DNA from: an uncultured Fretibacterium sp.
Lineage (GTDB): Bacteria; Synergistota; Synergistia; Synergistales; Aminobacteriaceae
Direction of reading: 5' to 3'
Assembly (NCBI GenBank): GCA_946186205.1
Contig: CAMHMH010000002.1
Location: 310,001 to 374,000, forward strand
DNA length: 64,000 bases
Part shown: positions 1 through 64,000 of the stretch, piece after piece
How the letters are laid out: each line of letters begins with the position of its first letter
Position numbering within the stretch: the first letter of the stretch is position 1
Notes under the pieces: model-generated
Databases searched by the model: none
What the model was told of the DNA's origin: nothing
Seen by the model: the letters and a program-made list of their open reading frames with translations, nothing else
Position numbers and translations under genes: made by a program

Positions 1-2
1 GA

Positions 3-305
3 AAACGCGCAAGACGATTCCGCAATGTCAAGCAGACAAAAGATTTTGACAAAGACTGGGAGCGTCTCGATGCTTCAGGACGGCACGACATGCACAGAAT
101 CAAAGAGGGTATGTCAATTCTTGCGATCAATGAAGGCCCTATGCCCCCGGAATGGGACGATCACGAACTTACGGGGAAATTTGAAGGCTTCAGAGAGTGC
201 CACGTTAAAGGCGACCTTCTTTTAGTGTACAGGATAACCAACGGCGCAAAGTTTGAGACTGTAACGTTCATGCGGGCGTGTACTCATTCTGATTTATTCA
301 AATAG
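3..305 (+). CDS. YafQ/RelE-family mRNA interferase toxin, 5' truncated
   Basis: An open frame runs from the window edge to a TAG at 303-305, leaving about 100 residues. The C-terminal half has the YafQ pattern: DHELTGKFEGFRECHVKGD, then a LVYRI strand, then a closing THSDLF. The histidines in DHEL, ECHV and THSD match the positions used by YafQ-type ribosome-dependent endoribonucleases. The tryptophan that usually follows the catalytic aspartate is replaced by leucine (KGDLLLVY). The start codon and the expected upstream DinJ-like antitoxin would lie outside the window. An internal ATG at 90 would remove the conserved first helix and is unlikely to be the start. Family assignment is by motif only; activity is inferred. 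Confidence 0.8.
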   Translation, partial: KRARRFRNVKQTKDFDKDWERLDASGRHDMHRIKEGMSILAINEGPMPPEWDDHELTGKFEGFRECHVKGDLLLVYRITNGAKFETVTFMRACTHSDLFK

Positions 306-330
306 CAAACTTTGAGGGAGGCTGAGTCAA

Positions 331-1221
331 ATGGAATTACGATTGCTGAAATATTTTCTCGAAGCCGCAAACGAACTTCACATTACGAGGACTGCTGAAA
401 GACTCCACATGACACAGCCGTCGCTCTCAAAACAGCTCGGTACTCTCGAACGCGAATTAGGCCGCAAGTTATACGTCCGCGAAAGATACGGTATACGACT
501 CACCAATGACGGAATACTCTTCAGGAAACGCGCTCAGGAAATCGTTGACCTTGAAGCAAAAACTCTCGCTGAATTTGCTGACGACTACGCACAGACCATA
601 ACAGGCACAGTCTATATAGGTGCGGGAGAAACAAAGGGCGTGAAATATATCGGGCAGGTTCTCAGCGAGATACGCGCGGAATTTCCCGGCATCAATTACA
701 GAATGATCAGCGGAGACTATGAAGACATTGCAGAGAAACTCACACGGGGATTAATTGATTTCGGGCTTTTTGTCGGCAAAGTGAGTCTGAAGGATTACGA
801 CTGTCTTGCGCTTCCTGAGTGTGATACTTGGGGATTAATCGTGAGGAGTGATGACCCTTTAGCGCAGAAAGAATCTATCACCCCTGACGACATTAAAGGC
901 CGCGAATTATTGTTCTCTCATCAGGCGCAGGCACATGGCGAGTTCTCAGAATGGTTAGGATTCCGCGCTGACACCCTCAACATCACAGGCACTCACAATC
1001 TTGCGTACAATGCTTCCGTAATGGTTCGCGAGGGACTCGGAGTCTTAATCACAATTGACGGAATAATAGACACGAGTCAAAACAGCGGACTCAAATTCAT
1101 TCCGTTAATGCCAGCAATGAAAGCCGAACTCGTTTTAGCGTGGAAGAAAGAAGCTATACTCTCAAAGGCCGCTCAGAAATTCTTGCAGGTCTTCAAACGC
1201 TCAATCACTCAGAACGTTTAG
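331..1221 (+). CDS. LysR-family transcriptional regulator
   Basis: A 296-residue protein of standard LysR length. Residues 1-60 form the winged helix-turn-helix (LKYFLEAANELHITRTAERLH, then the recognition helix MTQPSLSKQLGTLERELG). Residues about 90-290 form the two-lobed effector-binding domain. The ATG at 331 follows a GAGGGAGG ribosome site. No divergently transcribed target lies next to it: the upstream gene is the toxin and the downstream gene is convergent and overlaps its 3' end by 17 bp. The regulated genes and the ligand cannot be inferred from context. Confidence 0.92.
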   Translation: MELRLLKYFLEAANELHITRTAERLHMTQPSLSKQLGTLERELGRKLYVRERYGIRLTNDGILFRKRAQEIVDLEAKTLAEFADDYAQTITGTVYIGAGETKGVKYIGQVLSEIRAEFPGINYRMISGDYEDIAEKLTRGLIDFGLFVGKVSLKDYDCLALPECDTWGLIVRSDDPLAQKESITPDDIKGRELLFSHQAQAHGEFSEWLGFRADTLNITGTHNLAYNASVMVREGLGVLITIDGIIDTSQNSGLKFIPLMPAMKAELVLAWKKEAILSKAAQKFLQVFKRSITQNV

Positions 1222-3043
1222 CAACAAACATAGCACGCACTGAATTAAGCACAGCAAGTATCATCACGCCTACGTCAGCAAAAACAGCAAGCCTCATTCC
1301 CGCAAGACCGAACGCGCCTAACGCAAGGCACGCAATCTTTACGCCTATTGAGCCGATAACATTCTCGCGCACAATCATCATGCACTTACGGGAAATTCTC
1401 ACAGCCTCGGGTATCTTCATCAAATCATCGTCCATAATAACAACGTCAGCAGCCTCAATAGCAGCGTCGCTCCCAAGACAGCCCATCGCGATTCCCACGT
1501 CAGAGCACGCAAGAACAGGAGCATCATTTATCCCGTCGCCCACAAACGCACGTACTCCTTCAACGCTTTCGACTCTCTTCACCTTGTCCGCAGGCAATAA
1601 CCCGCTGTAATATTCCGTTATTCCGGTTTCGTCCGCTGTTCTTTTTGCTGACTGCTCAGAGTCCCCCGTAAGCATTATTATCTTTCTGACTCCTTCTGAC
1701 CTCAGCGACTCGATTGCTGGCTTTGCGCTGTCCTTCACCTTGTCCGAAATCACGACACGGCCCGCATAACTTCCGCCCGATGAAATGTGTACGACAGTCC
1801 CGGCTTCATCACATGGCCTTATGTCATCATCAACGACTCCCGAAATAAAGCTCAGATTTCCCGCGCAGACTTCAGAGCCTTCAACCTTAGCCCGGACTCC
1901 ATGACCGGCAATTTCTTCTGACTCTTCAACCCTGCAATTGTCCGACTCATTCGGGTATGCTTTTCTCAGAGCGACGGCCGCCGGGTGTGATGAGTATCTC
2001 TCAGCATGCGCGGCTATGTGCAATAATTCATTCTCACTCATTGAGTCTGCGTGAACTGATGAGACCTCAAAGACTCCCCGCGTTAATGTCCCGGTCTTGT
2101 CGAAAATCACCGCTGACAATTCCGCGAGCCTCTCAACAAATATTCCTCCCTTGACCAAAATTCCCCGTCTCCCTGCTCCGCCGACTGCCGCGAAGAACGC
2201 AAGAGGAACGCTCACAACTAACGCACAAGGGCAGCTCACCACAAGAAACGTCAGCGCACGGTAAACCCAAGCCCGAAAATTTCCCGCGAATATCGGAGGA
2301 ACTAGCGCGAGGATTAACGCTGAGGCACATACCGCAGGAGTGTAGACTCTCGCAAAGCGTGTTATGAATTTCTCCGAGTGTGATTTGCTGTCTGATGTCT
2401 CCTCGATAAGCGCGAGTATCTTTGACGCTGTTGACTGGGTGAATGTCTTTGTCGTTCGGACTCTAAGCACTCCCGACATGTTTACAGCTCCGCTCAATAT
2501 CTCATCACCCGCATTAATGCTTCTTGGTACGCTCTCACCCGTCAATGCGCTTGTGTCTACTGCTGAATGTCCTTCTATTATTATTCCGTCAATGGGGATC
2601 TTCTCGCCGGGCTTTATGATTATCACGCTGCCTTCTGTTACTTCTGAAGGGTCAACTCGCTGTGATGTTCCGTCTTCATTCTCTACATTCGCGTAATCCG
2701 GCCTCAAGTCCATTAGCGCAGAAATATTTTCCCGCGTCCTGTCTGAAGCGTAATCGGAGAAAAGCTCGCCTACCTGATAGAACATCATTACCGCGCAGGC
2801 TTCAAAGTTTTCACCGAGAATCAACGCTCCTATTGTTGCGACGCTCATCAGAAAATGCTCGTCAAAAATTTCTCCCTCTCTTATTCCTTCAACGGCTTCA
2901 AGTATCACGTCATATCCCGAAATCAAATACGCCGAAAGATAAAGGACAGTCGCAAAATTTCCCGCGTCAAAAATTTTTATCCCCGCGAGAATCAATCCGG
3001 CCATGACAATACGCACGATGATTTTCATGCGCTCATTCATCAT
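1205..3043 (-). CDS. P1B-type heavy-metal-translocating ATPase (Zn/Cd/Pb type)
   Basis: A 612-residue ion pump that would use ATP to export soft divalent metals across the inner membrane. Visible motifs are TGES in the actuator domain (168-171), the CPC metal site in a membrane helix (271-273), the phosphorylation motif DKTGTLT (315-321), the P1B histidine-proline signature (353-354) and GDGIND (502-507). No N-terminal HMA or cysteine-rich metal-binding domain is present, so the protein is shorter than E. coli ZntA. An ArsR/SmtB repressor lies 68 bp upstream on the same strand, the usual CadC/ZiaR arrangement, which supports Zn/Cd/Pb export. GAGGTG precedes the ATG. The 3' end overlaps the LysR gene convergently. 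Confidence 0.93.
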   Translation of the reverse strand: MMNERMKIIVRIVMAGLILAGIKIFDAGNFATVLYLSAYLISGYDVILEAVEGIREGEIFDEHFLMSVATIGALILGENFEACAVMMFYQVGELFSDYASDRTRENISALMDLRPDYANVENEDGTSQRVDPSEVTEGSVIIIKPGEKIPIDGIIIEGHSAVDTSALTGESVPRSINAGDEILSGAVNMSGVLRVRTTKTFTQSTASKILALIEETSDSKSHSEKFITRFARVYTPAVCASALILALVPPIFAGNFRAWVYRALTFLVVSCPCALVVSVPLAFFAAVGGAGRRGILVKGGIFVERLAELSAVIFDKTGTLTRGVFEVSSVHADSMSENELLHIAAHAERYSSHPAAVALRKAYPNESDNCRVEESEEIAGHGVRAKVEGSEVCAGNLSFISGVVDDDIRPCDEAGTVVHISSGGSYAGRVVISDKVKDSAKPAIESLRSEGVRKIIMLTGDSEQSAKRTADETGITEYYSGLLPADKVKRVESVEGVRAFVGDGINDAPVLACSDVGIAMGCLGSDAAIEAADVVIMDDDLMKIPEAVRISRKCMMIVRENVIGSIGVKIACLALGAFGLAGMRLAVFADVGVMILAVLNSVRAMFVAKRSE

Positions 3044-3055
3044 TTATGCACCTCG

Positions 3056-3122
3056 TATTCAAATATTCGTTTGAGTATTGGATAACTGCGGGGAATTATA
3101 CTGCGTTAGGTTTATGAGTCAA
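3056..3122 (-). promoter_or_regulatory. Promoter and dyad operator upstream of the metal ATPase
   Basis: On the minus strand TTGACT (3117-3122) and TATAAT (3095-3100) are separated by 16 bp, overlapping the last codons of the arsR-like gene. Just downstream lies an inverted repeat, TACTCAAA-N6-TTTGAATA on the minus strand (3056-3077), with 7 of 8 arm positions matching, immediately before the ATPase ribosome site. The layout suggests that the ATPase has its own promoter with an ArsR/SmtB-type operator inside the transcribed leader. Binding is inferred. Confidence 0.45.
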
Positions 3123-3480
3123 TATTTTCGACGGGGCATGTGATCTTGAACATAGCTTCTATTGTTGAGTGAAGTAACTTTGCTTCTTGTGTGTCATTAA
3201 GCGAGTAATGAATCTCCTGGCCTTGTCTCTGAGCCTTAACGAGTCCGCTTCGTCTTAAGAGTTGAAGGTGATGTGATACAACGGCATTGCTTGCACCGAT
3301 AGCGGCGGCGATGTCCGAAACACATTCGCGGCTGTGGCAGAGTATCCACAAAATTTTCAGCCTCGTACCGTCTCCGAGCTGTGAGAAAACGTCTGCTGCC
3401 TCTGAGAATTTCTCACCTTCAGGCATTCTCTCAAGCACAGTATTAATATTCTTGTCATGATTATGCGGAAGCCTCATCAT
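3112..3480 (-). CDS. ArsR/SmtB-family metal-responsive repressor
   Basis: A 122-residue winged-helix regulator. The recognition helix is SNAVVSHHLQLLRRSGLVKAQ, followed by the beta-wing GQEIHYSL. A cysteine in the segment HSRECVSD lies where ArsR/CadC proteins hold their helix-alpha3 metal thiolates. A histidine-rich N-terminus (PHNHDKN) and a C-terminal cysteine could add ligands. It is the first gene of a two-gene unit with the metal ATPase, so it probably represses the pump until Zn, Cd or Pb binds. Metal specificity cannot be settled from sequence. Confidence 0.9.
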   Translation of the reverse strand: MMRLPHNHDKNINTVLERMPEGEKFSEAADVFSQLGDGTRLKILWILCHSRECVSDIAAAIGASNAVVSHHLQLLRRSGLVKAQRQGQEIHYSLNDTQEAKLLHSTIEAMFKITCPVENIDS

Positions 3481-3543
3481 TTATCACTCCTTGCGAGAAA
3501 GGGAAGCCGTGAAATTTGACTCCCCTTCAGAAAGTTTATGCCG

Positions 3544-4218
3544 CTAATACTGGTTTACAATTCCCGAAAACGTATTGACCTTATGGACTAGCTGCAATAC
3601 ATTTCCTTTTGACGGAATATCACGGGCTGTGCTGCTCTCATCGTCAACCGCAACAAAGCTCACTGAAGATCCCTTGCCGAGTATGAATGTCGTTATACCT
3701 CTTGTTGATTCGTACTCTGCGTAAATTTCCGCGTCATATGGTCTTGATGAGGCTGAAGCGTCCGTACTGTCTATGATGTCGAGCGCGTTATACCGCATGA
3801 GGTTTCCGCCAGTGAATGAGACATTGCCCCCGTAAGTGAAGTCCTCATTGCCCGCTGAAGGATCATACGCAAAGACTACACTGCCTGAATGAGACTCGTA
3901 ATCCGGCGCATAGTTCACAACGATGAAAGACTCGCCCGCTTTGATTTCCTCGCTGAAACCAAGATTTATTGTTGACTGTAATTCCTCGCTGCCTGTGTTC
4001 GAGACGTAATATTTTGCTCCGTTCATGCCTGAGAGACTCGCGCCCTTGTAGACTCTGTACCTCTTGTTGCGTTCAAGAGCCGGGGAACTCAATACGATAA
4101 CTTGTTTCACTTCATGGGTGATACTCTTGCCGCTTCCTGTTGATGATGATGATCCGCCGCCGCACCCTGAGAACACGAACAGAGACAGCGCGATTAACGC
4201 AAGATAAAATTTCCTCAA
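3544..4218 (-). CDS. Small lipoprotein, paralogue of the neighbouring carbohydrate-binding lipoprotein
   Basis: A lipoprotein of 224 residues from a TTG at 4218, which sits 9 nt after a GGAGGC ribosome site. An ATG further upstream (4290) lacks such a site and would place the signal peptide internally. The signal peptide ends in the lipobox FSGC, followed by a Gly/Ser linker. The body resembles residues about 55-175 of the next lipoprotein (LKRNGKYSLFRG against LERNKRYRVYKG; VIFAYNPNG against VVFAYDPSA). The last 20 residues also match (LQHRVNDFAGI against LVHKVNTFSGI). The protein therefore looks like the larger one without its beta-helix core. Function unknown; it is expected in the outer envelope. 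Confidence 0.75.
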   Translation of the reverse strand: MRKFYLALIALSLFVFSGCGGGSSSSTGSGKSITHEVKQVIVLSSPALERNKRYRVYKGASLSGMNGAKYYVSNTGSEELQSTINLGFSEEIKAGESFIVVNYAPDYESHSGSVVFAYDPSAGNEDFTYGGNVSFTGGNLMRYNALDIIDSTDASASSRPYDAEIYAEYESTRGITTFILGKGSSVSFVAVDDESSTARDIPSKGNVLQLVHKVNTFSGIVNQY

Positions 4219-4326
4219 TGTGAAATTGCCTCCAGTGTGTGAAATGTGATGAGCTATTCTACAATGAACTGACAAGAAAAAAGAGAGCACCCCCGAAGAG
4301 ATGCCCTCCCTTGAAATCTTTGCTGC

Positions 4327-6600
4327 TTAGTTCGTAGTTATTCCCGCGAAATCGTTTACTCTGTGCTGAAGCTCAAATGTTGCGCTTGATGATGGTATTG
4401 TTCTCTCGCCCTCAGTGTCAACGTCAAGAGTGCCGTCTTCCGGGAAAAGCGTGAATGTTGCATCGCCGACTGGCTGTGTCGTTGGTGTTACGGCCAGAGT
4501 CTTCACGGTTGTGCCTGTGCCTGTGCCAGTACTGCCGCTTTGGTCTCCGCTTGTTGTACCGCCAGTGCTGCCGCTTTGATCTCCGCTAGTTGTACCGCCA
4601 GTGCTGCCGCTCTGATCTCCGCTCGTAGTGCCGCCGGTGCTGGGGGGCTGACTTCCTCCGCCTGAGCCGCTTGCCGCTGTCCAGTTGTATGTGGCGTTGC
4701 TAGAGATATACGGGTCAGCATTCTCTGCGTCCATTCCTGACTCGCCCGCTGAACCTATGCGCGTATTTCCTGCTGTTATGTTGACTGTTCCGCCGTTGAT
4801 GGCAATCCATCCGTTTGAGTCGATGCCGTCAGCGTTTGTTGATGAGATTGTCATTGTTCCGCTGTCCATCTGGAAGACTGACACATAATCTTCATTGACA
4901 TTTATCGCGTCATCGGGAGCTGTTACGGTGATATTTCCTCCGTTGATGAGCATGTGCATTTCGGAGTCGAGACCTTCATATGTTGACGAGGTGATATTGA
5001 GTGTGCCTGTACCGTTAGCGCCTCCGCCGATAACCATCGTCCGACGTGAATGAAACGCTCCGTCAAGTTTGTACATTTTTTCCTGCTGTCCGATGTCAGT
5101 CCCTATCTTTATGCTTGAGCCTGTGTATTTAGGGTTGTCATCATCGTCAAGTTTCGGGCAAAGCTCAAGTATCCTGTACGTGTTCGCGCCTGTGAATGTG
5201 TTAGTCGTTCCGTCAGCAACTTCTACTATTGCGCCGTTGATGTAATAATCTCCGCTTAACATCTTGTCGCCGATATTCTTCCACAAGTCATTTGCCGCGA
5301 GCGTTGACTGATCATCGTAGCCGTTATCTTCCGCCCATTTGTAGACTTTGTAGAACACGAGCGCGGGAGCTACTGTGCATTCGACATTAACGCCGCTGAG
5401 AATGAGTCCTACAACATCCTCTGACGTTTTGCCGACATCAATCCATATTTGCCCCTTCCATGTGCCTGAGAGTCTGTAGGTGCCGGGTTCTGTGATGTGA
5501 AGCACGGGGTTTGCGTATGCGTCCGCTGATGAGTGAGTCATTGTCGAGAATGATGCTATTGAGCTGTCAGCCGCCGCCGCGAATGAACCCATAACAGGAA
5601 GCCTTGTATCACTGCCGGGTGCTGAAGGAGGTTCGCCGGGTCTGTCTCCGCTGGGCATTGTTCCGCCGGGAGCACCGCCCATTCCCATACTCATCGGGAG
5701 AGTCGCAAATATGTACTTGTCGGAGCTGTACTCGCTGCCGAGATTGTATTTTGTGAGATTTGCCGCGAGTCCTTCTCTTACTGCTTCTTGTGTGAAGTCA
5801 TAATACACTACGTACTCTGTATCCTCGTCCTTTGTTGCGGTGTTCGATGTCGTGAAGTTCAGAGTGTTTGACGTGTATCGGACATCATGCGCGATATAGA
5901 GTCCGTTTTTTGTTCCGGCTGACTCTATTGCTTCCTCGTATGCGTCTGAGTCAAGCTCTGTCGAGTCTCCGCTGAGAGTCCAATATTCAGCAGGGTGCTG
6001 AGGGTCTGCGTGCCAAATGTAATCGTATACAGGGATACTTGTTCCGCCGGCTGTCGCTGTTCCGTCAGAGTTAAGCACTATGTCAATAATTCCCTCGCTG
6101 TCTTCAAGCTCAACTGATGACCCCGTAAGTGTCAGGTTCGTATACTTGAGCTTTGTACCCTCTATGCGGTAAACGATTGATGATGTGTCCTCGCCCGTTC
6201 CGTTAGGGTTATACGCAAAAATTACTGTCCTGTCATCCGAATCAGTCAAGACAAAAGGCAAATCCTCACTCACTGCTGACGAGTATTCAAGATTCATTGT
6301 GAGAGTCTCACCGTCGCGTGATACAACTGAAGCAGGAGCCGCATAATATTTCGCTGACGTTCCGAGAAGAACAACATCATTTCCCCTGAAGAGGCTGTAC
6401 TTCCCGTTGCGCTTGAGTGCCGGCGATTTGATGACCATCGTTCTGCTTTGCGCTGATTGAGTCGTCGTCTGCTGTTCCTCCTGAGTCTGACTCTGCTGGT
6501 TGAGTTTGACATCTCCTCCGCTGCTGCCTCCGCACCCTGACATTGCGAACACCATCAATGCCAGCGCGAAAAGGTAAACTGTTACGCAAATTTTTTTCAT
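4327..6600 (-). CDS. Lipoprotein with Cthe_2159-like (DUF4353) carbohydrate-binding beta-helix
   Basis: A 757-residue exported lipoprotein with lipobox MSGC at residue about 22. An N-terminal module (about 55-175) is shared with the adjacent small lipoprotein. The central and C-terminal part (about 370-650) carries the repeated pattern of Cthe_2159-type proteins, such as DDAINVNEDYVSVFQ and NADGIDSNGWIAINGGTV. This is a right-handed beta-helix family known to bind acidic or cellulosic polysaccharides. A low-complexity GGTTSGDQSGST linker repeats three times before the C-terminal module. The small paralogue follows it on the same strand about 110 bp downstream. Sugar binding is a family inference; no catalytic residues were identified. 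Confidence 0.78.
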   Translation of the reverse strand: MKKICVTVYLFALALMVFAMSGCGGSSGGDVKLNQQSQTQEEQQTTTQSAQSRTMVIKSPALKRNGKYSLFRGNDVVLLGTSAKYYAAPASVVSRDGETLTMNLEYSSAVSEDLPFVLTDSDDRTVIFAYNPNGTGEDTSSIVYRIEGTKLKYTNLTLTGSSVELEDSEGIIDIVLNSDGTATAGGTSIPVYDYIWHADPQHPAEYWTLSGDSTELDSDAYEEAIESAGTKNGLYIAHDVRYTSNTLNFTTSNTATKDEDTEYVVYYDFTQEAVREGLAANLTKYNLGSEYSSDKYIFATLPMSMGMGGAPGGTMPSGDRPGEPPSAPGSDTRLPVMGSFAAAADSSIASFSTMTHSSADAYANPVLHITEPGTYRLSGTWKGQIWIDVGKTSEDVVGLILSGVNVECTVAPALVFYKVYKWAEDNGYDDQSTLAANDLWKNIGDKMLSGDYYINGAIVEVADGTTNTFTGANTYRILELCPKLDDDDNPKYTGSSIKIGTDIGQQEKMYKLDGAFHSRRTMVIGGGANGTGTLNITSSTYEGLDSEMHMLINGGNITVTAPDDAINVNEDYVSVFQMDSGTMTISSTNADGIDSNGWIAINGGTVNITAGNTRIGSAGESGMDAENADPYISSNATYNWTAASGSGGGSQPPSTGGTTSGDQSGSTGGTTSGDQSGSTGGTTSGDQSGSTGTGTGTTVKTLAVTPTTQPVGDATFTLFPEDGTLDVDTEGERTIPSSSATFELQHRVNDFAGITTN
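4526..4643. repeat. 36-bp tandem repeat, three copies plus a partial, inside the lipoprotein gene
   Basis: Units at 4526-4561, 4562-4597 and 4598-4633, followed by about 10 bp of a fourth, encode the 12-residue linker unit GGTTSGDQSGST. The reading frame is kept, so copy-number change would only alter linker length. Confidence 0.9.
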
Positions 6601-6641
6601 TGCACATTACCCCTTTGAATTAATTTTTAGGATGACTGATT

Positions 6642-6669
6642 TTAACATGAAATACTTACGGCGTATAAT
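6642..6669 (+). promoter_or_regulatory. Sigma-70-type promoter for the thiT-cbiA leader
   Basis: TTAACA (6642-6647) and TATAAT (6664-6669) are separated by 16 bp. The predicted start, near 6676, is just before the first riboswitch helix, so the whole aptamer would be transcribed. Confidence 0.65.
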
Positions 6670-6680
6670 GTATTGACATT

Positions 6681-6765
6681 CAGGGGAGCTTATCTTTTGC
6701 TGAGAGTGTGAAAACATCACAGACCCTTTGAACCTGAAGCGGGTAATTCCGACGCAGGGAGTCAA
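6681..6765 (+). promoter_or_regulatory. TPP (THI-box) riboswitch
   Basis: The leader contains the conserved TPP aptamer blocks in order: CAGGGGAGC, then GCTGAGAG, then GACCCTTTGAACCTGA, then GGGTAATTCCGACGCAGGGA. These form the pyrimidine- and pyrophosphate-binding arms of the THI element. No hairpin followed by a T tract lies between the aptamer and the thiT start at 6809. Control is therefore more likely through access to the GGAGG site than through premature termination. Confidence 0.96.
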
Positions 6766-6808
6766 ATCTATACTCACCTTGAAAATTTTCACAGCAGGAG
6801 GAATATTT

Positions 6809-7318
6809 ATGCCTTCAAGACACAGAAGCATCGCTCCAATGATAGAGTGTGCGCTTTGCGTGGCTCTGTCTTTCGTCATGTCAAAAATTAATCTCTTCAC
6901 TATGCCGCAGGGAGGCTCGGTAGACTTTGAGCTTGTCCCGTTAATCATATTCGCTTACCGCCGCGGATGGAAATGGGGAATCAATGCCGGCATTCTCACA
7001 GGGTTAATGCGTATCATTCTCGGCTCTCACTTCTACACGCCCGTGCAGGTCATTCTTGATTACCCTGTTGCTTATGCGTTCGTCGGACTCGCTGACCTTC
7101 ATCCCTGGTGGCTAGGACTCATTCTTGCGTGGGCAGGACAGACAGCTTCAAGCGTAGTGTCAGGCGCAATCTTCTTCGCACAATACGCGCCGGAAGGCCA
7201 AAGCCCTTGGGTGTATTCATTCTTCTACAATGCCCCGGTGTTAGGCGCAAAATATATCCTCTCAGGAATCGCGGCTTTCATTCTCTGGAAGATCCTTGAG
7301 CGTGAATTATCCGTGTGA
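6809..7318 (+). CDS. thiT: ThiT, thiamine-specific S component of an ECF transporter
   Basis: A 169-residue hydrophobic protein of about six membrane helices. It captures thiamine in the inner membrane for an ECF energy-coupling module (EcfA, EcfA', EcfT) encoded elsewhere. ThiT-like features are the GGSVDFELVPLI segment after helix 2 and the aromatic-rich WVYSFFYNAPVLGAKYI near the C-terminus. The ATG at 6809 follows GGAGG at 6 nt. A longer in-frame reading from 6728 would translate the riboswitch and is rejected. The TPP riboswitch immediately upstream independently supports thiamine as substrate. It overlaps cbiA by 4 bp. Confidence 0.9.
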   Translation: MPSRHRSIAPMIECALCVALSFVMSKINLFTMPQGGSVDFELVPLIIFAYRRGWKWGINAGILTGLMRIILGSHFYTPVQVILDYPVAYAFVGLADLHPWWLGLILAWAGQTASSVVSGAIFFAQYAPEGQSPWVYSFFYNAPVLGAKYILSGIAAFILWKILERELSV

Positions 7319-8649
7319 AAAAAATAATCATTGCGGGAGCTTCGAGCCATTCGGGAAAAACCGTAACAGCTTGCGGGCTTCTCGCTTCTCTCAGAAAACG
7401 CGGACTGAAAGTTATTGCCTTCAAGACCGGGCCGGACTACATTGACACGGAATATTTGAGGCGGGCCGGGCATTGTGAAGCATACAATCTCGACACGTGG
7501 CTGATGTCTCAGGAAGATACACACAGACTCTTCACGGAATATTCAGAAGGCAGCGACATAGCAGTGATTGAGGGCGCAATGGGACTCTTTGACGGGGGCA
7601 TTAACAGCACAGCGAATATAGCGAGGCTTCTTGATGCTCCTGTTGTGCTTGTGATTAATGCCCGTTCGGTTGGTGAAAGTGCCGCTGCTTTGGCATTGGG
7701 CTTCAGGGAATTTGACAGAGGCATAAACATGGCCGGAGTGATTCTTAACTTCACGGGATCAGATTATCACACTGAAATAATATCGTCAGCACTGAATCGA
7801 ATCGGCATAAAATTTTTGGGAGCGTTGAAACGTGATGAACGACTCAGAATCCCGGAGCGTCATTTAGGATTGATGAGCGCGAACGAGAATAGCAAGTTTG
7901 ACTTTGAGGAGCTGGGAACGAAATTTGAGTCTTCAGTCAATGTTGACGAAATCTTGCGGCTGTCTCAAAATGAAATTGTCGAAACGAGTCGGCCATGTCA
8001 AAAACTTATCACGCAAAAAAAATATGATGTGCGAGTCGGAGTCGCCCGTGATGATTCATTCACATTCATTTACCCTGAGAGCATAAAGACTCTTGAGAAG
8101 CTCGGAGCTGAGATTGTACCGTTCAGCCCTCTTGATGATGATAGGATGCCGAATGCTGACGGGTATATATTCTGTGGGGGTTATCCTGAAATTTTCGCTG
8201 AGAGACTCGCTGACAATGTCCCGATGCTTGAGAGCGTGAGACGATGCCATAAACCTATTCTCGCTGAATGCGGCGGGATGATGTACTTGTGCCGGAGCCT
8301 GAAAGATTCTTGCGGACATAAATACGACATGGCCGGAGTGATACCGTTTGAGTCATTCATGAGTGAACGCGCTGTGATGGGATATATGACGGGAGTCGCT
8401 CTGAGGGATAATATTTTGTGCCGAAAAGGTGAGAGGATTCGCGGCCATGAGTACCACTACTCGCGGGTTGAGCCTGAATATTACGGTGATACATGCGCGT
8501 TTGAGCTTGCGAGGCGCAGCACGGACTCTTCACATTACGGCGGCTATTCGTCCGGGAATGTCTTGGCTTCATACCTTCATATAAACTTTTACGGGAATGA
8601 AAGACTTGCTGAAAATTTCATGCAGCGGTTGACTTCAAGCAGAGATTAA
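7315..8649 (+). CDS. cbiA: Cobyrinic acid a,c-diamide synthase (CbiA/CobB family)
   Basis: A 444-residue ATP- and glutamine-dependent amidase that would amidate the a and c carboxylates of cobyrinate in corrin synthesis. The N-terminal P-loop reads AGASSHSGKTVTACGLL, followed by FKTGPDYIDT. The C-terminal class I glutaminase domain has the nucleophile in AECGGMMYLC (about residue 323) and a late histidine in SYLHINF. The GTG start overlaps the thiT stop (GTGA), so translation is probably coupled and the gene falls under the TPP riboswitch. No other corrin gene is in the window. A related Ni-sirohydrochlorin amidase role is possible but less likely. Confidence 0.85.
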   Translation: MKKIIIAGASSHSGKTVTACGLLASLRKRGLKVIAFKTGPDYIDTEYLRRAGHCEAYNLDTWLMSQEDTHRLFTEYSEGSDIAVIEGAMGLFDGGINSTANIARLLDAPVVLVINARSVGESAAALALGFREFDRGINMAGVILNFTGSDYHTEIISSALNRIGIKFLGALKRDERLRIPERHLGLMSANENSKFDFEELGTKFESSVNVDEILRLSQNEIVETSRPCQKLITQKKYDVRVGVARDDSFTFIYPESIKTLEKLGAEIVPFSPLDDDRMPNADGYIFCGGYPEIFAERLADNVPMLESVRRCHKPILAECGGMMYLCRSLKDSCGHKYDMAGVIPFESFMSERAVMGYMTGVALRDNILCRKGERIRGHEYHYSRVEPEYYGDTCAFELARRSTDSSHYGGYSSGNVLASYLHINFYGNERLAENFMQRLTSSRD

Positions 8650-8691
8650 TAGATTATACTTTTCACAAAATCCATAAAGGGAGCAATTCAC

Positions 8692-9258
8692 ATGTTCAAA
8701 ATTATTCTTGCGTCATTAGTTGTTATGATGATGTCTGTCGTATCGTCAGCAGAAGCAAAAAGCATCGTCATTGTTTACTCGCGCGCTGATGAGAATTACA
8801 ACGTCGGAACAATCACAACAGGCAACACAATGAAGCTCGCGCAGATTATCGCAGAGAAGACCGGCTCGGATCTTTTCGAGGTCAAGCCCGCAAAAGAATA
8901 CCCGGCAGATTACGACTCATGCATTGACGTTGCGAAGAAGGAGCAGAACGCGAACGCACGCCCGGCGATTCTTGAGGACAAAGACATAAGCGAGTATGAC
9001 ACGATATATTTCGGCTATCCTATCTGGTGGGGAGATATACCCATGCCGCTGTATACGTTCATTGAGGCTCATGACTGGTCGGGGAAAACTGTAATTCCTT
9101 TCTGCACACATGAAGGATCAGGAGCAGGACGCACAGACCGAACATTAAGGGCATTGATGAAGGGCGCGAATGTGAAGACTGTTACGCCTGTTCGGGGAAC
9201 GACAGCACAGAATGACAGGGCAGGATCAGAGAAAGCACTAGCTCCCCTTTTCAGGTAA
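8692..9258 (+). CDS. Exported flavodoxin-like protein
   Basis: A 188-residue protein. Residues 1-22 form a signal peptide ending SSAEA. The remainder is a flavodoxin fold: the strand KSIVIVYSRADENYNVGTI leads into the phosphate-binding loop TTGNTMKLAQ, and YFGYPIWWGDIPMPLYTFIE and PFCTHEGSGAGRT are the other FMN-contact loops. These loops are typical of the flavodoxin_4/WrbA-like group. Export is unusual for a flavodoxin and suggests a periplasmic electron carrier or reductase. It appears monocistronic, ending at the terminator at 9289. Confidence 0.85.
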   Translation: MFKIILASLVVMMMSVVSSAEAKSIVIVYSRADENYNVGTITTGNTMKLAQIIAEKTGSDLFEVKPAKEYPADYDSCIDVAKKEQNANARPAILEDKDISEYDTIYFGYPIWWGDIPMPLYTFIEAHDWSGKTVIPFCTHEGSGAGRTDRTLRALMKGANVKTVTPVRGTTAQNDRAGSEKALAPLFR

Positions 9259-9288
9259 TCACGGAATAAATCATCAGGAAGATTCTTG

Positions 9289-9322
9289 CAGGGTGTCCCG
9301 CTGAAGGGGCATCCTGTTTTTT
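9289..9322 (+). terminator. Intrinsic terminator after the flavodoxin gene
   Basis: An 11-bp stem with two G-T wobbles (CAGGGTGTCCC at 9289-9299 with GGGGCATCCTG at 9306-9316) and a 6-nt loop is followed by TTTTTT. Confidence 0.92.
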
Positions 9323-9392
9323 GTGCGCTCGTGTAGTAAAATACTTTTCACCCATCAATCTGCAAAATAATATCAAGGAGGCATTACCGGCC

Positions 9393-12300
9393 ATGAGAAA
9401 ATTTTTCGTGTTACTGCTGGCCTGCTTGTTCGTAACAGGTACAGCGTCTGCGGGACTGGCTGTTGTCGCAATTAACGAGGCGAATTTTCCTGACGCTATA
9501 TTCAGGGGATACATCAGCGAGAATTTCGACACAAACAAAGACGGCATACTCGCAAACAATGAGATTCTCAACGCAAAGAGTATATATATCGCAGACATCA
9601 GCCTGAGAACACTTGAGGGCGTAAAGTATCTTACCTCCCTTCAAAATTTGGATATTAGGCAAGCGAAGCTCAAAGAAATTGACGTAAGCGGATTGACTGT
9701 TCTGACAACTCTAAGGTGGGCTGACCTAGAAACACAGAGTACCGGGACAATCAATGCGGGCGGATGCGCAGCACTTAATTATTTGAGTTGCTACAACATC
9801 GGGATAACAAGCATTAACGTTGAGGGCTGTTCATCACTTCGGGATTTTCATTGCAATAAAAACAAACTTACTTCACTAAACCTCACGGACTGCACATCAC
9901 TAAATTACCTGAGATGTGAGGACAACGCCATAACAGCCCTTGACCTAAGCGCAAATACTAACCTCACTGAAATCTTCTGCTACAACAACAAGCTCGAAAG
10001 CCTGAACGTGAAGAACTGCACCAAGCTGCGAATTATTGAAGCGGAAAATAACCAGCTTTCAGAACTTGACGTAAGCAACAATCTTGATTTGACAAGATTA
10101 CTCTGCAAAAACAATCATCTTCCTTTGCTCGATGTTGAGGACAACAAATACATAGATGGTGCTTCTTACTGGGGTTACGTTTGTTCCCCGCAGCACATTG
10201 ACGGACTCACATCAACACAGCAGACAAACGGAACATATACCGTAAACTTGAGGGATTATCTTGCTGATAGCGTGAAGAATGTTGTTGAAGGAAGCGTATA
10301 CGGAACAGATAACAGCAAGAATCTTCTTGACAGCTCTTACGATTCAGACACGGGAATAATAACATTCTCTGTTGCTCCTGCGTTAGTCTATTATGAGTAC
10401 GACACGAAATACAGCAGAGATGATTCACTGCGCTATATGGGCGTAACTCTTGCGGCCTCAGCAGCTCCATACATAACAACGTCCTCACTTCCTGCGGGAT
10501 ATGTCGATACTCCGTATACGTGCCAGCTTGAAGCGAAAGGTGAGACTCCTATAACGTGGACGGCTGAAGAGTCATTGCCTGACGGACTCACGCTTAATTC
10601 TGAGAACGGCAAAATTTCCGGGACTCCTTCGGCATCAGGAAGCTATACTCTCACAATAACGGCAGCGAATGATTTCGGGAGTCAGACAAAAGATTTCACG
10701 CTCACAATTTCGGGCGGAAATCCTTCAGTGAACTACGAGACTACAAAATGGGAAATCGCGAACGGTAAATTAACGGTTCAGCATACAGGCTCATCATCAG
10801 ACCTGACATATTCACCCCTTGACGGCACAAACGGCACGGGCTTCCATATCAGCGGCGACTTTCCCGCGAACCTGACAATACATCTTCCGGCTAATTGGGA
10901 GCTTGATGTTGACGACGGAGCAAAGGTTACGGCCTCTGACACATCGAAAGTCAAACAGGCGAGTGAAGTTGACGGACTTAAATACCCTGCGGTGAAAATT
11001 TTCGGAAGCAACGACATTACGCTTAACGAGTCAGGAATCATAATGACAGCTTGGTACGTGGCCTCGACTCCTTCAGCAGTAACTGAGACTACGAGCTGGA
11101 CAAAGCAAGGCTCAAAGCTCATCATTGAGACGAACGGAACACCAAGCCGCTATGAGTTCGACGCTCTGACAAGCCCGGACACTAACGGAGATGGCTTCTA
11201 TCTCACGGGACTTCCTTCAGGACTCAAAATCAATCTCCCGTTCACTTGGGGAATCGATATTGATACGTCCTACAATGTTACAGTCTCAGACACAAGCAAA
11301 ATCATTCCTCATACAGACATTCCCGGACTCCCTTCAACAGCTCACAGAATCATGGGCAGCAACACTATCACCCTTAACGCCTCAGACTTAGAGATGACAG
11401 CATTCCTCTTCACCGCTCCGACAATCACGACAGACTCAAATCTCGGAAGCTACAAAGCAGGCGACACCATTTCAAAGCAGCTTAAAGTAGAGGGTACAGA
11501 ATGGACGATGAAATTAACGGCTGAAAATCTCCCTGAAGGCTTGAGCATGACAAGTGAAGGACTCATTTCGGGAAGCATTAAGACAGCCGGGGCATACAAG
11601 TTCACGGTCAATGCAGAAAATTGCGCGGGAAGCAGCTCGCGTGAGTTCTACGTCAGAATCACATCGGGAACATCTGAGACCCTCAAGATCACAACGGCAT
11701 CATTAACTGACGCAACAGAAGGACAAAGCTACAGTTTCCAGCTTGAAGCAGAAGGAACAAATCTAACGTGGTCAGCAAAAACAAAGCTCCCCGAAAATTT
11801 GACGCTCTCACAGTCAGGATTGATTTCAGGCACTCCGACAACTGCCGGGACTTACAGAGTCATCTTCACCGTGAAAAACTCATCAGGCGCGACCGATAAC
11901 GCAGCACTTACTCTGAAGGTGAAAGGCTCTTCTTCATCATCAATGCAGAAGCCCAAAGTCAAAACCTCAAAGATACCTGACGCTTTCATAGGCGAGGAAT
12001 ATTCGTACCAGCTTGAAGCAGAAGGAACTGTAGATGAGTGGAAACTTGCTGACGGAAGCACATTGCCCGGCGGGCTTGACCTTAACGAGTCAAACGGCAA
12101 AATCTCCGGGACTGTTACAGAGTCAAGCGCAAAAACTTTCAAGTTCAAAGTCATAGCTGTGAATGAAGCAGGAGAGTCAAAAGTCCAAACCGTAAGCATA
12201 AAAGTTGTGGCAAAAACTCCGTACTTCAAGACAGAGACTCTCAAGTCAGCAACATGGAGCAAGTCTTACAGCTTCACAGTGAAACTTGCTAACATTAAGG

Positions 12301-13445
12301 CTGAAACTTGGAGCATTGAAGGTGATCTGCCTGAAGGAATGAAGTTCGAGAAAGGGAAATTTTCAGGGAAGCCCAAAGAAGTCGGCGATTTCGACCTCAC
12401 AATCACAGCAAGCAACGGAGCATCAAAAATCACTCAGGACTTCACGCTGAGGGTCGCAGGCATTCCCCCGAAATTCTCAGGCTCATTCAAGACAGGCACT
12501 GAGGGAAAATATTACGAGTGCAAACTAAAGGCTAAAGGGTCAACGCCAATCGAATGGGAATTTGACTCACTCCCTGAAGGACTGACGGCGACTCCTGACG
12601 CGACCGGCGAAATCTGCACAATCTCAGGAACTCCGGAAGAAGTATTCGCTCAGTCAGTAGCAATCACTCTCACTAACGGCGACAACGAGGGCGACTCAAT
12701 CACAGCTCACAAGAAGCTCACGATAAAGGCCGTCAAGCCGCAATTTGAGACGAAAGCAAAAGACATCCCCGGCGGAACTGTTGATGAAACATATTCTTAC
12801 CAGCTCAAACTTAAGGCAAACTATACGCCCTCAAATGTCAAATGGACTTACACAGGCGACATGCCAGCAGGACTCACGCTCGACGAGGACAACGGGACAA
12901 TATACGGCGTTCCGGAAAAGGCAGTGAAGAACAGCAGGTTCAAAGTCTCAGCAGTCAACGCCGCTAAAGAATCACTGAAGGCAACACTTACCATAACAAT
13001 GACAATTAAAGCGGCTGAAGATACCCGGCTTCCTGTTCTCGGTGAAAGCCCTGAAGGTGAAAGCGAAAACGCAGCACCCGAATTTGTGAACGGCATAGCA
13101 TACTATGAGCGCGGAGAAATCACAGCCGAAAATCTCGCGGCCATCTCAAGCTCTGGTGAAGTAATCATTGCGACGCTTCCGGCGGTTGAAGTTGATGCGG
13201 AAGATCTGTACGAGTTCACGGTGTCAGTCGACAAGTCAGCACCCAACGGAGGAGGCCTAGTGTGGCATTCATTCCCGGACGGTGAATATGACGGCGGAGA
13301 CTCTGAAGAAGCATACTTCCTCGACAGCAATAACACCGACATTAAGACCGTGCCTGAAGATTATTGCGTAACGGTTCATGCATGGCTCAAGCCCGGAGTG
13401 ATCTATGAGCCTGTTATAGCCGTGAAGATTTCACACAACAACTAA
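9393..13445 (+). CDS. Large secreted leucine-rich repeat / Ig-like (He_PIG) surface protein
   Basis: A 1350-residue protein from an ATG at 9393, preceded by AAGGAGG. A signal peptide (1-21, ending TASA) is followed by an EF-hand-like loop, DTNKDGILANNE. Leucine-rich repeats come next (about 70-260) with the C-x-x-L-x-x-L rhythm of BspA-type repeats. From about residue 370 onward lie seven He_PIG/cadherin-like Ig domains with the signature LP-GL-L-G-ISGTP. Two copies of a different module, about 110 residues each, sit between Ig domains 1 and 2. There is no LPXTG, SLH or membrane anchor at the C-terminus. The likely role is adhesion or substrate binding at the surface. It is a single-gene unit flanked by terminators. 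Confidence 0.85.
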   Translation: MRKFFVLLLACLFVTGTASAGLAVVAINEANFPDAIFRGYISENFDTNKDGILANNEILNAKSIYIADISLRTLEGVKYLTSLQNLDIRQAKLKEIDVSGLTVLTTLRWADLETQSTGTINAGGCAALNYLSCYNIGITSINVEGCSSLRDFHCNKNKLTSLNLTDCTSLNYLRCEDNAITALDLSANTNLTEIFCYNNKLESLNVKNCTKLRIIEAENNQLSELDVSNNLDLTRLLCKNNHLPLLDVEDNKYIDGASYWGYVCSPQHIDGLTSTQQTNGTYTVNLRDYLADSVKNVVEGSVYGTDNSKNLLDSSYDSDTGIITFSVAPALVYYEYDTKYSRDDSLRYMGVTLAASAAPYITTSSLPAGYVDTPYTCQLEAKGETPITWTAEESLPDGLTLNSENGKISGTPSASGSYTLTITAANDFGSQTKDFTLTISGGNPSVNYETTKWEIANGKLTVQHTGSSSDLTYSPLDGTNGTGFHISGDFPANLTIHLPANWELDVDDGAKVTASDTSKVKQASEVDGLKYPAVKIFGSNDITLNESGIIMTAWYVASTPSAVTETTSWTKQGSKLIIETNGTPSRYEFDALTSPDTNGDGFYLTGLPSGLKINLPFTWGIDIDTSYNVTVSDTSKIIPHTDIPGLPSTAHRIMGSNTITLNASDLEMTAFLFTAPTITTDSNLGSYKAGDTISKQLKVEGTEWTMKLTAENLPEGLSMTSEGLISGSIKTAGAYKFTVNAENCAGSSSREFYVRITSGTSETLKITTASLTDATEGQSYSFQLEAEGTNLTWSAKTKLPENLTLSQSGLISGTPTTAGTYRVIFTVKNSSGATDNAALTLKVKGSSSSSMQKPKVKTSKIPDAFIGEEYSYQLEAEGTVDEWKLADGSTLPGGLDLNESNGKISGTVTESSAKTFKFKVIAVNEAGESKVQTVSIKVVAKTPYFKTETLKSATWSKSYSFTVKLANIKAETWSIEGDLPEGMKFEKGKFSGKPKEVGDFDLTITASNGASKITQDFTLRVAGIPPKFSGSFKTGTEGKYYECKLKAKGSTPIEWEFDSLPEGLTATPDATGEICTISGTPEEVFAQSVAITLTNGDNEGDSITAHKKLTIKAVKPQFETKAKDIPGGTVDETYSYQLKLKANYTPSNVKWTYTGDMPAGLTLDEDNGTIYGVPEKAVKNSRFKVSAVNAAKESLKATLTITMTIKAAEDTRLPVLGESPEGESENAAPEFVNGIAYYERGEITAENLAAISSSGEVIIATLPAVEVDAEDLYEFTVSVDKSAPNGGGLVWHSFPDGEYDGGDSEEAYFLDSNNTDIKTVPEDYCVTVHAWLKPGVIYEPVIAVKISHNN

Positions 13446-13469
13446 GAAGCACACACTCAAAGTTTCATG

Positions 13470-13504
13470 CTCTGCTCTCAAAACGGGGGCAGAGTTTTTT
13501 TTTT
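13470..13504 (+). terminator. Intrinsic terminator after the surface protein
   Basis: CTCTGC (13470-13475) pairs with GCAGAG (13489-13494), extendable by wobble pairs, and is followed by ten T residues. Confidence 0.9.
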
Positions 13505-13556
13505 GCAATATAATACTTAAGTCATCCACGAGAAAATTAACAGGAGGAAAAAGAGT

Positions 13557-14903
13557 TTGCAGAAAGTTTCTATCATCGGAGCAGGAGTCAGCGGACAGGG
13601 TCTCGCAATCCTCGCTCATAATTTAGGCTGTGAAGTTTTTGTGTCAGAAAAGAAATCTATTACCCCTGAAGCAAAATCACTCTTCAATGAAAATAATATT
13701 ACTTGCGAGGAAGGGCACTCGGATAAAGTTTTTGACTGCGATACGATTCTCATAAGCTCAGGCATTCCCCCTCAGTCTGAAATTCTGCTTGAAGCTCAAA
13801 GGCGCGGAGTAACATTAACGGGCGAGCTTGATTTTGTCATCCCTCACATAAGGACGAAAAATCTTGTTTGTGTTACAGGGAGCAACGGAAAAAGCACAGT
13901 AACATCATTAACCGGCCATGTTCTGAAACGCGCGGGACTCAAAGCCGGGACGGGCGGCAATCTAGGAACGTCGTCAGCAAGATTCACACAGGAAGATTTT
14001 GACGCTGTTGTCCTTGAGCTTTCGAGCTTCCAGCTTGCGAGGGCGACTCGTAATCTTCACGCAAAAATCGCAATAATCACTAACCTTGCGCCCGATCATA
14101 TTGACTGGCACGGGAGCTATGAAGCATACGTTGAGGCAAAATCACATGTATTAACACTCAGAGACCCTGACGGATTCGGGATCATTCAGGACAGGGATTA
14201 TGACATTCTCAAGCCGACGGGGAAAATCATCACACTTTCATGGAACGAAAAGCCCGCGCATGACTCACAAGGTCATATCTTCATGGACAAAGACAAAGCA
14301 GCCCTCACAATTGACGGCAGAACATCAACACTTTTCAGCTACAATGACACGACATTAATCGGCTCTCACAATCTCGAAAACGTAGCAATGACTCTGTGTG
14401 CTGTGAAACTCTTGGGCGTTGACGTTGACGGTCGCGCGAAATTTTTGCTTGAAGGATTCCGGCCTTTGCCCCACAGGTGCGAGGATGCCGGGACTCTTGA
14501 CGGCGTTCAGTACATTGACGACTCAAAAGGAACGAACGTAGCAGCAACTATCACGGCAATGACATGTATACACGGACGGAAGATAATCATTCTCGGCGGT
14601 CAGGGAAAAGGCGAGGACTATACCCCGCTGGCAAAAGCTGTGAAGAGTGAATGCGATTACGCGGTGTTGATGGGAGAAGAGGCGCAAAAGATTCAGGAGG
14701 CATTAGAGCATGAAGACTATACGAGCTTCCGCAGGGTCAAAGACATGGAAGAGGCCGTGAACGTCTCGCAGTCATTAGCGTCTCCGGGAATGGTAGTATT
14801 ATTGTCGCCCGCCTGCACTAGCTGGGACATGTACAAGTCATACAAGGCACGCGGCGAGCACTTCTGCAAAATCGTCAAGTCAAAAATAGAGTCAGCGTCA
14901 TAA
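13557..14903 (+). CDS. murD: UDP-N-acetylmuramoylalanine--D-glutamate ligase (MurD)
   Basis: A 448-residue cytoplasmic Mur ligase that adds D-glutamate to UDP-MurNAc-L-alanine in peptidoglycan precursor synthesis. It shows the N-terminal Rossmann motif IIGAGVSGQGLAIL, the ATP loop CVTGSNGKSTVTSLTG (about 105-120), the LELSSFQL segment typical of MurD, NLAPDHIDWHGSYEAY and the PHRCE motif. The start is a TTG at 13557, placed after AGGAGG. It opens a murD-ftsW-murG cluster with tight spacing. Confidence 0.95.
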   Translation: MQKVSIIGAGVSGQGLAILAHNLGCEVFVSEKKSITPEAKSLFNENNITCEEGHSDKVFDCDTILISSGIPPQSEILLEAQRRGVTLTGELDFVIPHIRTKNLVCVTGSNGKSTVTSLTGHVLKRAGLKAGTGGNLGTSSARFTQEDFDAVVLELSSFQLARATRNLHAKIAIITNLAPDHIDWHGSYEAYVEAKSHVLTLRDPDGFGIIQDRDYDILKPTGKIITLSWNEKPAHDSQGHIFMDKDKAALTIDGRTSTLFSYNDTTLIGSHNLENVAMTLCAVKLLGVDVDGRAKFLLEGFRPLPHRCEDAGTLDGVQYIDDSKGTNVAATITAMTCIHGRKIIILGGQGKGEDYTPLAKAVKSECDYAVLMGEEAQKIQEALEHEDYTSFRRVKDMEEAVNVSQSLASPGMVVLLSPACTSWDMYKSYKARGEHFCKIVKSKIESAS

Positions 14904-14904
14904 A

Positions 14905-15978
14905 ATGGAGATATTAATACCAATGATAATAAGCGGGTGCGGGCTGATAATGATTTCCTCACTCGCACTGCGCAACAGCATGACAGGGGGAAACCCGTAC
15001 GCGGCGCCTTTGAGGCAGTTTCAGTTCATAGGGATCGGGCTGACTCTGATGATGATATGCCTTGCGTGGACGAGTCCTTCAGTGAAGAAACACAGCGGGA
15101 AATTATTTGCGCTCGCATTCTTCCTCCTCGTGATAACAGCAATACCCGGCATTGGGATAAAGGTCGGAGGAGCGCGCCGATGGTTAAGCCTCGTAGTGAT
15201 TCGTTTCCAGCCTCTAGAACTCGCATTACTCGCAGTGCCAATATTCATGGCCGACAGACTCACAGATGAAGACAGCCTCACAAAGCGCGGGAACTTTCAT
15301 TCATTCGTCCGTCCGACTCTAATGGTGATTGTTATGATGGGCATACCGTTAATGCTTCAGCCGAACTTGGGCGGAACGATAATCATCACGGCGATATGCT
15401 TTGTTATGCACATTGAGCGGCGCGGCTGGAAATATCCTGTATGGGGGGTAATTCTCGGAGTTGTTGCTGTCTTTGTGCTGATTCTGATTGCGCCGTACAG
15501 AATGAGAAGGTTCAATGCTTTCTGGGATCCCTGGTCAGATCCTACTGATACGGGCTTCCAGATTATTCAGGGTCTTGTAGCGTTCGCAAACGGCTCTCTG
15601 ACAGGAGTTGGAATAGGCAAAGGTCTTCAGGAGGACAGATATTTGCCGGAAGCTGACACGGATTATATATTCCCTGCGATAGGCGAGGAGTTCGGGCTGG
15701 TTGGTACTATGTTCCTGCTGATGCTCTATGCGTTATGGACGTGGCGAGTCTACTACATATACAGGGACGCGAAGACACCTTTCACGAAATCGCTCGCGTT
15801 AGGTCTGACAGCGTCGGTGATATTTCCGATGTTCGTGAACGTTGCGGGCGTAACAAAGCTGATGCCATTATCTGGAATACCCATGCCGTTTTTGAGCGCG
15901 GGAGGAAGCTCGATGATGTTCATGTGGGCAAAAGTAGGATTACTCATGTCGATAAAGATGGAGAACAAAGAACCATGA
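14905..15978 (+). CDS. ftsW: FtsW/RodA/SpoVE (SEDS) peptidoglycan glycosyltransferase
   Basis: A 357-residue polytopic membrane protein of about ten helices. SEDS proteins polymerise lipid II at the division or elongation site together with a class B penicillin-binding protein. Motifs include GGARRWLSL (about 88-96), QPNLGGTIIITAIC, the extracytoplasmic GIGKGLQEDRYLPEADTDYIFPAIGEEFGLVG and the C-terminal GIPMPFLSAGGSS. It starts one base after the murD stop and its own stop overlaps the murG ATG (ATGA). Position in the cluster favours FtsW over RodA. Confidence 0.93.
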   Translation: MEILIPMIISGCGLIMISSLALRNSMTGGNPYAAPLRQFQFIGIGLTLMMICLAWTSPSVKKHSGKLFALAFFLLVITAIPGIGIKVGGARRWLSLVVIRFQPLELALLAVPIFMADRLTDEDSLTKRGNFHSFVRPTLMVIVMMGIPLMLQPNLGGTIIITAICFVMHIERRGWKYPVWGVILGVVAVFVLILIAPYRMRRFNAFWDPWSDPTDTGFQIIQGLVAFANGSLTGVGIGKGLQEDRYLPEADTDYIFPAIGEEFGLVGTMFLLMLYALWTWRVYYIYRDAKTPFTKSLALGLTASVIFPMFVNVAGVTKLMPLSGIPMPFLSAGGSSMMFMWAKVGLLMSIKMENKEP

Positions 15979-16922
15979 AAGTATTAATAGCTTCAGGCGG
16001 TACGGGAGGACATATATTCCCTGCGATAGTGTTCGGCAAGGATCGTCAGCAAAAAGGGGATATAGTATCGTGGCTCTGCGGTTCACGTAAACTTGAGAGG
16101 GATATATATTCGTCAGCAGGAATTGAGCCGGTGATACTTCCTTTAGCGGGGTCTCCTATGGGTACTCGCTCGGCAACAAAAATTTTTGCGCGAATTGCTG
16201 ACATGTTCAAATCAATCTCACTTACTGCGAAATACATTAAGACCTTCAAGCCTGACGAGGTATATTTGTTCGGAGGGTATATATCATTTGCGCCGCTGAT
16301 AGTTGCGAGGGTGAAGAATATCCCTGTAACTTTGCATGAACAGAACACAGTAGCCGGGAGAGTCGCGAGGTTTGCCGCAAGAATGGGAGCGAGGATCATA
16401 ACGGGCTGGCCGGTGTGCGAGGGTATAAAGTCATTCACGTACACGGGGACTCCAGCTCGTGAGCCTTTGAGGATGACGAGAGATGACGCGCTGAAGACTC
16501 TCGGTGTTAATGTTCGTGAGGGCGTGAAAATTGTCGGTGTTGCAGGGGGGTCATTAGGGAGCGGGCCATTAAGTGAAATTCTGACGAGAGCCGCGAGATT
16601 ATGCCCTGAGTATGAGTTTGTGTTTCTGTCAGCAAAAGAGAGACACGACGAAAGCAACGCGCATTTTATCCCGCCTCAATGGGACATGAATCCGTTTTAC
16701 TCAGCGTGCGATGTACTTGTGTGCAGGTCAGGAGGCTCAACGCTAGCTGAGGTTCTGAAGTGGAGAATGCCGGCTATCACAATCCCATGGCCGGGAGCGA
16801 TGGACAATCATCAAGCAAAGAACGCAGAAGAGTTCGTGAAACTTGCGGTGAACGGGAGAATATTTTGCGAGACTGACAGCCCGGAGAACCTAGCGGGAAT
16901 GATAAGAGAGATTTTGCGGTGA
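15975..16922 (+). CDS. murG: UDP-GlcNAc:undecaprenyl-PP-MurNAc-pentapeptide GlcNAc transferase (MurG)
   Basis: A 315-residue peripheral membrane GT-B enzyme that makes lipid II from lipid I. It has the N-terminal GGTGGHIFPA loop (residues 8-17), LFGGYISFAPLI, LHEQNTVAGRVAR, the GGSLGS loop and the C-terminal donor-binding RSGGSTLAEVLKWRMPAI with PWPGAMDNHQAKNAEEF. Length is about 40 residues below the common 355. The ATG at 15975 overlaps the ftsW stop. murC and murB, the usual next genes, are absent; a hairpin follows at once. Confidence 0.94.
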   Translation: MKVLIASGGTGGHIFPAIVFGKDRQQKGDIVSWLCGSRKLERDIYSSAGIEPVILPLAGSPMGTRSATKIFARIADMFKSISLTAKYIKTFKPDEVYLFGGYISFAPLIVARVKNIPVTLHEQNTVAGRVARFAARMGARIITGWPVCEGIKSFTYTGTPAREPLRMTRDDALKTLGVNVREGVKIVGVAGGSLGSGPLSEILTRAARLCPEYEFVFLSAKERHDESNAHFIPPQWDMNPFYSACDVLVCRSGGSTLAEVLKWRMPAITIPWPGAMDNHQAKNAEEFVKLAVNGRIFCETDSPENLAGMIREILR

Positions 16923-16933
16923 AGATAAAGAAT

Positions 16934-16962
16934 GAGTCCCCTCAATAGGCGATGGGGGACTC
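16934..16962. terminator. Bidirectional hairpin between convergent murG and the pilin gene
   Basis: GAGTCCCC (16934-16941) pairs with GGGGACTC (16955-16962), a perfect 8-bp stem. Flanking T or A runs are short on both sides (TTTT on the minus strand before the stem, AAAATG on plus after it), so termination strength is uncertain. Confidence 0.6.
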
Positions 16963-17012
16963 AAAATGTATTGTGTTGTTTGGTTATAGGTTTATCGATT
17001 GTTCGTGAGGAA

Positions 17013-17579
17013 TTAGCGTACTAACATGTAAACGGTATCGCTTTCACCGTCGTAAGCATCTTCTGTAGTTACTGCTGGTTTACTTTCATCTTCATCCGTA
17101 TCAGGGTTATCATTTTCGGCTGGAATTTCTACAGCGGTTTTTCTGAGATTCATTCGTTCGGCTTTGCTCGCAAGAATCGCCTTAACATTCCTGCCTGCTC
17201 CTGCTTCATTAGCAACAAGTTTATAGACAAGATACCAGTTAGCATCAGGATCATCTTCTGTGGTTACATATACTCCGTACTGCCCTGCTGTTAAATTGCT
17301 TGGTGTTGAGAGAGCTACAAGCGTTTCACTGAGATAAGCACTTGCACCCTTTGCAACTTTTGCTGCTTTAGTTCCGTTTACGTTGATTGACGCGGCATTA
17401 TCGATGTAATACGCCTGCATTGCCGCCGCTGCTTTCTCTAAGCTGTCAGCTATTGCCGTTCCTCTTGCTGCGTCCGATGCCTGCTGACCGCCGATCATTA
17501 CCATCGCTCCGAGAATACCCATTATTCCCATTACGATTAACAGTTCTACGAGCGTGAATCCTTTGTGTGTTCTCTTCAT
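17013..17579 (-). CDS. Type IV pilin-like / pseudopilin protein
   Basis: A 188-residue protein with a class III prepilin signal. The short basic leader MKRTHKG is cut before FTLVELLIVMGIMGILGAMVMIG, a hydrophobic helix with glutamate at +5. The globular part has no recognised domain; its C-terminal third is rich in Asp and Glu. A pseudopilin or a minor or major pilin are all possible. It stands alone here, with no peptidase, ATPase or secretin nearby. An extended -10 promoter lies at 17816-17823, giving a leader of about 230 nt. Confidence 0.82.
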   Translation of the reverse strand: MKRTHKGFTLVELLIVMGIMGILGAMVMIGGQQASDAARGTAIADSLEKAAAAMQAYYIDNAASINVNGTKAAKVAKGASAYLSETLVALSTPSNLTAGQYGVYVTTEDDPDANWYLVYKLVANEAGAGRNVKAILASKAERMNLRKTAVEIPAENDNPDTDEDESKPAVTTEDAYDGESDTVYMLVR

Positions 17580-17760
17580 GAATTTTTCCTCCTAGTTATT
17601 TTTGCTGAATTTATCCGTCGCCTATTCACAGATAAAACTTCTTGCAGACTGGTTACTGCAAACCCTTTGCGCGCTTGATGCTTGTTGCTTTGTGAAACGG
17701 AAAAATTTTTTGCACACAACTAATTCACATAATCCCTTGCCTTTGTGATATAATTCTTCC

Positions 17761-17840
17761 AAGAGACAAAGAATATGCACCGCACTAATTGTGTGCGTTT
17801 AACTTGACTAAAGAAATTATAGCATAAACTTTGTCTTTTT
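17761..17840 (+). ncRNA. Candidate structured small RNA with its own promoter and terminator-like end
   Basis: An extended -10 (TGATATAAT, 17746-17754) would start transcription near 17761. The first 11 nt, AAGAGACAAAG, pair with CTTTGTCTTTT (17829-17839) in an 11-bp closing stem with one wobble. An inner hairpin, CGCAC-N7-GTGCG, lies at 17781-17797. The 3' side runs into a T tract. No reading frame is evident. The rest of the gene-free stretch 17580-18016 shows only the opposing pilin promoter and a TATAAT near 17900. No similarity to a known RNA family is claimed. Confidence 0.35.
17816..17823 (-). promoter_or_regulatory. Extended -10 promoter of the pilin-like gene
   Basis: The minus strand reads TGCTATAAT around 17816-17824, an extended -10. 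No convincing -35 is visible. Transcription toward the pilin would run antisense to the candidate small RNA for about 50 nt. Confidence 0.4.
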
Positions 17841-18016
17841 TGTTGTTCCTTCACATAATTTTTTCAGAAGCTCACAAAAATATATTCCCCTCTTCACGCT
17901 GTTATAATCTCCTCAGCTCATGACTCGAATTGAAACGTGCTGAATGTTTTTCACGCTCTCAAAATGTTATGAGAAACTCAGAATCACAAACTCAAAACTT
18001 TCACGGAGGACTCAAA

Positions 18017-18316
18017 ATGACTCAGACTGAACGAATCTCACACATGGAAAACTGCCTCAACGACTCACGAAAAGCAATCGACTCTCTAGCTCATGCCCTC
18101 GAAATGTACCGGGCTGTTCAGGGAAAAATCATCGAGCTTGCATCGTATTACGACTCTGAAGAGTGGCGCAAAGATTTTGAGGACGACGAAGCTGGAAGAC
18201 TCCCCGCTGACTTGAAACGCGGAGTTTTGAGCGAGGACGCAGTGTATGACCTTCTCAGCGACAACAGAGAAATTCTTGACGACATGGCCGGGATAATCCG
18301 TAACGTGAAATCCTGA
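18017..18316 (+). CDS. DUF4298 family protein
   Basis: A 99-residue soluble, acidic, mostly helical protein from an ATG at 18017 with GGAGG 9 nt before it; an upstream in-frame ATG at 17930 lacks a ribosome site. The sequence has the DUF4298 signature: a helical N-terminal half, then YYDSEEWRKDFEDDEAGRLP and LKRGVLSEDAVYDLLSDNRE. The family has no established function. It lies just upstream of a BrnT-like gene, but the 32-bp gap and lack of overlap give no strong functional link. Confidence 0.8.
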   Translation: MTQTERISHMENCLNDSRKAIDSLAHALEMYRAVQGKIIELASYYDSEEWRKDFEDDEAGRLPADLKRGVLSEDAVYDLLSDNREILDDMAGIIRNVKS

Positions 18317-18348
18317 ATGTATAATAGCGTCAAAGGGAGTGAAATATT

Positions 18349-18687
18349 TTGCACTTCACAGAATATGAGAGAGTGAAATGGACTTTAGGAGGAATGCTTT
18401 TCACGTGGGATGACAGGAAAGCAGCAAGCAACCTCAAGAAACACGGCGTAAGATTCTCAGAGGCAGCGGCAATATTTCTTGATGACAATATATCGATAGA
18501 AATAAATTCTGTTGATGAATATACAGGCGAGGAACGTTTGCAGGCTGTCGGAATGGTATACGGCGATATAATGTACATGGTTTACGTTGAGCGCGTAACT
18601 GTGGACAACAATGACATTATCCGTATAATATCAGCAAGACACGCTACAAGGGAGGAAGAAAGATATTATGCTTATGGGCTTGCATGA
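18349..18687 (+). CDS. brnT: BrnT-family ribonuclease toxin
   Basis: A 112-residue protein whose core (FTWDDRKAASNLKKHGVRFSEAAAIF, then EERLQAVGMVYGDIMYMVYVER and IIRIISARHATREEERYY) matches BrnT, a RelE-fold toxin of type II toxin-antitoxin systems. A TTG at 18349 follows AGGGAGTG. The internal ATG at 18394 would give the more usual BrnT N-terminus, but GGAGGA directly abuts it, which is too close to work well. The next gene overlaps its 3' end by 20 bp, the order toxin then antitoxin known for BrnTA. Confidence 0.85.
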   Translation: MHFTEYERVKWTLGGMLFTWDDRKAASNLKKHGVRFSEAAAIFLDDNISIEINSVDEYTGEERLQAVGMVYGDIMYMVYVERVTVDNNDIIRIISARHATREEERYYAYGLA

Positions 18688-18931
18688 CATACTTGCGGCA
18701 GTGGCAGACCCTGAAGAACGTGAAGCAATACGCAGGGATTTTCTGAGACGCATGGACGAAAAAAGAAAGCTGTTCGGAGAGCCAGACACGTCAGACATAC
18801 CTGAAGTAACAGACTTCTCACACTTCAGGCCGGGAAAACCCATCATCGACAAAATACGCGCGCACAATCTCAAAGTACAGGCAGAACGCGCCGAACGTGC
18901 AAAACTTGAAGAGGCAGTCTTGACAAAATAG
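18668..18931 (+). CDS. Candidate antitoxin partner of the BrnT-like toxin
   Basis: An 87-residue charged protein overlapping the brnT-like gene by 20 bp; GGGAGG lies 12 nt before the ATG. It is predicted mostly helical: LHDILAAVADPEEREAIRRDFLRRMDEKRKLFG, then a proline-rich turn, then a C-terminal helix rich in Ala, Glu and Arg. It does not show the BrnA ribbon-helix-helix signature I would expect. The role is inferred only from the overlap and gene order. Confidence 0.5.
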   Translation: MLMGLHDILAAVADPEEREAIRRDFLRRMDEKRKLFGEPDTSDIPEVTDFSHFRPGKPIIDKIRAHNLKVQAERAERAKLEEAVLTK

Positions 18932-18947
18932 GCGTTGGGGATATAAT
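18920..18947 (+). promoter_or_regulatory. Consensus promoter of the tRNA cluster
   Basis: TTGACA (18920-18925) and TATAAT (18942-18947) both match consensus perfectly, with a 16-bp spacer. The -35 overlaps the end of the preceding coding region, and the first tRNA begins 23 bp after the -10. Confidence 0.85.
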
Positions 18948-18970
18948 TACGCATTGTGATACGCAACAAC

Positions 18971-19045
18971 CGGGGTGTAGCGCAGTCTGGTTAGCGCACC
19001 TGCTTTGGGAGCAGGGGGTCGGAAGTTCGAATCTTCTCGCCCCGA
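18971..19045 (+). tRNA. tRNA-Pro (UGG)
   Basis: A cloverleaf can be drawn. Acceptor CGGGGTG pairs with CGCCCCG, the anticodon loop is CTTTGGGA with TGG, and the T arm contains GTTCGAATC. The 3' CCA is not encoded. Confidence 0.95.
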
Positions 19046-19064
19046 TACCCAGTGAAAAAAGTAT

Positions 19065-19138
19065 GCGGGAATAGCTCAGTTGGCTAGAGCGATGGCCTTC
19101 CAAGCCGTAGGTCGCGGGTTCGAATCCCGTTTCCCGCT
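19065..19138 (+). tRNA. tRNA-Gly (UCC)
   Basis: Acceptor GCGGGAA pairs with TTCCCGC, the anticodon loop CTTCCAA carries TCC, and the T loop is GTTCGAATC. CCA is not encoded. Confidence 0.95.
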
Positions 19139-19153
19139 CTGAAAACTTAATAC

Positions 19154-19230
19154 GCGCTCTTAGCTCAGCTGGATAGAGCAACGGCCTTCTAAGCCGTAGG
19201 CCGCGGGTTCGAATCCTGCAGGGCGCGCCA
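19154..19230 (+). tRNA. tRNA-Arg (UCU)
   Basis: Acceptor GCGCTCT pairs with AGGGCGC, and the anticodon loop CTTCTAA carries TCT. This is the only tRNA of the cluster with an encoded 3' CCA (19228-19230). Confidence 0.95.
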
Positions 19231-19240
19231 TAAATATCAT

Positions 19241-19315
19241 GGTGAGTGTAGCGCAATTGGTTAGAGCTTCGGATTGTGGTTCCGGCGGTTGAGGGTTCAA
19301 GTCCCTTCACTCACC
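19241..19315 (+). tRNA. tRNA-His (GUG)
   Basis: It has the extra 5' G(-1) opposite C73 that is diagnostic of tRNA-His. Acceptor GTGAGTG pairs with CACTCAC, and the anticodon loop TTGTGGT carries GTG. CCA is not encoded. Confidence 0.95.
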
Positions 19316-19321
19316 CTTCAT

Positions 19322-19395
19322 GCGTTCGTAGCTCATCTGGATAGAGCGGAAGACTTCGGATCTTCAGGCAGCGGGTTCAAATCCTGCCGGGCGCG
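19322..19395 (+). tRNA. tRNA-Arg (UCG)
   Basis: Acceptor GCGTTCG pairs with CGGGCGC using two wobbles. The anticodon stem GAAGA/TCTTC encloses CTTCGGA with TCG, which reads CGA/CGG codons. CCA is not encoded. Confidence 0.9.
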
Positions 19396-19418
19396 TCAGA
19401 AATTTGACAACTATATAC

Positions 19419-19491
<73 letters not shown>

Positions 19492-19508
19492 TTCACAAAT
19501 CACAATGA

Positions 19509-19539
19509 GACCTGCAAAGCACAAATGCGGGTCTTTTTT
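19509..19539 (+). terminator. Intrinsic terminator of the tRNA cluster
   Basis: GACCTGCA (19509-19516) pairs with TGCGGGTC (19526-19533) in an 8-bp stem and is followed by six T residues. Confidence 0.93.
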
Positions 19540-19623
19540 GTTACCCTTTTCACGCAAGCAAAAACTTCACGGGAAAAAATATATTACAGTCAGCAAGAAA
19601 CATCGTCAGCAAAAATTTCACGC

Positions 19624-19657
19624 AAAAAATACACCCCCTGCCGCAATACAGGAGGTG
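19624..19657 (-). terminator. Intrinsic terminator of the polA-surA-like-carB direction
   Basis: On the minus strand CACCTCCTG pairs with CAGGGGGTG (plus-strand arms 19632-19640 and 19649-19657), followed by a T-rich run. It lies 31 bp after the carB stop. Confidence 0.88.
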
Positions 19658-19688
19658 CAAAATCAATTCGGACTGTTGAAAGCTCGTC

Positions 19689-22600
19689 CTAGTGAATCAT
19701 GTTATGCCATTCTTTTATCGATTTCAGCGACTGGGAGTTAGTCCCTTTCGCTTTGAGTGTCATTATTCCTTCTATCGCAGCATCGGCAGCCGCAAGTGTC
19801 GTTACGTAGGGTATTCCCATCTTCACAGCCCCGCGGCGCAATATGCTTCCTGATTTCGTCAGTGCCTTCTCACGGGGAGTGTTGATTACCATCTGAACAT
19901 GGCCGTTTATTACGTGGTCTAGCACGTCAGGCCGCCCTTGTCCCACGCTTTTACACTCAACGCCCGAATGTCTCAGTGCCTCGCATGTTCCCTCAGTCGC
20001 AAGAATCTTGAAGCCCGCATAGCTGAACTTCTGCGCGATTGGGATTATGTCCTTCTTGTCTGAATCACTCACGGCAATTAATACCGTTCCTGACAGCGGC
20101 AATTTGCTTCCGGCAGCCTCTTCAGCCTTGCAGAACGCCTCCCCTGGCATTAGCGCAAGCCCGAGCACCTCGCCCGTAGACCTCATCTCAGGCCCTAATA
20201 CAGGGTCAACCTCCTGAAACATGTTGAACGGAAATACTGACTCTTTCACGCCGTAATAGGGTATGACTCTCTCGCCTAACGTTTCAAGCGGTGATGATTT
20301 CCCCGTAAGCTCGCGCGTTATCGCCTCAACCGCAAGAGGCACCATACGTATACCGCATACTTTCGACACAAGCGGAACTGTCCGGGACGCTCTCGGATTC
20401 GCTTCAAGCACAAAAACTTTTCCCGCCTCGATGGCGTACTGTATATTCATCAAGCCTACAACGTGCATGGCCTCAGCAATTTTCCGCGTGTAGTCCTTTA
20501 TCGTTGCGAGTGCTTCGGGGGTAATATGTCTTGACGGGAGGAAACATGCTGAGTCGCCCGAATGAATCCCGGCAAGCTCTATATGCTCCATTACGGCAGG
20601 GACATAGGCGTGAACACCGTCGCAAATCGCATCAGCTTCACATTCAAGCGCGTGATTCAAGAAACGGTCTATCAATATCGGCCTGTCTGGTGTTACTCCC
20701 TTTGCGGCTTTAACGTAGCTTTTGAGGCTCTCGTCGTCGTACACTATTTCCATTCCCCGGCCGCCTAATACATATGAAGGTCTCACCATCACAGGATAAC
20801 CGATTCTCGCAACAACTGAGCGCGCTTCGTCAAGTGTAGCCGCCATTCCTGACTCTGGCATGGGGATATTCAGACTGTCCATCACTGACTTGAAACGGCC
20901 GCGATCTTCCGCAAGGTCTATGATTTCCGGCGATGTTCCGAGAATTTTTACCCCGTTACGCTCTAACTCTGAGGCAAGATTTAACGGTGTCTGCCCTCCG
21001 AACTGCGCTATCACTCCGGCGGGCTTCTCCTCACGGTAAATGCTCAATACGTCCTCAAGCGTTAAAGGCTCAAAGTATAATTTATCGCTCGTGTCGTAAT
21101 CTGTGCTGACTGTTTCGGGGTTGCAGTTGACAATTATCGTCTCAAAGCCTAACTTGCGGAGACTCTGCGCCGCGTGCACACAGCAGTAATCAAACTCAAT
21201 CCCTTGTCCGATTCTGTTCGGGCCGCCTCCCAGTATCATGATTTTGCGGTTTCGTGAGACTTTGTTGCTGCCTGATGTGCTGTATGAGCTGTAGTAATAT
21301 GCTCCGTTTTCTGTTCCGCTTACGTGAACGCCGTCCCAATGCTCAATGATATTCAGGGATTCCCGGCGGTCTCTTATGCTTTGCTCGCTTACGTTAAGCA
21401 ATGAGGCTAAATATCTGTCTGAAAATCCGTCTTTCTTCGCCTGTATCAGAATGTCATCAGGAAGATTTTTACCCTTGAAGGCTAGTATTCTTTCTTCCTC
21501 GTCAACAAGTGCTTTCATCTCATCAAGAAAATATGCTTTGACGTGAGTCAGCCCGTGAATCTCGTCAACAGTCGCACCCTTCCTCAATGCCTCGTATATC
21601 ACAAAATATCTCTCACTCGTGGGATATTCAAGCATTTTGAGAAGCTCTGACTTTGTGAGAGTGTCAAAATTCTTCACATGGCCGAGTCCGTAACGATCCT
21701 TTTCAAGCGAACGCACAGCCTTCTGCAACGCCTCACGGAAATTCTTGCCGATACTCATCACTTCACCAACAGCGCGCATTTGAGTCCCAAGTTTGTCCTG
21801 CACTCCCTTGAATTTCTCAAACGCCCATCGCGCAAACTTCACTACTACATAATCACCGTCAGGCTTGTACTTGTCCAGCGTTCCATATTTCCCGCACGGT
21901 ATATCGCTCAATGTTAATCCGGCCGCAAGTTTCGCTGACACAAGCGCAATCGGAAATCCCGTAGCCTTTGACGCAAGAGCAGATGACCTTGATGTCCGGG
22001 GGTTTATCTCTATCACTATAACGCGGTCAGTCTTGGGGTCATGGGCAAATTGCACGTTCGTTCCGCCAATCACGCCGATATGCTCGACAATCTTATACGC
22101 CATTTCCTGAAGACGGGCTTGAAGTTCAGGGGAAATCGTGAGCATTGGAGCAACGCAGAATGAGTCGCCCGTGTGAACGCCCATAGGGTCAACATTTTCG
22201 ATAAAACATACTGTTATCATGTTGTTGTCCTTGTCGCGAACAACTTCTAACTCTAGTTCCTCCCAGCCTAGCACAGACTCTTCAACCAAAACTTGATGGA
22301 CTATGCTGGCCTGCAATCCCCTCTCGCAGACTGTGCGCAGTTCCTCGCGGTTGTAGACTAATCCGCCGCCCGCGCCCCCCATCGTGTATGCAGGTCTCAG
22401 AACAACAGGGTAACCGAGAGTTTCAACTATGCTCAATGCCTCGTCAACTGAGTACGCTACCTGAGATTTTGCCATGTCGATATTCAGGGCGTTCATTGTG
22501 TTCTTGAACTCTATGCGGTCTTCTCCTCGTTCTATTGCGTCTGCCTGCACTCCGATTACTTCAACGTTGTATTTTGCGAGAATGCCGGCCTTGTGGAGTT

Positions 22601-22907
22601 CTGCGCAGAGATTCAAGCCAGACTGCCCGCCCAAGTTCGGCAAAAGCGCGTCAGGCCGTTCACGCGCTATTATCGCTTCAAGCCGTTCAGGGTTCAGCGG
22701 CTCAATGTACGTTATGTCGGCCATTTCGGGATCTGTCATGATCGTTGCGGGGTTCGAGTTCACTAATACGACTTCATAGCCGAGCGAGCGCAGAGCCTTG
22801 CATGCCTGAGTCCCTGAGTAATCAAACTCGCACGCCTGGCCTATCACTATAGGACCTGAGCCAATAATTAATATCTTGTGTATGTCGGTGCGTTGAGGTG
22901 ATGCCAT
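19689..22907 (-). CDS. carB: Carbamoyl-phosphate synthase large subunit
   Basis: A 1072-residue enzyme of normal length with two homologous ATP-grasp halves. It makes carbamoyl phosphate from bicarbonate, ATP and ammonia channelled from CarA, for pyrimidine and arginine synthesis. The first half starts with IGSGPIVIGQACEFDYSGTQACKALR and continues with NPATIMTDPEMADITYIEPL. The second half repeats this as GGGPNRIGQGIEFDYCCVHAAQSLR and CNPETVSTDYDTSDKLYFEPL. The C-terminal MGS-like regulatory domain follows from about residue 940. The small subunit gene carA is not adjacent; the gene before it is the SurA/PpiD-like gene, 29 bp away. A terminator follows. Confidence 0.97.
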   Translation of the reverse strand: MASPQRTDIHKILIIGSGPIVIGQACEFDYSGTQACKALRSLGYEVVLVNSNPATIMTDPEMADITYIEPLNPERLEAIIARERPDALLPNLGGQSGLNLCAELHKAGILAKYNVEVIGVQADAIERGEDRIEFKNTMNALNIDMAKSQVAYSVDEALSIVETLGYPVVLRPAYTMGGAGGGLVYNREELRTVCERGLQASIVHQVLVEESVLGWEELELEVVRDKDNNMITVCFIENVDPMGVHTGDSFCVAPMLTISPELQARLQEMAYKIVEHIGVIGGTNVQFAHDPKTDRVIVIEINPRTSRSSALASKATGFPIALVSAKLAAGLTLSDIPCGKYGTLDKYKPDGDYVVVKFARWAFEKFKGVQDKLGTQMRAVGEVMSIGKNFREALQKAVRSLEKDRYGLGHVKNFDTLTKSELLKMLEYPTSERYFVIYEALRKGATVDEIHGLTHVKAYFLDEMKALVDEEERILAFKGKNLPDDILIQAKKDGFSDRYLASLLNVSEQSIRDRRESLNIIEHWDGVHVSGTENGAYYYSSYSTSGSNKVSRNRKIMILGGGPNRIGQGIEFDYCCVHAAQSLRKLGFETIIVNCNPETVSTDYDTSDKLYFEPLTLEDVLSIYREEKPAGVIAQFGGQTPLNLASELERNGVKILGTSPEIIDLAEDRGRFKSVMDSLNIPMPESGMAATLDEARSVVARIGYPVMVRPSYVLGGRGMEIVYDDESLKSYVKAAKGVTPDRPILIDRFLNHALECEADAICDGVHAYVPAVMEHIELAGIHSGDSACFLPSRHITPEALATIKDYTRKIAEAMHVVGLMNIQYAIEAGKVFVLEANPRASRTVPLVSKVCGIRMVPLAVEAITRELTGKSSPLETLGERVIPYYGVKESVFPFNMFQEVDPVLGPEMRSTGEVLGLALMPGEAFCKAEEAAGSKLPLSGTVLIAVSDSDKKDIIPIAQKFSYAGFKILATEGTCEALRHSGVECKSVGQGRPDVLDHVINGHVQMVINTPREKALTKSGSILRRGAVKMGIPYVTTLAAADAAIEGIMTLKAKGTNSQSLKSIKEWHNMIH

Positions 22908-22936
22908 GTATAAATCTCACTTCCTGTGTTACGGTG

Positions 22937-24463
22937 TTACTTGTCCGATGATGAAATGTCCTGTGATAATGCGGGAGTCTCGGCGGGTACGTCAACACTT
23001 TCAACAATCGCGGGAGTCTCGGCTGGTACGTCTGCGCTTTCAACAGCTGCGGGAGTCTCTGCGGGTACGTCAGCACTTTCAGCAACTGCGGGAGTCTCGG
23101 CTGGTACGTCTGCGCTTTCAGCAACTGCGGGAGTCTCTGAAGGTACGTCAGCACTTTCAACAACTGCGGGAATCTCTGCGGGTACGTCAGCACTTTCAAC
23201 AACTGCGGGAGTCTCGGCGGGCTTGTCTGTGCTTTCAACAACTGCGGGAGTCTCTGCGGGTACGTCAGCACTTTCAACAACTGCGGGAGTCTCGGCGGGC
23301 TTGTCTGTGCTTTCTACAACTGCGGGAGTCTCGACGGGTTCATCAACACTTTCAACAACTGCTGGAGTCTCTGCGGGCTTGTCGGGGCTTTCGTCAGCAA
23401 GAGTCATTATCGGGATTATGTCTGCTGAAGGCGCGTTATCTCCAGAAACAACAGGGCTTGTGAATAATTCATTGTCGTTTATCACAACATTTGCTTTCTT
23501 CCGCAATTCTTCCTCATAGGCCGTCAATCTGGCGCGCTCCTCCTGCTGAGTCAGAAGCATACGTATATCACCGCTCACGTCTGAATATGGCGTAAATCCC
23601 GCGTCAACATGTGAGACCTTCATCGCTACGCCGTAATCCTTGCTCGTTACCGCAAACACAGGACTCACACGCCCAATGTCAAGAGAGGCCAGCACGCTCA
23701 ATATTCCCGCCCTGAAAGATGACTCAGGAAGCCTTATCGGATTTTTCGTGATGTTGATTACGTCATGGGAGGCTAATGCGTCGCCCGATGCTAATACGTC
23801 CCAGCTTGAACCTTCAGCAATTTTCGCACGGAAATATTCTGCGTCCGCGCTCGTTCCGAAATCGGCCATGTGCACCGTGAATCCTTCAGGCAAAATATAC
23901 AGTATATTCTTCATTGTGTCGTAAAACTCTGTTACTTTGTCGTCGCTCACTGTTACAACTCCGACGGCCTCGCGTATCAGTCTGTCGGCTGCCATCTGGC
24001 GCGCAAGGTTCTTCCTGTAATCCTCCGGCTTTATACCTGAATTTGCGAGCAGCTGATAGAATGTCTCTCTTGTCGGGAAATATGTATCAGCGTAAATCTT
24101 CATGGCCTCGTCCGCTTCACCGTCGCTCACATGTATTCCCTTCTCTTCTACTTCCTTAGCGAGCTGTGAGTCTAATATTGCCTGGTCAAGCACTGACCTG
24201 TAAATCGCGGCCATGTCCAGTGACTCAAAGCTCCGTGTGCTGTACTGGCTCAAGTAATTTCTCAGCCTCTGCTCAAGCTCCGAACGCATTAACGAGCGGC
24301 CGTTTATCTGCGCTACCTCGTAATCCGTCATTGTTCCGTCGGGATTTCTGCCGGGGGTACGTCTTGTTCCTCTGCCTTCATACATAAGGAACGTCGAGAG
24401 CAGGAACGCTACTACTATTACTGCCATTATCCATTTCATTTGTGTACGCAGGAACTTCATCAT
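22937..24463 (-). CDS. SurA/PpiD-like periplasmic folding factor with a repetitive Pro/Glu tail
   Basis: A 508-residue membrane-anchored protein with a single N-terminal helix (about 10-28, MAVIVVAFLLSTFLMYEG). A SurA_N-type chaperone domain follows (about 45-190, with INGRSLMRSELEQRL, then GIHVSDGEADEAM, then SGIKPEDYRKNL). A rotamase-like region occupies about 195-340. The C-terminal 150 residues are eleven 13-residue units of consensus DVPAETPAVVESA, probably an extended stalk. It likely assists folding of exported proteins; isomerase activity is not assured. It lies between polA and carB on the same strand. Confidence 0.8.
   Translation of the reverse strand: MMKFLRTQMKWIMAVIVVAFLLSTFLMYEGRGTRRTPGRNPDGTMTDYEVAQINGRSLMRSELEQRLRNYLSQYSTRSFESLDMAAIYRSVLDQAILDSQLAKEVEEKGIHVSDGEADEAMKIYADTYFPTRETFYQLLANSGIKPEDYRKNLARQMAADRLIREAVGVVTVSDDKVTEFYDTMKNILYILPEGFTVHMADFGTSADAEYFRAKIAEGSSWDVLASGDALASHDVINITKNPIRLPESSFRAGILSVLASLDIGRVSPVFAVTSKDYGVAMKVSHVDAGFTPYSDVSGDIRMLLTQQEERARLTAYEEELRKKANVVINDNELFTSPVVSGDNAPSADIIPIMTLADESPDKPAETPAVVESVDEPVETPAVVESTDKPAETPAVVESADVPAETPAVVESTDKPAETPAVVESADVPAEIPAVVESADVPSETPAVAESADVPAETPAVAESADVPAETPAAVESADVPAETPAIVESVDVPAETPALSQDISSSDK
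22971..23399. repeat. 39-bp tandem repeat, eleven copies, in the SurA/PpiD-like gene
   Basis: Consecutive units begin every 39 bp from 22971 to 23361 (plus-strand unit beginning GCGGGAGTCTC). The period is divisible by three, so gain or loss of units keeps the frame. Variation is concentrated at a few codons (DVP or DKP, ESA or EST), as expected from ongoing duplication. The long open plus-strand frames here are a by-product of the repeat. Confidence 0.97.
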
Positions 24464-24544
24464 GATGGGATAAAACCCTCTTTCTATAAATTTTTCAGTA
24501 AGTAATTCACATGATTTTGTGATTTTAGCACACAGTAAGCAATT

Positions 24545-26908
24545 TTACACACTCGCCAAACTCCTGCCCGTCTTTGACTCTGCCTTCAGCAATGAGACTT
24601 CACCGCCAGCATCAACCATGACTTTGCGCAGGATTTCTGAGACTTCACCGGCCCGGCCCGCAGGACATTCACACACTAACGAGTCGTGCACCTGAAGGAA
24701 TAATTCGGCTTCACCCGTCGCGGCGAATGATGTTACGGCCTTGCGCGCTATGTCGGCGGCTGTCCCCTGTATAGGGCTGTTGATTAACGCACGGTCAAGC
24801 GCAGAACCTTTCGCGGGGATTTCCTTCACGGGGCGTATTCTTCCTGCTAATGTCCGTGAATATCCCCTCTCTTTTGCTGACTGTATAAGGCTGTCAACAA
24901 ACGGCTGTATTTTTGGCAGTGCGTCAAAGTATCGTCTCATTATTCCGTCAGCTTCCTTGCGCGGAATATCAAGCCTCTCTGCTAATCCGAATGAGCTCAT
25001 CCCGTAAAGAAGCCCGAAATTTATCATCTTCGCCGCCCGTCTCATCTCTGCTGTAACAAACTCAGGCATTGCGCCGAATACCCATGACGCTGTCTCGGTG
25101 TGAATGTCCCTTCCCTGTGTGAATGCCTCTATCAGTCTTTCCTCGCCAGACATATACGCAAGCACGCGCAGTTCAACCTGTGAATAGTCAGCCGAAACAA
25201 ATACATTCTCAGGGTTCACGGGTAGCAGGCCGGATTTTATCTTCACAGCCCATGAGCCGAACGCAGGTATGTTCTGCATGTTGGGATCACGCGAGCTTAA
25301 TCGCCCTGTGCCTGTCATGGCCGGGTCAAACGTCGTGTGAATTATTCCGTCTTTGTCCGCAAATTTCTGGAACGGTATCACAAAACTTGTCAGCATCTTT
25401 GAGAGCTCCCTGTGTTCGAGGATTAATGAAGGCGGCTCACCGTTCGGGGATTTCGCGAGCTTCTCTAACACGCCTGCTTCTGTTGAGTATGACGTTTTGC
25501 CTTTTGTCTTGCCTGAAGGGGTGAATTTCAGCTTGTCGAACAATAGCCATGACACTTGAGCCGACGAATTTACGTTTATCCTCGCGCCGGTTATGTCCGC
25601 TAACCTGTACTCAATCTCAGAAATTCTTGATGATAATTCAGCCTGAACTCCAGCAAAAATTTCACGTTCTATCCTTACTCCGTGAGCCTCCATCTTGTTC
25701 AGTGCCGGGATTAATGGCAGGTCAATATCATTCATCACATTCAGCAAGCCTTCATAGCTCTCGATTTCAGCGTTGAGATTTCCCGCTACAGTATCAAGAG
25801 CCTCTGAAGGGTCATCACTCGTCCTTATGGCATCAGTCAGAGCGGTGTAATTCCTCGCGGCCTCGTCAGGGTGAAGAAGGTAATATGCGGTCTTCAAGTC
25901 AAAAACTTTTGGGGAATGAGAAAATCTTTCAGGCGTTGTGATTAACTCTGTCTTGTAGTCAAGAGTCATTACTTCACACTGAGGGGCTACAGACTTCTCT
26001 TGATGGTAAAATTCGCGCGGTGATGGAGCTTTCGTGCTGCCTATACGCTTAAGCACCCGTGAAAGTCCAAGCCTTAACGCTAACTTTTCCGCGCCGTCAA
26101 AATCAATCCTCGTGTTTATGCAGTCATTAATGAAGTCAGCATCTCTGTCAAAAATATCATCACGCAATACCGTAAGATTATCACGTGTCCATATCACCGA
26201 ATCCATTCCGGCAATTATAAACTTGTCGCGCTGTGCTTTGGGAAGTTCCTTCAGTGATGCATATATAGCTTCTATTGTGGGATATTGTGAGAGGAGTTTC
26301 TTTGCTCCCTTCTCGCCTATACCGTGAACGCCTTTAACGTTGTCTGAAGGGTCTCCGACGATTGCGAGATAATCGGGCATCGCGGCAGGGTGAAATCCAT
26401 ACTCATTTATGAATGAAGCCTCCGTGTAGATCTCCGCGCCCGCAACACCTTTCTTTGTGGGACGTATTACCCTCACTCCGTCAGAAAGCACTTGCAGAAG
26501 ATCTTTGTCCGACGAAAGCAGAACAACTTCATACCCTTCACGGCGCGCAACTTTCGCGATTGATGCGGCTGTGTCGTCAGCTTCTACTCCCTCTCGGATG
26601 ATTACCCTTATCCCGCAGAGCTTCAATAATTCCTGCAAGATTGGGAGCTGTATTCTCAAGTCATCAGAGAGCGGCGGCCTTCCTTCTTTGTACCCGCTGT
26701 AAAGCTCGTGCCTGAACGTTTTGCCCTTTGCGTCAAAAACTGCAACCGTCAAATCCGGCTGTATTTCATCCTGCACATGATACAGCATATTCATGAAGCC
26801 CACGATTGTTGATGTCGGTGTTCCGTCGGGTGCTGTAAGACTGATATTGAGAGCGTGAAATCCTCTGTGCGCGAGGCTGTGCCCGTCAACAATAAGAAAT
26901 GTCTTTAT
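24545..26908 (-). CDS. polA: DNA polymerase I with 5'-nuclease domain, apparent AUA start
   Basis: Read from an ATA at 26906-26908 the protein is 787 residues. The flap endonuclease domain (1-270) then begins correctly with KTFLIVDGHSLAHRGFHALN; the first downstream ATG (26803) would delete this catalytic strand. GGGAGGA lies 6 nt before the ATA and an in-frame TAG lies just upstream of it. The polymerase domain (about 395-787) has motif A SADYSQVELRVLAYMSG, motif B RRAAKMINFGLLYGMS and motif C QVHDSLV. Only about 70-100 residues lie between the two domains, with no DxE exonuclease motif, so the 3'-5' proofreading domain is essentially lost. Role: Okazaki fragment processing and repair. Confidence 0.92.
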   Translation of the reverse strand: MKTFLIVDGHSLAHRGFHALNISLTAPDGTPTSTIVGFMNMLYHVQDEIQPDLTVAVFDAKGKTFRHELYSGYKEGRPPLSDDLRIQLPILQELLKLCGIRVIIREGVEADDTAASIAKVARREGYEVVLLSSDKDLLQVLSDGVRVIRPTKKGVAGAEIYTEASFINEYGFHPAAMPDYLAIVGDPSDNVKGVHGIGEKGAKKLLSQYPTIEAIYASLKELPKAQRDKFIIAGMDSVIWTRDNLTVLRDDIFDRDADFINDCINTRIDFDGAEKLALRLGLSRVLKRIGSTKAPSPREFYHQEKSVAPQCEVMTLDYKTELITTPERFSHSPKVFDLKTAYYLLHPDEAARNYTALTDAIRTSDDPSEALDTVAGNLNAEIESYEGLLNVMNDIDLPLIPALNKMEAHGVRIEREIFAGVQAELSSRISEIEYRLADITGARINVNSSAQVSWLLFDKLKFTPSGKTKGKTSYSTEAGVLEKLAKSPNGEPPSLILEHRELSKMLTSFVIPFQKFADKDGIIHTTFDPAMTGTGRLSSRDPNMQNIPAFGSWAVKIKSGLLPVNPENVFVSADYSQVELRVLAYMSGEERLIEAFTQGRDIHTETASWVFGAMPEFVTAEMRRAAKMINFGLLYGMSSFGLAERLDIPRKEADGIMRRYFDALPKIQPFVDSLIQSAKERGYSRTLAGRIRPVKEIPAKGSALDRALINSPIQGTAADIARKAVTSFAATGEAELFLQVHDSLVCECPAGRAGEVSEILRKVMVDAGGEVSLLKAESKTGRSLASV

Positions 26909-26983
26909 GTGAAATCCTCCCTACATATAATGAAAGTGAATGAGGTAAATTATAATATGCTGAAAAATTTTTGAACGAGGCAT

Positions 26984-27934
26984 ATGTTTTTGAGTGATGA
27001 AATTCGCAGCCATGATACAGAGATTATCAGCAGGGATGAGTCGTATAAAGTCCCTGAGGCTGCCTGTGCTTTCGCTAACTCGTCGGGCGGCGTGATTGTC
27101 GGTGAAAATTCTGACGCGCTGAAGCTCATTCCCGAGGACATTCCGTATATGCTTGAGGATTGCGGCGTGTATGTTCCTCCGTTAGTGTGGCACAAGAAGC
27201 CCGCTCTTTACCGCGGCAGGGTATATCGTCGCATTGAAGGCCAGAATATCATCTCAGGGAAGAAGGCTAAAATCATCATGGCCGGTGATGCTCATGACTA
27301 TTCAAGAGATGATTATCCCGTCAAGAATGTACTGCTCTGCGAGAAATCAATCAGCGAGTTTCACATGAAGGTTACGAGACTTAACGAGGGACTGAGGAAA
27401 TATTCACGCGGGGAAGTTTTGAGACGTACGGGGGCATATTCGGGTGAGTTCCTGACGCTTGCAGGTGCGTTGATGTTCGGTGATATTCTGAGGGTTAATG
27501 CTGTGCTTGACTATTCGGGGGGAAATGCTGAGATTGAAGCTCGAAACATATGGGACTCTTTCACAATGATTTTGCCGCGCATCACTGCTCCTTTGTCATC
27601 AAAATGCGCTGAGGCTTTCAGGGAAGTATTCATCAATTCGCTTCTTCATGCTGACTATAACGCCGACAATCACGTGAACTTTGTCATAACGTCGAACCCT
27701 CCGAAAGTTTTTGCTGACAACCCCGGCACTATAAGAGGAACGGTCAGAAATCACAGGCTCGCAAAAATGTTCAGGGCATCAGGTATAACTTCACGCAGGA
27801 AATCTCACGGGCTCAATATCATTCGCGGCTATATGCCGTCATTCACGCTTGAAGAAGATATGCTTGAGCTCAGGACTTCAGCAACACTGGTGCTTGAAGG
27901 AAAATCAATTCTCCCTGAAGCTGTTATGCTGTAA
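26984..27934 (+). CDS. AlbA_2/Schlafen-type and RecG-like C-terminal ATPase-fold protein
   Basis: A 316-residue protein. The N-terminal segment with ACAFANSSGGVIVGE (about 27-41) is the AlbA_2 (divergent AAA-4) nucleic-acid-binding signature. The C-terminal part, AEAFREVFINSLLHADY followed by VFADNPGTIRGTVRNHRLAKMF, matches the histidine-kinase-like fold of COG2865 (RecG-like) regulators. The C-terminal winged helix of full-length members is missing. GAGG is only 3 nt from the ATG at 26984; a TTG at 26990 is better spaced and may be the true start. A possible regulator; function unproven. It precedes a DtxR-family gene by 23 bp. Confidence 0.7.
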   Translation: MFLSDEIRSHDTEIISRDESYKVPEAACAFANSSGGVIVGENSDALKLIPEDIPYMLEDCGVYVPPLVWHKKPALYRGRVYRRIEGQNIISGKKAKIIMAGDAHDYSRDDYPVKNVLLCEKSISEFHMKVTRLNEGLRKYSRGEVLRRTGAYSGEFLTLAGALMFGDILRVNAVLDYSGGNAEIEARNIWDSFTMILPRITAPLSSKCAEAFREVFINSLLHADYNADNHVNFVITSNPPKVFADNPGTIRGTVRNHRLAKMFRASGITSRRKSHGLNIIRGYMPSFTLEEDMLELRTSATLVLEGKSILPEAVML

Positions 27935-27957
27935 AATTATGATGAGGTGAAAAGTTT

Positions 27958-28623
27958 ATGCTGTCTCCAAGAATTGAGGACTATTTAGAGGAGCTATTCC
28001 TGCTTGAAAGCACGGGCCGCAAAATCACAGTAACAAGCCTTGCTGACCGTCTCAAAATCACAAAAGGAACTGTAACCGCAACCGTTCAGAAACTTGTTGA
28101 GCTTGAGTTAGTGAAGCATGAGAGGTACGGAAATCTTCACTTGACCGACACAGGACGCAGGCGGGGGATGACAGTGTTTCACAGGCACGAGGGGTTCAGG
28201 GCATTCTTTCACGAACTGTTAGGGCTTGACCGCGACCACTCATCAGAAATGGCCTGCTCAATGGAACACTATATAGACCCTGTTACGGAAGAAAGGTTGT
28301 ATGCATTGCTTGAGTATTTCAGGCGGGCAAAGGCGGAGCATCAGCCGTGGGTTGACGAGGTGTTTCTTGCGATTGAGAAGCCTGTAATGCTTGTGCCAGT
28401 CCCTTTGACGCTTTGTGAAAACGGCTCGGAGGGGGTAATACTGAGGGTTACAGCGGATGAGCCATTGAGGAAACAGCTTGCGAAAAAAGGATTTGTGATA
28501 GGCGCAGAGGTGAAATTAATCGACAATGACAGCGAGATTTACACGTGCGCGGTTTCACACGAGACCATAAATTTACAGCTCAACGAGGCCGCTACAATCT
28601 GGATACAGCAGCCCTCAAAGTAA
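27958..28623 (+). CDS. DtxR/MntR-family metal-dependent regulator
   Basis: A 221-residue protein in three parts. The N-terminal winged helix-turn-helix (5-60) reads TVTSLADRLKITKGTVTATVQKLVE. A metal-binding and dimerisation domain (70-140) follows with HRHEGFRAFFHELLG and MEHYIDPVTEERL. A C-terminal FeoA/SH3-like domain (148-215) starts near PVPLTLCENGSEG. Such regulators repress metal uptake genes when Fe(II) or Mn(II) is bound; which metal cannot be decided here. It is probably co-transcribed with the preceding AlbA-domain gene. Confidence 0.88.
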   Translation: MLSPRIEDYLEELFLLESTGRKITVTSLADRLKITKGTVTATVQKLVELELVKHERYGNLHLTDTGRRRGMTVFHRHEGFRAFFHELLGLDRDHSSEMACSMEHYIDPVTEERLYALLEYFRRAKAEHQPWVDEVFLAIEKPVMLVPVPLTLCENGSEGVILRVTADEPLRKQLAKKGFVIGAEVKLIDNDSEIYTCAVSHETINLQLNEAATIWIQQPSK

Positions 28624-28629
28624 TGAATG

Positions 28630-28658
28630 CCCCCGCCGATGAATTTTGCTGACGGGGG
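28630..28658. terminator. Hairpin between convergent dtxR-like and M20 peptidase genes
   Basis: CCCCCG (28630-28635) pairs with CGGGGG (28653-28658). T runs are weak on either side, so it may act as a modest bidirectional terminator. Confidence 0.5.
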
Positions 28659-28663
28659 ACAAA

Positions 28664-29875
28664 TCATTTTCCGGCCATCATAAGCGCAAACACTTCAGCA
28701 TTGTTCACCATATATGCAATCTCTGTATACTCGTCAGGCTGATGGGCTACTCCGTCGCATTCCTGAGACCATACAACAGCGGGAATGCCTTTCTTCCTGA
28801 AGAATGCCGCGAACGTCCCTCCGCCGATGCCCCCGCATTTAGGCTCTATCTTCAGCACTTCTTTCACGCTCTTCACCAAAAGTTTGCACACCTCTGAGTC
28901 AGGGCTTGTAGGTTCGGCAGCGTCGTTCCTGTCAACGTCAAGCGCAACTTTCGCTCCCGTACGCGCTTCAACGTCAGCAATTACTTCTTTCACAGCAGAA
29001 ATCACTTCATCAAGCGAAATTTCAGGCAATATCCGGCAGTCAAATTCAAACACTTCACGCCCAGGAACAATATTTGACGCCGGGACATTCGCAAATCTCC
29101 GTGTCGGCTCAAATGTCGAATACGGCACATCAAATAAATCATTCGTGCTTGTGAATTTTGCGTGCAATGTCTCGTCTACCTCATGCGCGAGAATGTTTGC
29201 GGCTCGGCAGGCGTTTATTCCGTGATTGGGGTATGCCGCATGCACCTGCTTACCTGTTACCGTGAATTTCATCTTGAGCATTGATTTCTCGGCTGTCTCT
29301 ATGAAGTCCCCCGCGTCATTCCCGCTGTCAGGCACAACAACTAAATCATCAGGACGGAATATATCACGCTCGATTAACTGCTCCAGTCCGTAATGGCTTC
29401 CGAGTTCCTCATCCGCTACGAACGCAAGCAAGACTGTGTATTCAGGCGTTATTCCCGCGTTCTGAATGGCCTTCAGCGCAAGCAACGACGACACGAGGCA
29501 CATTCCGTTATCGCTCACTCCCCGCCCGTATAAGCGCGTTCCTCTCACTTCTGGTTTGAACGGGTCAAGCGTCCACGCTGATATATCACCTTCAGGCACT
29601 ACATCAATGTGTGAGAGTATGCACAGCCTCTGAGACCTTTTGCCGGGGCATTCAAGAAACAATGAAGGGCGGCGGCCTGACTGCGCTTTGTCATCGTCAA
29701 CATGCTCAACCGTCAATGATATATCCTTCAAGCCTAACTCATCTATGATTTTCGCAAGCTCCAAGATCTTCGCATCCTCGCCAGTTCCCCCGTTATGAGG
29801 GGATATTGCCGGTATACTGCAAAGCCTCGTGAGCGTTTCTACCATTAAGCCTTCAAGTTTCGACACTTCTGACAT
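28664..29875 (-). CDS. M20-family metallopeptidase (ArgE/DapE/ACY1 type)
   Basis: A 403-residue cytoplasmic di-zinc amidohydrolase or dipeptidase. The metal and catalytic motifs are LSHIDVVPEGD (about 90-100), the bridging aspartate in RGVSDNGM, the general base and ligand glutamates in VADEELGSHYG, the ligand aspartate in VVPDSGN and a C-terminal histidine in GVAHQPDE. A lid or dimerisation insert occupies the middle (KQVHAAYPNHGINACRAAN). Substrate is uncertain; peptides or acylated amino acids are likely. It is the last gene of a minus-strand operon, 15 bp after rho. Confidence 0.9.
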   Translation of the reverse strand: MSEVSKLEGLMVETLTRLCSIPAISPHNGGTGEDAKILELAKIIDELGLKDISLTVEHVDDDKAQSGRRPSLFLECPGKRSQRLCILSHIDVVPEGDISAWTLDPFKPEVRGTRLYGRGVSDNGMCLVSSLLALKAIQNAGITPEYTVLLAFVADEELGSHYGLEQLIERDIFRPDDLVVVPDSGNDAGDFIETAEKSMLKMKFTVTGKQVHAAYPNHGINACRAANILAHEVDETLHAKFTSTNDLFDVPYSTFEPTRRFANVPASNIVPGREVFEFDCRILPEISLDEVISAVKEVIADVEARTGAKVALDVDRNDAAEPTSPDSEVCKLLVKSVKEVLKIEPKCGGIGGGTFAAFFRKKGIPAVVWSQECDGVAHQPDEYTEIAYMVNNAEVFALMMAGK

Positions 29876-29890
29876 CGTTATTGCCTCCTG

Positions 29891-31516
29891 TTACGCCAGT
29901 TTTATTGAGTTGAGAAAGTCCGCGTTCGTCTGCGTCTGCCTCAGCTTGTCCATTATCAGGTTCAGCGCGCCGGCCTCATCCACTCCGGATATACGCTTCC
30001 TCAGCACCCATAATCTTTTGAGCTCGTCATCAGGTATCAATAATTCCTCGCGGCGTGTGCCCGATTTCGTGATGTCTATCGCAGGGAAAATTCTTTGCTC
30101 CGAAAGTTTCCGCGACAAATGAAGCTCCATATTCCCCGTGCCTTTGAACTCTTCATATATTACGTCATCCATTCGAGAGCCCGTATCAGTCAATGCAGTG
30201 CCGATTATCGTCAAGCTCCCGCCTTCCTCAAAGTTCCGGGCAGCTCCGAAAAATCTCTTGGGGAAATACAGCCCTGAAGGATCTAATCCCCCTGAAAGCG
30301 TTCGGCCCGACGGTGGCACAGTCAAGTTTGACGCTCGCGCAAGCCTCGTTATACTGTCAAGCAATATCACTACATCCCTTTTTGCCTCAACAAGACGTTT
30401 TGCCTTCTCAAGCGCAAGATTCGCAACACGTATATGTTCATCTGCAGGACGGTCAAACGTTGACGCTATCACTTCACCGTCAATTGACCGCGATATGTCC
30501 GTAACCTCTTCAGGGCGTTCATCAATCAGCAGTGCCATCAATATTATGTCCTGAGAGTTTGCCGTGATAGCCCGGGCTATTCGCTTAAGGAGGGTAGTTT
30601 TTCCGGCTTTCGGAGGCGAGACGATTAACGCGCGCTGTCCAAGTCCTATGGGCGCGAACATGTCAACAAGCCTCGTCGCCAAGTCGTTAGGATCGTATTC
30701 AAGGCTCAGCCTGTGGTCGGGGAATATCGGAGTAAGCTCAGAAAACATAGGGCGGTTCCGTGAATGTTCAGGGTCTGAGAAGTTCACAGTCTCAACCCTC
30801 AGTAATGCCTCGTAATGTTCCTGATCCCGCGGAGGACGTATCAATCCCCATATAACATCACCATTCCTCAGACCAAACCGCCGAATTTGTGATGATGACA
30901 AGTAAACGTCGCTGTCAGTCGGAAGCATTCCTTTCGGACGCAGGAAGCCGAAATTTTCAGGCAGTATCTCAAGCGTTCCTCCCCCGAAACGGTAATTCAT
31001 GCTCTCTGCCTGTGTCTTAAGTATCAGGATTATAAGGTCATCTTTGCGGATTGAAGCGGGTATGTTTATGGTGAGTTCCTTTGCGAGCTTCTTAAGGTCA
31101 GCGAGATTTTTTGACGAAAGCATAGCATACGTGTATTTAGGTTTGGGATGCTGTATAAGCTCACGCCTTCCCCTGCGCCTGATTTGTGATGATAATCCTG
31201 ACGGCGCGTTTGTCTGCATGGCTTCAGTCTCGTCATCTGTATTGTCGTCAGCTTCAGTGTCTGCGTCAATCTCTTCTTCAGTGTCATCTGATACAGTCTC
31301 AGGAGGCATATACGCTTCTTCATCAGCTTGTGAAGCCTCTTGTATCTCGTGAACTTCTTCTGTGAGTTCTTCAGGTGTAATTTCAGGACTGGGAAATAAC
31401 TCCTCTGTCATGTCATCCTTCTTTCTGCGCACTGCCCTTTTTGTTACTGTACGTTTTCTTGTCGGTGTCGTTTCTTCCTGTGATATTTCTTCCTGTGATT
31501 TTGCTTTTCTCGGCAT
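29891..31516 (-). CDS. rho: Transcription termination factor Rho
   Basis: A 541-residue hexameric RNA helicase. An unusually long acidic N-terminal extension (about 1-130, rich in Glu, Asp and Thr after a basic start PRKAK) precedes the Rho_N helices (LADLKKLAKELTINIPASIRKDDLI). The RNA-binding cold-shock domain follows (GTLEILPENFGFLR, then DVYLSSSQIRRFGLRNGD). The ATPase core has P-loop SPPKAGKTTLLKRIA, then DERPEEVTD and VILLDSITRLARA. Extensions of this kind are known in other high-diversity Rho proteins and may alter RNA affinity. The start is the ATG at 31516, preceded by AAGGA; a TTG lies directly before it. Confidence 0.96.
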   Translation of the reverse strand: MPRKAKSQEEISQEETTPTRKRTVTKRAVRRKKDDMTEELFPSPEITPEELTEEVHEIQEASQADEEAYMPPETVSDDTEEEIDADTEADDNTDDETEAMQTNAPSGLSSQIRRRGRRELIQHPKPKYTYAMLSSKNLADLKKLAKELTINIPASIRKDDLIILILKTQAESMNYRFGGGTLEILPENFGFLRPKGMLPTDSDVYLSSSQIRRFGLRNGDVIWGLIRPPRDQEHYEALLRVETVNFSDPEHSRNRPMFSELTPIFPDHRLSLEYDPNDLATRLVDMFAPIGLGQRALIVSPPKAGKTTLLKRIARAITANSQDIILMALLIDERPEEVTDISRSIDGEVIASTFDRPADEHIRVANLALEKAKRLVEAKRDVVILLDSITRLARASNLTVPPSGRTLSGGLDPSGLYFPKRFFGAARNFEEGGSLTIIGTALTDTGSRMDDVIYEEFKGTGNMELHLSRKLSEQRIFPAIDITKSGTRREELLIPDDELKRLWVLRKRISGVDEAGALNLIMDKLRQTQTNADFLNSIKLA

Positions 31517-31584
31517 CAAAATTTTCCTTACATTGTGTGATAAGAAACAGGGAGCAAATTTTACTTCACTCCCTGCAGGTCTGA

Positions 31585-32550
31585 TTAGTTCATCTTGTTC
31601 ATCAAGCTCAGCATTTCGGGGCTTAATGACTTATGTTCGCTCCATGCCCTTTCGAGGGGGCTCAGTACAAGTTTGTGGTTGATGTTGCCTACCATCATTC
31701 CCGACTTGCCAATCATCAAATTTTCGGTGGCAAATGCTCCCATCCTCGTGGCAAGTACTACGTCGAAACTTGTCGGATGACCGCCGCGCTGAATATATCC
31801 CAGAACCGTAACACGAGCGTCATATCCGCCAGAGTCCGCAAGCTGCTCGCGCATTTCCTGAGCCGTCATTACACCTTCAGCAAGTATTATCAGCGTATGA
31901 CTCCGTCCCGCACGGTATGAGCTTTTCAGGCGTTTCGTCAGATCTCCGATGCTCAGAGGCAGTTCAGGAACTACAACATACTCAGCTCCCGTAGCAACAG
32001 CGACCTCAAGAGCCAGAAACCCCGCGTTGCGTCCCATAACTTCAACGACAAAGAGTCTTTCATGACTTGTGGCGGTGTCTCGTAGTTTCATGATGGCGTC
32101 GAGTGCAGTATTCACCGCTGTGTCAAAGCCAATTGTCTCATCAGTTCCGGTTATGTCGTTGTCGATTGTACCGGGTATACCGATCGTAGGGAAGCCCATA
32201 TCATGAAGAGCTTTCGCGCCGTGAAATGAGCCGTCGCCGCCGATTACTACAAGTCCATCAATGCCCGCTTTCTTCATCTGGGCTAATGCTTCCTCGCGCC
32301 CTTCAGGAGTCTTGAAACGCTCGCTTCTGGCTGTCTTCAGGATTGTTCCTCCGCTGTGAATTATCCCGCCGACTGCCGCATGATCTAACGTTATGAAATC
32401 GCCCTCAATGAGTCCTTCATAACCCCTCTTTACGCCTATGCATTCTTTGTCGTTGAACATGCACGTCCTTGCAACCGCGCGCACTGCCGCATTCATTCCG
32501 GGGCTGTCTCCCCCACTCGTCAATACCGCTATCCGTTCCATTTTAACCAT
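31585..32550 (-). CDS. pfkA: ATP-dependent 6-phosphofructokinase
   Basis: A 321-residue glycolytic kinase that converts fructose 6-phosphate to fructose 1,6-bisphosphate. Motifs are TSGGDSPGMNAAVRA (nucleotide loop, residues 11-25), GGDGSFHGA, the catalytic TIDNDITGTDETIGFDTA and VEVMGRNAGFLAL. The glycine in GGDGS points to ATP rather than pyrophosphate as donor. Second in an operon with the preceding periplasmic protein (26-bp gap) and followed by rho (68-bp gap). The start ATG at 32550 has AGGAAG 8 nt upstream. Confidence 0.96.
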   Translation of the reverse strand: MVKMERIAVLTSGGDSPGMNAAVRAVARTCMFNDKECIGVKRGYEGLIEGDFITLDHAAVGGIIHSGGTILKTARSERFKTPEGREEALAQMKKAGIDGLVVIGGDGSFHGAKALHDMGFPTIGIPGTIDNDITGTDETIGFDTAVNTALDAIMKLRDTATSHERLFVVEVMGRNAGFLALEVAVATGAEYVVVPELPLSIGDLTKRLKSSYRAGRSHTLIILAEGVMTAQEMREQLADSGGYDARVTVLGYIQRGGHPTSFDVVLATRMGAFATENLMIGKSGMMVGNINHKLVLSPLERAWSEHKSLSPEMLSLMNKMN

Positions 32551-32576
32551 GATGCTGTCTTCCTTTCGTGTGCTTT

Positions 32577-33326
32577 CTAGTCTGACTGCAATTCGTCTAT
32601 CCTGTCGTTTATCTCTTTGTACTCTTTGTTCAGCTCGTCAAGTTTTCTCTGCAATTCGGCTCTCTCATCCGCAATTTTCCCCGAACGCTTTATGAGCCTG
32701 TCTGCCTCTAACCTGTCCGCCGCACGTCCTCCTGCAATTTTGCCGCGGTCTTTCGTCAAGTCCCATAACCATACTACATCGCCGCCTCCCATCAATGCAT
32801 GACTCACCGCGCTGTCAAAAATCACTCTGAGCTCCTTTGCGCCTGTGAGAATGTCTTTGCCGGTCTTCTCGTCGTATCTTGGGAAATAGACCATTCCGTC
32901 ACGCGCTCCGAGCACCTTGAAGTTGAAGCGTTTGTCATAGTCAACGGGCTTGTACTTTTTGCCGGAAATCATCAGCGTTATATGACGGTCAAACGGCTGA
33001 AGGTATATCGGAACTCCGCGAACGTACATATCAATGTGAAACGGGATTGTCTCACCGAGATTAAGATTTTTGAGCAGTGTATATTTGTAGTTCTCGGCTT
33101 CGTCTGCTGTCCACAAATTTCGCTCTGCTTCTGACGCTACGAGGGCTTCTACGTATTCGTTTGAGTAATATGTAGCTTTTATCCTGATTTCCTCGTCACC
33201 CTGTCGCGTTGCTGCTTTAGTTTCGTGCGACCATGCTTTTAACACGGGGTCTTCATTCTGGGCTGAATATGATGGTATGCACATTGTGAGTATCAATATC
33301 AATGACGCTGTAAGCCTGCGTATCAT
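32577..33326 (-). CDS. Secreted protein of unknown function with C-terminal coiled coil
   Basis: A 249-residue protein not recognised by family. A signal peptide (1-21, ending SYSA) is followed by a mixed alpha/beta region (25-180) with HITLMISGKKYKPVDYDKRFNF and an aromatic MVYFPRYDEKTG turn. The last 65 residues form a charged heptad-like coiled coil (ERAELQRKLDELNKEYKEIN). It is expected in the periplasm, perhaps as an oligomer. It is the first gene of the operon with pfkA, rho and the M20 peptidase, which offers no obvious functional clue. Confidence 0.8.
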   Translation of the reverse strand: MIRRLTASLILILTMCIPSYSAQNEDPVLKAWSHETKAATRQGDEEIRIKATYYSNEYVEALVASEAERNLWTADEAENYKYTLLKNLNLGETIPFHIDMYVRGVPIYLQPFDRHITLMISGKKYKPVDYDKRFNFKVLGARDGMVYFPRYDEKTGKDILTGAKELRVIFDSAVSHALMGGGDVVWLWDLTKDRGKIAGGRAADRLEADRLIKRSGKIADERAELQRKLDELNKEYKEINDRIDELQSD

Positions 33327-33392
33327 GTGTAATTTTCTCCTTCATTGGGCTGTTGTGAATGGAACTGCTTTATGAGCTGAATTTTTGCGAGT

Positions 33393-33420
33393 ATTATACA
33401 ACAAGTTTTCACGCTGTCCA
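33393..33420 (-). promoter_or_regulatory. Promoter of the minus-strand pfkA-rho operon
   Basis: On the minus strand TGGACA (33415-33420) and TATAAT (33393-33398) are separated by 16 bp. It lies about 70 bp before the first gene and 30 bp from the edge of the 34-bp repeat array. Confidence 0.6.
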
Positions 33421-33449
33421 GAATTTAACCGTCAGCAAAAGTTGAGAAT

Positions 33450-33670
33450 GTCAAAAGCAAACTGGCGATTCGGTCTCGCAGTCATCAAAAGCAAATTGGC
33501 GATTCGGTCTCTCAGTCATCAAAAGCATTTTGCCGATTCGGTCTCAGAGTCATCAAAAGCAAATTGGCGATTCGGTCTCGCGGTCATTAAAAGCATTTTG
33601 CCGATTCAGTTTCACAGTCATCAAAAGTAATTTGGCGATTCAGTTTCACAGTCATCAAAGTAAAACGGCT
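33450..33670. repeat. 34-bp tandem repeat array between divergent operons
   Basis: Five complete, contiguous 34-bp units begin at 33481, 33515, 33549, 33583 and 33617, with degenerate partial copies at each end (33450-33480 and from 33651). Each unit starts GTCATCAAAAG and continues to GATTCGGTCTC. The central word varies between two forms, GCAAATTGGC and GCATTTTGCC. The second form makes a small hairpin, CAAAA-GCA-TTTTG. The units are adjacent with no unique spacers, so this is not a CRISPR array. The period is not a multiple of three and no gene is likely here. Confidence 0.97.
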
Positions 33671-33715
33671 GAAAAAATTCCTTGCTTCTATGAAATTCGC
33701 AATAAGGCTAAATTT

Positions 33716-33744
33716 TTGCAATCAATAAGTTTCTATGTTATTCT
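33716..33744 (+). promoter_or_regulatory. Candidate promoter for the mmdA operon
   Basis: TTGCAA (33716-33721) and TATTCT (33739-33744) are 17 bp apart, about 45 bp beyond the repeat array and 48 bp before the mmdA start. Each box matches consensus at four positions. Confidence 0.4.
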
Positions 33745-33791
33745 AACTTACATTCACAATACACAAAACAAAAAGGAGGATTTCGGCGCAA

Positions 33792-35351
33792 ATGGGATTT
33801 CGCACGATAGAAGAGCTTTGCGCGGAGCTTGATGCCAAACGCAAGACAGCACTTGCAGGCGGCGGAGAAGAGGCCACAGCCAAGCAGAAATCGAAAGGCA
33901 AAGGGACAGCCCGCGAACGTATAGCGATGCTTCTTGACCCGGGCTCGTTTGTAGAGATTGACGAGTTTGTGACTCACAGGTGCGACAAGTTCGGGCTTGA
34001 AGAGCGCAAGATACTGGGCGACGGAGTAATAACGGGCTCCGGGACAATTGACGGCCGCAAAGTGTATGTATACAGCCAGGATTTTACGGTGTTCGGAGGC
34101 TCATTAGGCGAGAAGCACGCGGACAAGATCTGCAAGATAATCGACATGGCCATGACTAACGGCTGTCCTGTAATCGGCATCAATGACAGCGGCGGCGCAA
34201 GGATACAGGAAGGAACAGACGCGCTTAACGGTTACGGAAAAATCTTCAGGCGCAACACAATGGCAAGCGGTGTGATTCCGCAGTTCTCGGTGATAATGGG
34301 CCCTACAGCCGGAGGGGCGGTGTACAGTCCTGCACTGACTGACTATATATTTATGGTTGACGGTGAAGCAATTATGCACATCACAGGCCCTGAAGTGATA
34401 CGCGCTGTAACAGGCGAGGCAGTAACCAGCGAGGAGCTTGGCGGAGCTGTAACGCACAACACGATAACGGGGGACGCACATTTCTGCGCGAAAGATGAGG
34501 CCGAATGCTTTGCGCAAGTTCGTAAAGTATTGTCATATTTGCCGCTGAACAACCTTGATGACGCGCCATTGAAGCCCACGAATGATGACCCGCAAAGAGC
34601 TGACATAGAGCTTCGCGGTATTGTCCCTGTCAACCCTAACAAAGGCTACGACGTTCACGAGGTAATAAGGCGTGTGGTTGATGACGGAGAATTTGTTGAA
34701 GTGCAGGCTGGATTTGCGAAAAATATTGTTACTGGTTACGCTCATATCGGGTGCAGGCCTGTGGGAATTGTCGCGAATAATGCGGACGAGCTAGCCGGGT
34801 GTCTTGACATAAACGCATCGGACAAGGCATCAAGATTTGTGAGGCATTGCGACGCATTTAACATTCCGATAGTAACATTTGTTGACGTGCCCGGATATTT
34901 GCCGGGTAAAGAGCAGGAATACGGCGGAATAATTCGGAAGGGCGCGAAATTGCTTTATGCGTACAGTGAAGCGAGCGTGCCATTAATCACGGTAATAATG
35001 AGGAAGGCTTACGGCGGAGCATATATCGCGATGTCAAGCAAATCACTCGGAGCTGATGCAGTGTTCGCGTGGCCACAGGCTGAAATCGCAGTGATGGGGG
35101 CTGAGGGAGCGGCAAGCATAGTGTTCAAGAAAGAAATTGAAGCGTCAGATGATCCGTCAGCAAAGAGGCTTGAGAAGATAGACGAATACCGCGAGGAATT
35201 TGCGAACCCGTATAAAGCGGCAGAACGCGGATATGTTGACCGTGTAATAATGCCTGAGGAGACAAGGAAAGCAGTATGCCAGGCACTTGACGCAGTGGAG
35301 AGCAAGCGCGAGGAACGTCCCGCAAAGAAACACGGGGTAATCCCTCATTAA
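33792..35351 (+). CDS. mmdA: Carboxyltransferase subunit of a biotin-dependent (methylmalonyl-CoA) decarboxylase
   Basis: A 519-residue crotonase-fold carboxyltransferase that moves a carboxyl group between an acyl-CoA and biotin. The two CoA and carboxybiotin oxyanion segments are visible: GGSLGEKHADKI with NDSGGARIQEGTDALNGYG in the first half, and DVPGYLPGKEQEYGGIIRKGAKLLYAYSEA with RKAYGGAYIAM in the second. It is followed by OadG-type and biotin-carrier genes, the order of sodium-pumping methylmalonyl-CoA decarboxylases that work in succinate-propionate fermentation. A propionyl-CoA carboxylase beta role cannot be excluded. AAAGGAGG precedes the ATG. Confidence 0.88.
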   Translation: MGFRTIEELCAELDAKRKTALAGGGEEATAKQKSKGKGTARERIAMLLDPGSFVEIDEFVTHRCDKFGLEERKILGDGVITGSGTIDGRKVYVYSQDFTVFGGSLGEKHADKICKIIDMAMTNGCPVIGINDSGGARIQEGTDALNGYGKIFRRNTMASGVIPQFSVIMGPTAGGAVYSPALTDYIFMVDGEAIMHITGPEVIRAVTGEAVTSEELGGAVTHNTITGDAHFCAKDEAECFAQVRKVLSYLPLNNLDDAPLKPTNDDPQRADIELRGIVPVNPNKGYDVHEVIRRVVDDGEFVEVQAGFAKNIVTGYAHIGCRPVGIVANNADELAGCLDINASDKASRFVRHCDAFNIPIVTFVDVPGYLPGKEQEYGGIIRKGAKLLYAYSEASVPLITVIMRKAYGGAYIAMSSKSLGADAVFAWPQAEIAVMGAEGAASIVFKKEIEASDDPSAKRLEKIDEYREEFANPYKAAERGYVDRVIMPEETRKAVCQALDAVESKREERPAKKHGVIPH

Positions 35352-35374
35352 ACGCAGAAAAGGAGGTTTGAAGA

Positions 35375-35770
35375 ATGCATTTTGAAGGACTAGCAGGTTC
35401 AATAAACGTGAGCATAGTAGCATTTTCGATAGTGTTCGGAGTGCTTGTAGTGCTTACGGGAGTAATATTTGCGATGAGACTGTTTGCCGGCTCGCCTGAA
35501 AAAAAAAATGATGTAAAGCCCGTATCACATTCACCGTCAGCACCTAAGCCCGCACCAGTAGCAAAAGCCGTAACACCGTCAGCAGACAAATCAAAAGTGA
35601 TAGCGGCAATAACGGCGGCAATAGTAGAGTTTACCGGGAGCAAGGATTTCCGTATTGTGTCAGTAGAACAGGCAAGCAACGATATACCTATGGACTACTG
35701 GACAGCGAGATGGAAGACGGCCGGAATGATGCGTCTTAACACGAACAGGCTTAACCGCAAGTGGCATTAA
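35375..35770 (+). CDS. OadG-family small membrane subunit of a Na+-pumping decarboxylase
   Basis: A 131-residue protein with one N-terminal membrane helix (about 12-37, VAFSIVFGVLVVLTGVIFAMRLF), a Pro/Ala linker and a soluble C-terminal region. OadG/MmdD subunits tether and stabilise the carboxyltransferase at the membrane beta subunit. A run of ten adenines (35499-35508) encodes a stretch of lysines after the helix. Position between mmdA (23 bp) and the biotin carrier gene (19 bp) supports the assignment. Confidence 0.75.
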   Translation: MHFEGLAGSINVSIVAFSIVFGVLVVLTGVIFAMRLFAGSPEKKNDVKPVSHSPSAPKPAPVAKAVTPSADKSKVIAAITAAIVEFTGSKDFRIVSVEQASNDIPMDYWTARWKTAGMMRLNTNRLNRKWH

Positions 35771-35789
35771 CGAAAGGAGAAAAGAAATC

Positions 35790-36185
35790 GTGAGCAGCAA
35801 ATACAGAGTAGTAGTAGATGGAACAGCATACACCGTTGAAGTAGAAAGTCTCGGAGCAGGAGCAGCAATGCCCGCACCCGCAGCACCGTCAGCACCCGCA
35901 CCCGCAGCACCCGCACCCGCAGCACCTGCAGCAGCACCCGCAGCGCCCGCAGCACCCGCAGCACCCGCAGAAGGCTCACAGGTTACGGCCCCCATGCCGG
36001 GAAAAATCCTGAACGTGAAAGTCAACGTAGGCGACAGCGTGAAGGAAGGAGATTTAGTGCTGTTGCTTGAGGCCATGAAGATGGAGAATGAAGTGTTTGC
36101 ATCCGCGACGGGAAAAGTTGTTCAGATCCCCGTGAAGAGCGGCGACAGCGTGAACACCGGCGACGTATTAATGGTGATAGCGTAA
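35790..36185 (+). CDS. Biotin carboxyl carrier subunit of the decarboxylase
   Basis: A 131-residue protein with a GTG start after AAAGGAG. A short N-terminal segment (KYRVVVDGTAYTVEVES) is followed by a flexible Ala/Pro linker of about 35 residues and a C-terminal biotinyl domain (about 65-131). The biotinylated lysine is in EAMKMENE. The mobile linker swings carboxybiotin between the carboxyltransferase and the membrane decarboxylase. It resembles MmdC/GcdC-type carriers. The beta subunit gene is not nearby. Confidence 0.92.
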   Translation: MSSKYRVVVDGTAYTVEVESLGAGAAMPAPAAPSAPAPAAPAPAAPAAAPAAPAAPAAPAEGSQVTAPMPGKILNVKVNVGDSVKEGDLVLLLEAMKMENEVFASATGKVVQIPVKSGDSVNTGDVLMVIA

Positions 36186-36194
36186 GAAGATTAA

Positions 36195-36224
36195 TCCCCT
36201 GTCATGACGGCGGGGGAATTTTTT
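36195..36224 (+). terminator. Intrinsic terminator after the biotin carrier gene
   Basis: TCCCC (36195-36199) pairs with GGGGA (36213-36217), with an inner GTC/GAC pairing, followed by six T residues. Moderate stem length. Confidence 0.7.
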
Positions 36225-36245
36225 CAGCCTTAAGGAGGAATGAAT

Positions 36246-36536
36246 ATGCGTAAGATATTAGCGGCGTTGATATTGGCTGTGATGATATGCGGCGCGTCAA
36301 ATGCGGCAGTGTTTACGAGCTTTCCTGCTGACGGTGTATGTGTTGGCGACTATGTGAGATACCGTTCGAGGCCCAGCACAAAGTCAAAGATATTAGGGCG
36401 TATGTTCGAGGGCGATGAAGTAACAGTATTGTCTGAGCGCAGGACAGGGCGTGAAGTCTGGTACGAAATATATGACCCCAACAACGAGGACCGCACAGTG
36501 TGGGTATCAGGAAAGTATATAGTGCCTGCTGACTAG
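36246..36536 (+). CDS. Secreted SH3b-domain protein
   Basis: A 96-residue protein from the ATG at 36246, seven bases after AAGGAGG; the ATG at 36240 is too close to that site. The signal peptide ends ASNAA. The rest is a single bacterial SH3 domain with YVRYRSRPSTKSKILGRMFEGDEV and WVSGKYI, a fold that often binds peptidoglycan or peptides. No catalytic domain is present. It sits between two terminators and is likely monocistronic. Confidence 0.85.
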   Translation: MRKILAALILAVMICGASNAAVFTSFPADGVCVGDYVRYRSRPSTKSKILGRMFEGDEVTVLSERRTGREVWYEIYDPNNEDRTVWVSGKYIVPAD

Positions 36537-36548
36537 AGAATAGAATTG

Positions 36549-36580
36549 TCCCTCCTGAAATAACGGGGGGATTTTTTTTT
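36549..36580 (+). terminator. Intrinsic terminator after the SH3b gene
   Basis: TCCCTCC (36549-36555) pairs with GGGGGGA (36565-36571) with one wobble, followed by nine T residues. Confidence 0.9.
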
Positions 36581-36669
36581 GCGCAGTCATTTATTAACCG
36601 CTGTTAATTCGGTGAAATGCTATATAATTAGCACATCCACAAAAATTTATTCAGGAGGTTTAATTCGGC

Positions 36670-37533
36670 ATGTTAGTAAACGCAAAAGAAATGCTCACGG
36701 CGGCAAAGGCCGGTCATTATGCTGTGGGTCAGTTCAACATCAACAATCTTGAATGGACAAAGGCAGTACTTCAGGTAGCGCAGGAAATGAAAGCTCCCGT
36801 AATACTCGGAGTATCAGAAGGCGCAGGCAAGTACATGGGAGGCTTCCGCACAGTTCAGGCGATGGTCGAGGCAATGGACAAGGAGTTCGGAATCACCGTA
36901 CCCGTTTGCACGCATCTTGATCACGGAACGTACGAGGGCGCGTACAAGTGCATAAAGGCGGGCTTCACGTCAATAATGTTCGACGGCTCGCATTTCCCGA
37001 TTGATGAGAACGTAGCAAAGACAGTTGAGCTTACACACGCGGCTCATATGCTCGGGCTTACGATAGAGGCTGAAGTCGGCGCGATCGGCGGTGAGGAAGA
37101 CGGCGTTGTGGGAATGGGCGAATGCGCTGACCCTGACGAGTGCAAGAGGATTGCTGATTTGGGCGTTGATATGCTTGCGGCTGGCATCGGCAACATTCAC
37201 GGCAAATACCCTGCAAACTGGAAGGGACTTTCATTTGAGACGCTCGCAAAAGTCCAGGAGAAAACCGGGTTAATGCCTCTCGTGCTTCATGGCGGCTCAG
37301 GCATTCCCGACGAGATGGTGAAGAAGGCTATCACTCTCGGCGTGTCAAAAGTCAACGTAAACACAGAGTGCCAGCTCTCATTCGCGGCGGCAACACGCGC
37401 ATACATTGAGGCCGGAAAAGACAACGAGGGAAAAGGCTATGACCCGCGCAAACTCTTAGCACCCGGATTTGAGGCAATCAAGCAGACAATCAGGGAGAAA
37501 ATCAAGCTGTTCGGTTCAGACGGGAAAGCGTAA
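36670..37533 (+). CDS. fba: Class II fructose-bisphosphate aldolase
   Basis: A 287-residue zinc enzyme that cleaves fructose 1,6-bisphosphate into the triose phosphates. It has the metal ligands of CTHLDHG (about residue 80-86), EAEVGAIGGEEDG, the ligand and phosphate loop GIGNIHGKYP, LHGGSGIPDE, and the NVNTECQLSF loop. Its length fits the short Bacillus-like class. A TATAAT lies at 36623-36628 and AGGAGG precedes the ATG. It heads the fba-kdsA-aspartokinase-kdsD-kdsB cluster, with only 2 bp before kdsA. Confidence 0.96.
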   Translation: MLVNAKEMLTAAKAGHYAVGQFNINNLEWTKAVLQVAQEMKAPVILGVSEGAGKYMGGFRTVQAMVEAMDKEFGITVPVCTHLDHGTYEGAYKCIKAGFTSIMFDGSHFPIDENVAKTVELTHAAHMLGLTIEAEVGAIGGEEDGVVGMGECADPDECKRIADLGVDMLAAGIGNIHGKYPANWKGLSFETLAKVQEKTGLMPLVLHGGSGIPDEMVKKAITLGVSKVNVNTECQLSFAAATRAYIEAGKDNEGKGYDPRKLLAPGFEAIKQTIREKIKLFGSDGKA

Positions 37534-37535
37534 AA

Positions 37536-38366
37536 TTGACTGCCAAACACTACGAACTGAACGGAAAAACTATAGGGACAGGAAGCCTCGCTGTAATTGC
37601 GGGGCCGTGCTCCCTTGAGAGCTTAGAGCTTGGCTTGAGGGTAGCAAGATATATGAAGCACCTTTGCGACGAAAAAGGACTGCTCTATATCTTCAAGGCA
37701 TCATTCGACAAGGCTAATCGTACGTCTGTTCATGCATGGCGCGGGCCGGGTCTCGAAAAAGGCCTCGAACAGTTAGCCGAAATCAAAGCAAAAGTAAACG
37801 TTCCAATTCTCACGGACATTCACGAATCATATCAGGCCGCCCCTGTCGGTGAAGTTGCTGACGTGATACAGATACCCGCGTTTTTGTGCCGTCAGACAGA
37901 CCTTCTTGTATCAGCCGCAAAGACTGGACGCATCATCAACATCAAGAAAGCTCAGTTCCTCGCGCCTGAAGATATGATTTACGCCGCCGCAAAATGCCGT
38001 GAAGCCGGAAATGACAATGTTATGCTCTGTGAACGCGGCACTACAATGGGCTATCACAAGTTAGTCGTCGACATGGCCGGGCTTGTTGTCATGAAAAGTT
38101 TCGGTTACCCCGTTGTATTTGACGCAACGCACAGCACTCAGACCCCCGGCGGTCTAGGAGGCTCAAGCGGAGGAGATTACACTCTTGCTTTTCCATTGGC
38201 ACGAGCGGCCGCAAGCGTAGGAATTGACGCGGTGTTTGCCGAAACTCATCCCAACCCTAAAGAGGCATTATCCGACGGCCCTAACATGATACCTTTAGAC
38301 CAGATGTCAGAATTTCTTGACGAGGTTTCAGCCATACACAAATTAACACAAAGTTTCAAGCATTAA
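37536..38366 (+). CDS. kdsA: 3-deoxy-D-manno-octulosonate 8-phosphate synthase
   Basis: A 276-residue enzyme that condenses phosphoenolpyruvate with arabinose 5-phosphate, the committed step of Kdo synthesis. It shows the family motifs IAGPCSLES (about 20-28), FKASFDKANRTS, GPGLEKGL, IQIPAFLCRQTDLL, CERGTTMGYHKLVVDMAG and DATHSTQTPGG. The start is a TTG two bases after the fba stop, suggesting coupled translation. The protein implies a Kdo-containing lipopolysaccharide and hence an outer membrane. Confidence 0.96.
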   Translation: MTAKHYELNGKTIGTGSLAVIAGPCSLESLELGLRVARYMKHLCDEKGLLYIFKASFDKANRTSVHAWRGPGLEKGLEQLAEIKAKVNVPILTDIHESYQAAPVGEVADVIQIPAFLCRQTDLLVSAAKTGRIINIKKAQFLAPEDMIYAAAKCREAGNDNVMLCERGTTMGYHKLVVDMAGLVVMKSFGYPVVFDATHSTQTPGGLGGSSGGDYTLAFPLARAAASVGIDAVFAETHPNPKEALSDGPNMIPLDQMSEFLDEVSAIHKLTQSFKH

Positions 38367-38408
38367 GCATTAACAGTAACAAGCAACACAAAGAGAGCTG
38401 GTGAAAAA

Positions 38409-39728
38409 ATGAGCGGAATAATAGTAGCAAGGTTCGGAGGAGATGAAGCCGCAAACTCTCAGGAAGTCATAAAGTCATCAAATATCCTTCTGTCAAACCC
38501 TTCACGGCGTTATGCTGTAGTATCTGCCCCCGGTGCAACACCTGAAAGCGTCGGCGTAACGGATATGCTTTACCTTTGTCATTCACGTCATACGAGCCAT
38601 GAGAATTATGATGACATAATAGCGAAAATCACCGAACGTTTTGACGAGATAATAACGGGCTTGGGAATAAGTTTCAATCTGAATGCGGAAATGAGCAGCC
38701 TCGTTAAAAGTATCAATATGGGAATGAGCCTCGACTATATAGCAAGCAGGGGTGAATACATAACGGCTAAAATTTTTGCTGAATATTTAGGATGGCCGTT
38801 TGTTGACGCTCAAGACATAATATTTTTCAGCAGGGACGAAACTCCCGACAAAGAGAAAACGTTTCACACTGCGGCTCATAAGCTGTCAAATATGGAACAT
38901 GCTATAATCCCGAGCTTTTACGGGACATCAGACAGAGGGGACATAAAAACGTTTGTTCGCGGAGACTGCGACAGTGCCGGAAGCCTCATAGCGTGCGCGG
39001 TACATGCTGAAGTCTACGAGAAATGGAGCGAGGCCGCAAAAGTTTTCACCGCAGATCCTTCCGTAGTCCCTTCTCCTGAAGTCATCAGAAACCTGACATA
39101 CATGGAGGCTTTAGAGCTGAATTACGCCAGTATGAATTTGGTGACGGACAACGTAGTCTTGACGCTTGACGAGGCAAATATACCCATGAGGATAGCCAGC
39201 ACTCATAACCCTGAAGACCCCGGACTGCTCATATCATCAAAGCTCCCTGAAGGCTCAAACCGCAAAATCACAGCATGTATCGCAGGAAGCAGGAACTTCA
39301 CGACAGTGCATATCAGGAAATACGGCCTAAATAAAGATTATGACTTCAACGAGAAATTATTTGCCGTGTTCGCCCGCCAGAAAATAGCGTGCCAGCTCAG
39401 CTTGTCGGGCATTCATCAAATGTCGGTAATCTTGAAAGCTCCAGTTTTTGACATACGACGAAACCAGATAATAGCCGAAATTGAGCGCGAATTGTCGCCC
39501 GAAGAAGTCAGCGTAGAAAAAGGCCTAGCGGTAATCGTGATAATCGGTGAAGGAATGGGAACAGTAAAAGGGACGTTCAGCCGTATATTTGACGCTCTTG
39601 TGAATGCTGGAGTGAAAGCAAAAATGATAGAGCAAGGAGCTGACCAGCAGAATATATTAATCGGAGTGTCTGACAATGATTATGCCGCATCAGTGAAGGC
39701 ACTTTATGAAGAACTCATACTTAATTGA
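38409..39728 (+). CDS. Aspartate kinase homologue with altered active site
   Basis: A 439-residue protein with the amino-acid kinase fold (1-280) and two C-terminal ACT domains (about 285-439). It resembles clostridial-type aspartokinases (SRRYAVVSAPG, then VTDMLYLC, then ADPSVVPSPEVIRNLTYMEALEL). The N-terminal lysine motif KFGGSS is RFGGDEAA, and the substrate loop RGGSD is RGDCDS. Lysine and glycine at these places are near-universal, so activity is doubtful; a regulatory or divergent kinase role is possible. It lies between kdsA and kdsD on the same strand, an unusual partner for Kdo genes. Confidence 0.8.
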   Translation: MSGIIVARFGGDEAANSQEVIKSSNILLSNPSRRYAVVSAPGATPESVGVTDMLYLCHSRHTSHENYDDIIAKITERFDEIITGLGISFNLNAEMSSLVKSINMGMSLDYIASRGEYITAKIFAEYLGWPFVDAQDIIFFSRDETPDKEKTFHTAAHKLSNMEHAIIPSFYGTSDRGDIKTFVRGDCDSAGSLIACAVHAEVYEKWSEAAKVFTADPSVVPSPEVIRNLTYMEALELNYASMNLVTDNVVLTLDEANIPMRIASTHNPEDPGLLISSKLPEGSNRKITACIAGSRNFTTVHIRKYGLNKDYDFNEKLFAVFARQKIACQLSLSGIHQMSVILKAPVFDIRRNQIIAEIERELSPEEVSVEKGLAVIVIIGEGMGTVKGTFSRIFDALVNAGVKAKMIEQGADQQNILIGVSDNDYAASVKALYEELILN

Positions 39729-39743
39729 AGGGAGATAACTCAA

Positions 39744-40715
39744 ATAACAGACAATGAATTATTAGAAGCCGCAAAAAAGTTAATGCTTACGGAGGCTGAC
39801 GAGATACTTAACAGCGCGAAAAATATCAGCGTCGAAATGGTGAGGGCATCACGGAAGATATATTCATGCACCGGGCGTGTTGTAGTTGTGGGATTGGGGA
39901 AATCAGGCCAGATAGGGCGGAAGATCTCTGCGACGTTCGCAAGTCTCGGAACACCTTCATTCTTTCTTCACGCTTCAGAGGCGTTGCACGGCGACTTAGG
40001 AATGATACGGCCTGAAGATGTCGGACTGTTCATCAGCAATTCCGGCTCATCACAGGAGATTACAGCGTTGTTGCCTCACTTCAAGAGGACTGGCGCGGGA
40101 CTGATAGCTATCACCGGGAATTTGCGCTCACAATTGGCGGAATATGCCGATATTGCGATAAACGCTCATGTTACGGACGAGGGAGACCCTTTGCGACTTG
40201 CGCCGATGAGCAGCACTACGCTTGAGCTTGTGTTAGGAGACGCGCTTGCTGTGATGGTTGAGCTTCTGCGCGGAGTTCGCCGTGAGGATTTCGCGATGTT
40301 TCATCCTGGCGGAGCATTGGGGCGAAAACTTTTGACGCGGGTTCGTGATGTCATGGGAACTGCTGAGAATTTGCCCGTTGTCGGCGAGAATGTCAGCGTG
40401 AAGGAAGCATTGTTTGTGATAACCGGCAAGGGTTACGGCGCGACATGTATCACAAATGCTGAAGGAAATCTGACGGGGATATTCACGGACGGAGATTTGC
40501 GGCGGCTTATGGAACGACTTGGGAATGACGCATTTACGGCGAAAATCACTGACGCTATGACACATAACCCGAAAACTATCAGCCCTGACGCATTAGCGGC
40601 TGAAGCTGTGCGGATAATGGAACGTTCAGAAATAAGCGTATTGATAGTTGTTGACGGAGAAAAGCCAATAGGAATAATACACATTCACGACTTGCTGAAA
40701 GCTGGTATAGCATGA
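39744..40715 (+). CDS. kdsD: Arabinose-5-phosphate isomerase (KdsD/KpsF family), apparent AUA start
   Basis: Interconverts ribulose 5-phosphate and arabinose 5-phosphate for KdsA. Read from an ATA at 39744 it is 323 residues, close to E. coli KdsD (328), and recovers the helix TDNELLEAAKKLMLTEADEIL. GAAGGGAG lies 9 nt before the ATA. The next candidate, the ATG at 39783, would cut that helix and has no proper ribosome site. The SIS domain has VVVVGLGKSGQIGRKISATFASLGTPSFFLH and EALHGDLGM. Two CBS domains follow (about 210-323, with DVMGT and DAMTHNPKTI). Its stop overlaps the kdsB start. Confidence 0.9.
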   Translation: MTDNELLEAAKKLMLTEADEILNSAKNISVEMVRASRKIYSCTGRVVVVGLGKSGQIGRKISATFASLGTPSFFLHASEALHGDLGMIRPEDVGLFISNSGSSQEITALLPHFKRTGAGLIAITGNLRSQLAEYADIAINAHVTDEGDPLRLAPMSSTTLELVLGDALAVMVELLRGVRREDFAMFHPGGALGRKLLTRVRDVMGTAENLPVVGENVSVKEALFVITGKGYGATCITNAEGNLTGIFTDGDLRRLMERLGNDAFTAKITDAMTHNPKTISPDALAAEAVRIMERSEISVLIVVDGEKPIGIIHIHDLLKAGIA

Positions 40716-41446
40716 AAATATTAGGAATAATCCCTGCGCGTTATGCGTCTACGAGATTTCCGGGGAAGCCTCTTGCTGACATTTGCGGGAAAAGTATGAT
40801 ACAGCGCGTTTATGAGCGTGCGAGAATGTCAGAGAGCCTCGCGGGTGTGATTGTCGCGACGGATGACACGAGGATATATGAGACTGTGAAGAGTTTCGGC
40901 GGCCATGCTGTAATGACAGGTGAAAATCTTCCGAACGGTACAGCTAGGTGCGAGGAGGCATTGAGGGTTCTTCATGGTGAGTATGACGCTGTAATAAACG
41001 TTCAGGGTGATGAGCCTCTGTTAGACCCTGCAATGATAGATGAGGTTTCAGAAATGCTTGCTGACGGTGAAGACTGCGCGACGTTGTGCCGTGAAATCTC
41101 AGATGATGACAGGAACAACCCGAACGCCGTTAAAGTCGTAATGTCTCAGAATGGATATGCTTTGTACTTTTCGCGCTCACTGATACCGTATAACCGAACG
41201 GGGATAAATATTCCTGTCTACGTTCACATAGGCATATACGGCTACAAGGCTGAATTTCTGCGTGAATATGTCAGGATGAATGATACACCTTTAAGCATGG
41301 CTGAGAGCCTCGAACAGTTGAAGATACTTGAGAACGGCTACAGGATAAGGATAAAAGCAACATCAAGCACTAATGATATTGTAGGAGTAGACACGCCGGA
41401 AGACCTAGAGAAAGTGAGAAAGATAATAAGGGATGGCAAAATTTAA
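40712..41446 (+). CDS. kdsB: 3-deoxy-manno-octulosonate cytidylyltransferase (CMP-Kdo synthetase)
   Basis: A 244-residue enzyme that activates Kdo with CTP. It has the nucleotide-binding N-terminus ILGIIPARYASTRFPGKPLADICGKSMI (residues 3-30), VATDD, NVQGDEPLLDP, YFSRSLIPYNR, HIGIYGYKAEFL and EQLKILENGYRI. The ATG overlaps the kdsD stop by four bases and its own stop region overlaps the following ELM1-like gene by 14 bp, so the three are translationally linked. Confidence 0.96.
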   Translation: MKILGIIPARYASTRFPGKPLADICGKSMIQRVYERARMSESLAGVIVATDDTRIYETVKSFGGHAVMTGENLPNGTARCEEALRVLHGEYDAVINVQGDEPLLDPAMIDEVSEMLADGEDCATLCREISDDDRNNPNAVKVVMSQNGYALYFSRSLIPYNRTGINIPVYVHIGIYGYKAEFLREYVRMNDTPLSMAESLEQLKILENGYRIRIKATSSTNDIVGVDTPEDLEKVRKIIRDGKI

Positions 41447-42503
41447 GCGCATAGTGATAATCAGCGACGGGATAAGGGGACATTATCACCAGTCATTAGG
41501 GGTAGCGGAATGGTTAGAGAGATTATCGGACGCGACATTAGATCCGTCAGCAATCACAATCCCTGAAATGCCGTTATTTGAGCGGTTAATGAAGCTGAAA
41601 CTTTTCGTGCACGGCCTTGAAGTACACGGGGGTGCATACTCGCGTGAATGGCTGAAATCAACGGGCGTAAGATACAGCAAATATGAGCCTGAAACAACGT
41701 TATTCATATCAGCAGGAAGCAAAGCCGCTCCGTTCTGTCTTGCGCTGTCGAAAGCTACCCACAACAAGTCAGCGGTCTTGATGACACCATCAGTTTTGGG
41801 GACTAAATCATTCACGTATGCGATTGTTCCTGAACATGACAAGCCCGTCATGAAAGCCGGAAATGTTATAACGACATTGGGCGCGCCAAATCATATATAC
41901 ATGCCTCATTTGAAGGATATAGCAAGGACGTATTTCTCAGGGAGAAACCTTGAAGGCCAAAAGGTTATAGCATTGTTAATCGGAGGGAGCGACGCAAATT
42001 ACCGCATAAATTCACGATGGGCAAGAGATATTCTCTCACCTTTGAGCGCGACGAGGGACGCAAAATTCCTCATAACTACATCACGCAGGACAGGCGAGGC
42101 CGTCGAAAATACCGTTGAAGAAATCTTTTCAGGAACTCCCAACGCTGAATACATGTTCTTTTACTCGCGAACGCCTAACCAAAACTCTATCACCGCTATA
42201 TTGGGAGCTTCAACGCACGTTCTTGTAACAGAAGACAGCGTGTCAATGGTATCAGAGGCGGTAACAGCGGGCTTCAAAGTGGGATTGATACGAGTGCCGC
42301 GAACGACGGGGAAAATTAAGCACATGTTAGGATTTGGGGCTAGGAGATTTGACGAAATGTTTGCGAGATTTGCTGAGAAAGGACTAATTTATGACTTAAA
42401 AGATGACTGGGACATGCAGAAATTTATAGAAGCACCGCAGCAGTATCATTACCGTGATTTTAACGAGGCCAAGCGGGCGGCGGAATGGATATTGCAAAAC
42501 TAA
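41433..42503 (+). CDS. ELM1-like (DUF1022) GT-B-fold protein in the Kdo cluster
   Basis: A 356-residue soluble protein of the family named after mitochondrial fission protein ELM1, whose bacterial members have a GT-B glycosyltransferase-like architecture. Visible features are IISDGIRGHYHQSLGVAEWL, LFISAGSKAAPFCLAL, IALLIGGSDANYRI, FLITTSRRTGEAVE and the donor-site-like ASTHVLVTEDSVSMVSEAVTAG. It overlaps kdsB by 14 bp, so a part in lipopolysaccharide core assembly, perhaps as a sugar transferase, is a reasonable inference. No experimental function is established for the bacterial family that I can name. Confidence 0.75.
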   Translation: MAKFKRIVIISDGIRGHYHQSLGVAEWLERLSDATLDPSAITIPEMPLFERLMKLKLFVHGLEVHGGAYSREWLKSTGVRYSKYEPETTLFISAGSKAAPFCLALSKATHNKSAVLMTPSVLGTKSFTYAIVPEHDKPVMKAGNVITTLGAPNHIYMPHLKDIARTYFSGRNLEGQKVIALLIGGSDANYRINSRWARDILSPLSATRDAKFLITTSRRTGEAVENTVEEIFSGTPNAEYMFFYSRTPNQNSITAILGASTHVLVTEDSVSMVSEAVTAGFKVGLIRVPRTTGKIKHMLGFGARRFDEMFARFAEKGLIYDLKDDWDMQKFIEAPQQYHYRDFNEAKRAAEWILQN

Positions 42504-42560
42504 ACACGAAAAGTGCTATAATCCCGCGCTTAGAATAAACTAGAAAAGAGGATAATTTAC

Positions 42561-43850
42561 TTGTCATTACTTTTAAGCACGGCATTTTCACTTTCAGCAG
42601 GCCTCATTATGACCCGTGTATTTAAGTACACCGTCGGCAGAAAAGGAATAATGCTACCTGACGTTACAGCGTTTTTGATAGCCGGAATACTCGTAGGGCC
42701 ATACGTATTGGGTAAATTCAGCGGTTTAGGGTTTTCGTCAGCAGAAGACCTTTCACGGGTAAGCATACTTTCAAGCATAGCACTGGGGTTTATAGCGTTC
42801 GACATTGGGAGCGAGTTCAGGGCGGCGAGCCTTAAGGAAATGGGGAAATCCGCGCTGTTCATCGGAATATTTCAGGCTGTAACCGCAACTGTTTTTGTTG
42901 ACTGCGCGTTAATTGCGCTAAGTATGAAGCTCGGTGCCGAAATTCTGCCTCTGCCCGTCGCAATAACTCTAGGCGCAATCGCTTCTGCCACAGCTCCCGC
43001 CGCAACGTTAATGGTTGTTCGACAGTTCAAGGCAAAAGGACCTGTAACGGATCTGTTGCTGCCGATAGTCGCGCTTGATGATGCCGCCGGACTGGTCATA
43101 TTTGCGGTGTCAATGGGAATAGCTCAGGCCATGACGGGCGGAACGATAAATCTTGTGTCAGTCGTGATAAATCCAGTTGTTGAGATAATCTGCTCGGTAA
43201 TATTAGGCTCATTGATGGGATATGTACTGACGCTGCTTGAAAAATTATTCTTCTCAAATTCAAACCGCCTCTCAATGACTATAGCATTTGTGCTCATGAC
43301 AATATCGCTTTCGTCAGGAGAGTTTTACGTCGGGCAGGTAAAAATAGCGTTCTCATCATTATTAGTGTGCATGACATTGGGGACGGTATTCTGCAACATG
43401 AGCGAATTTTCAGAAGACATCATGTCGCGCTCTCAAAAATGGTCAGCTCCTCTTTATGCGGTATTTTTTGTGATTTCTGGTGCGCGGCTTGAGTTGTCAG
43501 TGATGCAAAGCGGGGGAGTAATGCTGATTGGAGCGGTATATATCATAGTGAGATGCGCGGGGAAATATTTCGGCGCATTGTTCAGTTCTGAGATAATGAG
43601 ATGTCCTGCGAACGTCAAAAAATACTTGGGAATAACGCTGTTTCCTCAAGCTGGCGTAGCGTTGGGAATGGTAGTAAGCGCGCAAAGTTTAGGCTCAGAA
43701 ATGGGAGGAATGATACGCAACATTGTACTATTCAGCGTTTTGGTGTATGAGATATTCGGGCCTATGCTGACGAGAATGGCATTGACGGACGCGGGCGAAA
43801 TTGAGACGAAACAGCCCGAACACGTCAACCGCGCAAGATTTCAGAGATAA
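42561..43850 (+). CDS. CPA2-family cation:proton antiporter
   Basis: A 429-residue integral membrane protein of about 12-13 helices from a TTG at 42561. The antiporter core is visible: GILVGPYVLGKFSGL, ALGFIAFDIGSEF, TLGAIASATAPAATLMVVRQFKAKGPVTDLLLPIVALDDAAGLVIF (the conserved aspartate pair region, around 160-205) and the later FPQAGVALGM. There are no C-terminal TrkA/RCK domains, so it is Na+/H+ or K+/H+ exchange of the short Kef/NhaS type. Substrate unknown. It stands apart from the Kdo cluster by 57 bp and is followed by a terminator. Confidence 0.87.
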   Translation: MSLLLSTAFSLSAGLIMTRVFKYTVGRKGIMLPDVTAFLIAGILVGPYVLGKFSGLGFSSAEDLSRVSILSSIALGFIAFDIGSEFRAASLKEMGKSALFIGIFQAVTATVFVDCALIALSMKLGAEILPLPVAITLGAIASATAPAATLMVVRQFKAKGPVTDLLLPIVALDDAAGLVIFAVSMGIAQAMTGGTINLVSVVINPVVEIICSVILGSLMGYVLTLLEKLFFSNSNRLSMTIAFVLMTISLSSGEFYVGQVKIAFSSLLVCMTLGTVFCNMSEFSEDIMSRSQKWSAPLYAVFFVISGARLELSVMQSGGVMLIGAVYIIVRCAGKYFGALFSSEIMRCPANVKKYLGITLFPQAGVALGMVVSAQSLGSEMGGMIRNIVLFSVLVYEIFGPMLTRMALTDAGEIETKQPEHVNRARFQR

Positions 43851-43855
43851 GAAAA

Positions 43856-43888
43856 TCCCCCCTGCCAATCACGACAAGGGGGAATTAT
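43856..43888. terminator. Bidirectional terminator between the antiporter and glnN
   Basis: TCCCCC (43856-43861) pairs with GGGGGA (43878-43883). A T-rich run follows on plus (ATTATTTT) and ATTTTC follows on minus, serving both convergent genes. Confidence 0.8.
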
Positions 43889-43889
43889 T

Positions 43890-46007
43890 TTACGCTGAGA
43901 GAGACAAGAGATTTCTGTAGATGGGGTAAGGCCAGATGTCAGCGGCAATAGTGAGCTCGGCCATGTCGCATTTCGCGCGTATCTCGTCCATAAGGGGAAT
44001 GATTGTGCCTGTGAGGAAGTCTGATCTTTCACGGGCATTCATATTTGACAGTCTTCCCTTCAGTTCGTAGAGATGATTTGCATCACGGATCAGCGCATTT
44101 TTGGCGCGTCCAAGTCCGCCCACGTAATCACGCCACGGGGTCATGTCGCCGAAATCTACATTCTCAAAGTAAAGCATGCTTTCTCGTTCGAGCGTCAACT
44201 GCTTCGAGAGTGCCGGCAATACTCCTTCCCACAGCATGTCATAAAGCACGGCCGCTTCTACCTCAAGTCCAGTCGCAAAGCTCTCCATTCTCACAGAGCG
44301 CAAATTCTCAAGTTCGTGAGCACGGTAAACTCCTAAACTTGCAAGCATTTCTTTGTTCTCAGGCTTTATGAACAAGTCTATTCTGTCCGGCATCGTCTCA
44401 GCCTCGATTAATCCGCGCCGTTTCGCTTCCTCGTGCCATTCAGACGAATATGCGTCCCCCTCAAACAAAACATTACCGCCCATTCTGAACGCTTCTCGTG
44501 CTGCCTCTAGTGCCGCGTCTATAGGGTCTTTTCCCTGCGCGATTTTACCCTCTATTATTCCCGTTACCTGCTCTATTCCCCATGCCCACAAACTTGCGAA
44601 CATTGTTACGGGAAGGGCTATGCTCTGTGATGCTCCAGGCGCACGGAACTCAAATTTATCTCCCGTAAATGCTACAGGGCTCGTGCGGTTTCTGTCGCTG
44701 TCAAACGGTATTATTTCAGGAAGTTTCGCAAGTCCCAAATCCATAGCTTTCGCTTCTGGCAATGATACGTCCTCATTGTCAAGCCTTCTGATTAAATCCG
44801 TCAGTGAGGCTCCCAAGTACACGCTTATGATTGATGGAGGTGCTTCATGTCCCCCAAGCCGGAATAAGTTCCCCGACGTTGCTACGGATGCCTGCAACAG
44901 ACTGTGAAATCTTGACACACCAAGCACGGCCGCTGAAAGGAACGTCAGAAATATTATGTTCCTCCTGTGCGAGTTTGACGGCTTCAGAAGATTTCGCCCC
45001 TCACTGTCCACAAGTGATATATTTGTGTGCTTTCCTGAGCCATTCATACCAGCAAACGGCTTCTCATGGAACAACAGCCTTAACTCGTGCTGACGCGCCA
45101 ATTTCCTCATCGTTTCCATCAAGATTTGGTTCTGGTCGCATGCCCTGTTTGCGTCAGAATAGAGATGAGCAAATTCAAACTGGCATCGCGCGACCTCATT
45201 ATGACGGGTCATCACTGATACTCCGAGACGGGCTAAATCACGCTCAACGTCGTCCATGTAGTGCAATACCCTCGTGTTGATTGCTCCCATGTAGTGATGG
45301 TCTAATTTCTGGTCTTTCGCAGGCTGTGCTCCGATTAATGTGCGGCCGCAAAATCTTATGTCAGGTCTCATTTGTGCGCGAGGACGGTCAAGCAAAAAGT
45401 ATTCCTGCTCAGCTCCTACGGTCATTTTCACGTTCCGTATTCCACGCTGGCCCAGTGTACGCAACAGCTTGAACGCTCTGCTCTCTACCGCGTCCAATGC
45501 TCGCAATAATGGCGTTTTCAGGTCTAACGGCGTTCCGTCATACGAGAGAAATACAGACGGGATGAACAATGTTCCGCCTTTCGGGGTGCTCACTATAAAT
45601 GCGGGGCTTGATATGTCCCATGCGCTATAGCCTCTCGCCTCAAATGTTGAGCGTGTTCCGCCTGAAGGGAAGCTCGATGCGTCAGGCTCGCCCTGTGAAA
45701 GATTATGCCCCCTGAAGCTCTCTATAGGATTTCCGCCGCTGTCAGGTATCGTAAATGAGAGGTGCTTTTCCGCTGTTAATTCCGTCTGAGGCTGAAACCA
45801 GTGAGACCAATGCGTCGCGCCTTTCGACACCGCCCACTCTTTCATGGCATTCGCTACTATGTCCGCCGCTTCCGGTGATAAGTGCTGACGGCCCTCCATC
45901 GCGTCAATCACCTGCGAATATATATCAGGGTTGAGCTTTTCACGCATTACTCGGCGGTCAAATATCATTGAGCCGAATATTTCGTGTATCGTCTTTATTT
46001 CCGCCAT
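43890..46007 (-). CDS. glnN: Glutamine synthetase type III
   Basis: A 705-residue enzyme of the large GSIII class, which forms glutamine from glutamate and ammonia in a dodecamer. N-terminal signature KGATHWSHWFQPQT, the substrate and metal segments VGAEQEYFLLD and NEVARCQFEFAHLYSDANRACDQN, the loop GMNGSGKHTNISL and RLGGHEAPPSIISVYLG are all present. GSIII is common in anaerobes and Bacteroidota. A consensus-like promoter lies 65 bp upstream of the start. No other nitrogen genes are adjacent. Confidence 0.95.
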   Translation of the reverse strand: MAEIKTIHEIFGSMIFDRRVMREKLNPDIYSQVIDAMEGRQHLSPEAADIVANAMKEWAVSKGATHWSHWFQPQTELTAEKHLSFTIPDSGGNPIESFRGHNLSQGEPDASSFPSGGTRSTFEARGYSAWDISSPAFIVSTPKGGTLFIPSVFLSYDGTPLDLKTPLLRALDAVESRAFKLLRTLGQRGIRNVKMTVGAEQEYFLLDRPRAQMRPDIRFCGRTLIGAQPAKDQKLDHHYMGAINTRVLHYMDDVERDLARLGVSVMTRHNEVARCQFEFAHLYSDANRACDQNQILMETMRKLARQHELRLLFHEKPFAGMNGSGKHTNISLVDSEGRNLLKPSNSHRRNIIFLTFLSAAVLGVSRFHSLLQASVATSGNLFRLGGHEAPPSIISVYLGASLTDLIRRLDNEDVSLPEAKAMDLGLAKLPEIIPFDSDRNRTSPVAFTGDKFEFRAPGASQSIALPVTMFASLWAWGIEQVTGIIEGKIAQGKDPIDAALEAAREAFRMGGNVLFEGDAYSSEWHEEAKRRGLIEAETMPDRIDLFIKPENKEMLASLGVYRAHELENLRSVRMESFATGLEVEAAVLYDMLWEGVLPALSKQLTLERESMLYFENVDFGDMTPWRDYVGGLGRAKNALIRDANHLYELKGRLSNMNARERSDFLTGTIIPLMDEIRAKCDMAELTIAADIWPYPIYRNLLSLSA

Positions 46008-46071
46008 ATTCTATTCTCCTTCCTGCCTTAAGCACAAAACGTTATGAGATTTTCTGCTTAAAGTAAAAGAT

Positions 46072-46100
46072 ATTCTAGCTTATGAATATAACAGTGTCAA
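46072..46100 (-). promoter_or_regulatory. Promoter of glnN
   Basis: On the minus strand TTGACA (46095-46100) and TAGAAT (46072-46077) are separated by exactly 17 bp, giving a leader of about 60 nt. Confidence 0.75.
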
Positions 46101-46341
46101 TTTTTGCGGATAAACTATCCCACTTGCGGTTACGGGGGCTTCCTGTCGCACAGCGCACGCAGTAATTCATCGAGGCCGCGACTCAAATCTTGCGGCTCAT
46201 GTTGTCTCACGTCATCTCAAAAGCAATATCATGTTCATGTGAGAAAGTCAGAGCGTCATTGCAGAGTCATTCAGCTTCGGCAAATAGCATTTTGAGGCGG
46301 CACTTGCAGAAGTGGGAGTCTTCTTACATGAAAATGATAAA
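46101..46341. other. Gene-free intergenic stretch
   Basis: Between the glnN promoter and the terminator of the FAD oxidoreductase I see no convincing reading frame, RNA fold or clean repeat. Short words such as GCATTTTG and AGAGTCATT recall parts of the 34-bp repeat unit at 33.5 kb, but no periodicity remains, so any relation is speculative. Confidence 0.4.
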
Positions 46342-46371
46342 GATTCCCCGGCCGATTAAAGCAGGGGAGTC
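46342..46371 (-). terminator. Hairpin after the FAD oxidoreductase gene
   Basis: On the minus strand GACTCCCC pairs with GGGGAATC (one mismatch), followed by TTTATCATTTT. It lies about 12 bp beyond the stop. Confidence 0.65.
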
Positions 46372-46382
46372 TTGTTTTACGT

Positions 46383-48578
46383 TCACGCGCCCAAGACAGC
46401 AATACACGCACGGACAATCACATCACATGCCTCGCCTTTCGTTACAGGGTAGCCGTAATGAAACTCATTCTCAGCGTTATAGACCTCAAGCAATCCGAGC
46501 CTGCCTAAAATTTCTGCGCTCTCTAAGTTTCTGTTCTTCCCAAGTTTGAACGGAAGCCGGGAATTTTTCGCGGGCTTCATGTCCTTCAGCATAGGGAACG
46601 CATCACACACAGCCTTCACAAAATCGCTTCTTGATATGAGCCTGTCAGATTTGCTTACCTCAATTTTTCCGACACTTTTAATGTTCATAGCCTTCTGCGC
46701 TTTTTCGAGTATCTCTTCAACATCATCACCCGTAATAATATCGTTCACTCCGAATAAACCCTTGTCCATTCCCTTTATGATTGCCATCTCTAACACAGGG
46801 TTGTCGAGAAGCTCAATGTTGTATGACGGCGCATGCGGATATTCATTCGGAGTCATAAGCCCGTACATGTTTGAGATCTGCACCGTCTTGTTCACTGAAT
46901 GCTCAGGCGGAACATCTGAGTACTTGCAAAGCGACAATGACACGCCCGACTTCAGAAGCTCCCACTGTACTAACATAGGGTGAATCTCGCGGGGCTGCTT
47001 GTTCTCCCTCACACAAATTGCGGCCAATGCTCCGGCGGCTTGTCCTGTCATCATCGTTATGGGCTGAAGTCTCAGAGTCCCTACAGCGAGTCTTGAGGCA
47101 GATATATTTTTCTCAGCAGCTATAAGCCCGTCTGTCTCATTCGGAATCAATACTCTCATAGGAACCTGAAAAGGCCCGCGAGGTCTGTTAAGCTCCTGGT
47201 GCTTCATTGTTTCGTCAAGGTCGTATTCCGTATCAGCGTCAGTATTAGCCCCGTGAAGGTCGAGAATATATCCCCCTATTGCTATTGCGTCAGTAAATTC
47301 ACGGCTCGTATGTCCGTCCCTGTAGCTTAATGAGTTGTACGCAAGCTCGTTTGATGTCAGCGTGTGAGCTCCGATTATGCGCCGGGACTCCCTCACGTAA
47401 GGGATAACGGGCATCCTTCGTACCAGCTCTTGCCATTCTCGCGGCAATGTCCTCGCTGCCTCCGGGAGTATTCTGTTCGCGTACTCATCATCAGCAACTG
47501 ACCAAGGCTCGCCGAGTTCGTTCTGTATGTAGTAGATGAAGTGAAGAGTCTTTATGAGCGCTTCCCGTTCAACCTGAAGCCGCAAATTTCTGTCCTCAAG
47601 ATATGAGACCGGGAGTCCCCTTCTGCCGTTAATCCAGCCGTAATTGCCGGGGTAATCATTGCCCCAGTTCAAGCAAGTCTTTGTGATGAACGGCCTGTTG
47701 TCTTTGTCAGCGTCATAATTGTAGGGGTTCGACGAGTCCGGGAGTCCTCTGTAAGCGTTGTGAGTGATGAAATTCACAGGGAGCTCAACGGGATAAACAT
47801 TCCTGAAATTATTTCCGTCAGCAGAAACAAAGCTCTCGTAGTTCCTTCTTGCAAGGTCGTAGCCCGGCAAAGGTTCTTCAGGCTTGAGATAACCGGGGAC
47901 TCCTCCGGGATATTTCTTGATGACTGCTGTCCATGTTATGTCCTGAATCATAGCGTCAGGATTTATGAATTTTGAGATCGAGTTGCCAGCCCTGTACGGT
48001 GTCTTTGTCAGAGGCAGCATATCTCCGTACTCTGTTGCGTCAATTAGAATCTTGCAGGCGTAATTGCGATTGCCCGAAGGAGTCTTGGCGGTTACGGAAG
48101 ATACAGCACCTTTTGTTTTCGACACGCTGATGATTTCCGAGTTCATGAGAAACTCAAGAGTGCCTCTCCTCCTTGCCTCGTTAATCATTGAGATAAAAGC
48201 CTCCTGCCCTATGTGAGGCTCAAAAGCTAATGTTCGCGAGTCCCAGTAGCATGTACCCATAGACTTGCCGCGCTGATCGTAATAACTCTTTATACGGTTG
48301 ATGAACTCTTCATAGATTCCGCTCTTCTGTCTGCTCATGTCGTCCATTGTTGAGACTCCCGCGGCGGTTGCCTGTCCTCCGATCCATGATGACGGCTCCA
48401 CAACGAGGACGCTTGCTCCCATTCTTGCGGCCTGAATCGCTGCTGTGATTCCTCCTGTGCCTGCTCCGGCTATTATGATGTCGTATGAGCTTTTCGGCTG
48501 TGATCTTCTTGAAGCTGCTGATGAAGTGAATATGATAAGGGTTGTTACTAAGGCAAGCAAAATTTTTCTGACATTCAA
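46383..48578 (-). CDS. Secreted FAD-dependent oxidoreductase with SLH-like C-terminus
   Basis: A 731-residue protein from a TTG at 48578, after GGAGG; an ATG 13 codons upstream has no ribosome site. A signal peptide (about 1-22) precedes the dinucleotide motif DIIIAGAGTGGITAAIQAAR and VVEPSSWIGGQATAAGVST, typical of the FAD_oxidored (PF12831-like) family. RLQPITMMTGQAAGALAAI closes the flavin domain near residue 540. The last 180 residues look like decayed S-layer homology units: KYSDVPPEHSVNKTVQISN, ISRSDFVKAVCDAFP, VTKGEACDVIVRA. It is therefore probably an extracytoplasmic flavoprotein held at the cell wall. Substrate unknown. Confidence 0.82.
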   Translation of the reverse strand: MNVRKILLALVTTLIIFTSSAASRRSQPKSSYDIIIAGAGTGGITAAIQAARMGASVLVVEPSSWIGGQATAAGVSTMDDMSRQKSGIYEEFINRIKSYYDQRGKSMGTCYWDSRTLAFEPHIGQEAFISMINEARRRGTLEFLMNSEIISVSKTKGAVSSVTAKTPSGNRNYACKILIDATEYGDMLPLTKTPYRAGNSISKFINPDAMIQDITWTAVIKKYPGGVPGYLKPEEPLPGYDLARRNYESFVSADGNNFRNVYPVELPVNFITHNAYRGLPDSSNPYNYDADKDNRPFITKTCLNWGNDYPGNYGWINGRRGLPVSYLEDRNLRLQVEREALIKTLHFIYYIQNELGEPWSVADDEYANRILPEAARTLPREWQELVRRMPVIPYVRESRRIIGAHTLTSNELAYNSLSYRDGHTSREFTDAIAIGGYILDLHGANTDADTEYDLDETMKHQELNRPRGPFQVPMRVLIPNETDGLIAAEKNISASRLAVGTLRLQPITMMTGQAAGALAAICVRENKQPREIHPMLVQWELLKSGVSLSLCKYSDVPPEHSVNKTVQISNMYGLMTPNEYPHAPSYNIELLDNPVLEMAIIKGMDKGLFGVNDIITGDDVEEILEKAQKAMNIKSVGKIEVSKSDRLISRSDFVKAVCDAFPMLKDMKPAKNSRLPFKLGKNRNLESAEILGRLGLLEVYNAENEFHYGYPVTKGEACDVIVRACIAVLGA

Positions 48579-48683
48579 AGTGTAAAAGCCTCCTGAGAAA
48601 AAATAATTGTCAATCATACACCATGCGCGCAGAATAAATACAAAAATTTTTCCCGCAAGGCACGCTGAGTTTTCAGAGTCTCA

Positions 48684-48786
48684 AAAAGCAATTGCCAGTT
48701 ATGAAGCATAAGAATCAAAACAGAATCAACGCCCAATTTTTCAGACGCTCAAAACGTCGCAGGCACTTCAGAAAGTAATTGCCAGT
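48684..48786. repeat. Short direct repeat in the intergenic region before ribD
   Basis: AAAGCAATTGCCAGT (about 48685-48699) recurs as AAAGTAATTGCCAGT (48772-48786) with one mismatch, each followed by a partly similar GAA.CATAAG or GAAATCATGAGG segment. Significance unclear. Confidence 0.6.
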
Positions 48787-48835
48787 CAGAAATCATGAGG
48801 CTAAAATAAAATCATCAAAAATTTTCCCGGAGGTC

Positions 48836-49945
48836 GTGAACATCATACACACTCAATATATGAACCGCGCATTGTCGCTTGCTCGTAACGGTCTGCGAAT
48901 GACATCCCCGAATCCTATGGTCGGCTGCGTAATCGTCAAAGAAGGCCGCATCATCGGCGAGGGCTGGCATCATCAATACGGCAATCCACACGCTGAAATC
49001 GAAGCCATCAATGACGCAGTCTCACGCGGCGAAAACGTGAGAGGCTCGGCAGTTTATGTTACTCTTGAGCCTTGCAGCCATTACGGGAAGACTCCGCCGT
49101 GCGCAAACCGTTTAGTCGATGAGGGAGTCGCAGAGGTCATAATCGCAATGAGAGATCCGAATCCCAAAGTCAATGGCAGGGGCATAAACATTCTGCGCGA
49201 GTCAGGCGTGAAAGTTACGGAGCTTTCAGAGTTTGAAGAGGCCGCAAAATTTCTTAACCGCGGATTCGTTTTCGTCCATAAATACGGAAGGCCGTTCGTG
49301 AGTCTCAAAGCCGCGATGAGTCTTGACGGTCGTATGAATCTCGCAAACGGTTCAAGCAAATGGATAACAGGAATCGAGTCACGAACAGAGTCTCACAGAA
49401 TGCGCGCTGAAAATGACGCTGTTCTTGTCGGAGTCGGAACGGTGATAAGCGATGACCCCGAATTGACCGTGAGGCACGTTGAAGGCATCAACCCTTTGCG
49501 CGTTGTATTGGACTCTCATCTGAGGACTCCTGTTTTGTCGAAAGTAATCGGGAATGACGGCAAATGTCTCATCATAACGGCGGAAGATTCAGACCGTGAA
49601 AAGTCAAAAGCATTAACCGACATGGGCGCAACAGTAGCAGAAGTGTCATCAGCAAACGGCCATGTTGATATAGAGTCTGCGCTGAAGTATCTTGCTGAGA
49701 AGGGAATATTGACTCTCATGGTAGAGGGAGGCCCGGAGATTCTCGGAGCGTTTCTGCGTGAAGGTCTTGCGGATTACATGAAGCTGTTCATAGCCCCGAA
49801 AATTTTCGGCGAGGGAAAATCAATCGACATGGGCATGAATTTTGCTGACGTAAAATCTGCGTTCACTCTCAGGAACACAATCACGCGCACATTAGGCACG
49901 GACATAATGACGGAAGGGAGATTATCATGTTCACCGGACTTATAG
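48836..49945 (+). CDS. ribD: Bifunctional riboflavin biosynthesis protein RibD
   Basis: A 369-residue protein that deaminates and then reduces the pyrimidine intermediate of riboflavin synthesis. The deaminase domain (1-145) has the zinc motif NPHAEIEAI and the PCSHYGKTPPC pair. The reductase domain (150-365) starts RPFVSLKAAMSLDGRMNL. The start is uncertain: the GTG at 48836 is only 2 nt from GGAGG, while in-frame ATC (48842) and ATA (48845) lie at 8 and 11 nt and give equally good N-termini. An ATG at 48861 would cut the conserved YMNRALSLA helix. ribE overlaps its 3' end by 19 bp. Confidence 0.95.
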   Translation: MNIIHTQYMNRALSLARNGLRMTSPNPMVGCVIVKEGRIIGEGWHHQYGNPHAEIEAINDAVSRGENVRGSAVYVTLEPCSHYGKTPPCANRLVDEGVAEVIIAMRDPNPKVNGRGINILRESGVKVTELSEFEEAAKFLNRGFVFVHKYGRPFVSLKAAMSLDGRMNLANGSSKWITGIESRTESHRMRAENDAVLVGVGTVISDDPELTVRHVEGINPLRVVLDSHLRTPVLSKVIGNDGKCLIITAEDSDREKSKALTDMGATVAEVSSANGHVDIESALKYLAEKGILTLMVEGGPEILGAFLREGLADYMKLFIAPKIFGEGKSIDMGMNFADVKSAFTLRNTITRTLGTDIMTEGRLSCSPDL

Positions 49946-50559
49946 AGACGATTGGGACGATAAAGAGCTTCACCCGCAAAGGAACGTATTACACTCTCAC
50001 GGTTGAGTCAAAAATTTCTGGTGAATTGTCGCTCGGCCAGTCCGTCAGCGTAAGCGGCGCATGTCTCACAGTAACGCGGAATGACTCGCACACTTTTGAC
50101 GCTGAGATGATGCACGAGACATTTATTCGGACATGGTTCGGAAGGGGCTTGCGTCCGGGGACTCGCGTTAATCTTGAGCGGGCAATGAGACTTACGGATC
50201 GCCTTGACGGTCATTTGGTGCTGGGACATGTTGACGGCGTTGCAACGCTGAAAGAAATCCGGGGGACTGACACAAAGGAAGCCGTATTTGTCCCGGAAGA
50301 CTCAGAGTTACTGCGGGGGATTGTTGAGAAGGGATCTGTTGCTGTTGACGGAATAAGCCTGACAGTTATTGAAGCGGGGAGTCGTTCTTTCTCTGTAGGG
50401 ATTATCCCTGCGACTCTCAGCGCGACGACACTCGGTGAGCTTAAAGCCGGAGGGATAATCAACCTTGAGACGGATATACTTGGGAAATATGTTGCGAGGC
50501 TCGCGGAATTTCGCCCTGCTGCTAATGACTCGGATTACTGGCGGTCGCTTTTGTCGTGA
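49927..50559 (+). CDS. ribE: Riboflavin synthase alpha chain
   Basis: A 210-residue trimeric enzyme that dismutates two 6,7-dimethyl-8-ribityllumazine molecules into riboflavin. It consists of two lumazine-binding beta-barrel halves: MFTGLIETIGTIKSF with VSVSGACLTV in the first, and GHVDGVATLKEI with VAVDGISLTVIEAG in the second. The start overlaps ribD; the 3' end overlaps mtnA convergently by 38 bp, leaving no room for a terminator between them. Confidence 0.95.
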   Translation: MFTGLIETIGTIKSFTRKGTYYTLTVESKISGELSLGQSVSVSGACLTVTRNDSHTFDAEMMHETFIRTWFGRGLRPGTRVNLERAMRLTDRLDGHLVLGHVDGVATLKEIRGTDTKEAVFVPEDSELLRGIVEKGSVAVDGISLTVIEAGSRSFSVGIIPATLSATTLGELKAGGIINLETDILGKYVARLAEFRPAANDSDYWRSLLS

Positions 50560-51607
50560 AAATCTCCTTGAGGCTGTCAACATAAGGCGGTCTTGCGATT
50601 CCGTATTCAGTAACAATCCCGGTGATTAATTCATGGCCTGTAACATCAAACGCGGGGTTATAGACTTTCACGCCTTCAGGAGCCATTCTCTTTGAGTACC
50701 ACATCTCTGTAACTTCTTCGGGGCTTCTCTGCTCAATGATAATGTCTGAGCCAGTCTGAATCGTCATGTCGATTGTTGAAGCGGGGCAGAAAACGTAAAA
50801 GGGAACGCCGTAATATTTTGCGAGAACCGCGAGTCCTGATGTGCCTATCTTGTTGCAAGCGTCCCCGTTCGCCGCTAACCTGTCGCACCCCACAAACACC
50901 GCGCTGACTCTTCCTTCCTTCATGACCTGTGAAGACATGTTGTCGCAAATTAATGTAGTGTCGACTCCGTCAGCAAGAAGCTCAAACGCTGAGAGCCTCG
51001 CGCCCTGCAATAACGGCCTTGTCTCGTCGCAGTAAACGTGAAAGTTCATTCCCTTCTCGCGCCCCAAATGTATGGGAGCTAAAGCCGTTCCGTATTTTGA
51101 TGTTGCGAGCTGTCCGGCGTTGCAGTGAGTCAATATCCCGTCGCCGTTCTTGATGAGAGTCAATCCATATTCGCCGATCTTCCTGCAAGTTTCAGTGTCT
51201 TCTGACTTAATCGCAATTGCTTCGAGTCGTAACAAGTCTGTGATTTCCGGGATAGGTTTATCGCTGTGAGTCTCTGCGACTCTGTAGACCCGGTTTAATG
51301 CCCACGAGAGATTGACGGCTGTAGGCCTTGCGGAGTTTAGGTAGCATTTTGCGTATTTGAGTCCAGTAATGAATGACGGGTAATTGTTTGCGCGTGATTG
51401 AAGTGCTGCGAGATAGAGACCGAACGCCGCGGCTATACCGATTGCGGGCGCGCCTCTGACTTTAAGAGTCTTTATTGCGTCCCATATGTCGCGAATGTCT
51501 TTGAGGTGAAGAATGTCGACAGTGCCGGGCAGTTTTGTCTGATCGAGAATGAGTAATGCGTTTTCATTTTCATCAAGCGAAACTGTTTCGAGAGTCATAA
51601 TGTTCAT
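50522..51607 (-). CDS. mtnA: S-methyl-5-thioribose-1-phosphate isomerase
   Basis: A 361-residue enzyme of the eIF2B-like fold that converts methylthioribose 1-phosphate to the ribulose form in methionine salvage. It has KVRGAPAIGIAAAFGLYLA (substrate loop, about 47-65), THCNAGQLATSKYGTALAPI, the catalytic cysteine region, FVGCDRLAANGDACNKIGTSGLA with the catalytic aspartate, and FCPASTID. The ATG at 51607 follows GGAGG; longer readings lack a ribosome site. The other salvage genes are not adjacent. It may instead serve a nucleoside-recycling shunt. Confidence 0.93.
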   Translation of the reverse strand: MNIMTLETVSLDENENALLILDQTKLPGTVDILHLKDIRDIWDAIKTLKVRGAPAIGIAAAFGLYLAALQSRANNYPSFITGLKYAKCYLNSARPTAVNLSWALNRVYRVAETHSDKPIPEITDLLRLEAIAIKSEDTETCRKIGEYGLTLIKNGDGILTHCNAGQLATSKYGTALAPIHLGREKGMNFHVYCDETRPLLQGARLSAFELLADGVDTTLICDNMSSQVMKEGRVSAVFVGCDRLAANGDACNKIGTSGLAVLAKYYGVPFYVFCPASTIDMTIQTGSDIIIEQRSPEEVTEMWYSKRMAPEGVKVYNPAFDVTGHELITGIVTEYGIARPPYVDSLKEIFTTKATASNPSH

Positions 51608-51674
51608 CGTGAAGCCTCCGTTTGAATTTGCTGGAATGATTATAGACGATTCGGCCATGTGATGAATATAGCTG

Positions 51675-51722
51675 TTGACAAAGCCCCCCCCCCGTTGAAG
51701 TATAATTACCGTAAAATTTTAC
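51675..51722 (+). promoter_or_regulatory. Promoter with a C10 tract in the spacer, candidate phase-variable
   Basis: TTGACA (51675-51680) and TATAAT (51701-51706) are both perfect consensus boxes, but 20 bp apart. The spacer contains ten consecutive C residues (51684-51693). Loss of three would restore the optimal 17 bp. A perfect 12-bp palindrome, GTAAAATTTTAC (51711-51722), lies at the expected transcription start and could bind a regulator. The leader to the first gene is about 100 nt. Confidence 0.75.
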
Positions 51723-51816
51723 AACACAAAAAAATTAACACTCATTAATAAAGACTTGGCGTAAAGAAACTACAAAACGCAAGGTTATATTTGTGCTAGT
51801 TTAAGGAGGCTATAAT

Positions 51817-51996
51817 ATGGCGAAAACGGCGGAGACTTACGAGAAAGTTGCGGAGACCTTCACGCGCAAAGGCGATACCGAATGGGCAAAGGCCAAAAAC
51901 GGCGAGGGAGATTACCATTACGGGAACGCGAAGAAGGATTATGCGACTGCGGAGCTTGCGAGGAAGAAAGCGCAGGAACTGAGGAATAACGGTTAG
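51817..51996 (+). CDS. Small charged helical protein, unknown function
   Basis: A 59-residue protein from an ATG at 51817, seven bases after AAGGAGG, to the TAG at 51994-51996. It begins MAKTAETYEKVAETFTRKG and ends in ARKKAQELRNNG. It is rich in Lys, Glu and Ala, probably two or three amphipathic helices, with no membrane segment or signal. I do not recognise a family. It is the first of three small genes behind the poly-C promoter. Confidence 0.7.
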   Translation: MAKTAETYEKVAETFTRKGDTEWAKAKNGEGDYHYGNAKKDYATAELARKKAQELRNNG

Positions 51997-52011
51997 GAGG
52001 CGAATAAAGCG

Positions 52012-52278
52012 ATGGGCAAATCAACTGGAGATACTGTCGGAGGAGCTACAGCAATCGGGATTATCGGTGCTATGGTGGGAGGTCCGCTCGGTGCTCTTGC
52101 TGGTGCTGCTATAGGAGGGCTGATAGGCGGTGAGAATATTATGAACGGTGTAGCCAGTGCAATAGAGAAAAGAGCGGGAGAACTTTCAAGAGATGGACGC
52201 ATTGACTCTGAAAGACGCGCAAAATTTTCTGAAATGCACGACCGCGCCAAAAATTACCGCGAAAGCAAGAGGCACTAA
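52012..52278 (+). CDS. Small glycine-zipper membrane protein
   Basis: An 88-residue protein with GGAGG ten nt before the ATG. Residues about 10-42 are a glycine-zipper segment with repeated GxxxG spacing (GGATAIGIIGAMVGGPLGAL, then AGAAIGGLIGG), long enough for one or two membrane passes. The C-terminal half is soluble and strongly charged (EKRAGELSRDGRIDSERR). Glycine-zipper domains occur in outer-membrane lipoproteins, channel-forming peptides and some toxins; there is no signal peptide here. Function unknown. Second gene of the poly-C operon. Confidence 0.72.
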   Translation: MGKSTGDTVGGATAIGIIGAMVGGPLGALAGAAIGGLIGGENIMNGVASAIEKRAGELSRDGRIDSERRAKFSEMHDRAKNYRESKRH

Positions 52279-52310
52279 GGGAAATTGTAGCATAGAGAGG
52301 AGGTGAAAAC

Positions 52311-52460
52311 ATGTCGGTCTTCAAGGGATTCAGGTGCAAGTACTGCGGAAAGCCCGTAAGCTGGAACACAGACAAAGGCCCACGCCCCCCTGCGAACGCA
52401 AACAGCTTCGACAAATGCCCCAAGTCGCCGGACAAGCGTCATCATTTCGAGGAAGTGTAG
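52311..52460 (+). CDS. 49-residue zinc-ribbon-like protein
   Basis: A short gene preceded by GAGGAGGTG, with ATG at 52311 and TAG at 52458-52460. It has one CxxC knuckle (CKYCGK at residues 9-14), a third cysteine at 36 and a C-terminal His pair (HH at 44-45) that could complete a metal site. It is basic overall. Such mini-proteins may bind zinc or nucleic acid, but no family is recognised. Third and last gene before the terminator at 52474. Confidence 0.7.
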   Translation: MSVFKGFRCKYCGKPVSWNTDKGPRPPANANSFDKCPKSPDKRHHFEEV

Positions 52461-52473
52461 CAGGAAATAACAG

Positions 52474-52508
52474 GAGCATCGGTTACTCACAGCCGACGCT
52501 CTTTTTTT
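52474..52508 (+). terminator. Intrinsic terminator of the small-gene operon
   Basis: GAGCATCGG (52474-52482) pairs with CCGACGCTC (52493-52501) with one mismatch, followed by seven T residues. Confidence 0.9.
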
Positions 52509-52546
52509 GTGTGCTAATATACCCGCAAAAGGAGATGAAACGAATC

Positions 52547-52813
52547 ATGATGTACCCTTTTATGACTTTGAACGATGACACAGAAATAACACACTCCGAA
52601 ATGTACCCTGACGGCACTGTGAAAGTATATATTGAGACTCCTGTTGACGGAGGATTTCATGACGCTACGTGCTGGCTTCCTATGTATCGCTGGGAGGTCA
52701 ACGGCTATTCATGGCTGGAGATGCAGTACCTGAAGCACCTTGTCAGGAGAAATGCGCCGCTGTTCATGAAGTACTCGCAGGAAGGCGGTGTAATTGATGC
52801 CGACAATCCTTAG
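52547..52813 (+). CDS. Hypothetical protein overlapping a DUF4160 gene
   Basis: An 88-residue soluble, acidic protein from an ATG at 52547, 12 nt after AAAGGAG (a second ATG follows directly). It contains MYPDGTVKVYIETPVDGGFHDATCWLPMYRW, probably a beta-rich core, then a helix, WLEMQYLKHLVRRN. I do not recognise a family with confidence; DUF2442 is the usual partner of DUF4160 and some resemblance is possible. It overlaps the next gene by 17 bp, as toxin-antitoxin pairs do. Role inferred from context only. Confidence 0.6.
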   Translation: MMYPFMTLNDDTEITHSEMYPDGTVKVYIETPVDGGFHDATCWLPMYRWEVNGYSWLEMQYLKHLVRRNAPLFMKYSQEGGVIDADNP

Positions 52814-53075
52814 GATAGGCCGATACGTCATATACTTCTGGTCAAACGAGAACAACCCCCGCGAGCCTGTGCATGTTCATGTTGCAGTCAGACATGCCGT
52901 CGCCAATGCCACAAAGTTATGGATAACAAAAGACGGAAAAGTTCTGATTGCCAACAACAATTCTATGATACCTATCAGGGATTTGGACGGTATTATTGAT
53001 ATTGTCGAGAAGAGAAGCGATGAAATAATTGAAGCGTGGCTTGACCATTTTGGCGAAGTAAGATACATACGCTAA
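52797..53075 (+). CDS. DUF4160 family protein
   Basis: A 92-residue protein with the DUF4160 N-terminus [28 protein letters not shown], including the paired histidines, followed by [19 protein letters not shown] and a C-terminal helix ending [14 protein letters not shown]. Family members are often encoded with DUF2442 proteins and are suspected toxin-antitoxin components, without firm proof. ATG at 52797, directly after an in-frame TTG. It ends 31 bp before ribA. Confidence 0.82.
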
Positions 53076-53106
53076 AATTATTCCCGCAAAGAGAGATGAT
53101 AAACAT

Positions 53107-53760
53107 TTGAACTGCCATAATCACGATCACGAAATAATAATCACAAAGAACAAATACAAGCGCGTCGAAAAAAAATTAACCGTCCCAATTCCGACTCCCT
53201 GGGGACTCTTTCACGTCAGCGCATACAGAAGCATAACGCAGGATGATGACTCACACACTCACCTTGCGCTCGTGATGGGAGATATTACGACTCCTGAACC
53301 TGTTCTTGTCCGGGTTCACAGCGAGTGCTTCACAGGCGACGTACTCGGCTCGTTGCGATGTGATTGCGGGCCTCAATTGCACACAGCCTTGAAGATGATT
53401 GCTGACGAGGGTCGCGGGGCATTGCTATACATGCGTCAGGAAGGCCGGGGAATCGGACTCCTAAACAAGCTCCGTGCGTATCAGTTACAGGACGAGGGAC
53501 TCGACACAGTAGACGCAAACGTGGCATTAGGCTTCCCCCCTGACATGAGGGAATACGGAACAGGCGCGGAGATTCTCAAGGACTTAGGACTCAAACGCAT
53601 ACGGCTCATGACGAACAACCCCGGCAAAATTTCAGGCCTCGAGGAATACGGAATAGAAATCACCGAGCGAGTCCCAATCGTAATTACACCCAACGACTAT
53701 AATATGAAGTATCTTGACACTAAGGCTAATCGAATGGGTCATATTTTCGGCAAAAACTAG
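53107..53760 (+). CDS. ribA: GTP cyclohydrolase II
   Basis: A 217-residue zinc enzyme that opens GTP to the first pyrimidine intermediate of riboflavin synthesis. Zinc ligands are the three cysteines of [21 protein letters not shown] (about 76-96). [20 protein letters not shown] and [16 protein letters not shown] are the GTP-binding parts. It stands alone; the DHBP synthase half (RibB) often fused to it is absent here and elsewhere in the window. TTG start at 53107 with a weak ribosome site, and a histidine-rich N-terminus (NCHNHDHE). ribH follows 17 bp later. Confidence 0.95.
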
Positions 53761-53777
53761 AAGGAGGATTACTCATA

Positions 53778-54266
53778 GTGAAAGTAACAGAAGGGAAATT
53801 AATCGGCTCAGGACTCAACATCGCAATAATCGCTTCACGCTTCAACGACATAGTAACATCGCGTCTCATTGACGGGGCGAAAGATACTCTCATCCGTCAT
53901 GACGTTTCACCGAACGCAATCGACATATACTGGGTGCCGGGCGCGTGGGAGCTTCCGTTAATCGCAGAAGAAGTTGTGCTGACGGGGAAATATGATGCCG
54001 TTATCGCATTGGGAGCAGTGATTCGCGGTGACACTCCGCACTTTGATTATGTAGCTGCTGAGTCGTCAAAAGGACTCGCAAGTGTCGGACTGAAACACAG
54101 AGTCCCGGTCTTGTTCGGCGTTCTTACGTGCGACACATTAGAGCAGGCGTTGTTGCGTGCGGGAAGCAAGGCCGGCAATAAAGGATCAGACTGCGCGCTC
54201 GGTGCTATTGAGATGGCGAATCTTTTACGGGCTGTAAGAAAAACTACATCAACAGAAGGGAATTAA
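53778..54266 (+). CDS. ribH: 6,7-dimethyl-8-ribityllumazine synthase
   Basis: A 162-residue capsid-forming enzyme, GTG start after AAGGAGG. It condenses the ribityl-pyrimidine with dihydroxybutanone phosphate. Motifs: IIASRFNDIVTSRLIDGAKD, VPGAWELPLIAEEV (about 55-68), ALGAVIRGDTPHFDYVAAESSKGL with the phosphate-contact and catalytic histidine, and FGVLTCDTLEQALLRAGSKAGNKG. Six bp separate it from serS. Confidence 0.96.
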   Translation: MKVTEGKLIGSGLNIAIIASRFNDIVTSRLIDGAKDTLIRHDVSPNAIDIYWVPGAWELPLIAEEVVLTGKYDAVIALGAVIRGDTPHFDYVAAESSKGLASVGLKHRVPVLFGVLTCDTLEQALLRAGSKAGNKGSDCALGAIEMANLLRAVRKTTSTEGN

Positions 54267-57186
<2,920 letters not shown>

Positions 57187-57193
57187 AAATTTC

Positions 57194-57224
57194 TCCCCTT
57201 CATGAGATTGTGAGGGGGATTTTT
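57194..57224 (+). terminator. Intrinsic terminator after the glycosyltransferase
   Basis: TCCCCTTCA (57194-57202) pairs with TGAGGGGGA (57211-57219), nine pairs with one wobble, followed by five T residues. Confidence 0.9.
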
Positions 57225-57299
57225 GTTGCGTTTTTTGCGCTGAAAATATTTCACAAGCCGTTAAAATAATTTTATTCAACAAAAAAACGGGAGGCCAAT

Positions 57300-58289
57300 A
57301 TGGGAGTTGTTATCGAGATAATAGTTGAGGGAACAATTACAGGCATAAAAAACTTCAGCGGAGAAATTGTAACGGGTATACTGTTTACGGTTTTGTTCTT
57401 CTTATTTCCGAACCTGAGAAAATTTTTCAACCGCAAGAAATATGACACAGGAGCAGAAGGCCAGAAGAATATGGAAATTCTCCGCCAGGATATTGCGCAG
57501 CTCAAAGAAATTCTCAAACGCATAGAAGAATCCAAAGACAAAACAGCAACGACATCAAAACAAACTCATCACAAAGATGAAGACAGAGTAAAAGCAGAGC
57601 TTCAGCGCAAGCAGGAGGAACTAAAGCAGGCAGAAGAAGCAGAACGCGTAAAAAACATTGATGAAATACTTATGCCATTTGAAACAATCAGGCAGAAACC
57701 GAAGCAGGCAGAAGAAGCAGAAAGCATAAAAAACATTGATGAAATACTCTTACCATTCGAAACAATCAGGCAGCCCAAAGAAGATAAAAGCCAACATAAA
57801 CCTGAATCCACGACATTACAAAGCAAAGTACCCCTGCGCGTACAGCGTAAAAATATATTGCCCAGACCGAGAATTACACAGAGGAACTCAGGCAGGACAA
57901 GAGAAAATTTATATTCTAAATATCAGCGTCTACATCAGACAAAACCGCGGAAGAAATCTCACAGCTTCCTCAAGTTTTTTACGCTGCTTGTTCTGACGGT
58001 ATTGGCTTTCATGCTGGTGAAATCATTTCTTTTCAGTAAGCCTACAGATGCAGAGGATCAGTATGAATTGGGCTATAAATATTTCAGCGATAAAAATTAT
58101 GCAGAGGCTCTTAAATGGTACACTTTATCAGCTGAACAAGGATTAGCACAGGCACAATTCAATTTAGGATTAATGTATGAAAATGGCTTGAGTGTTCAAA
58201 AAGATGTTAACGAGGCCCGGAAATGGTATCAAAAATCAGCCGCCCAAGAATACTCAAAATCAAAACAAGCACTAGAACGCCTGAAATAA
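57300..58289 (+). CDS. Membrane protein with coiled coil and C-terminal Sel1 repeats
   Basis: A 329-residue protein with one hydrophobic segment near the N-terminus (about 20-37), a charged coiled-coil region (about 55-165), a basic linker, a second membrane helix (about 225-250, FFTLLVLTVLAFMLVKSFLF) and two Sel1/TPR-like repeats at the end. The repeats read ELGYKYFSDKNYAEALKWYTLSAEQG and FNLGLMYENGLSVQKDVNEARKWY. A 26-residue unit in the coiled coil is duplicated in tandem. Sel1 repeats bind partner proteins; function otherwise unknown. A terminator precedes it, so it has its own promoter. Confidence 0.75.
   Translation: MGVVIEIIVEGTITGIKNFSGEIVTGILFTVLFFLFPNLRKFFNRKKYDTGAEGQKNMEILRQDIAQLKEILKRIEESKDKTATTSKQTHHKDEDRVKAELQRKQEELKQAEEAERVKNIDEILMPFETIRQKPKQAEEAESIKNIDEILLPFETIRQPKEDKSQHKPESTTLQSKVPLRVQRKNILPRPRITQRNSGRTRENLYSKYQRLHQTKPRKKSHSFLKFFTLLVLTVLAFMLVKSFLFSKPTDAEDQYELGYKYFSDKNYAEALKWYTLSAEQGLAQAQFNLGLMYENGLSVQKDVNEARKWYQKSAAQEYSKSKQALERLK
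57624..57779. repeat. 78-bp tandem duplication in the Sel1 protein gene
   Basis: Units 57624-57701 and 57702-57779 encode two near-identical 26-residue segments (KQAEEAE, then KNIDEIL, then PFETIRQ). Recent in-frame duplication. Confidence 0.93.
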
Positions 58290-58410
58290 TTTCCCGCAAA
58301 ATTTTTCCCACGCTTTTATGATGCAGTAATTTTTTTTTTGCGCTTTCCTTTTCTCTACAACATTCGCTAGTTCCGTGATAATCTAACATGTAAAGGAGGT
58401 ATGTTTTTAC

Positions 58411-59616
58411 ATGTCAAAATTATTCGGACTCAAACAGCTCGACTCTTTCCGCTCATCTCTTGACGAACGATCGCAGGACTCACTCAATGCCGCCGTAAAG
58501 CGAATCACAAACGCAAAACTTAACGGAGGCCGCGTAATGGTTGTTACAGGTTCAGGCCCAAACATTCACGAGGGTGTTACAACTCTCATCGCCGAATTGA
58601 TTCGCGTTGGACTCGTTGACGCTGTTTCGACAAGCTCGGCCGTAATTGCTCACGAAATGGCCGGGAGTCTTGACCGCGTTTACCGTGTCGACGCAGAAGC
58701 ACTCGGAATGAACATGAGCAAGATGCCCCGCGGTGATGTCTTCGAGTTCACATGCATGAATGACTCTGAGCTTGACGCGCTGAGAAAAGAAATGCCGCTT
58801 GATGATGAATTGCTCACGAAAGGCAAGAATCTTCCTCACGTCAACGAAATCATAAAGGCTGCCGGGAATATGGCTTACCCTATGGGACTCAGGACAGAGA
58901 GACTCGCACATGAGGTTTTGAGTCTCGCGAGAATTTACGGGCTTCCCTTTGAGACTGTAGCGGGCTGGGGCTGTGATGAACATACGATGCTCGGCGCAGC
59001 TTCACGCAGGAACATTCCCGTTCTCGTTACGATCCCTCAGCTTGTCGGCGGAGGTGCTGTAGGCATGTCGATAGGGGACTCGATTCCTGTCTCTGAACGC
59101 TCAATGAGAATTTCACGCATGTTAGCTTCATGTGATGTGATTATTGAGTCGGCTGTCGCTTTGACTCAGGAGATTCACGACGGGCCTTTTGAGTGCTATA
59201 CGGGTCATGGCATTTGGGCGTGGTGGTCAGGGCAGAACACTTACAGCTTGCGCGAGAAGTCATTGATTCGTATTGACCTTGACGAAAATTTGCGCCGTGC
59301 TGTCGAACTGAATCAAACTGTACAGGAAGCAATCGACAAAGGACTCCCGAAAACGAAAGCCGCAAAGATTCCTTTCAGGATGGAGATGTCAGCGTTCGCA
59401 CGCCACGAAGGAAGCATACCCATTGTCGGCGACATAGGTAAAGTCTGGCCGTTAATCGCTCATGATGTCGCAAAGAACTTAGGCATTGACCTCGAATTTC
59501 TTTCAGCCTCGCAGGACACACCTGAAGGGCAGTCAATGCGCGAATGGATCGTTGAGAACGTGAAGCCCCTCGACATTGAGAAGATGCGCGGACATTCAGA
59601 AAAATTCGTGAAGTAA
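58411..59616 (+). CDS. Unrecognised 401-residue cytoplasmic protein, possibly deoxyhypusine-synthase-like fold
   Basis: No signal peptide or membrane helix; AAAGGAGG precedes the ATG. Residues 38-75 look like a nucleotide-binding beta-alpha unit: GGRVMVVTGSGPNIHEGVTT, then LIAELIRVGLVDAVSTSSAVIAHEMAGSLD. Other segments look conserved and enzyme-like: AGWGCDEHTMLGAASRRNIPVLVTIPQLVGGG and GPFECYTGHGIWAWWSGQNTY. The first block faintly recalls deoxyhypusine-synthase-like bacterial proteins (strand, glycine turn, then a search for ligand by Thr/Ser), but the catalytic lysine motif of that family is not seen. I do not assign a reaction. It is a single-gene unit. Confidence 0.6.
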   Translation: MSKLFGLKQLDSFRSSLDERSQDSLNAAVKRITNAKLNGGRVMVVTGSGPNIHEGVTTLIAELIRVGLVDAVSTSSAVIAHEMAGSLDRVYRVDAEALGMNMSKMPRGDVFEFTCMNDSELDALRKEMPLDDELLTKGKNLPHVNEIIKAAGNMAYPMGLRTERLAHEVLSLARIYGLPFETVAGWGCDEHTMLGAASRRNIPVLVTIPQLVGGGAVGMSIGDSIPVSERSMRISRMLASCDVIIESAVALTQEIHDGPFECYTGHGIWAWWSGQNTYSLREKSLIRIDLDENLRRAVELNQTVQEAIDKGLPKTKAAKIPFRMEMSAFARHEGSIPIVGDIGKVWPLIAHDVAKNLGIDLEFLSASQDTPEGQSMREWIVENVKPLDIEKMRGHSEKFVK

Positions 59617-59691
59617 CAGCGTTTCTTGTTGACAGGTATATACCCTTCTGCGCTAAAATTTGCGGTATTCATACTCTAGGAGTGATTCGCT

Positions 59692-60528
59692 GTGAAAAAA
59701 TATATTGTCTTTATTCTGCTCTTAATGATCTGGCCTGTGTTTTTTTTCTCGCACAAAGAAGAAAAGCATGAACCCTCAAAGCCCGTTCTTGTTGTCGGCG
59801 TTGAATGTGATTACGTTCCGAACAGCTGGGAAGAAGCCGAAGCCTCCGAATCAAATATCCCAATCGCAAATCACGCGGGATATTACGCGGAAGGCTATGA
59901 TGTTCAAATCGCAAAGCTCATAGCAAACCAGCTTGATTTTGTCCTTGAAGTCAGAAAAATAGATTGGAACGATTTGCTGCCATCGCTCGAAAACGGTGAT
60001 ATTGATGCTATATTCTCGTCAATGCTCGACACTGAGGAGCGCAGAAAGGTTGCGGCATTCTCAGAACCCTACGAGGCGAGAAAGACCGAATATGCCGTTA
60101 TCGTACACAGTGAAGGCAATTACATTACGGCGAAGACACTGAAAGATTTCAGCGGCGCAAGGATTGTAGGCGAGAAAGGGACTAAACTAGATGACGTTAT
60201 CGAACAGATACCGGGAGTCCTTCACCTTTACCCTTTAGACACCGTGCCGAAAATGATTGACTTTGTGATAAGGGGCGAGGCTGACGGGGCAGTGATTGAT
60301 ACTGATACGGGACATTTCTACGAGCTGACGAACAAGAATCTTACGCTGATAGAGTTTCAGGGGGATGACGGCTTCAATCTCGGCTTCCGGGGAGTCTGCG
60401 CGGGAGTCAGGAAAGACAACACCGAATTGCTTCACAAGATCAACGTAGCATTGACGAATATAGATTACAGCGAACGACAAAGAATAATGGACAGTGTGAA
60501 TACGAGAATGGTAACAAACTTGCACTAA
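59692..60528 (+). CDS. Periplasmic solute-binding protein (SBP family 3), copy 1
   Basis: A 278-residue protein with GTG start after AGGAGTGA. An N-terminal hydrophobic segment (3-20) acts as signal or anchor; no clear cleavage site or lipobox is present. The family 3 fold typical of polar amino-acid receptors is shown by VVGVECDYVPNSWEE, then YAEGYDVQIAKLIANQL, then the hinge element GDIDAIFSSMLDTEERRKVAAFSEPY. No permease or ATPase gene is adjacent. It closely resembles the next gene. Confidence 0.88.
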   Translation: MKKYIVFILLLMIWPVFFFSHKEEKHEPSKPVLVVGVECDYVPNSWEEAEASESNIPIANHAGYYAEGYDVQIAKLIANQLDFVLEVRKIDWNDLLPSLENGDIDAIFSSMLDTEERRKVAAFSEPYEARKTEYAVIVHSEGNYITAKTLKDFSGARIVGEKGTKLDDVIEQIPGVLHLYPLDTVPKMIDFVIRGEADGAVIDTDTGHFYELTNKNLTLIEFQGDDGFNLGFRGVCAGVRKDNTELLHKINVALTNIDYSERQRIMDSVNTRMVTNLH

Positions 60529-60536
60529 GCACGGAA

Positions 60537-60572
60537 AATCCCTTCAGCCCAAAAACTGAGGGGATTATTCAT
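60537..60572 (+). terminator. Hairpin after the first solute-binding protein
   Basis: AATCCCTTCAG (60537-60547) pairs with CTGAGGGGATT (60556-60566), 11 pairs with one wobble, followed by ATTCAT; the T run is weak. Confidence 0.75.
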
Positions 60573-60685
60573 ATTCGCGAGTGTGCAGAAAATTTCGTGA
60601 ATGACTCCCGGCCATGTTGAATGTGTATCACTTTGTACGCTAAAATTTGTCAGCTTCATTCAAAAAATTTCAGGAGTGATTCAGC

Positions 60686-61525
60686 ATGAAGAAATATTTC
60701 ATTGAGCTTCTTGTGCTTGTAGTCTGCACTTTTCTTTTTGCTTATTTCGGAGAACACAAAGAAAAGGAACGGGCAAATTTTGTCCTGCGCATAGGTGTTG
60801 AATGCGACTATGAGCCAAATAACTGGGAAGAAAGAACACCAACTGACTCAAATGTACCGATCTCAAATCATGAAGGATATTACGCGGAAGGCTACGACAT
60901 TCAGATAGCAAAGATTGTAGCAGAAAAGATCGGCGCGGCTCTTGAGGTCAAAAAAATTGCGTGGAATAATCTCATATCATCGCTTCAGAAGGGAGAAATT
61001 GACGCTATATTTTCCGGCATGCTCGACACGAAAGAACGAAAGCGCGCAATCTCATTCACAGAAACTTACGAGGACAGCAAAACAGAATACGCCGTAATCG
61101 TGAACACCTCAACGCCTTATGTCATGGCCGAAAAGCTGACGGACTTCAAGGGCGCAAAGTTCACAGCACAGAGAAGCACGAATCTTTACGCGGCAATCTC
61201 ACAGCTTCCGGGGGCGGTCGCTCTTCCTGCGGTTGACACTGTCGCCGATATGCTCATCGCCGTAACTACAGGACGGGCTGACGCGAGCATTCTCAATCTT
61301 GATACAGCGCGTTCATATGAAGTAACCTACAAGAACATAAAGGTCATACGCTTCCCGAAAGACAAAGGCTTCAACGTCGGCTTCAACGGAATATGCGCGG
61401 GACTCAGGAAGAATGACTCATCACTCATCTACAGAATCAACGAGGCTCTTAACACAATCCCAAAGAGTGAACGCCGCAAAATTATGGAGCAAACAATCTC
61501 ACGACTCATGAGCAGCTCACAGTAA
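60686..61525 (+). CDS. Periplasmic solute-binding protein (SBP family 3), copy 2
   Basis: A 279-residue paralogue of the preceding protein, sharing KKYF/KKYI, GVECDYEPNNWEE, YYAEGYDIQIAKI, GEIDAIFSGMLDTKERK and the C-terminal SERRKIMEQ. The upstream regions are also alike (GCTAAAATTTG, then AGGAGTGATTC before each start), so the duplication included the promoter. The binding-site region differs (PYEARKTEYAVIVHSEG against TYEDSKTEYAVIVNTST), suggesting related but distinct ligands. No transporter partner is adjacent. Confidence 0.88.
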   Translation: MKKYFIELLVLVVCTFLFAYFGEHKEKERANFVLRIGVECDYEPNNWEERTPTDSNVPISNHEGYYAEGYDIQIAKIVAEKIGAALEVKKIAWNNLISSLQKGEIDAIFSGMLDTKERKRAISFTETYEDSKTEYAVIVNTSTPYVMAEKLTDFKGAKFTAQRSTNLYAAISQLPGAVALPAVDTVADMLIAVTTGRADASILNLDTARSYEVTYKNIKVIRFPKDKGFNVGFNGICAGLRKNDSSLIYRINEALNTIPKSERRKIMEQTISRLMSSSQ

Positions 61526-61532
61526 AACAAAA

Positions 61533-61557
61533 TCCCCCCGGTGATATTCCGAGGGGA
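61533..61557. terminator. Bidirectional terminator between convergent genes
   Basis: TCCCCCCGG (61533-61541) pairs with CCGAGGGGA (61549-61557) with one mismatch. On the minus strand it is followed by TTTTGTTTT, serving the pfpI-like gene; the plus-strand T run is weaker. Confidence 0.8.
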
Positions 61558-61564
61558 CATTCAT

Positions 61565-62119
61565 TTACCTGTTATAGACCAGAGGAATCAGAAATCCTTC
61601 AGCAACTTCATCAGCCATCGCTTTGCCCTCAAGAAGCTCAAGAAGTTTCAGCGCAAAGAATGGTGTTACCGCAGGGCCTTTCGCTGTCGTAATGTTCCCG
61701 TCTGTCTCTACGATGTGTGAGCCGATTTTCGCGCCAGTGAGATGCGACTCGAGTCCCGGATAACATACAGCAGTTTTTCCCGCGAGGACTCCAGCACGCC
61801 CAAGTGCAGCAGGTGCCGCGCATATCGCTCCGATTAATTTCCCCTCAGAATGATACTTCTTCACGAGTTCCTGAAGCCCGTCATGATCTTTGATGTTCAG
61901 AGTCCCTCCCGGAAGTATGAGCATGTCGAAATTGTGCGCTTTCACGTCATCAAACATTGCTTCAGTGCGAACGGGTATCTTGTTCTTGCTGGTTACTTCC
62001 TGATGCCCTGTAAGTGATACTGTTGTTACTACGACTCCGCCCCGCCTGAGTATATCAACGGTCGTTAATGCTTCTGTCTCTTCAAAGCCATCAATGAGAA
62101 ATATTGCAGCTGTCTTCAA
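61565..62119 (-). CDS. DJ-1/PfpI family protein (YajL/ThiJ type)
   Basis: A 184-residue cytoplasmic protein with the class I glutaminase-like fold. The nucleophile cysteine lies in the elbow GAICAAPAALGRAG (about 100-113), the conserved glutamate in LIDGFEETEALT, and the strand FDMLILPGGTLNIKDH precedes it. This subgroup includes deglycase, chaperone and protease-like activities; thiamine-related annotations of the family are historical. Which activity applies is not evident. Confidence 0.9.
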   Translation of the reverse strand: MKTAAIFLIDGFEETEALTTVDILRRGGVVVTTVSLTGHQEVTSKNKIPVRTEAMFDDVKAHNFDMLILPGGTLNIKDHDGLQELVKKYHSEGKLIGAICAAPAALGRAGVLAGKTAVCYPGLESHLTGAKIGSHIVETDGNITTAKGPAVTPFFALKLLELLEGKAMADEVAEGFLIPLVYNR

Positions 62120-62310
62120 TTTGAATCACCTCGAACGAATTTTATCATTTCTATTTATGCTAGTCATTTCGATTCCGTCAGCATGATTTTTGACTCATCG
62201 ATTCGCAAACGTCAATTTAATTCCGTGAATGTCAGAATTAAACCGTTGATTATTTTCGAGACTGTGAAAAAATAAATCATCAGCAAAATTTCAAAGGAGG
62301 CAAAACTTTC

Positions 62311-63489
62311 ATGGCCTATACAGAAACAGAAAGTAAAAGCTGGTTTCAGAGGATACGCGAGTCATTCGCAGGAGTCCTCACAGGGATAATATTAATCTGC
62401 GCTGCAACGTGGCTGTTATGGTGGAACGAGGAAAGGACATTCAAGACGGCCGGCGCAATCGGTGAAGCTCAGTTAGTTGCACAGGATGTTGAAGACATTT
62501 CACGAGTCGACCCTTCATTGAACGGAAAAGTCATTCACGCAATGGGACGCGCTGACACGAAAGACATAATACGCGATACACTTTTCGGAGTCGAAACAAG
62601 CGCAATCAATCTCAAACGTGAGGCAGAATATTACCAGTACGAAGAAGAGTCGCACACCGAAACACGAAAGAAGCTCGGAGGCGGTGAAGAGAAAGTTACG
62701 ACATATACATACAATGCCAACTGGGTCGACTCACCGATAGACTCGAACAACTTCAAAGACACTTCCTACAGAGGGCGCAACATAATTCTTGCCAATGTTG
62801 AAGACGAGACAATACGCGCAAAAGATGTAACATTCGGTGCGTACAAGCTGCCACAGTTCTTAGCGGACAGAATCGGAGGGGCAGAGCCTATGACGTTATC
62901 GAGTGTCGACAAGAAATCACTTGCTACAGTCATCAATGCGCCGCAGGGGTACAACGCTTCAGACATGATTCACGTACAGGGAAGCACGGTGTATATAGGA
63001 GCGAATCCCGGACAGCCTACAATCGGCGACGTTCGCATAACATTCACTCAGACTCCTCCGGCTGATGTCTCAATAATCGCTCAGGTAACGGGGAATACTT
63101 TTGAGCCTTTCACAGCTTCGAACGGGTACAAGTTCAGCAGGCTTGAAGACGGTCGGCACTCAAGCTCGGCCATGTTTGAGGATGCTCGCTCGGAGAATAA
63201 CATGATGGCGTGGATACTGCGTATTGTCGGAGCGATTCTCGTGATGCTTGGACTCAATATGGTGTTCAATCCTCTGTCGGTGATTGCGGATGTGATTCCG
63301 ATTCTTGGGACTATCGTAGGAGCAGGAGCGGGAGTCGTTTCGTTCCTCATTGGGCTTGCGTGGTCGCTGGTTGTTATTGCGGTCGCGTGGATAAGATTCA
63401 GGCCGTTGATAGCAGGAGGACTCATAGCGGCGGCGTTATTGCTCGTGTACCTGTCATACATGAAAGGGAGAAAGGCAGCGGAAGCATAA
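62311..63489 (+). CDS. TMEM43 family membrane protein
   Basis: A 392-residue protein with one N-terminal helix (about 18-38, FAGVLTGIILICAATWLLWW), then NEERTFKTAGAIGEAQ, a large extracytoplasmic domain (about 45-295) and three to four C-terminal helices (about 300-385). The order matches TMEM43/LUMA-like proteins, which also occur in bacteria without known function. AAAGGAGG precedes the ATG. It lies head-to-head with pfpI across 191 bp and 108 bp before a secreted protease. Confidence 0.85.
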   Translation: MAYTETESKSWFQRIRESFAGVLTGIILICAATWLLWWNEERTFKTAGAIGEAQLVAQDVEDISRVDPSLNGKVIHAMGRADTKDIIRDTLFGVETSAINLKREAEYYQYEEESHTETRKKLGGGEEKVTTYTYNANWVDSPIDSNNFKDTSYRGRNIILANVEDETIRAKDVTFGAYKLPQFLADRIGGAEPMTLSSVDKKSLATVINAPQGYNASDMIHVQGSTVYIGANPGQPTIGDVRITFTQTPPADVSIIAQVTGNTFEPFTASNGYKFSRLEDGRHSSSAMFEDARSENNMMAWILRIVGAILVMLGLNMVFNPLSVIADVIPILGTIVGAGAGVVSFLIGLAWSLVVIAVAWIRFRPLIAGGLIAAALLLVYLSYMKGRKAAEA

Positions 63490-63596
63490 CGAGTACGGAA
63501 AATTTGACGGCTGGTGATGATGAATTGCCCGCCGTTTTTTTTGTGCTAAGATTCGGGGACATTCCATAAAAATTTATCATTAGGAGGCTGTATTCA

Positions 63597-64000
63597 ATGC
63601 TTTCACTGAAGAAGTACACGGCGATTTTTGCGGCTGCCGTAATTTTCTGTACGCTGTCTTCATGCTCTGCTCTTGCTGAAAACGCAACGGGCTATATACC
63701 TGAGCCTTTCGACATGACTCACCTGTATTATGATCCGCCTAAATTCCCCGTGAGTCATAACGATGACGGCAAAACAGGCGCAACGACTCTCCCTGTAAGC
63801 TACGACTTGAGGAATTACGGAAGAGTCCCGGATGTCAGGAATCAGAATCCTTTCGGCACATGCTGGGCACACGCTACACTAGGAGCAATGGAGTCAAACT
63901 ATCTCACGCAAAAATTGAATGGTAAACTCACTGAGATAAATTCGGTTGACATTTCTGAGCTTCATATGGCGTGGTACGTCTACAAAGATCCGGAAGAGGG
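63597..64000 (+). CDS. Secreted papain-like (C1) cysteine peptidase, 3' truncated by window
   Basis: An open frame runs from the ATG at 63597 (AGGAGG 9 nt upstream) to the window end, 134 residues so far. A signal peptide includes a possible lipobox (LSSC, residue about 22). After a short pro-segment, the mature enzyme starts LPVSYDLRNYGRVPDVRNQN and the active-site block PFGTCWAHATLGAMESNYL contains the catalytic cysteine and the helix of C1A peptidases. The catalytic His and Asn would lie downstream. Such exported peptidases fit a proteolytic lifestyle. Confidence 0.9.
   Translation, partial: MLSLKKYTAIFAAAVIFCTLSSCSALAENATGYIPEPFDMTHLYYDPPKFPVSHNDDGKTGATTLPVSYDLRNYGRVPDVRNQNPFGTCWAHATLGAMESNYLTQKLNGKLTEINSVDISELHMAWYVYKDPEE

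Follow-up and report, generated by a model that had tools for sequence, protein, structure and literature searches.

A poly-C tract between the consensus boxes of a Fretibacterium promoter: a candidate phase-variable promoter in a genus-wide family with spacers held near 20 bp

Can a promoter with two perfect boxes placed 20 bp apart, and with ten consecutive cytosines between them, act as a switch set by the length of the run? The question arises at one locus of a 64 kb stretch of contig C2 of an uncultured Fretibacterium sp. (this whole stretch being hereafter the window; the source genome, G000, has 2.75 Mb in 19 contigs), where the plus strand at positions 51675–51706 reads TTGACA AAG CCCCCCCCCC GTTGAAG TATAAT. 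The consensus −35 hexamer (51675–51680) and the consensus −10 hexamer (51701–51706) are separated by a spacer of exactly 20 bp (51681–51700) and, as in porA, fetA and tp0126, a homopolymer of slippage-prone length lies between the boxes, here the C10 putative slippage tract at 51684–51693. A preliminary description made from the sequence alone had reported the perfect boxes, their distance and the ten Cs, and re-reading the sequence confirms them, together with a perfect 12-bp palindrome, GTAAAATTTTAC, at 51711–51722, around the expected transcription start. The suggestion that this palindrome is a repressor site is unsupported, because the palindrome is not conserved (each of the four orthologous promoters either lacks it or carries an imperfect version), and an operator at this position was rejected as the orthologues do not keep the dyad. 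Perfect 12-bp palindromes number nine in the window, and this one is probably incidental.

The promoter is followed on the same strand by a cassette of three small ORFs, each with a ribosome-binding site, for which searches of Pfam and PADLOC returned zero matches: ORF1 (51817–51996), a charged protein of 59 residues, ORF2 (52012–52278), a glycine-zipper hydrophobic protein of 88 residues, and ORF3 (52311–52460), a zinc-ribbon-like CxxC protein of 49 residues. The leader from the promoter to ORF1 is about 100 nt long, and the cassette ends in a terminator-like hairpin with a T run (52479–52505), identified by its match to the consensus. Divergent from the promoter, on the minus strand, is an ORF (50522–51658) which we take to be of the mtnA family, a neighbour and not cargo, whose true start is probably 12–18 codons inside the annotated frame. 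Together with the cassette it interrupts an apparent riboflavin gene cluster, presumably made up of the ORFs at 53060–54266 and 48779–50559.

The pairing of C runs with TTGACA is not due to chance. The C10 tract is the sole C run of at least 7 in the window, and in the source genome there are 24 C or G runs of at least 8, six of which are found directly behind TTGACA, each followed by a −10-like element; at the TTGACA frequency of the window, the probability of at least six such runs out of 24 is about 2.7e-11. Most of the remaining runs in this genome are inside genes or near gene starts. One gene is out of frame at a run of 15 Gs (a glycosyltransferase) while a second glycosyltransferase gene is in frame, a surface-type protein gene is out of frame at its run, and an hsdS-like gene, also out of frame, has a C19 run (G000:C3:83605) at the junction of its halves and is possibly a phase-variable specificity subunit; these four names are our assumption, from reading of the sequence and general knowledge. 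Many of the runs of the source genome that have no TTGACA share flanking AT words, with TTA, TTG or ATA before the run and, after about 7 nt, GTAATNTTAC behind it, and this holds even for runs located within genes of the opposite strand. A loss of mismatch repair was rejected as an explanation of the long runs, since mutS1 is present (816 bits).

The same promoter adjoins mtnA in five species, namely G000, G041, G026, G024 and G003 (G000–G042 being the genomes of a Fretibacterium-like genus set of 43 species), and is followed by the same first small gene in four of them. The −35 hexamer is kept in G041, G026 and G024 and is TTGACT in G003, and at the −10 element GTATAATT is identical across all five orthologues. 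The length of the C tract in related genomes, a check that had been proposed with the first description of the locus, is C10 in G000, C11 in G041 and G026, C10 in G024 and C7TCC in G003, with a spacer of 21 bp in G041 and of 20 bp in the other four. Run length differs among close relatives while the rest of the promoter is kept, as seen between species (not within a strain), and the flanks of G000 and G041 are one base apart. The spacer thus stays at 20–21 bp with differing flanks, and the 17 bp that had been put forward as the ON length, with seven Cs, is seen in none of the five species. The cassette is placed 3′ of mtnA in G024 and G003 and 5′ of it in G000, G041 and G026. Behind this promoter, ORF1 has orthologues in G026 (98%), G024 (79%) and G003 (80%), and a relative of ORF3 follows in G024; ORF1 is absent from G041, with a different small ORF in its place, and ORF2 differs in G026, and therefore at the mtnA locus the promoter is conserved while its cargo changes.

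Analysis of the whole genus indicates that the design is recurrent. In the 43 species, the search recovered about 50 spacer promoters of the poly-C type and 18 of the poly-G type, versus 7 matches in the 145 genomes of the rest of the phylum; outside the genus the poly-G version was matched 3 times. At least 7 Cs beginning within 6 nt after TTGACA occur in 20 of the 43 genomes (the reversed pattern, used as a control, matched twice), and with the −10 element included the pattern is present in 18 of 43, versus 4 of the 145 other genomes of the phylum, those four having only C7. The runs are nearly always pure homopolymers, and 20-bp spacers rich in C but of mixed sequence were not found as a class in the genus search. 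With identical flanks, one site has C12 (G011:C39) where another has C6ACCC (G002:C8). Phages as the source of population variants of the poly-C promoters were considered and set aside, as only one viral contig matched. In genome G042, seven poly-G promoters share one design, TTGACA N6-8 Gn TAAAAT, several being upstream of secreted proteins. Outside the phylum, among the matches listed, poly-C spacer promoters are mainly found in gut Clostridia and in Mucispirillum, with spacers typically of 15–16 bp. Eight Mucispirillum promoters resembling TTGACATTC9ATGATATAAT all have C9 and 15 bp, this lineage, too, keeping one resting length throughout, here below 17 bp.

The cargo behind the run promoters elsewhere in the genus includes surface proteins, a glycosyltransferase and homologues of phage-defence proteins (BnzB and PDC-M09A, the latter in G022), along with Leo-like GTPases in G002, a recurrent DUF697-like hydrophobic family, glycine-zipper proteins, secreted proteins and lipoproteins. 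A BnzB homologue is found behind a C-run promoter by PADLOC in G000 (3.8e-56), G005 (3e-57) and G021 (2.9e-55), and by orthology in G015. In the source genome this promoter (G000:C1:447060-447093) precedes a glycine-zipper protein of 148 residues and the BnzB (Bunzi) homologue, an arrangement seen in four species; the 148-residue first gene has no BnzA match by PADLOC (region G000:C1:440000-449000), and the locus is possibly a variant defence system under a switch, with a different partner or as a divergent system. A second BnzB-like gene (PADLOC 3.1e-25) is located behind a C13 run at G000:C8:77313 (region G000:C8:74000-83000), which is not preceded by TTGACA and is followed after about 60 nt by a glycine-rich protein. 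The proposal of a candidate phase-variable promoter thus receives strong comparative support from a genus-wide family with contingency-type and defence cargo, and further support from the mostly pure runs, from the differing run lengths of relatives and from intragenic runs that are in or out of frame. As judged from these sequence comparisons, the promoter is probably one of many in the genus whose genes are switched by run length.

Ordinary TTGACA/TATAAT promoters of six genomes (n=130) have spacers of 15–18 bp in 111 cases and of 20 bp once, and the C-run promoters of the same six genomes (n=11) have 19 bp in one case, 20 bp in seven and 21 bp in three. A broader set of C-run promoters (n=32) comprises 19 sites at 20 bp, five at 19 bp and three at 21 bp, with one site each at 22, 17, 16, 14 and 11 bp, and the poly-G promoters outside G042 have 19–20 bp. 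In one further set of about 51 sites the −10 was chosen, where there was more than one candidate, as that nearest to a 20-bp spacer, and the claim on spacing rests on the other, unselected sets. Across 26 sites the length of the run and the sum of its flanks are inversely related (r = −0.80, permutation P < 1e-5), the standard deviation of the total spacer being 1.12, a spread never reached in 100,000 permutations (permuted mean 2.46). Regression of the spacer on run length n gives 17.0 + 0.29 n.

The reading that we favour, and hold to be reasonably probable, is that 51675–51706 is a sigma-70-type promoter in which a slippage-prone C run sets the spacing of the boxes and which drives the cassette at 51817–52460, with 20 bp as a low or OFF state. 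Strand slippage during replication would alter the number of Cs, and hence the distance from −35 to −10. In the assembled state (C10, 20 bp) the perfect boxes would be badly spaced, with low or no transcription, while the loss of two to four Cs would bring the spacer to 16–18 bp and give strong transcription, so that 20 bp would be an OFF or low resting state two to three slippage steps short of ON. That a consensus promoter should be weak at 20 bp is suggested by the optimum of 17 nt for porA and for Treponema pallidum tp0126, in which a poly-G run lies between the boxes (PMC7864442), and the 15–18 bp of the ordinary promoters of the genus agree with this; both points argue for a switch. In the simplest account that covers the uniform 20 bp as well, slippage is biased to contraction: runs would be pushed downwards and cells at 18 bp or less would be selected against under most conditions, and total spacers would accumulate at 19–20 bp, just on the OFF side, regardless of the flanks. 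The ON state would then be costly, with which a cargo of defence, surface and small hydrophobic proteins is consistent. We infer the slippage within a population, the direction and size of its effect on transcription and the reason for which 20 bp is kept.

Several observations, however, stand against a switch. With 27 of the 32 sites at 19–21 bp, the spacers vary less than would be expected of a run free to drift, and the ON lengths of 16–18 bp are rare in the assemblies, poly-C spacers of this length being few in the genus and such lengths being present among the poly-G promoters of G042. The same spacing is found for six runs that are interrupted and so less prone to slip, with 20 bp in five (G001:C332, G002:C8, G003:C227, G030:C14 and G030:C118) and 19 bp in one (G005:C12), and intact-looking genes follow at least four of the six; since interrupted 20-bp runs before such genes would be locked OFF, they favour 20 bp as a working length. 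Also, the presence of mutS would lower slippage without abolishing it.

In the main alternative, which we hold to be less probable, the promoters form a distinct class with a working length of about 20 bp, in which the G/C run is mainly structural and switching is secondary. The boxes could be realigned by an activator or by supercoiling, in a MerR-like manner, or a compact G/C run could restore their register. This would account for a spacer that stays at 20 bp whatever the length of the run and of its flanks (the compensation found across the 26 sites), with interrupted runs and with poly-G runs on the other strand alike, the latter outside G042; within G042, however, the spacers of the seven poly-G promoters range from below to above the optimum, at 15–21 bp. 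The regression slope is expected from a compact run, but the same slope is expected from length jitter around a fixed total. Clostridia and Mucispirillum, among the matches listed, have poly-C spacers of 15–16 bp, and 17 is the optimum of those poly-G promoters whose behaviour is known (PMC7864442), for which reasons a universal geometric effect is unlikely and compaction of the G/C run as the general cause of 20 bp is disfavoured. In respect to a regulator, 14 of 51 C-run promoters, where 0.1 are expected by chance, have GTCAA, the inverted copy of TTGAC, at a distance of exactly 9 nt past the −10, and form a subfamily of consensus approximately TTGACNNATRC10NTAACGTATAATTGCNGAAATGTCAAG; the motif could be a regulator half-site, as the alternative would have it, or a dispersed repeat, but the orthologues of the 51675–51706 promoter do not carry it. 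MerR-type overlong promoters have near-consensus boxes 19–20 bp apart, a dyad in the spacer and the regulator gene close by. The Fretibacterium promoter resembles them in the distance between near-consensus boxes, but a dyad across the spacer AAG C10 GTTGAAG is not seen, nor is a regulator gene among the neighbouring ORFs read, which are the mtnA-like gene, the rib genes and the small ORFs. In a more specific form, which we regard as rather unlikely, runs and flanks would co-evolve in a 20-bp G/C-run promoter class controlling surface and phage-defence genes across the genus, as a rheostat centred on 20 bp and not as a 17-bp ON/OFF switch.

It is improbable that the assembled run lengths are wrong through homopolymer error and that the spacing statistics are in part an artefact. 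The sources are draft or metagenome assemblies and some contigs end at runs; indeed, 4 of 52 sites have a contig end no more than 50 nt away, where 0.29 are expected (a post hoc count), an excess to be expected if run length confuses assembly, and one that we also count on the side of the switch. Random error, however, would widen the distribution of spacers and would not create compensation between run and flanks across independent genomes, and the interrupted runs agree with the pure ones. A chance juxtaposition or an inert relic, with the small ORFs transcribed from elsewhere, would fit three ORFs with no family match behind a long leader, but is highly improbable given that boxes, run and leader are conserved in five species on either side of mtnA and that the design recurs some 50 times in the genus.

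Should the favoured reading of a length-dependent switch hold, its implications go beyond this locus. A 2025 review counts among the major open questions the apparent confinement to pathogens of genomes rich in phase-variable loci, which might also be a bias of the databases (PMC11868660), and an uncultured gut genus in which sequence alone reveals dozens of candidate promoter switches, along with intragenic runs, bears on it. Some of the candidate switches precede phage-defence homologues, which would make defence a bet-hedged trait, and the uniform resting spacer of 20 bp raises the sharp question of how such switches are poised. Our literature search found no paper joining Fretibacterium with phase variation.

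Phase variation by promoter homopolymers is already established, and what would be new, as far as sequence comparison goes, is a genus-wide instance in Synergistota. The closest likeness is with porA of Neisseria meningitidis (poly-G) and fetA of N. gonorrhoeae (poly-C), in which the run is found between the boxes and its length alters spacing and expression (PMC7864442, PMC5320596); the Fretibacterium promoter likewise has a G/C homopolymer between −35 and −10. Unlike porA, with its optimum at 17 nt, the Fretibacterium promoters are assembled at 20 bp with consensus boxes, in a different phylum, and unlike porA and fetA the cargo in the genus includes defence and small hydrophobic proteins. 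The position of the run is also that of tp0126, but whereas the latter drives a single outer membrane protein gene, the genus has a family of loci held near 20 bp. As to the precedents named in the preliminary description, porA stands, whereas opc is not the best one: it shares a poly-C run at the promoter and its expression changes stepwise with the number of Cs, an increase from 11 to 12 raising Opc (PMC3447861), but in opc the −35 region lies within the run (PMC7864442), while in Fretibacterium a perfect TTGACA precedes the run.
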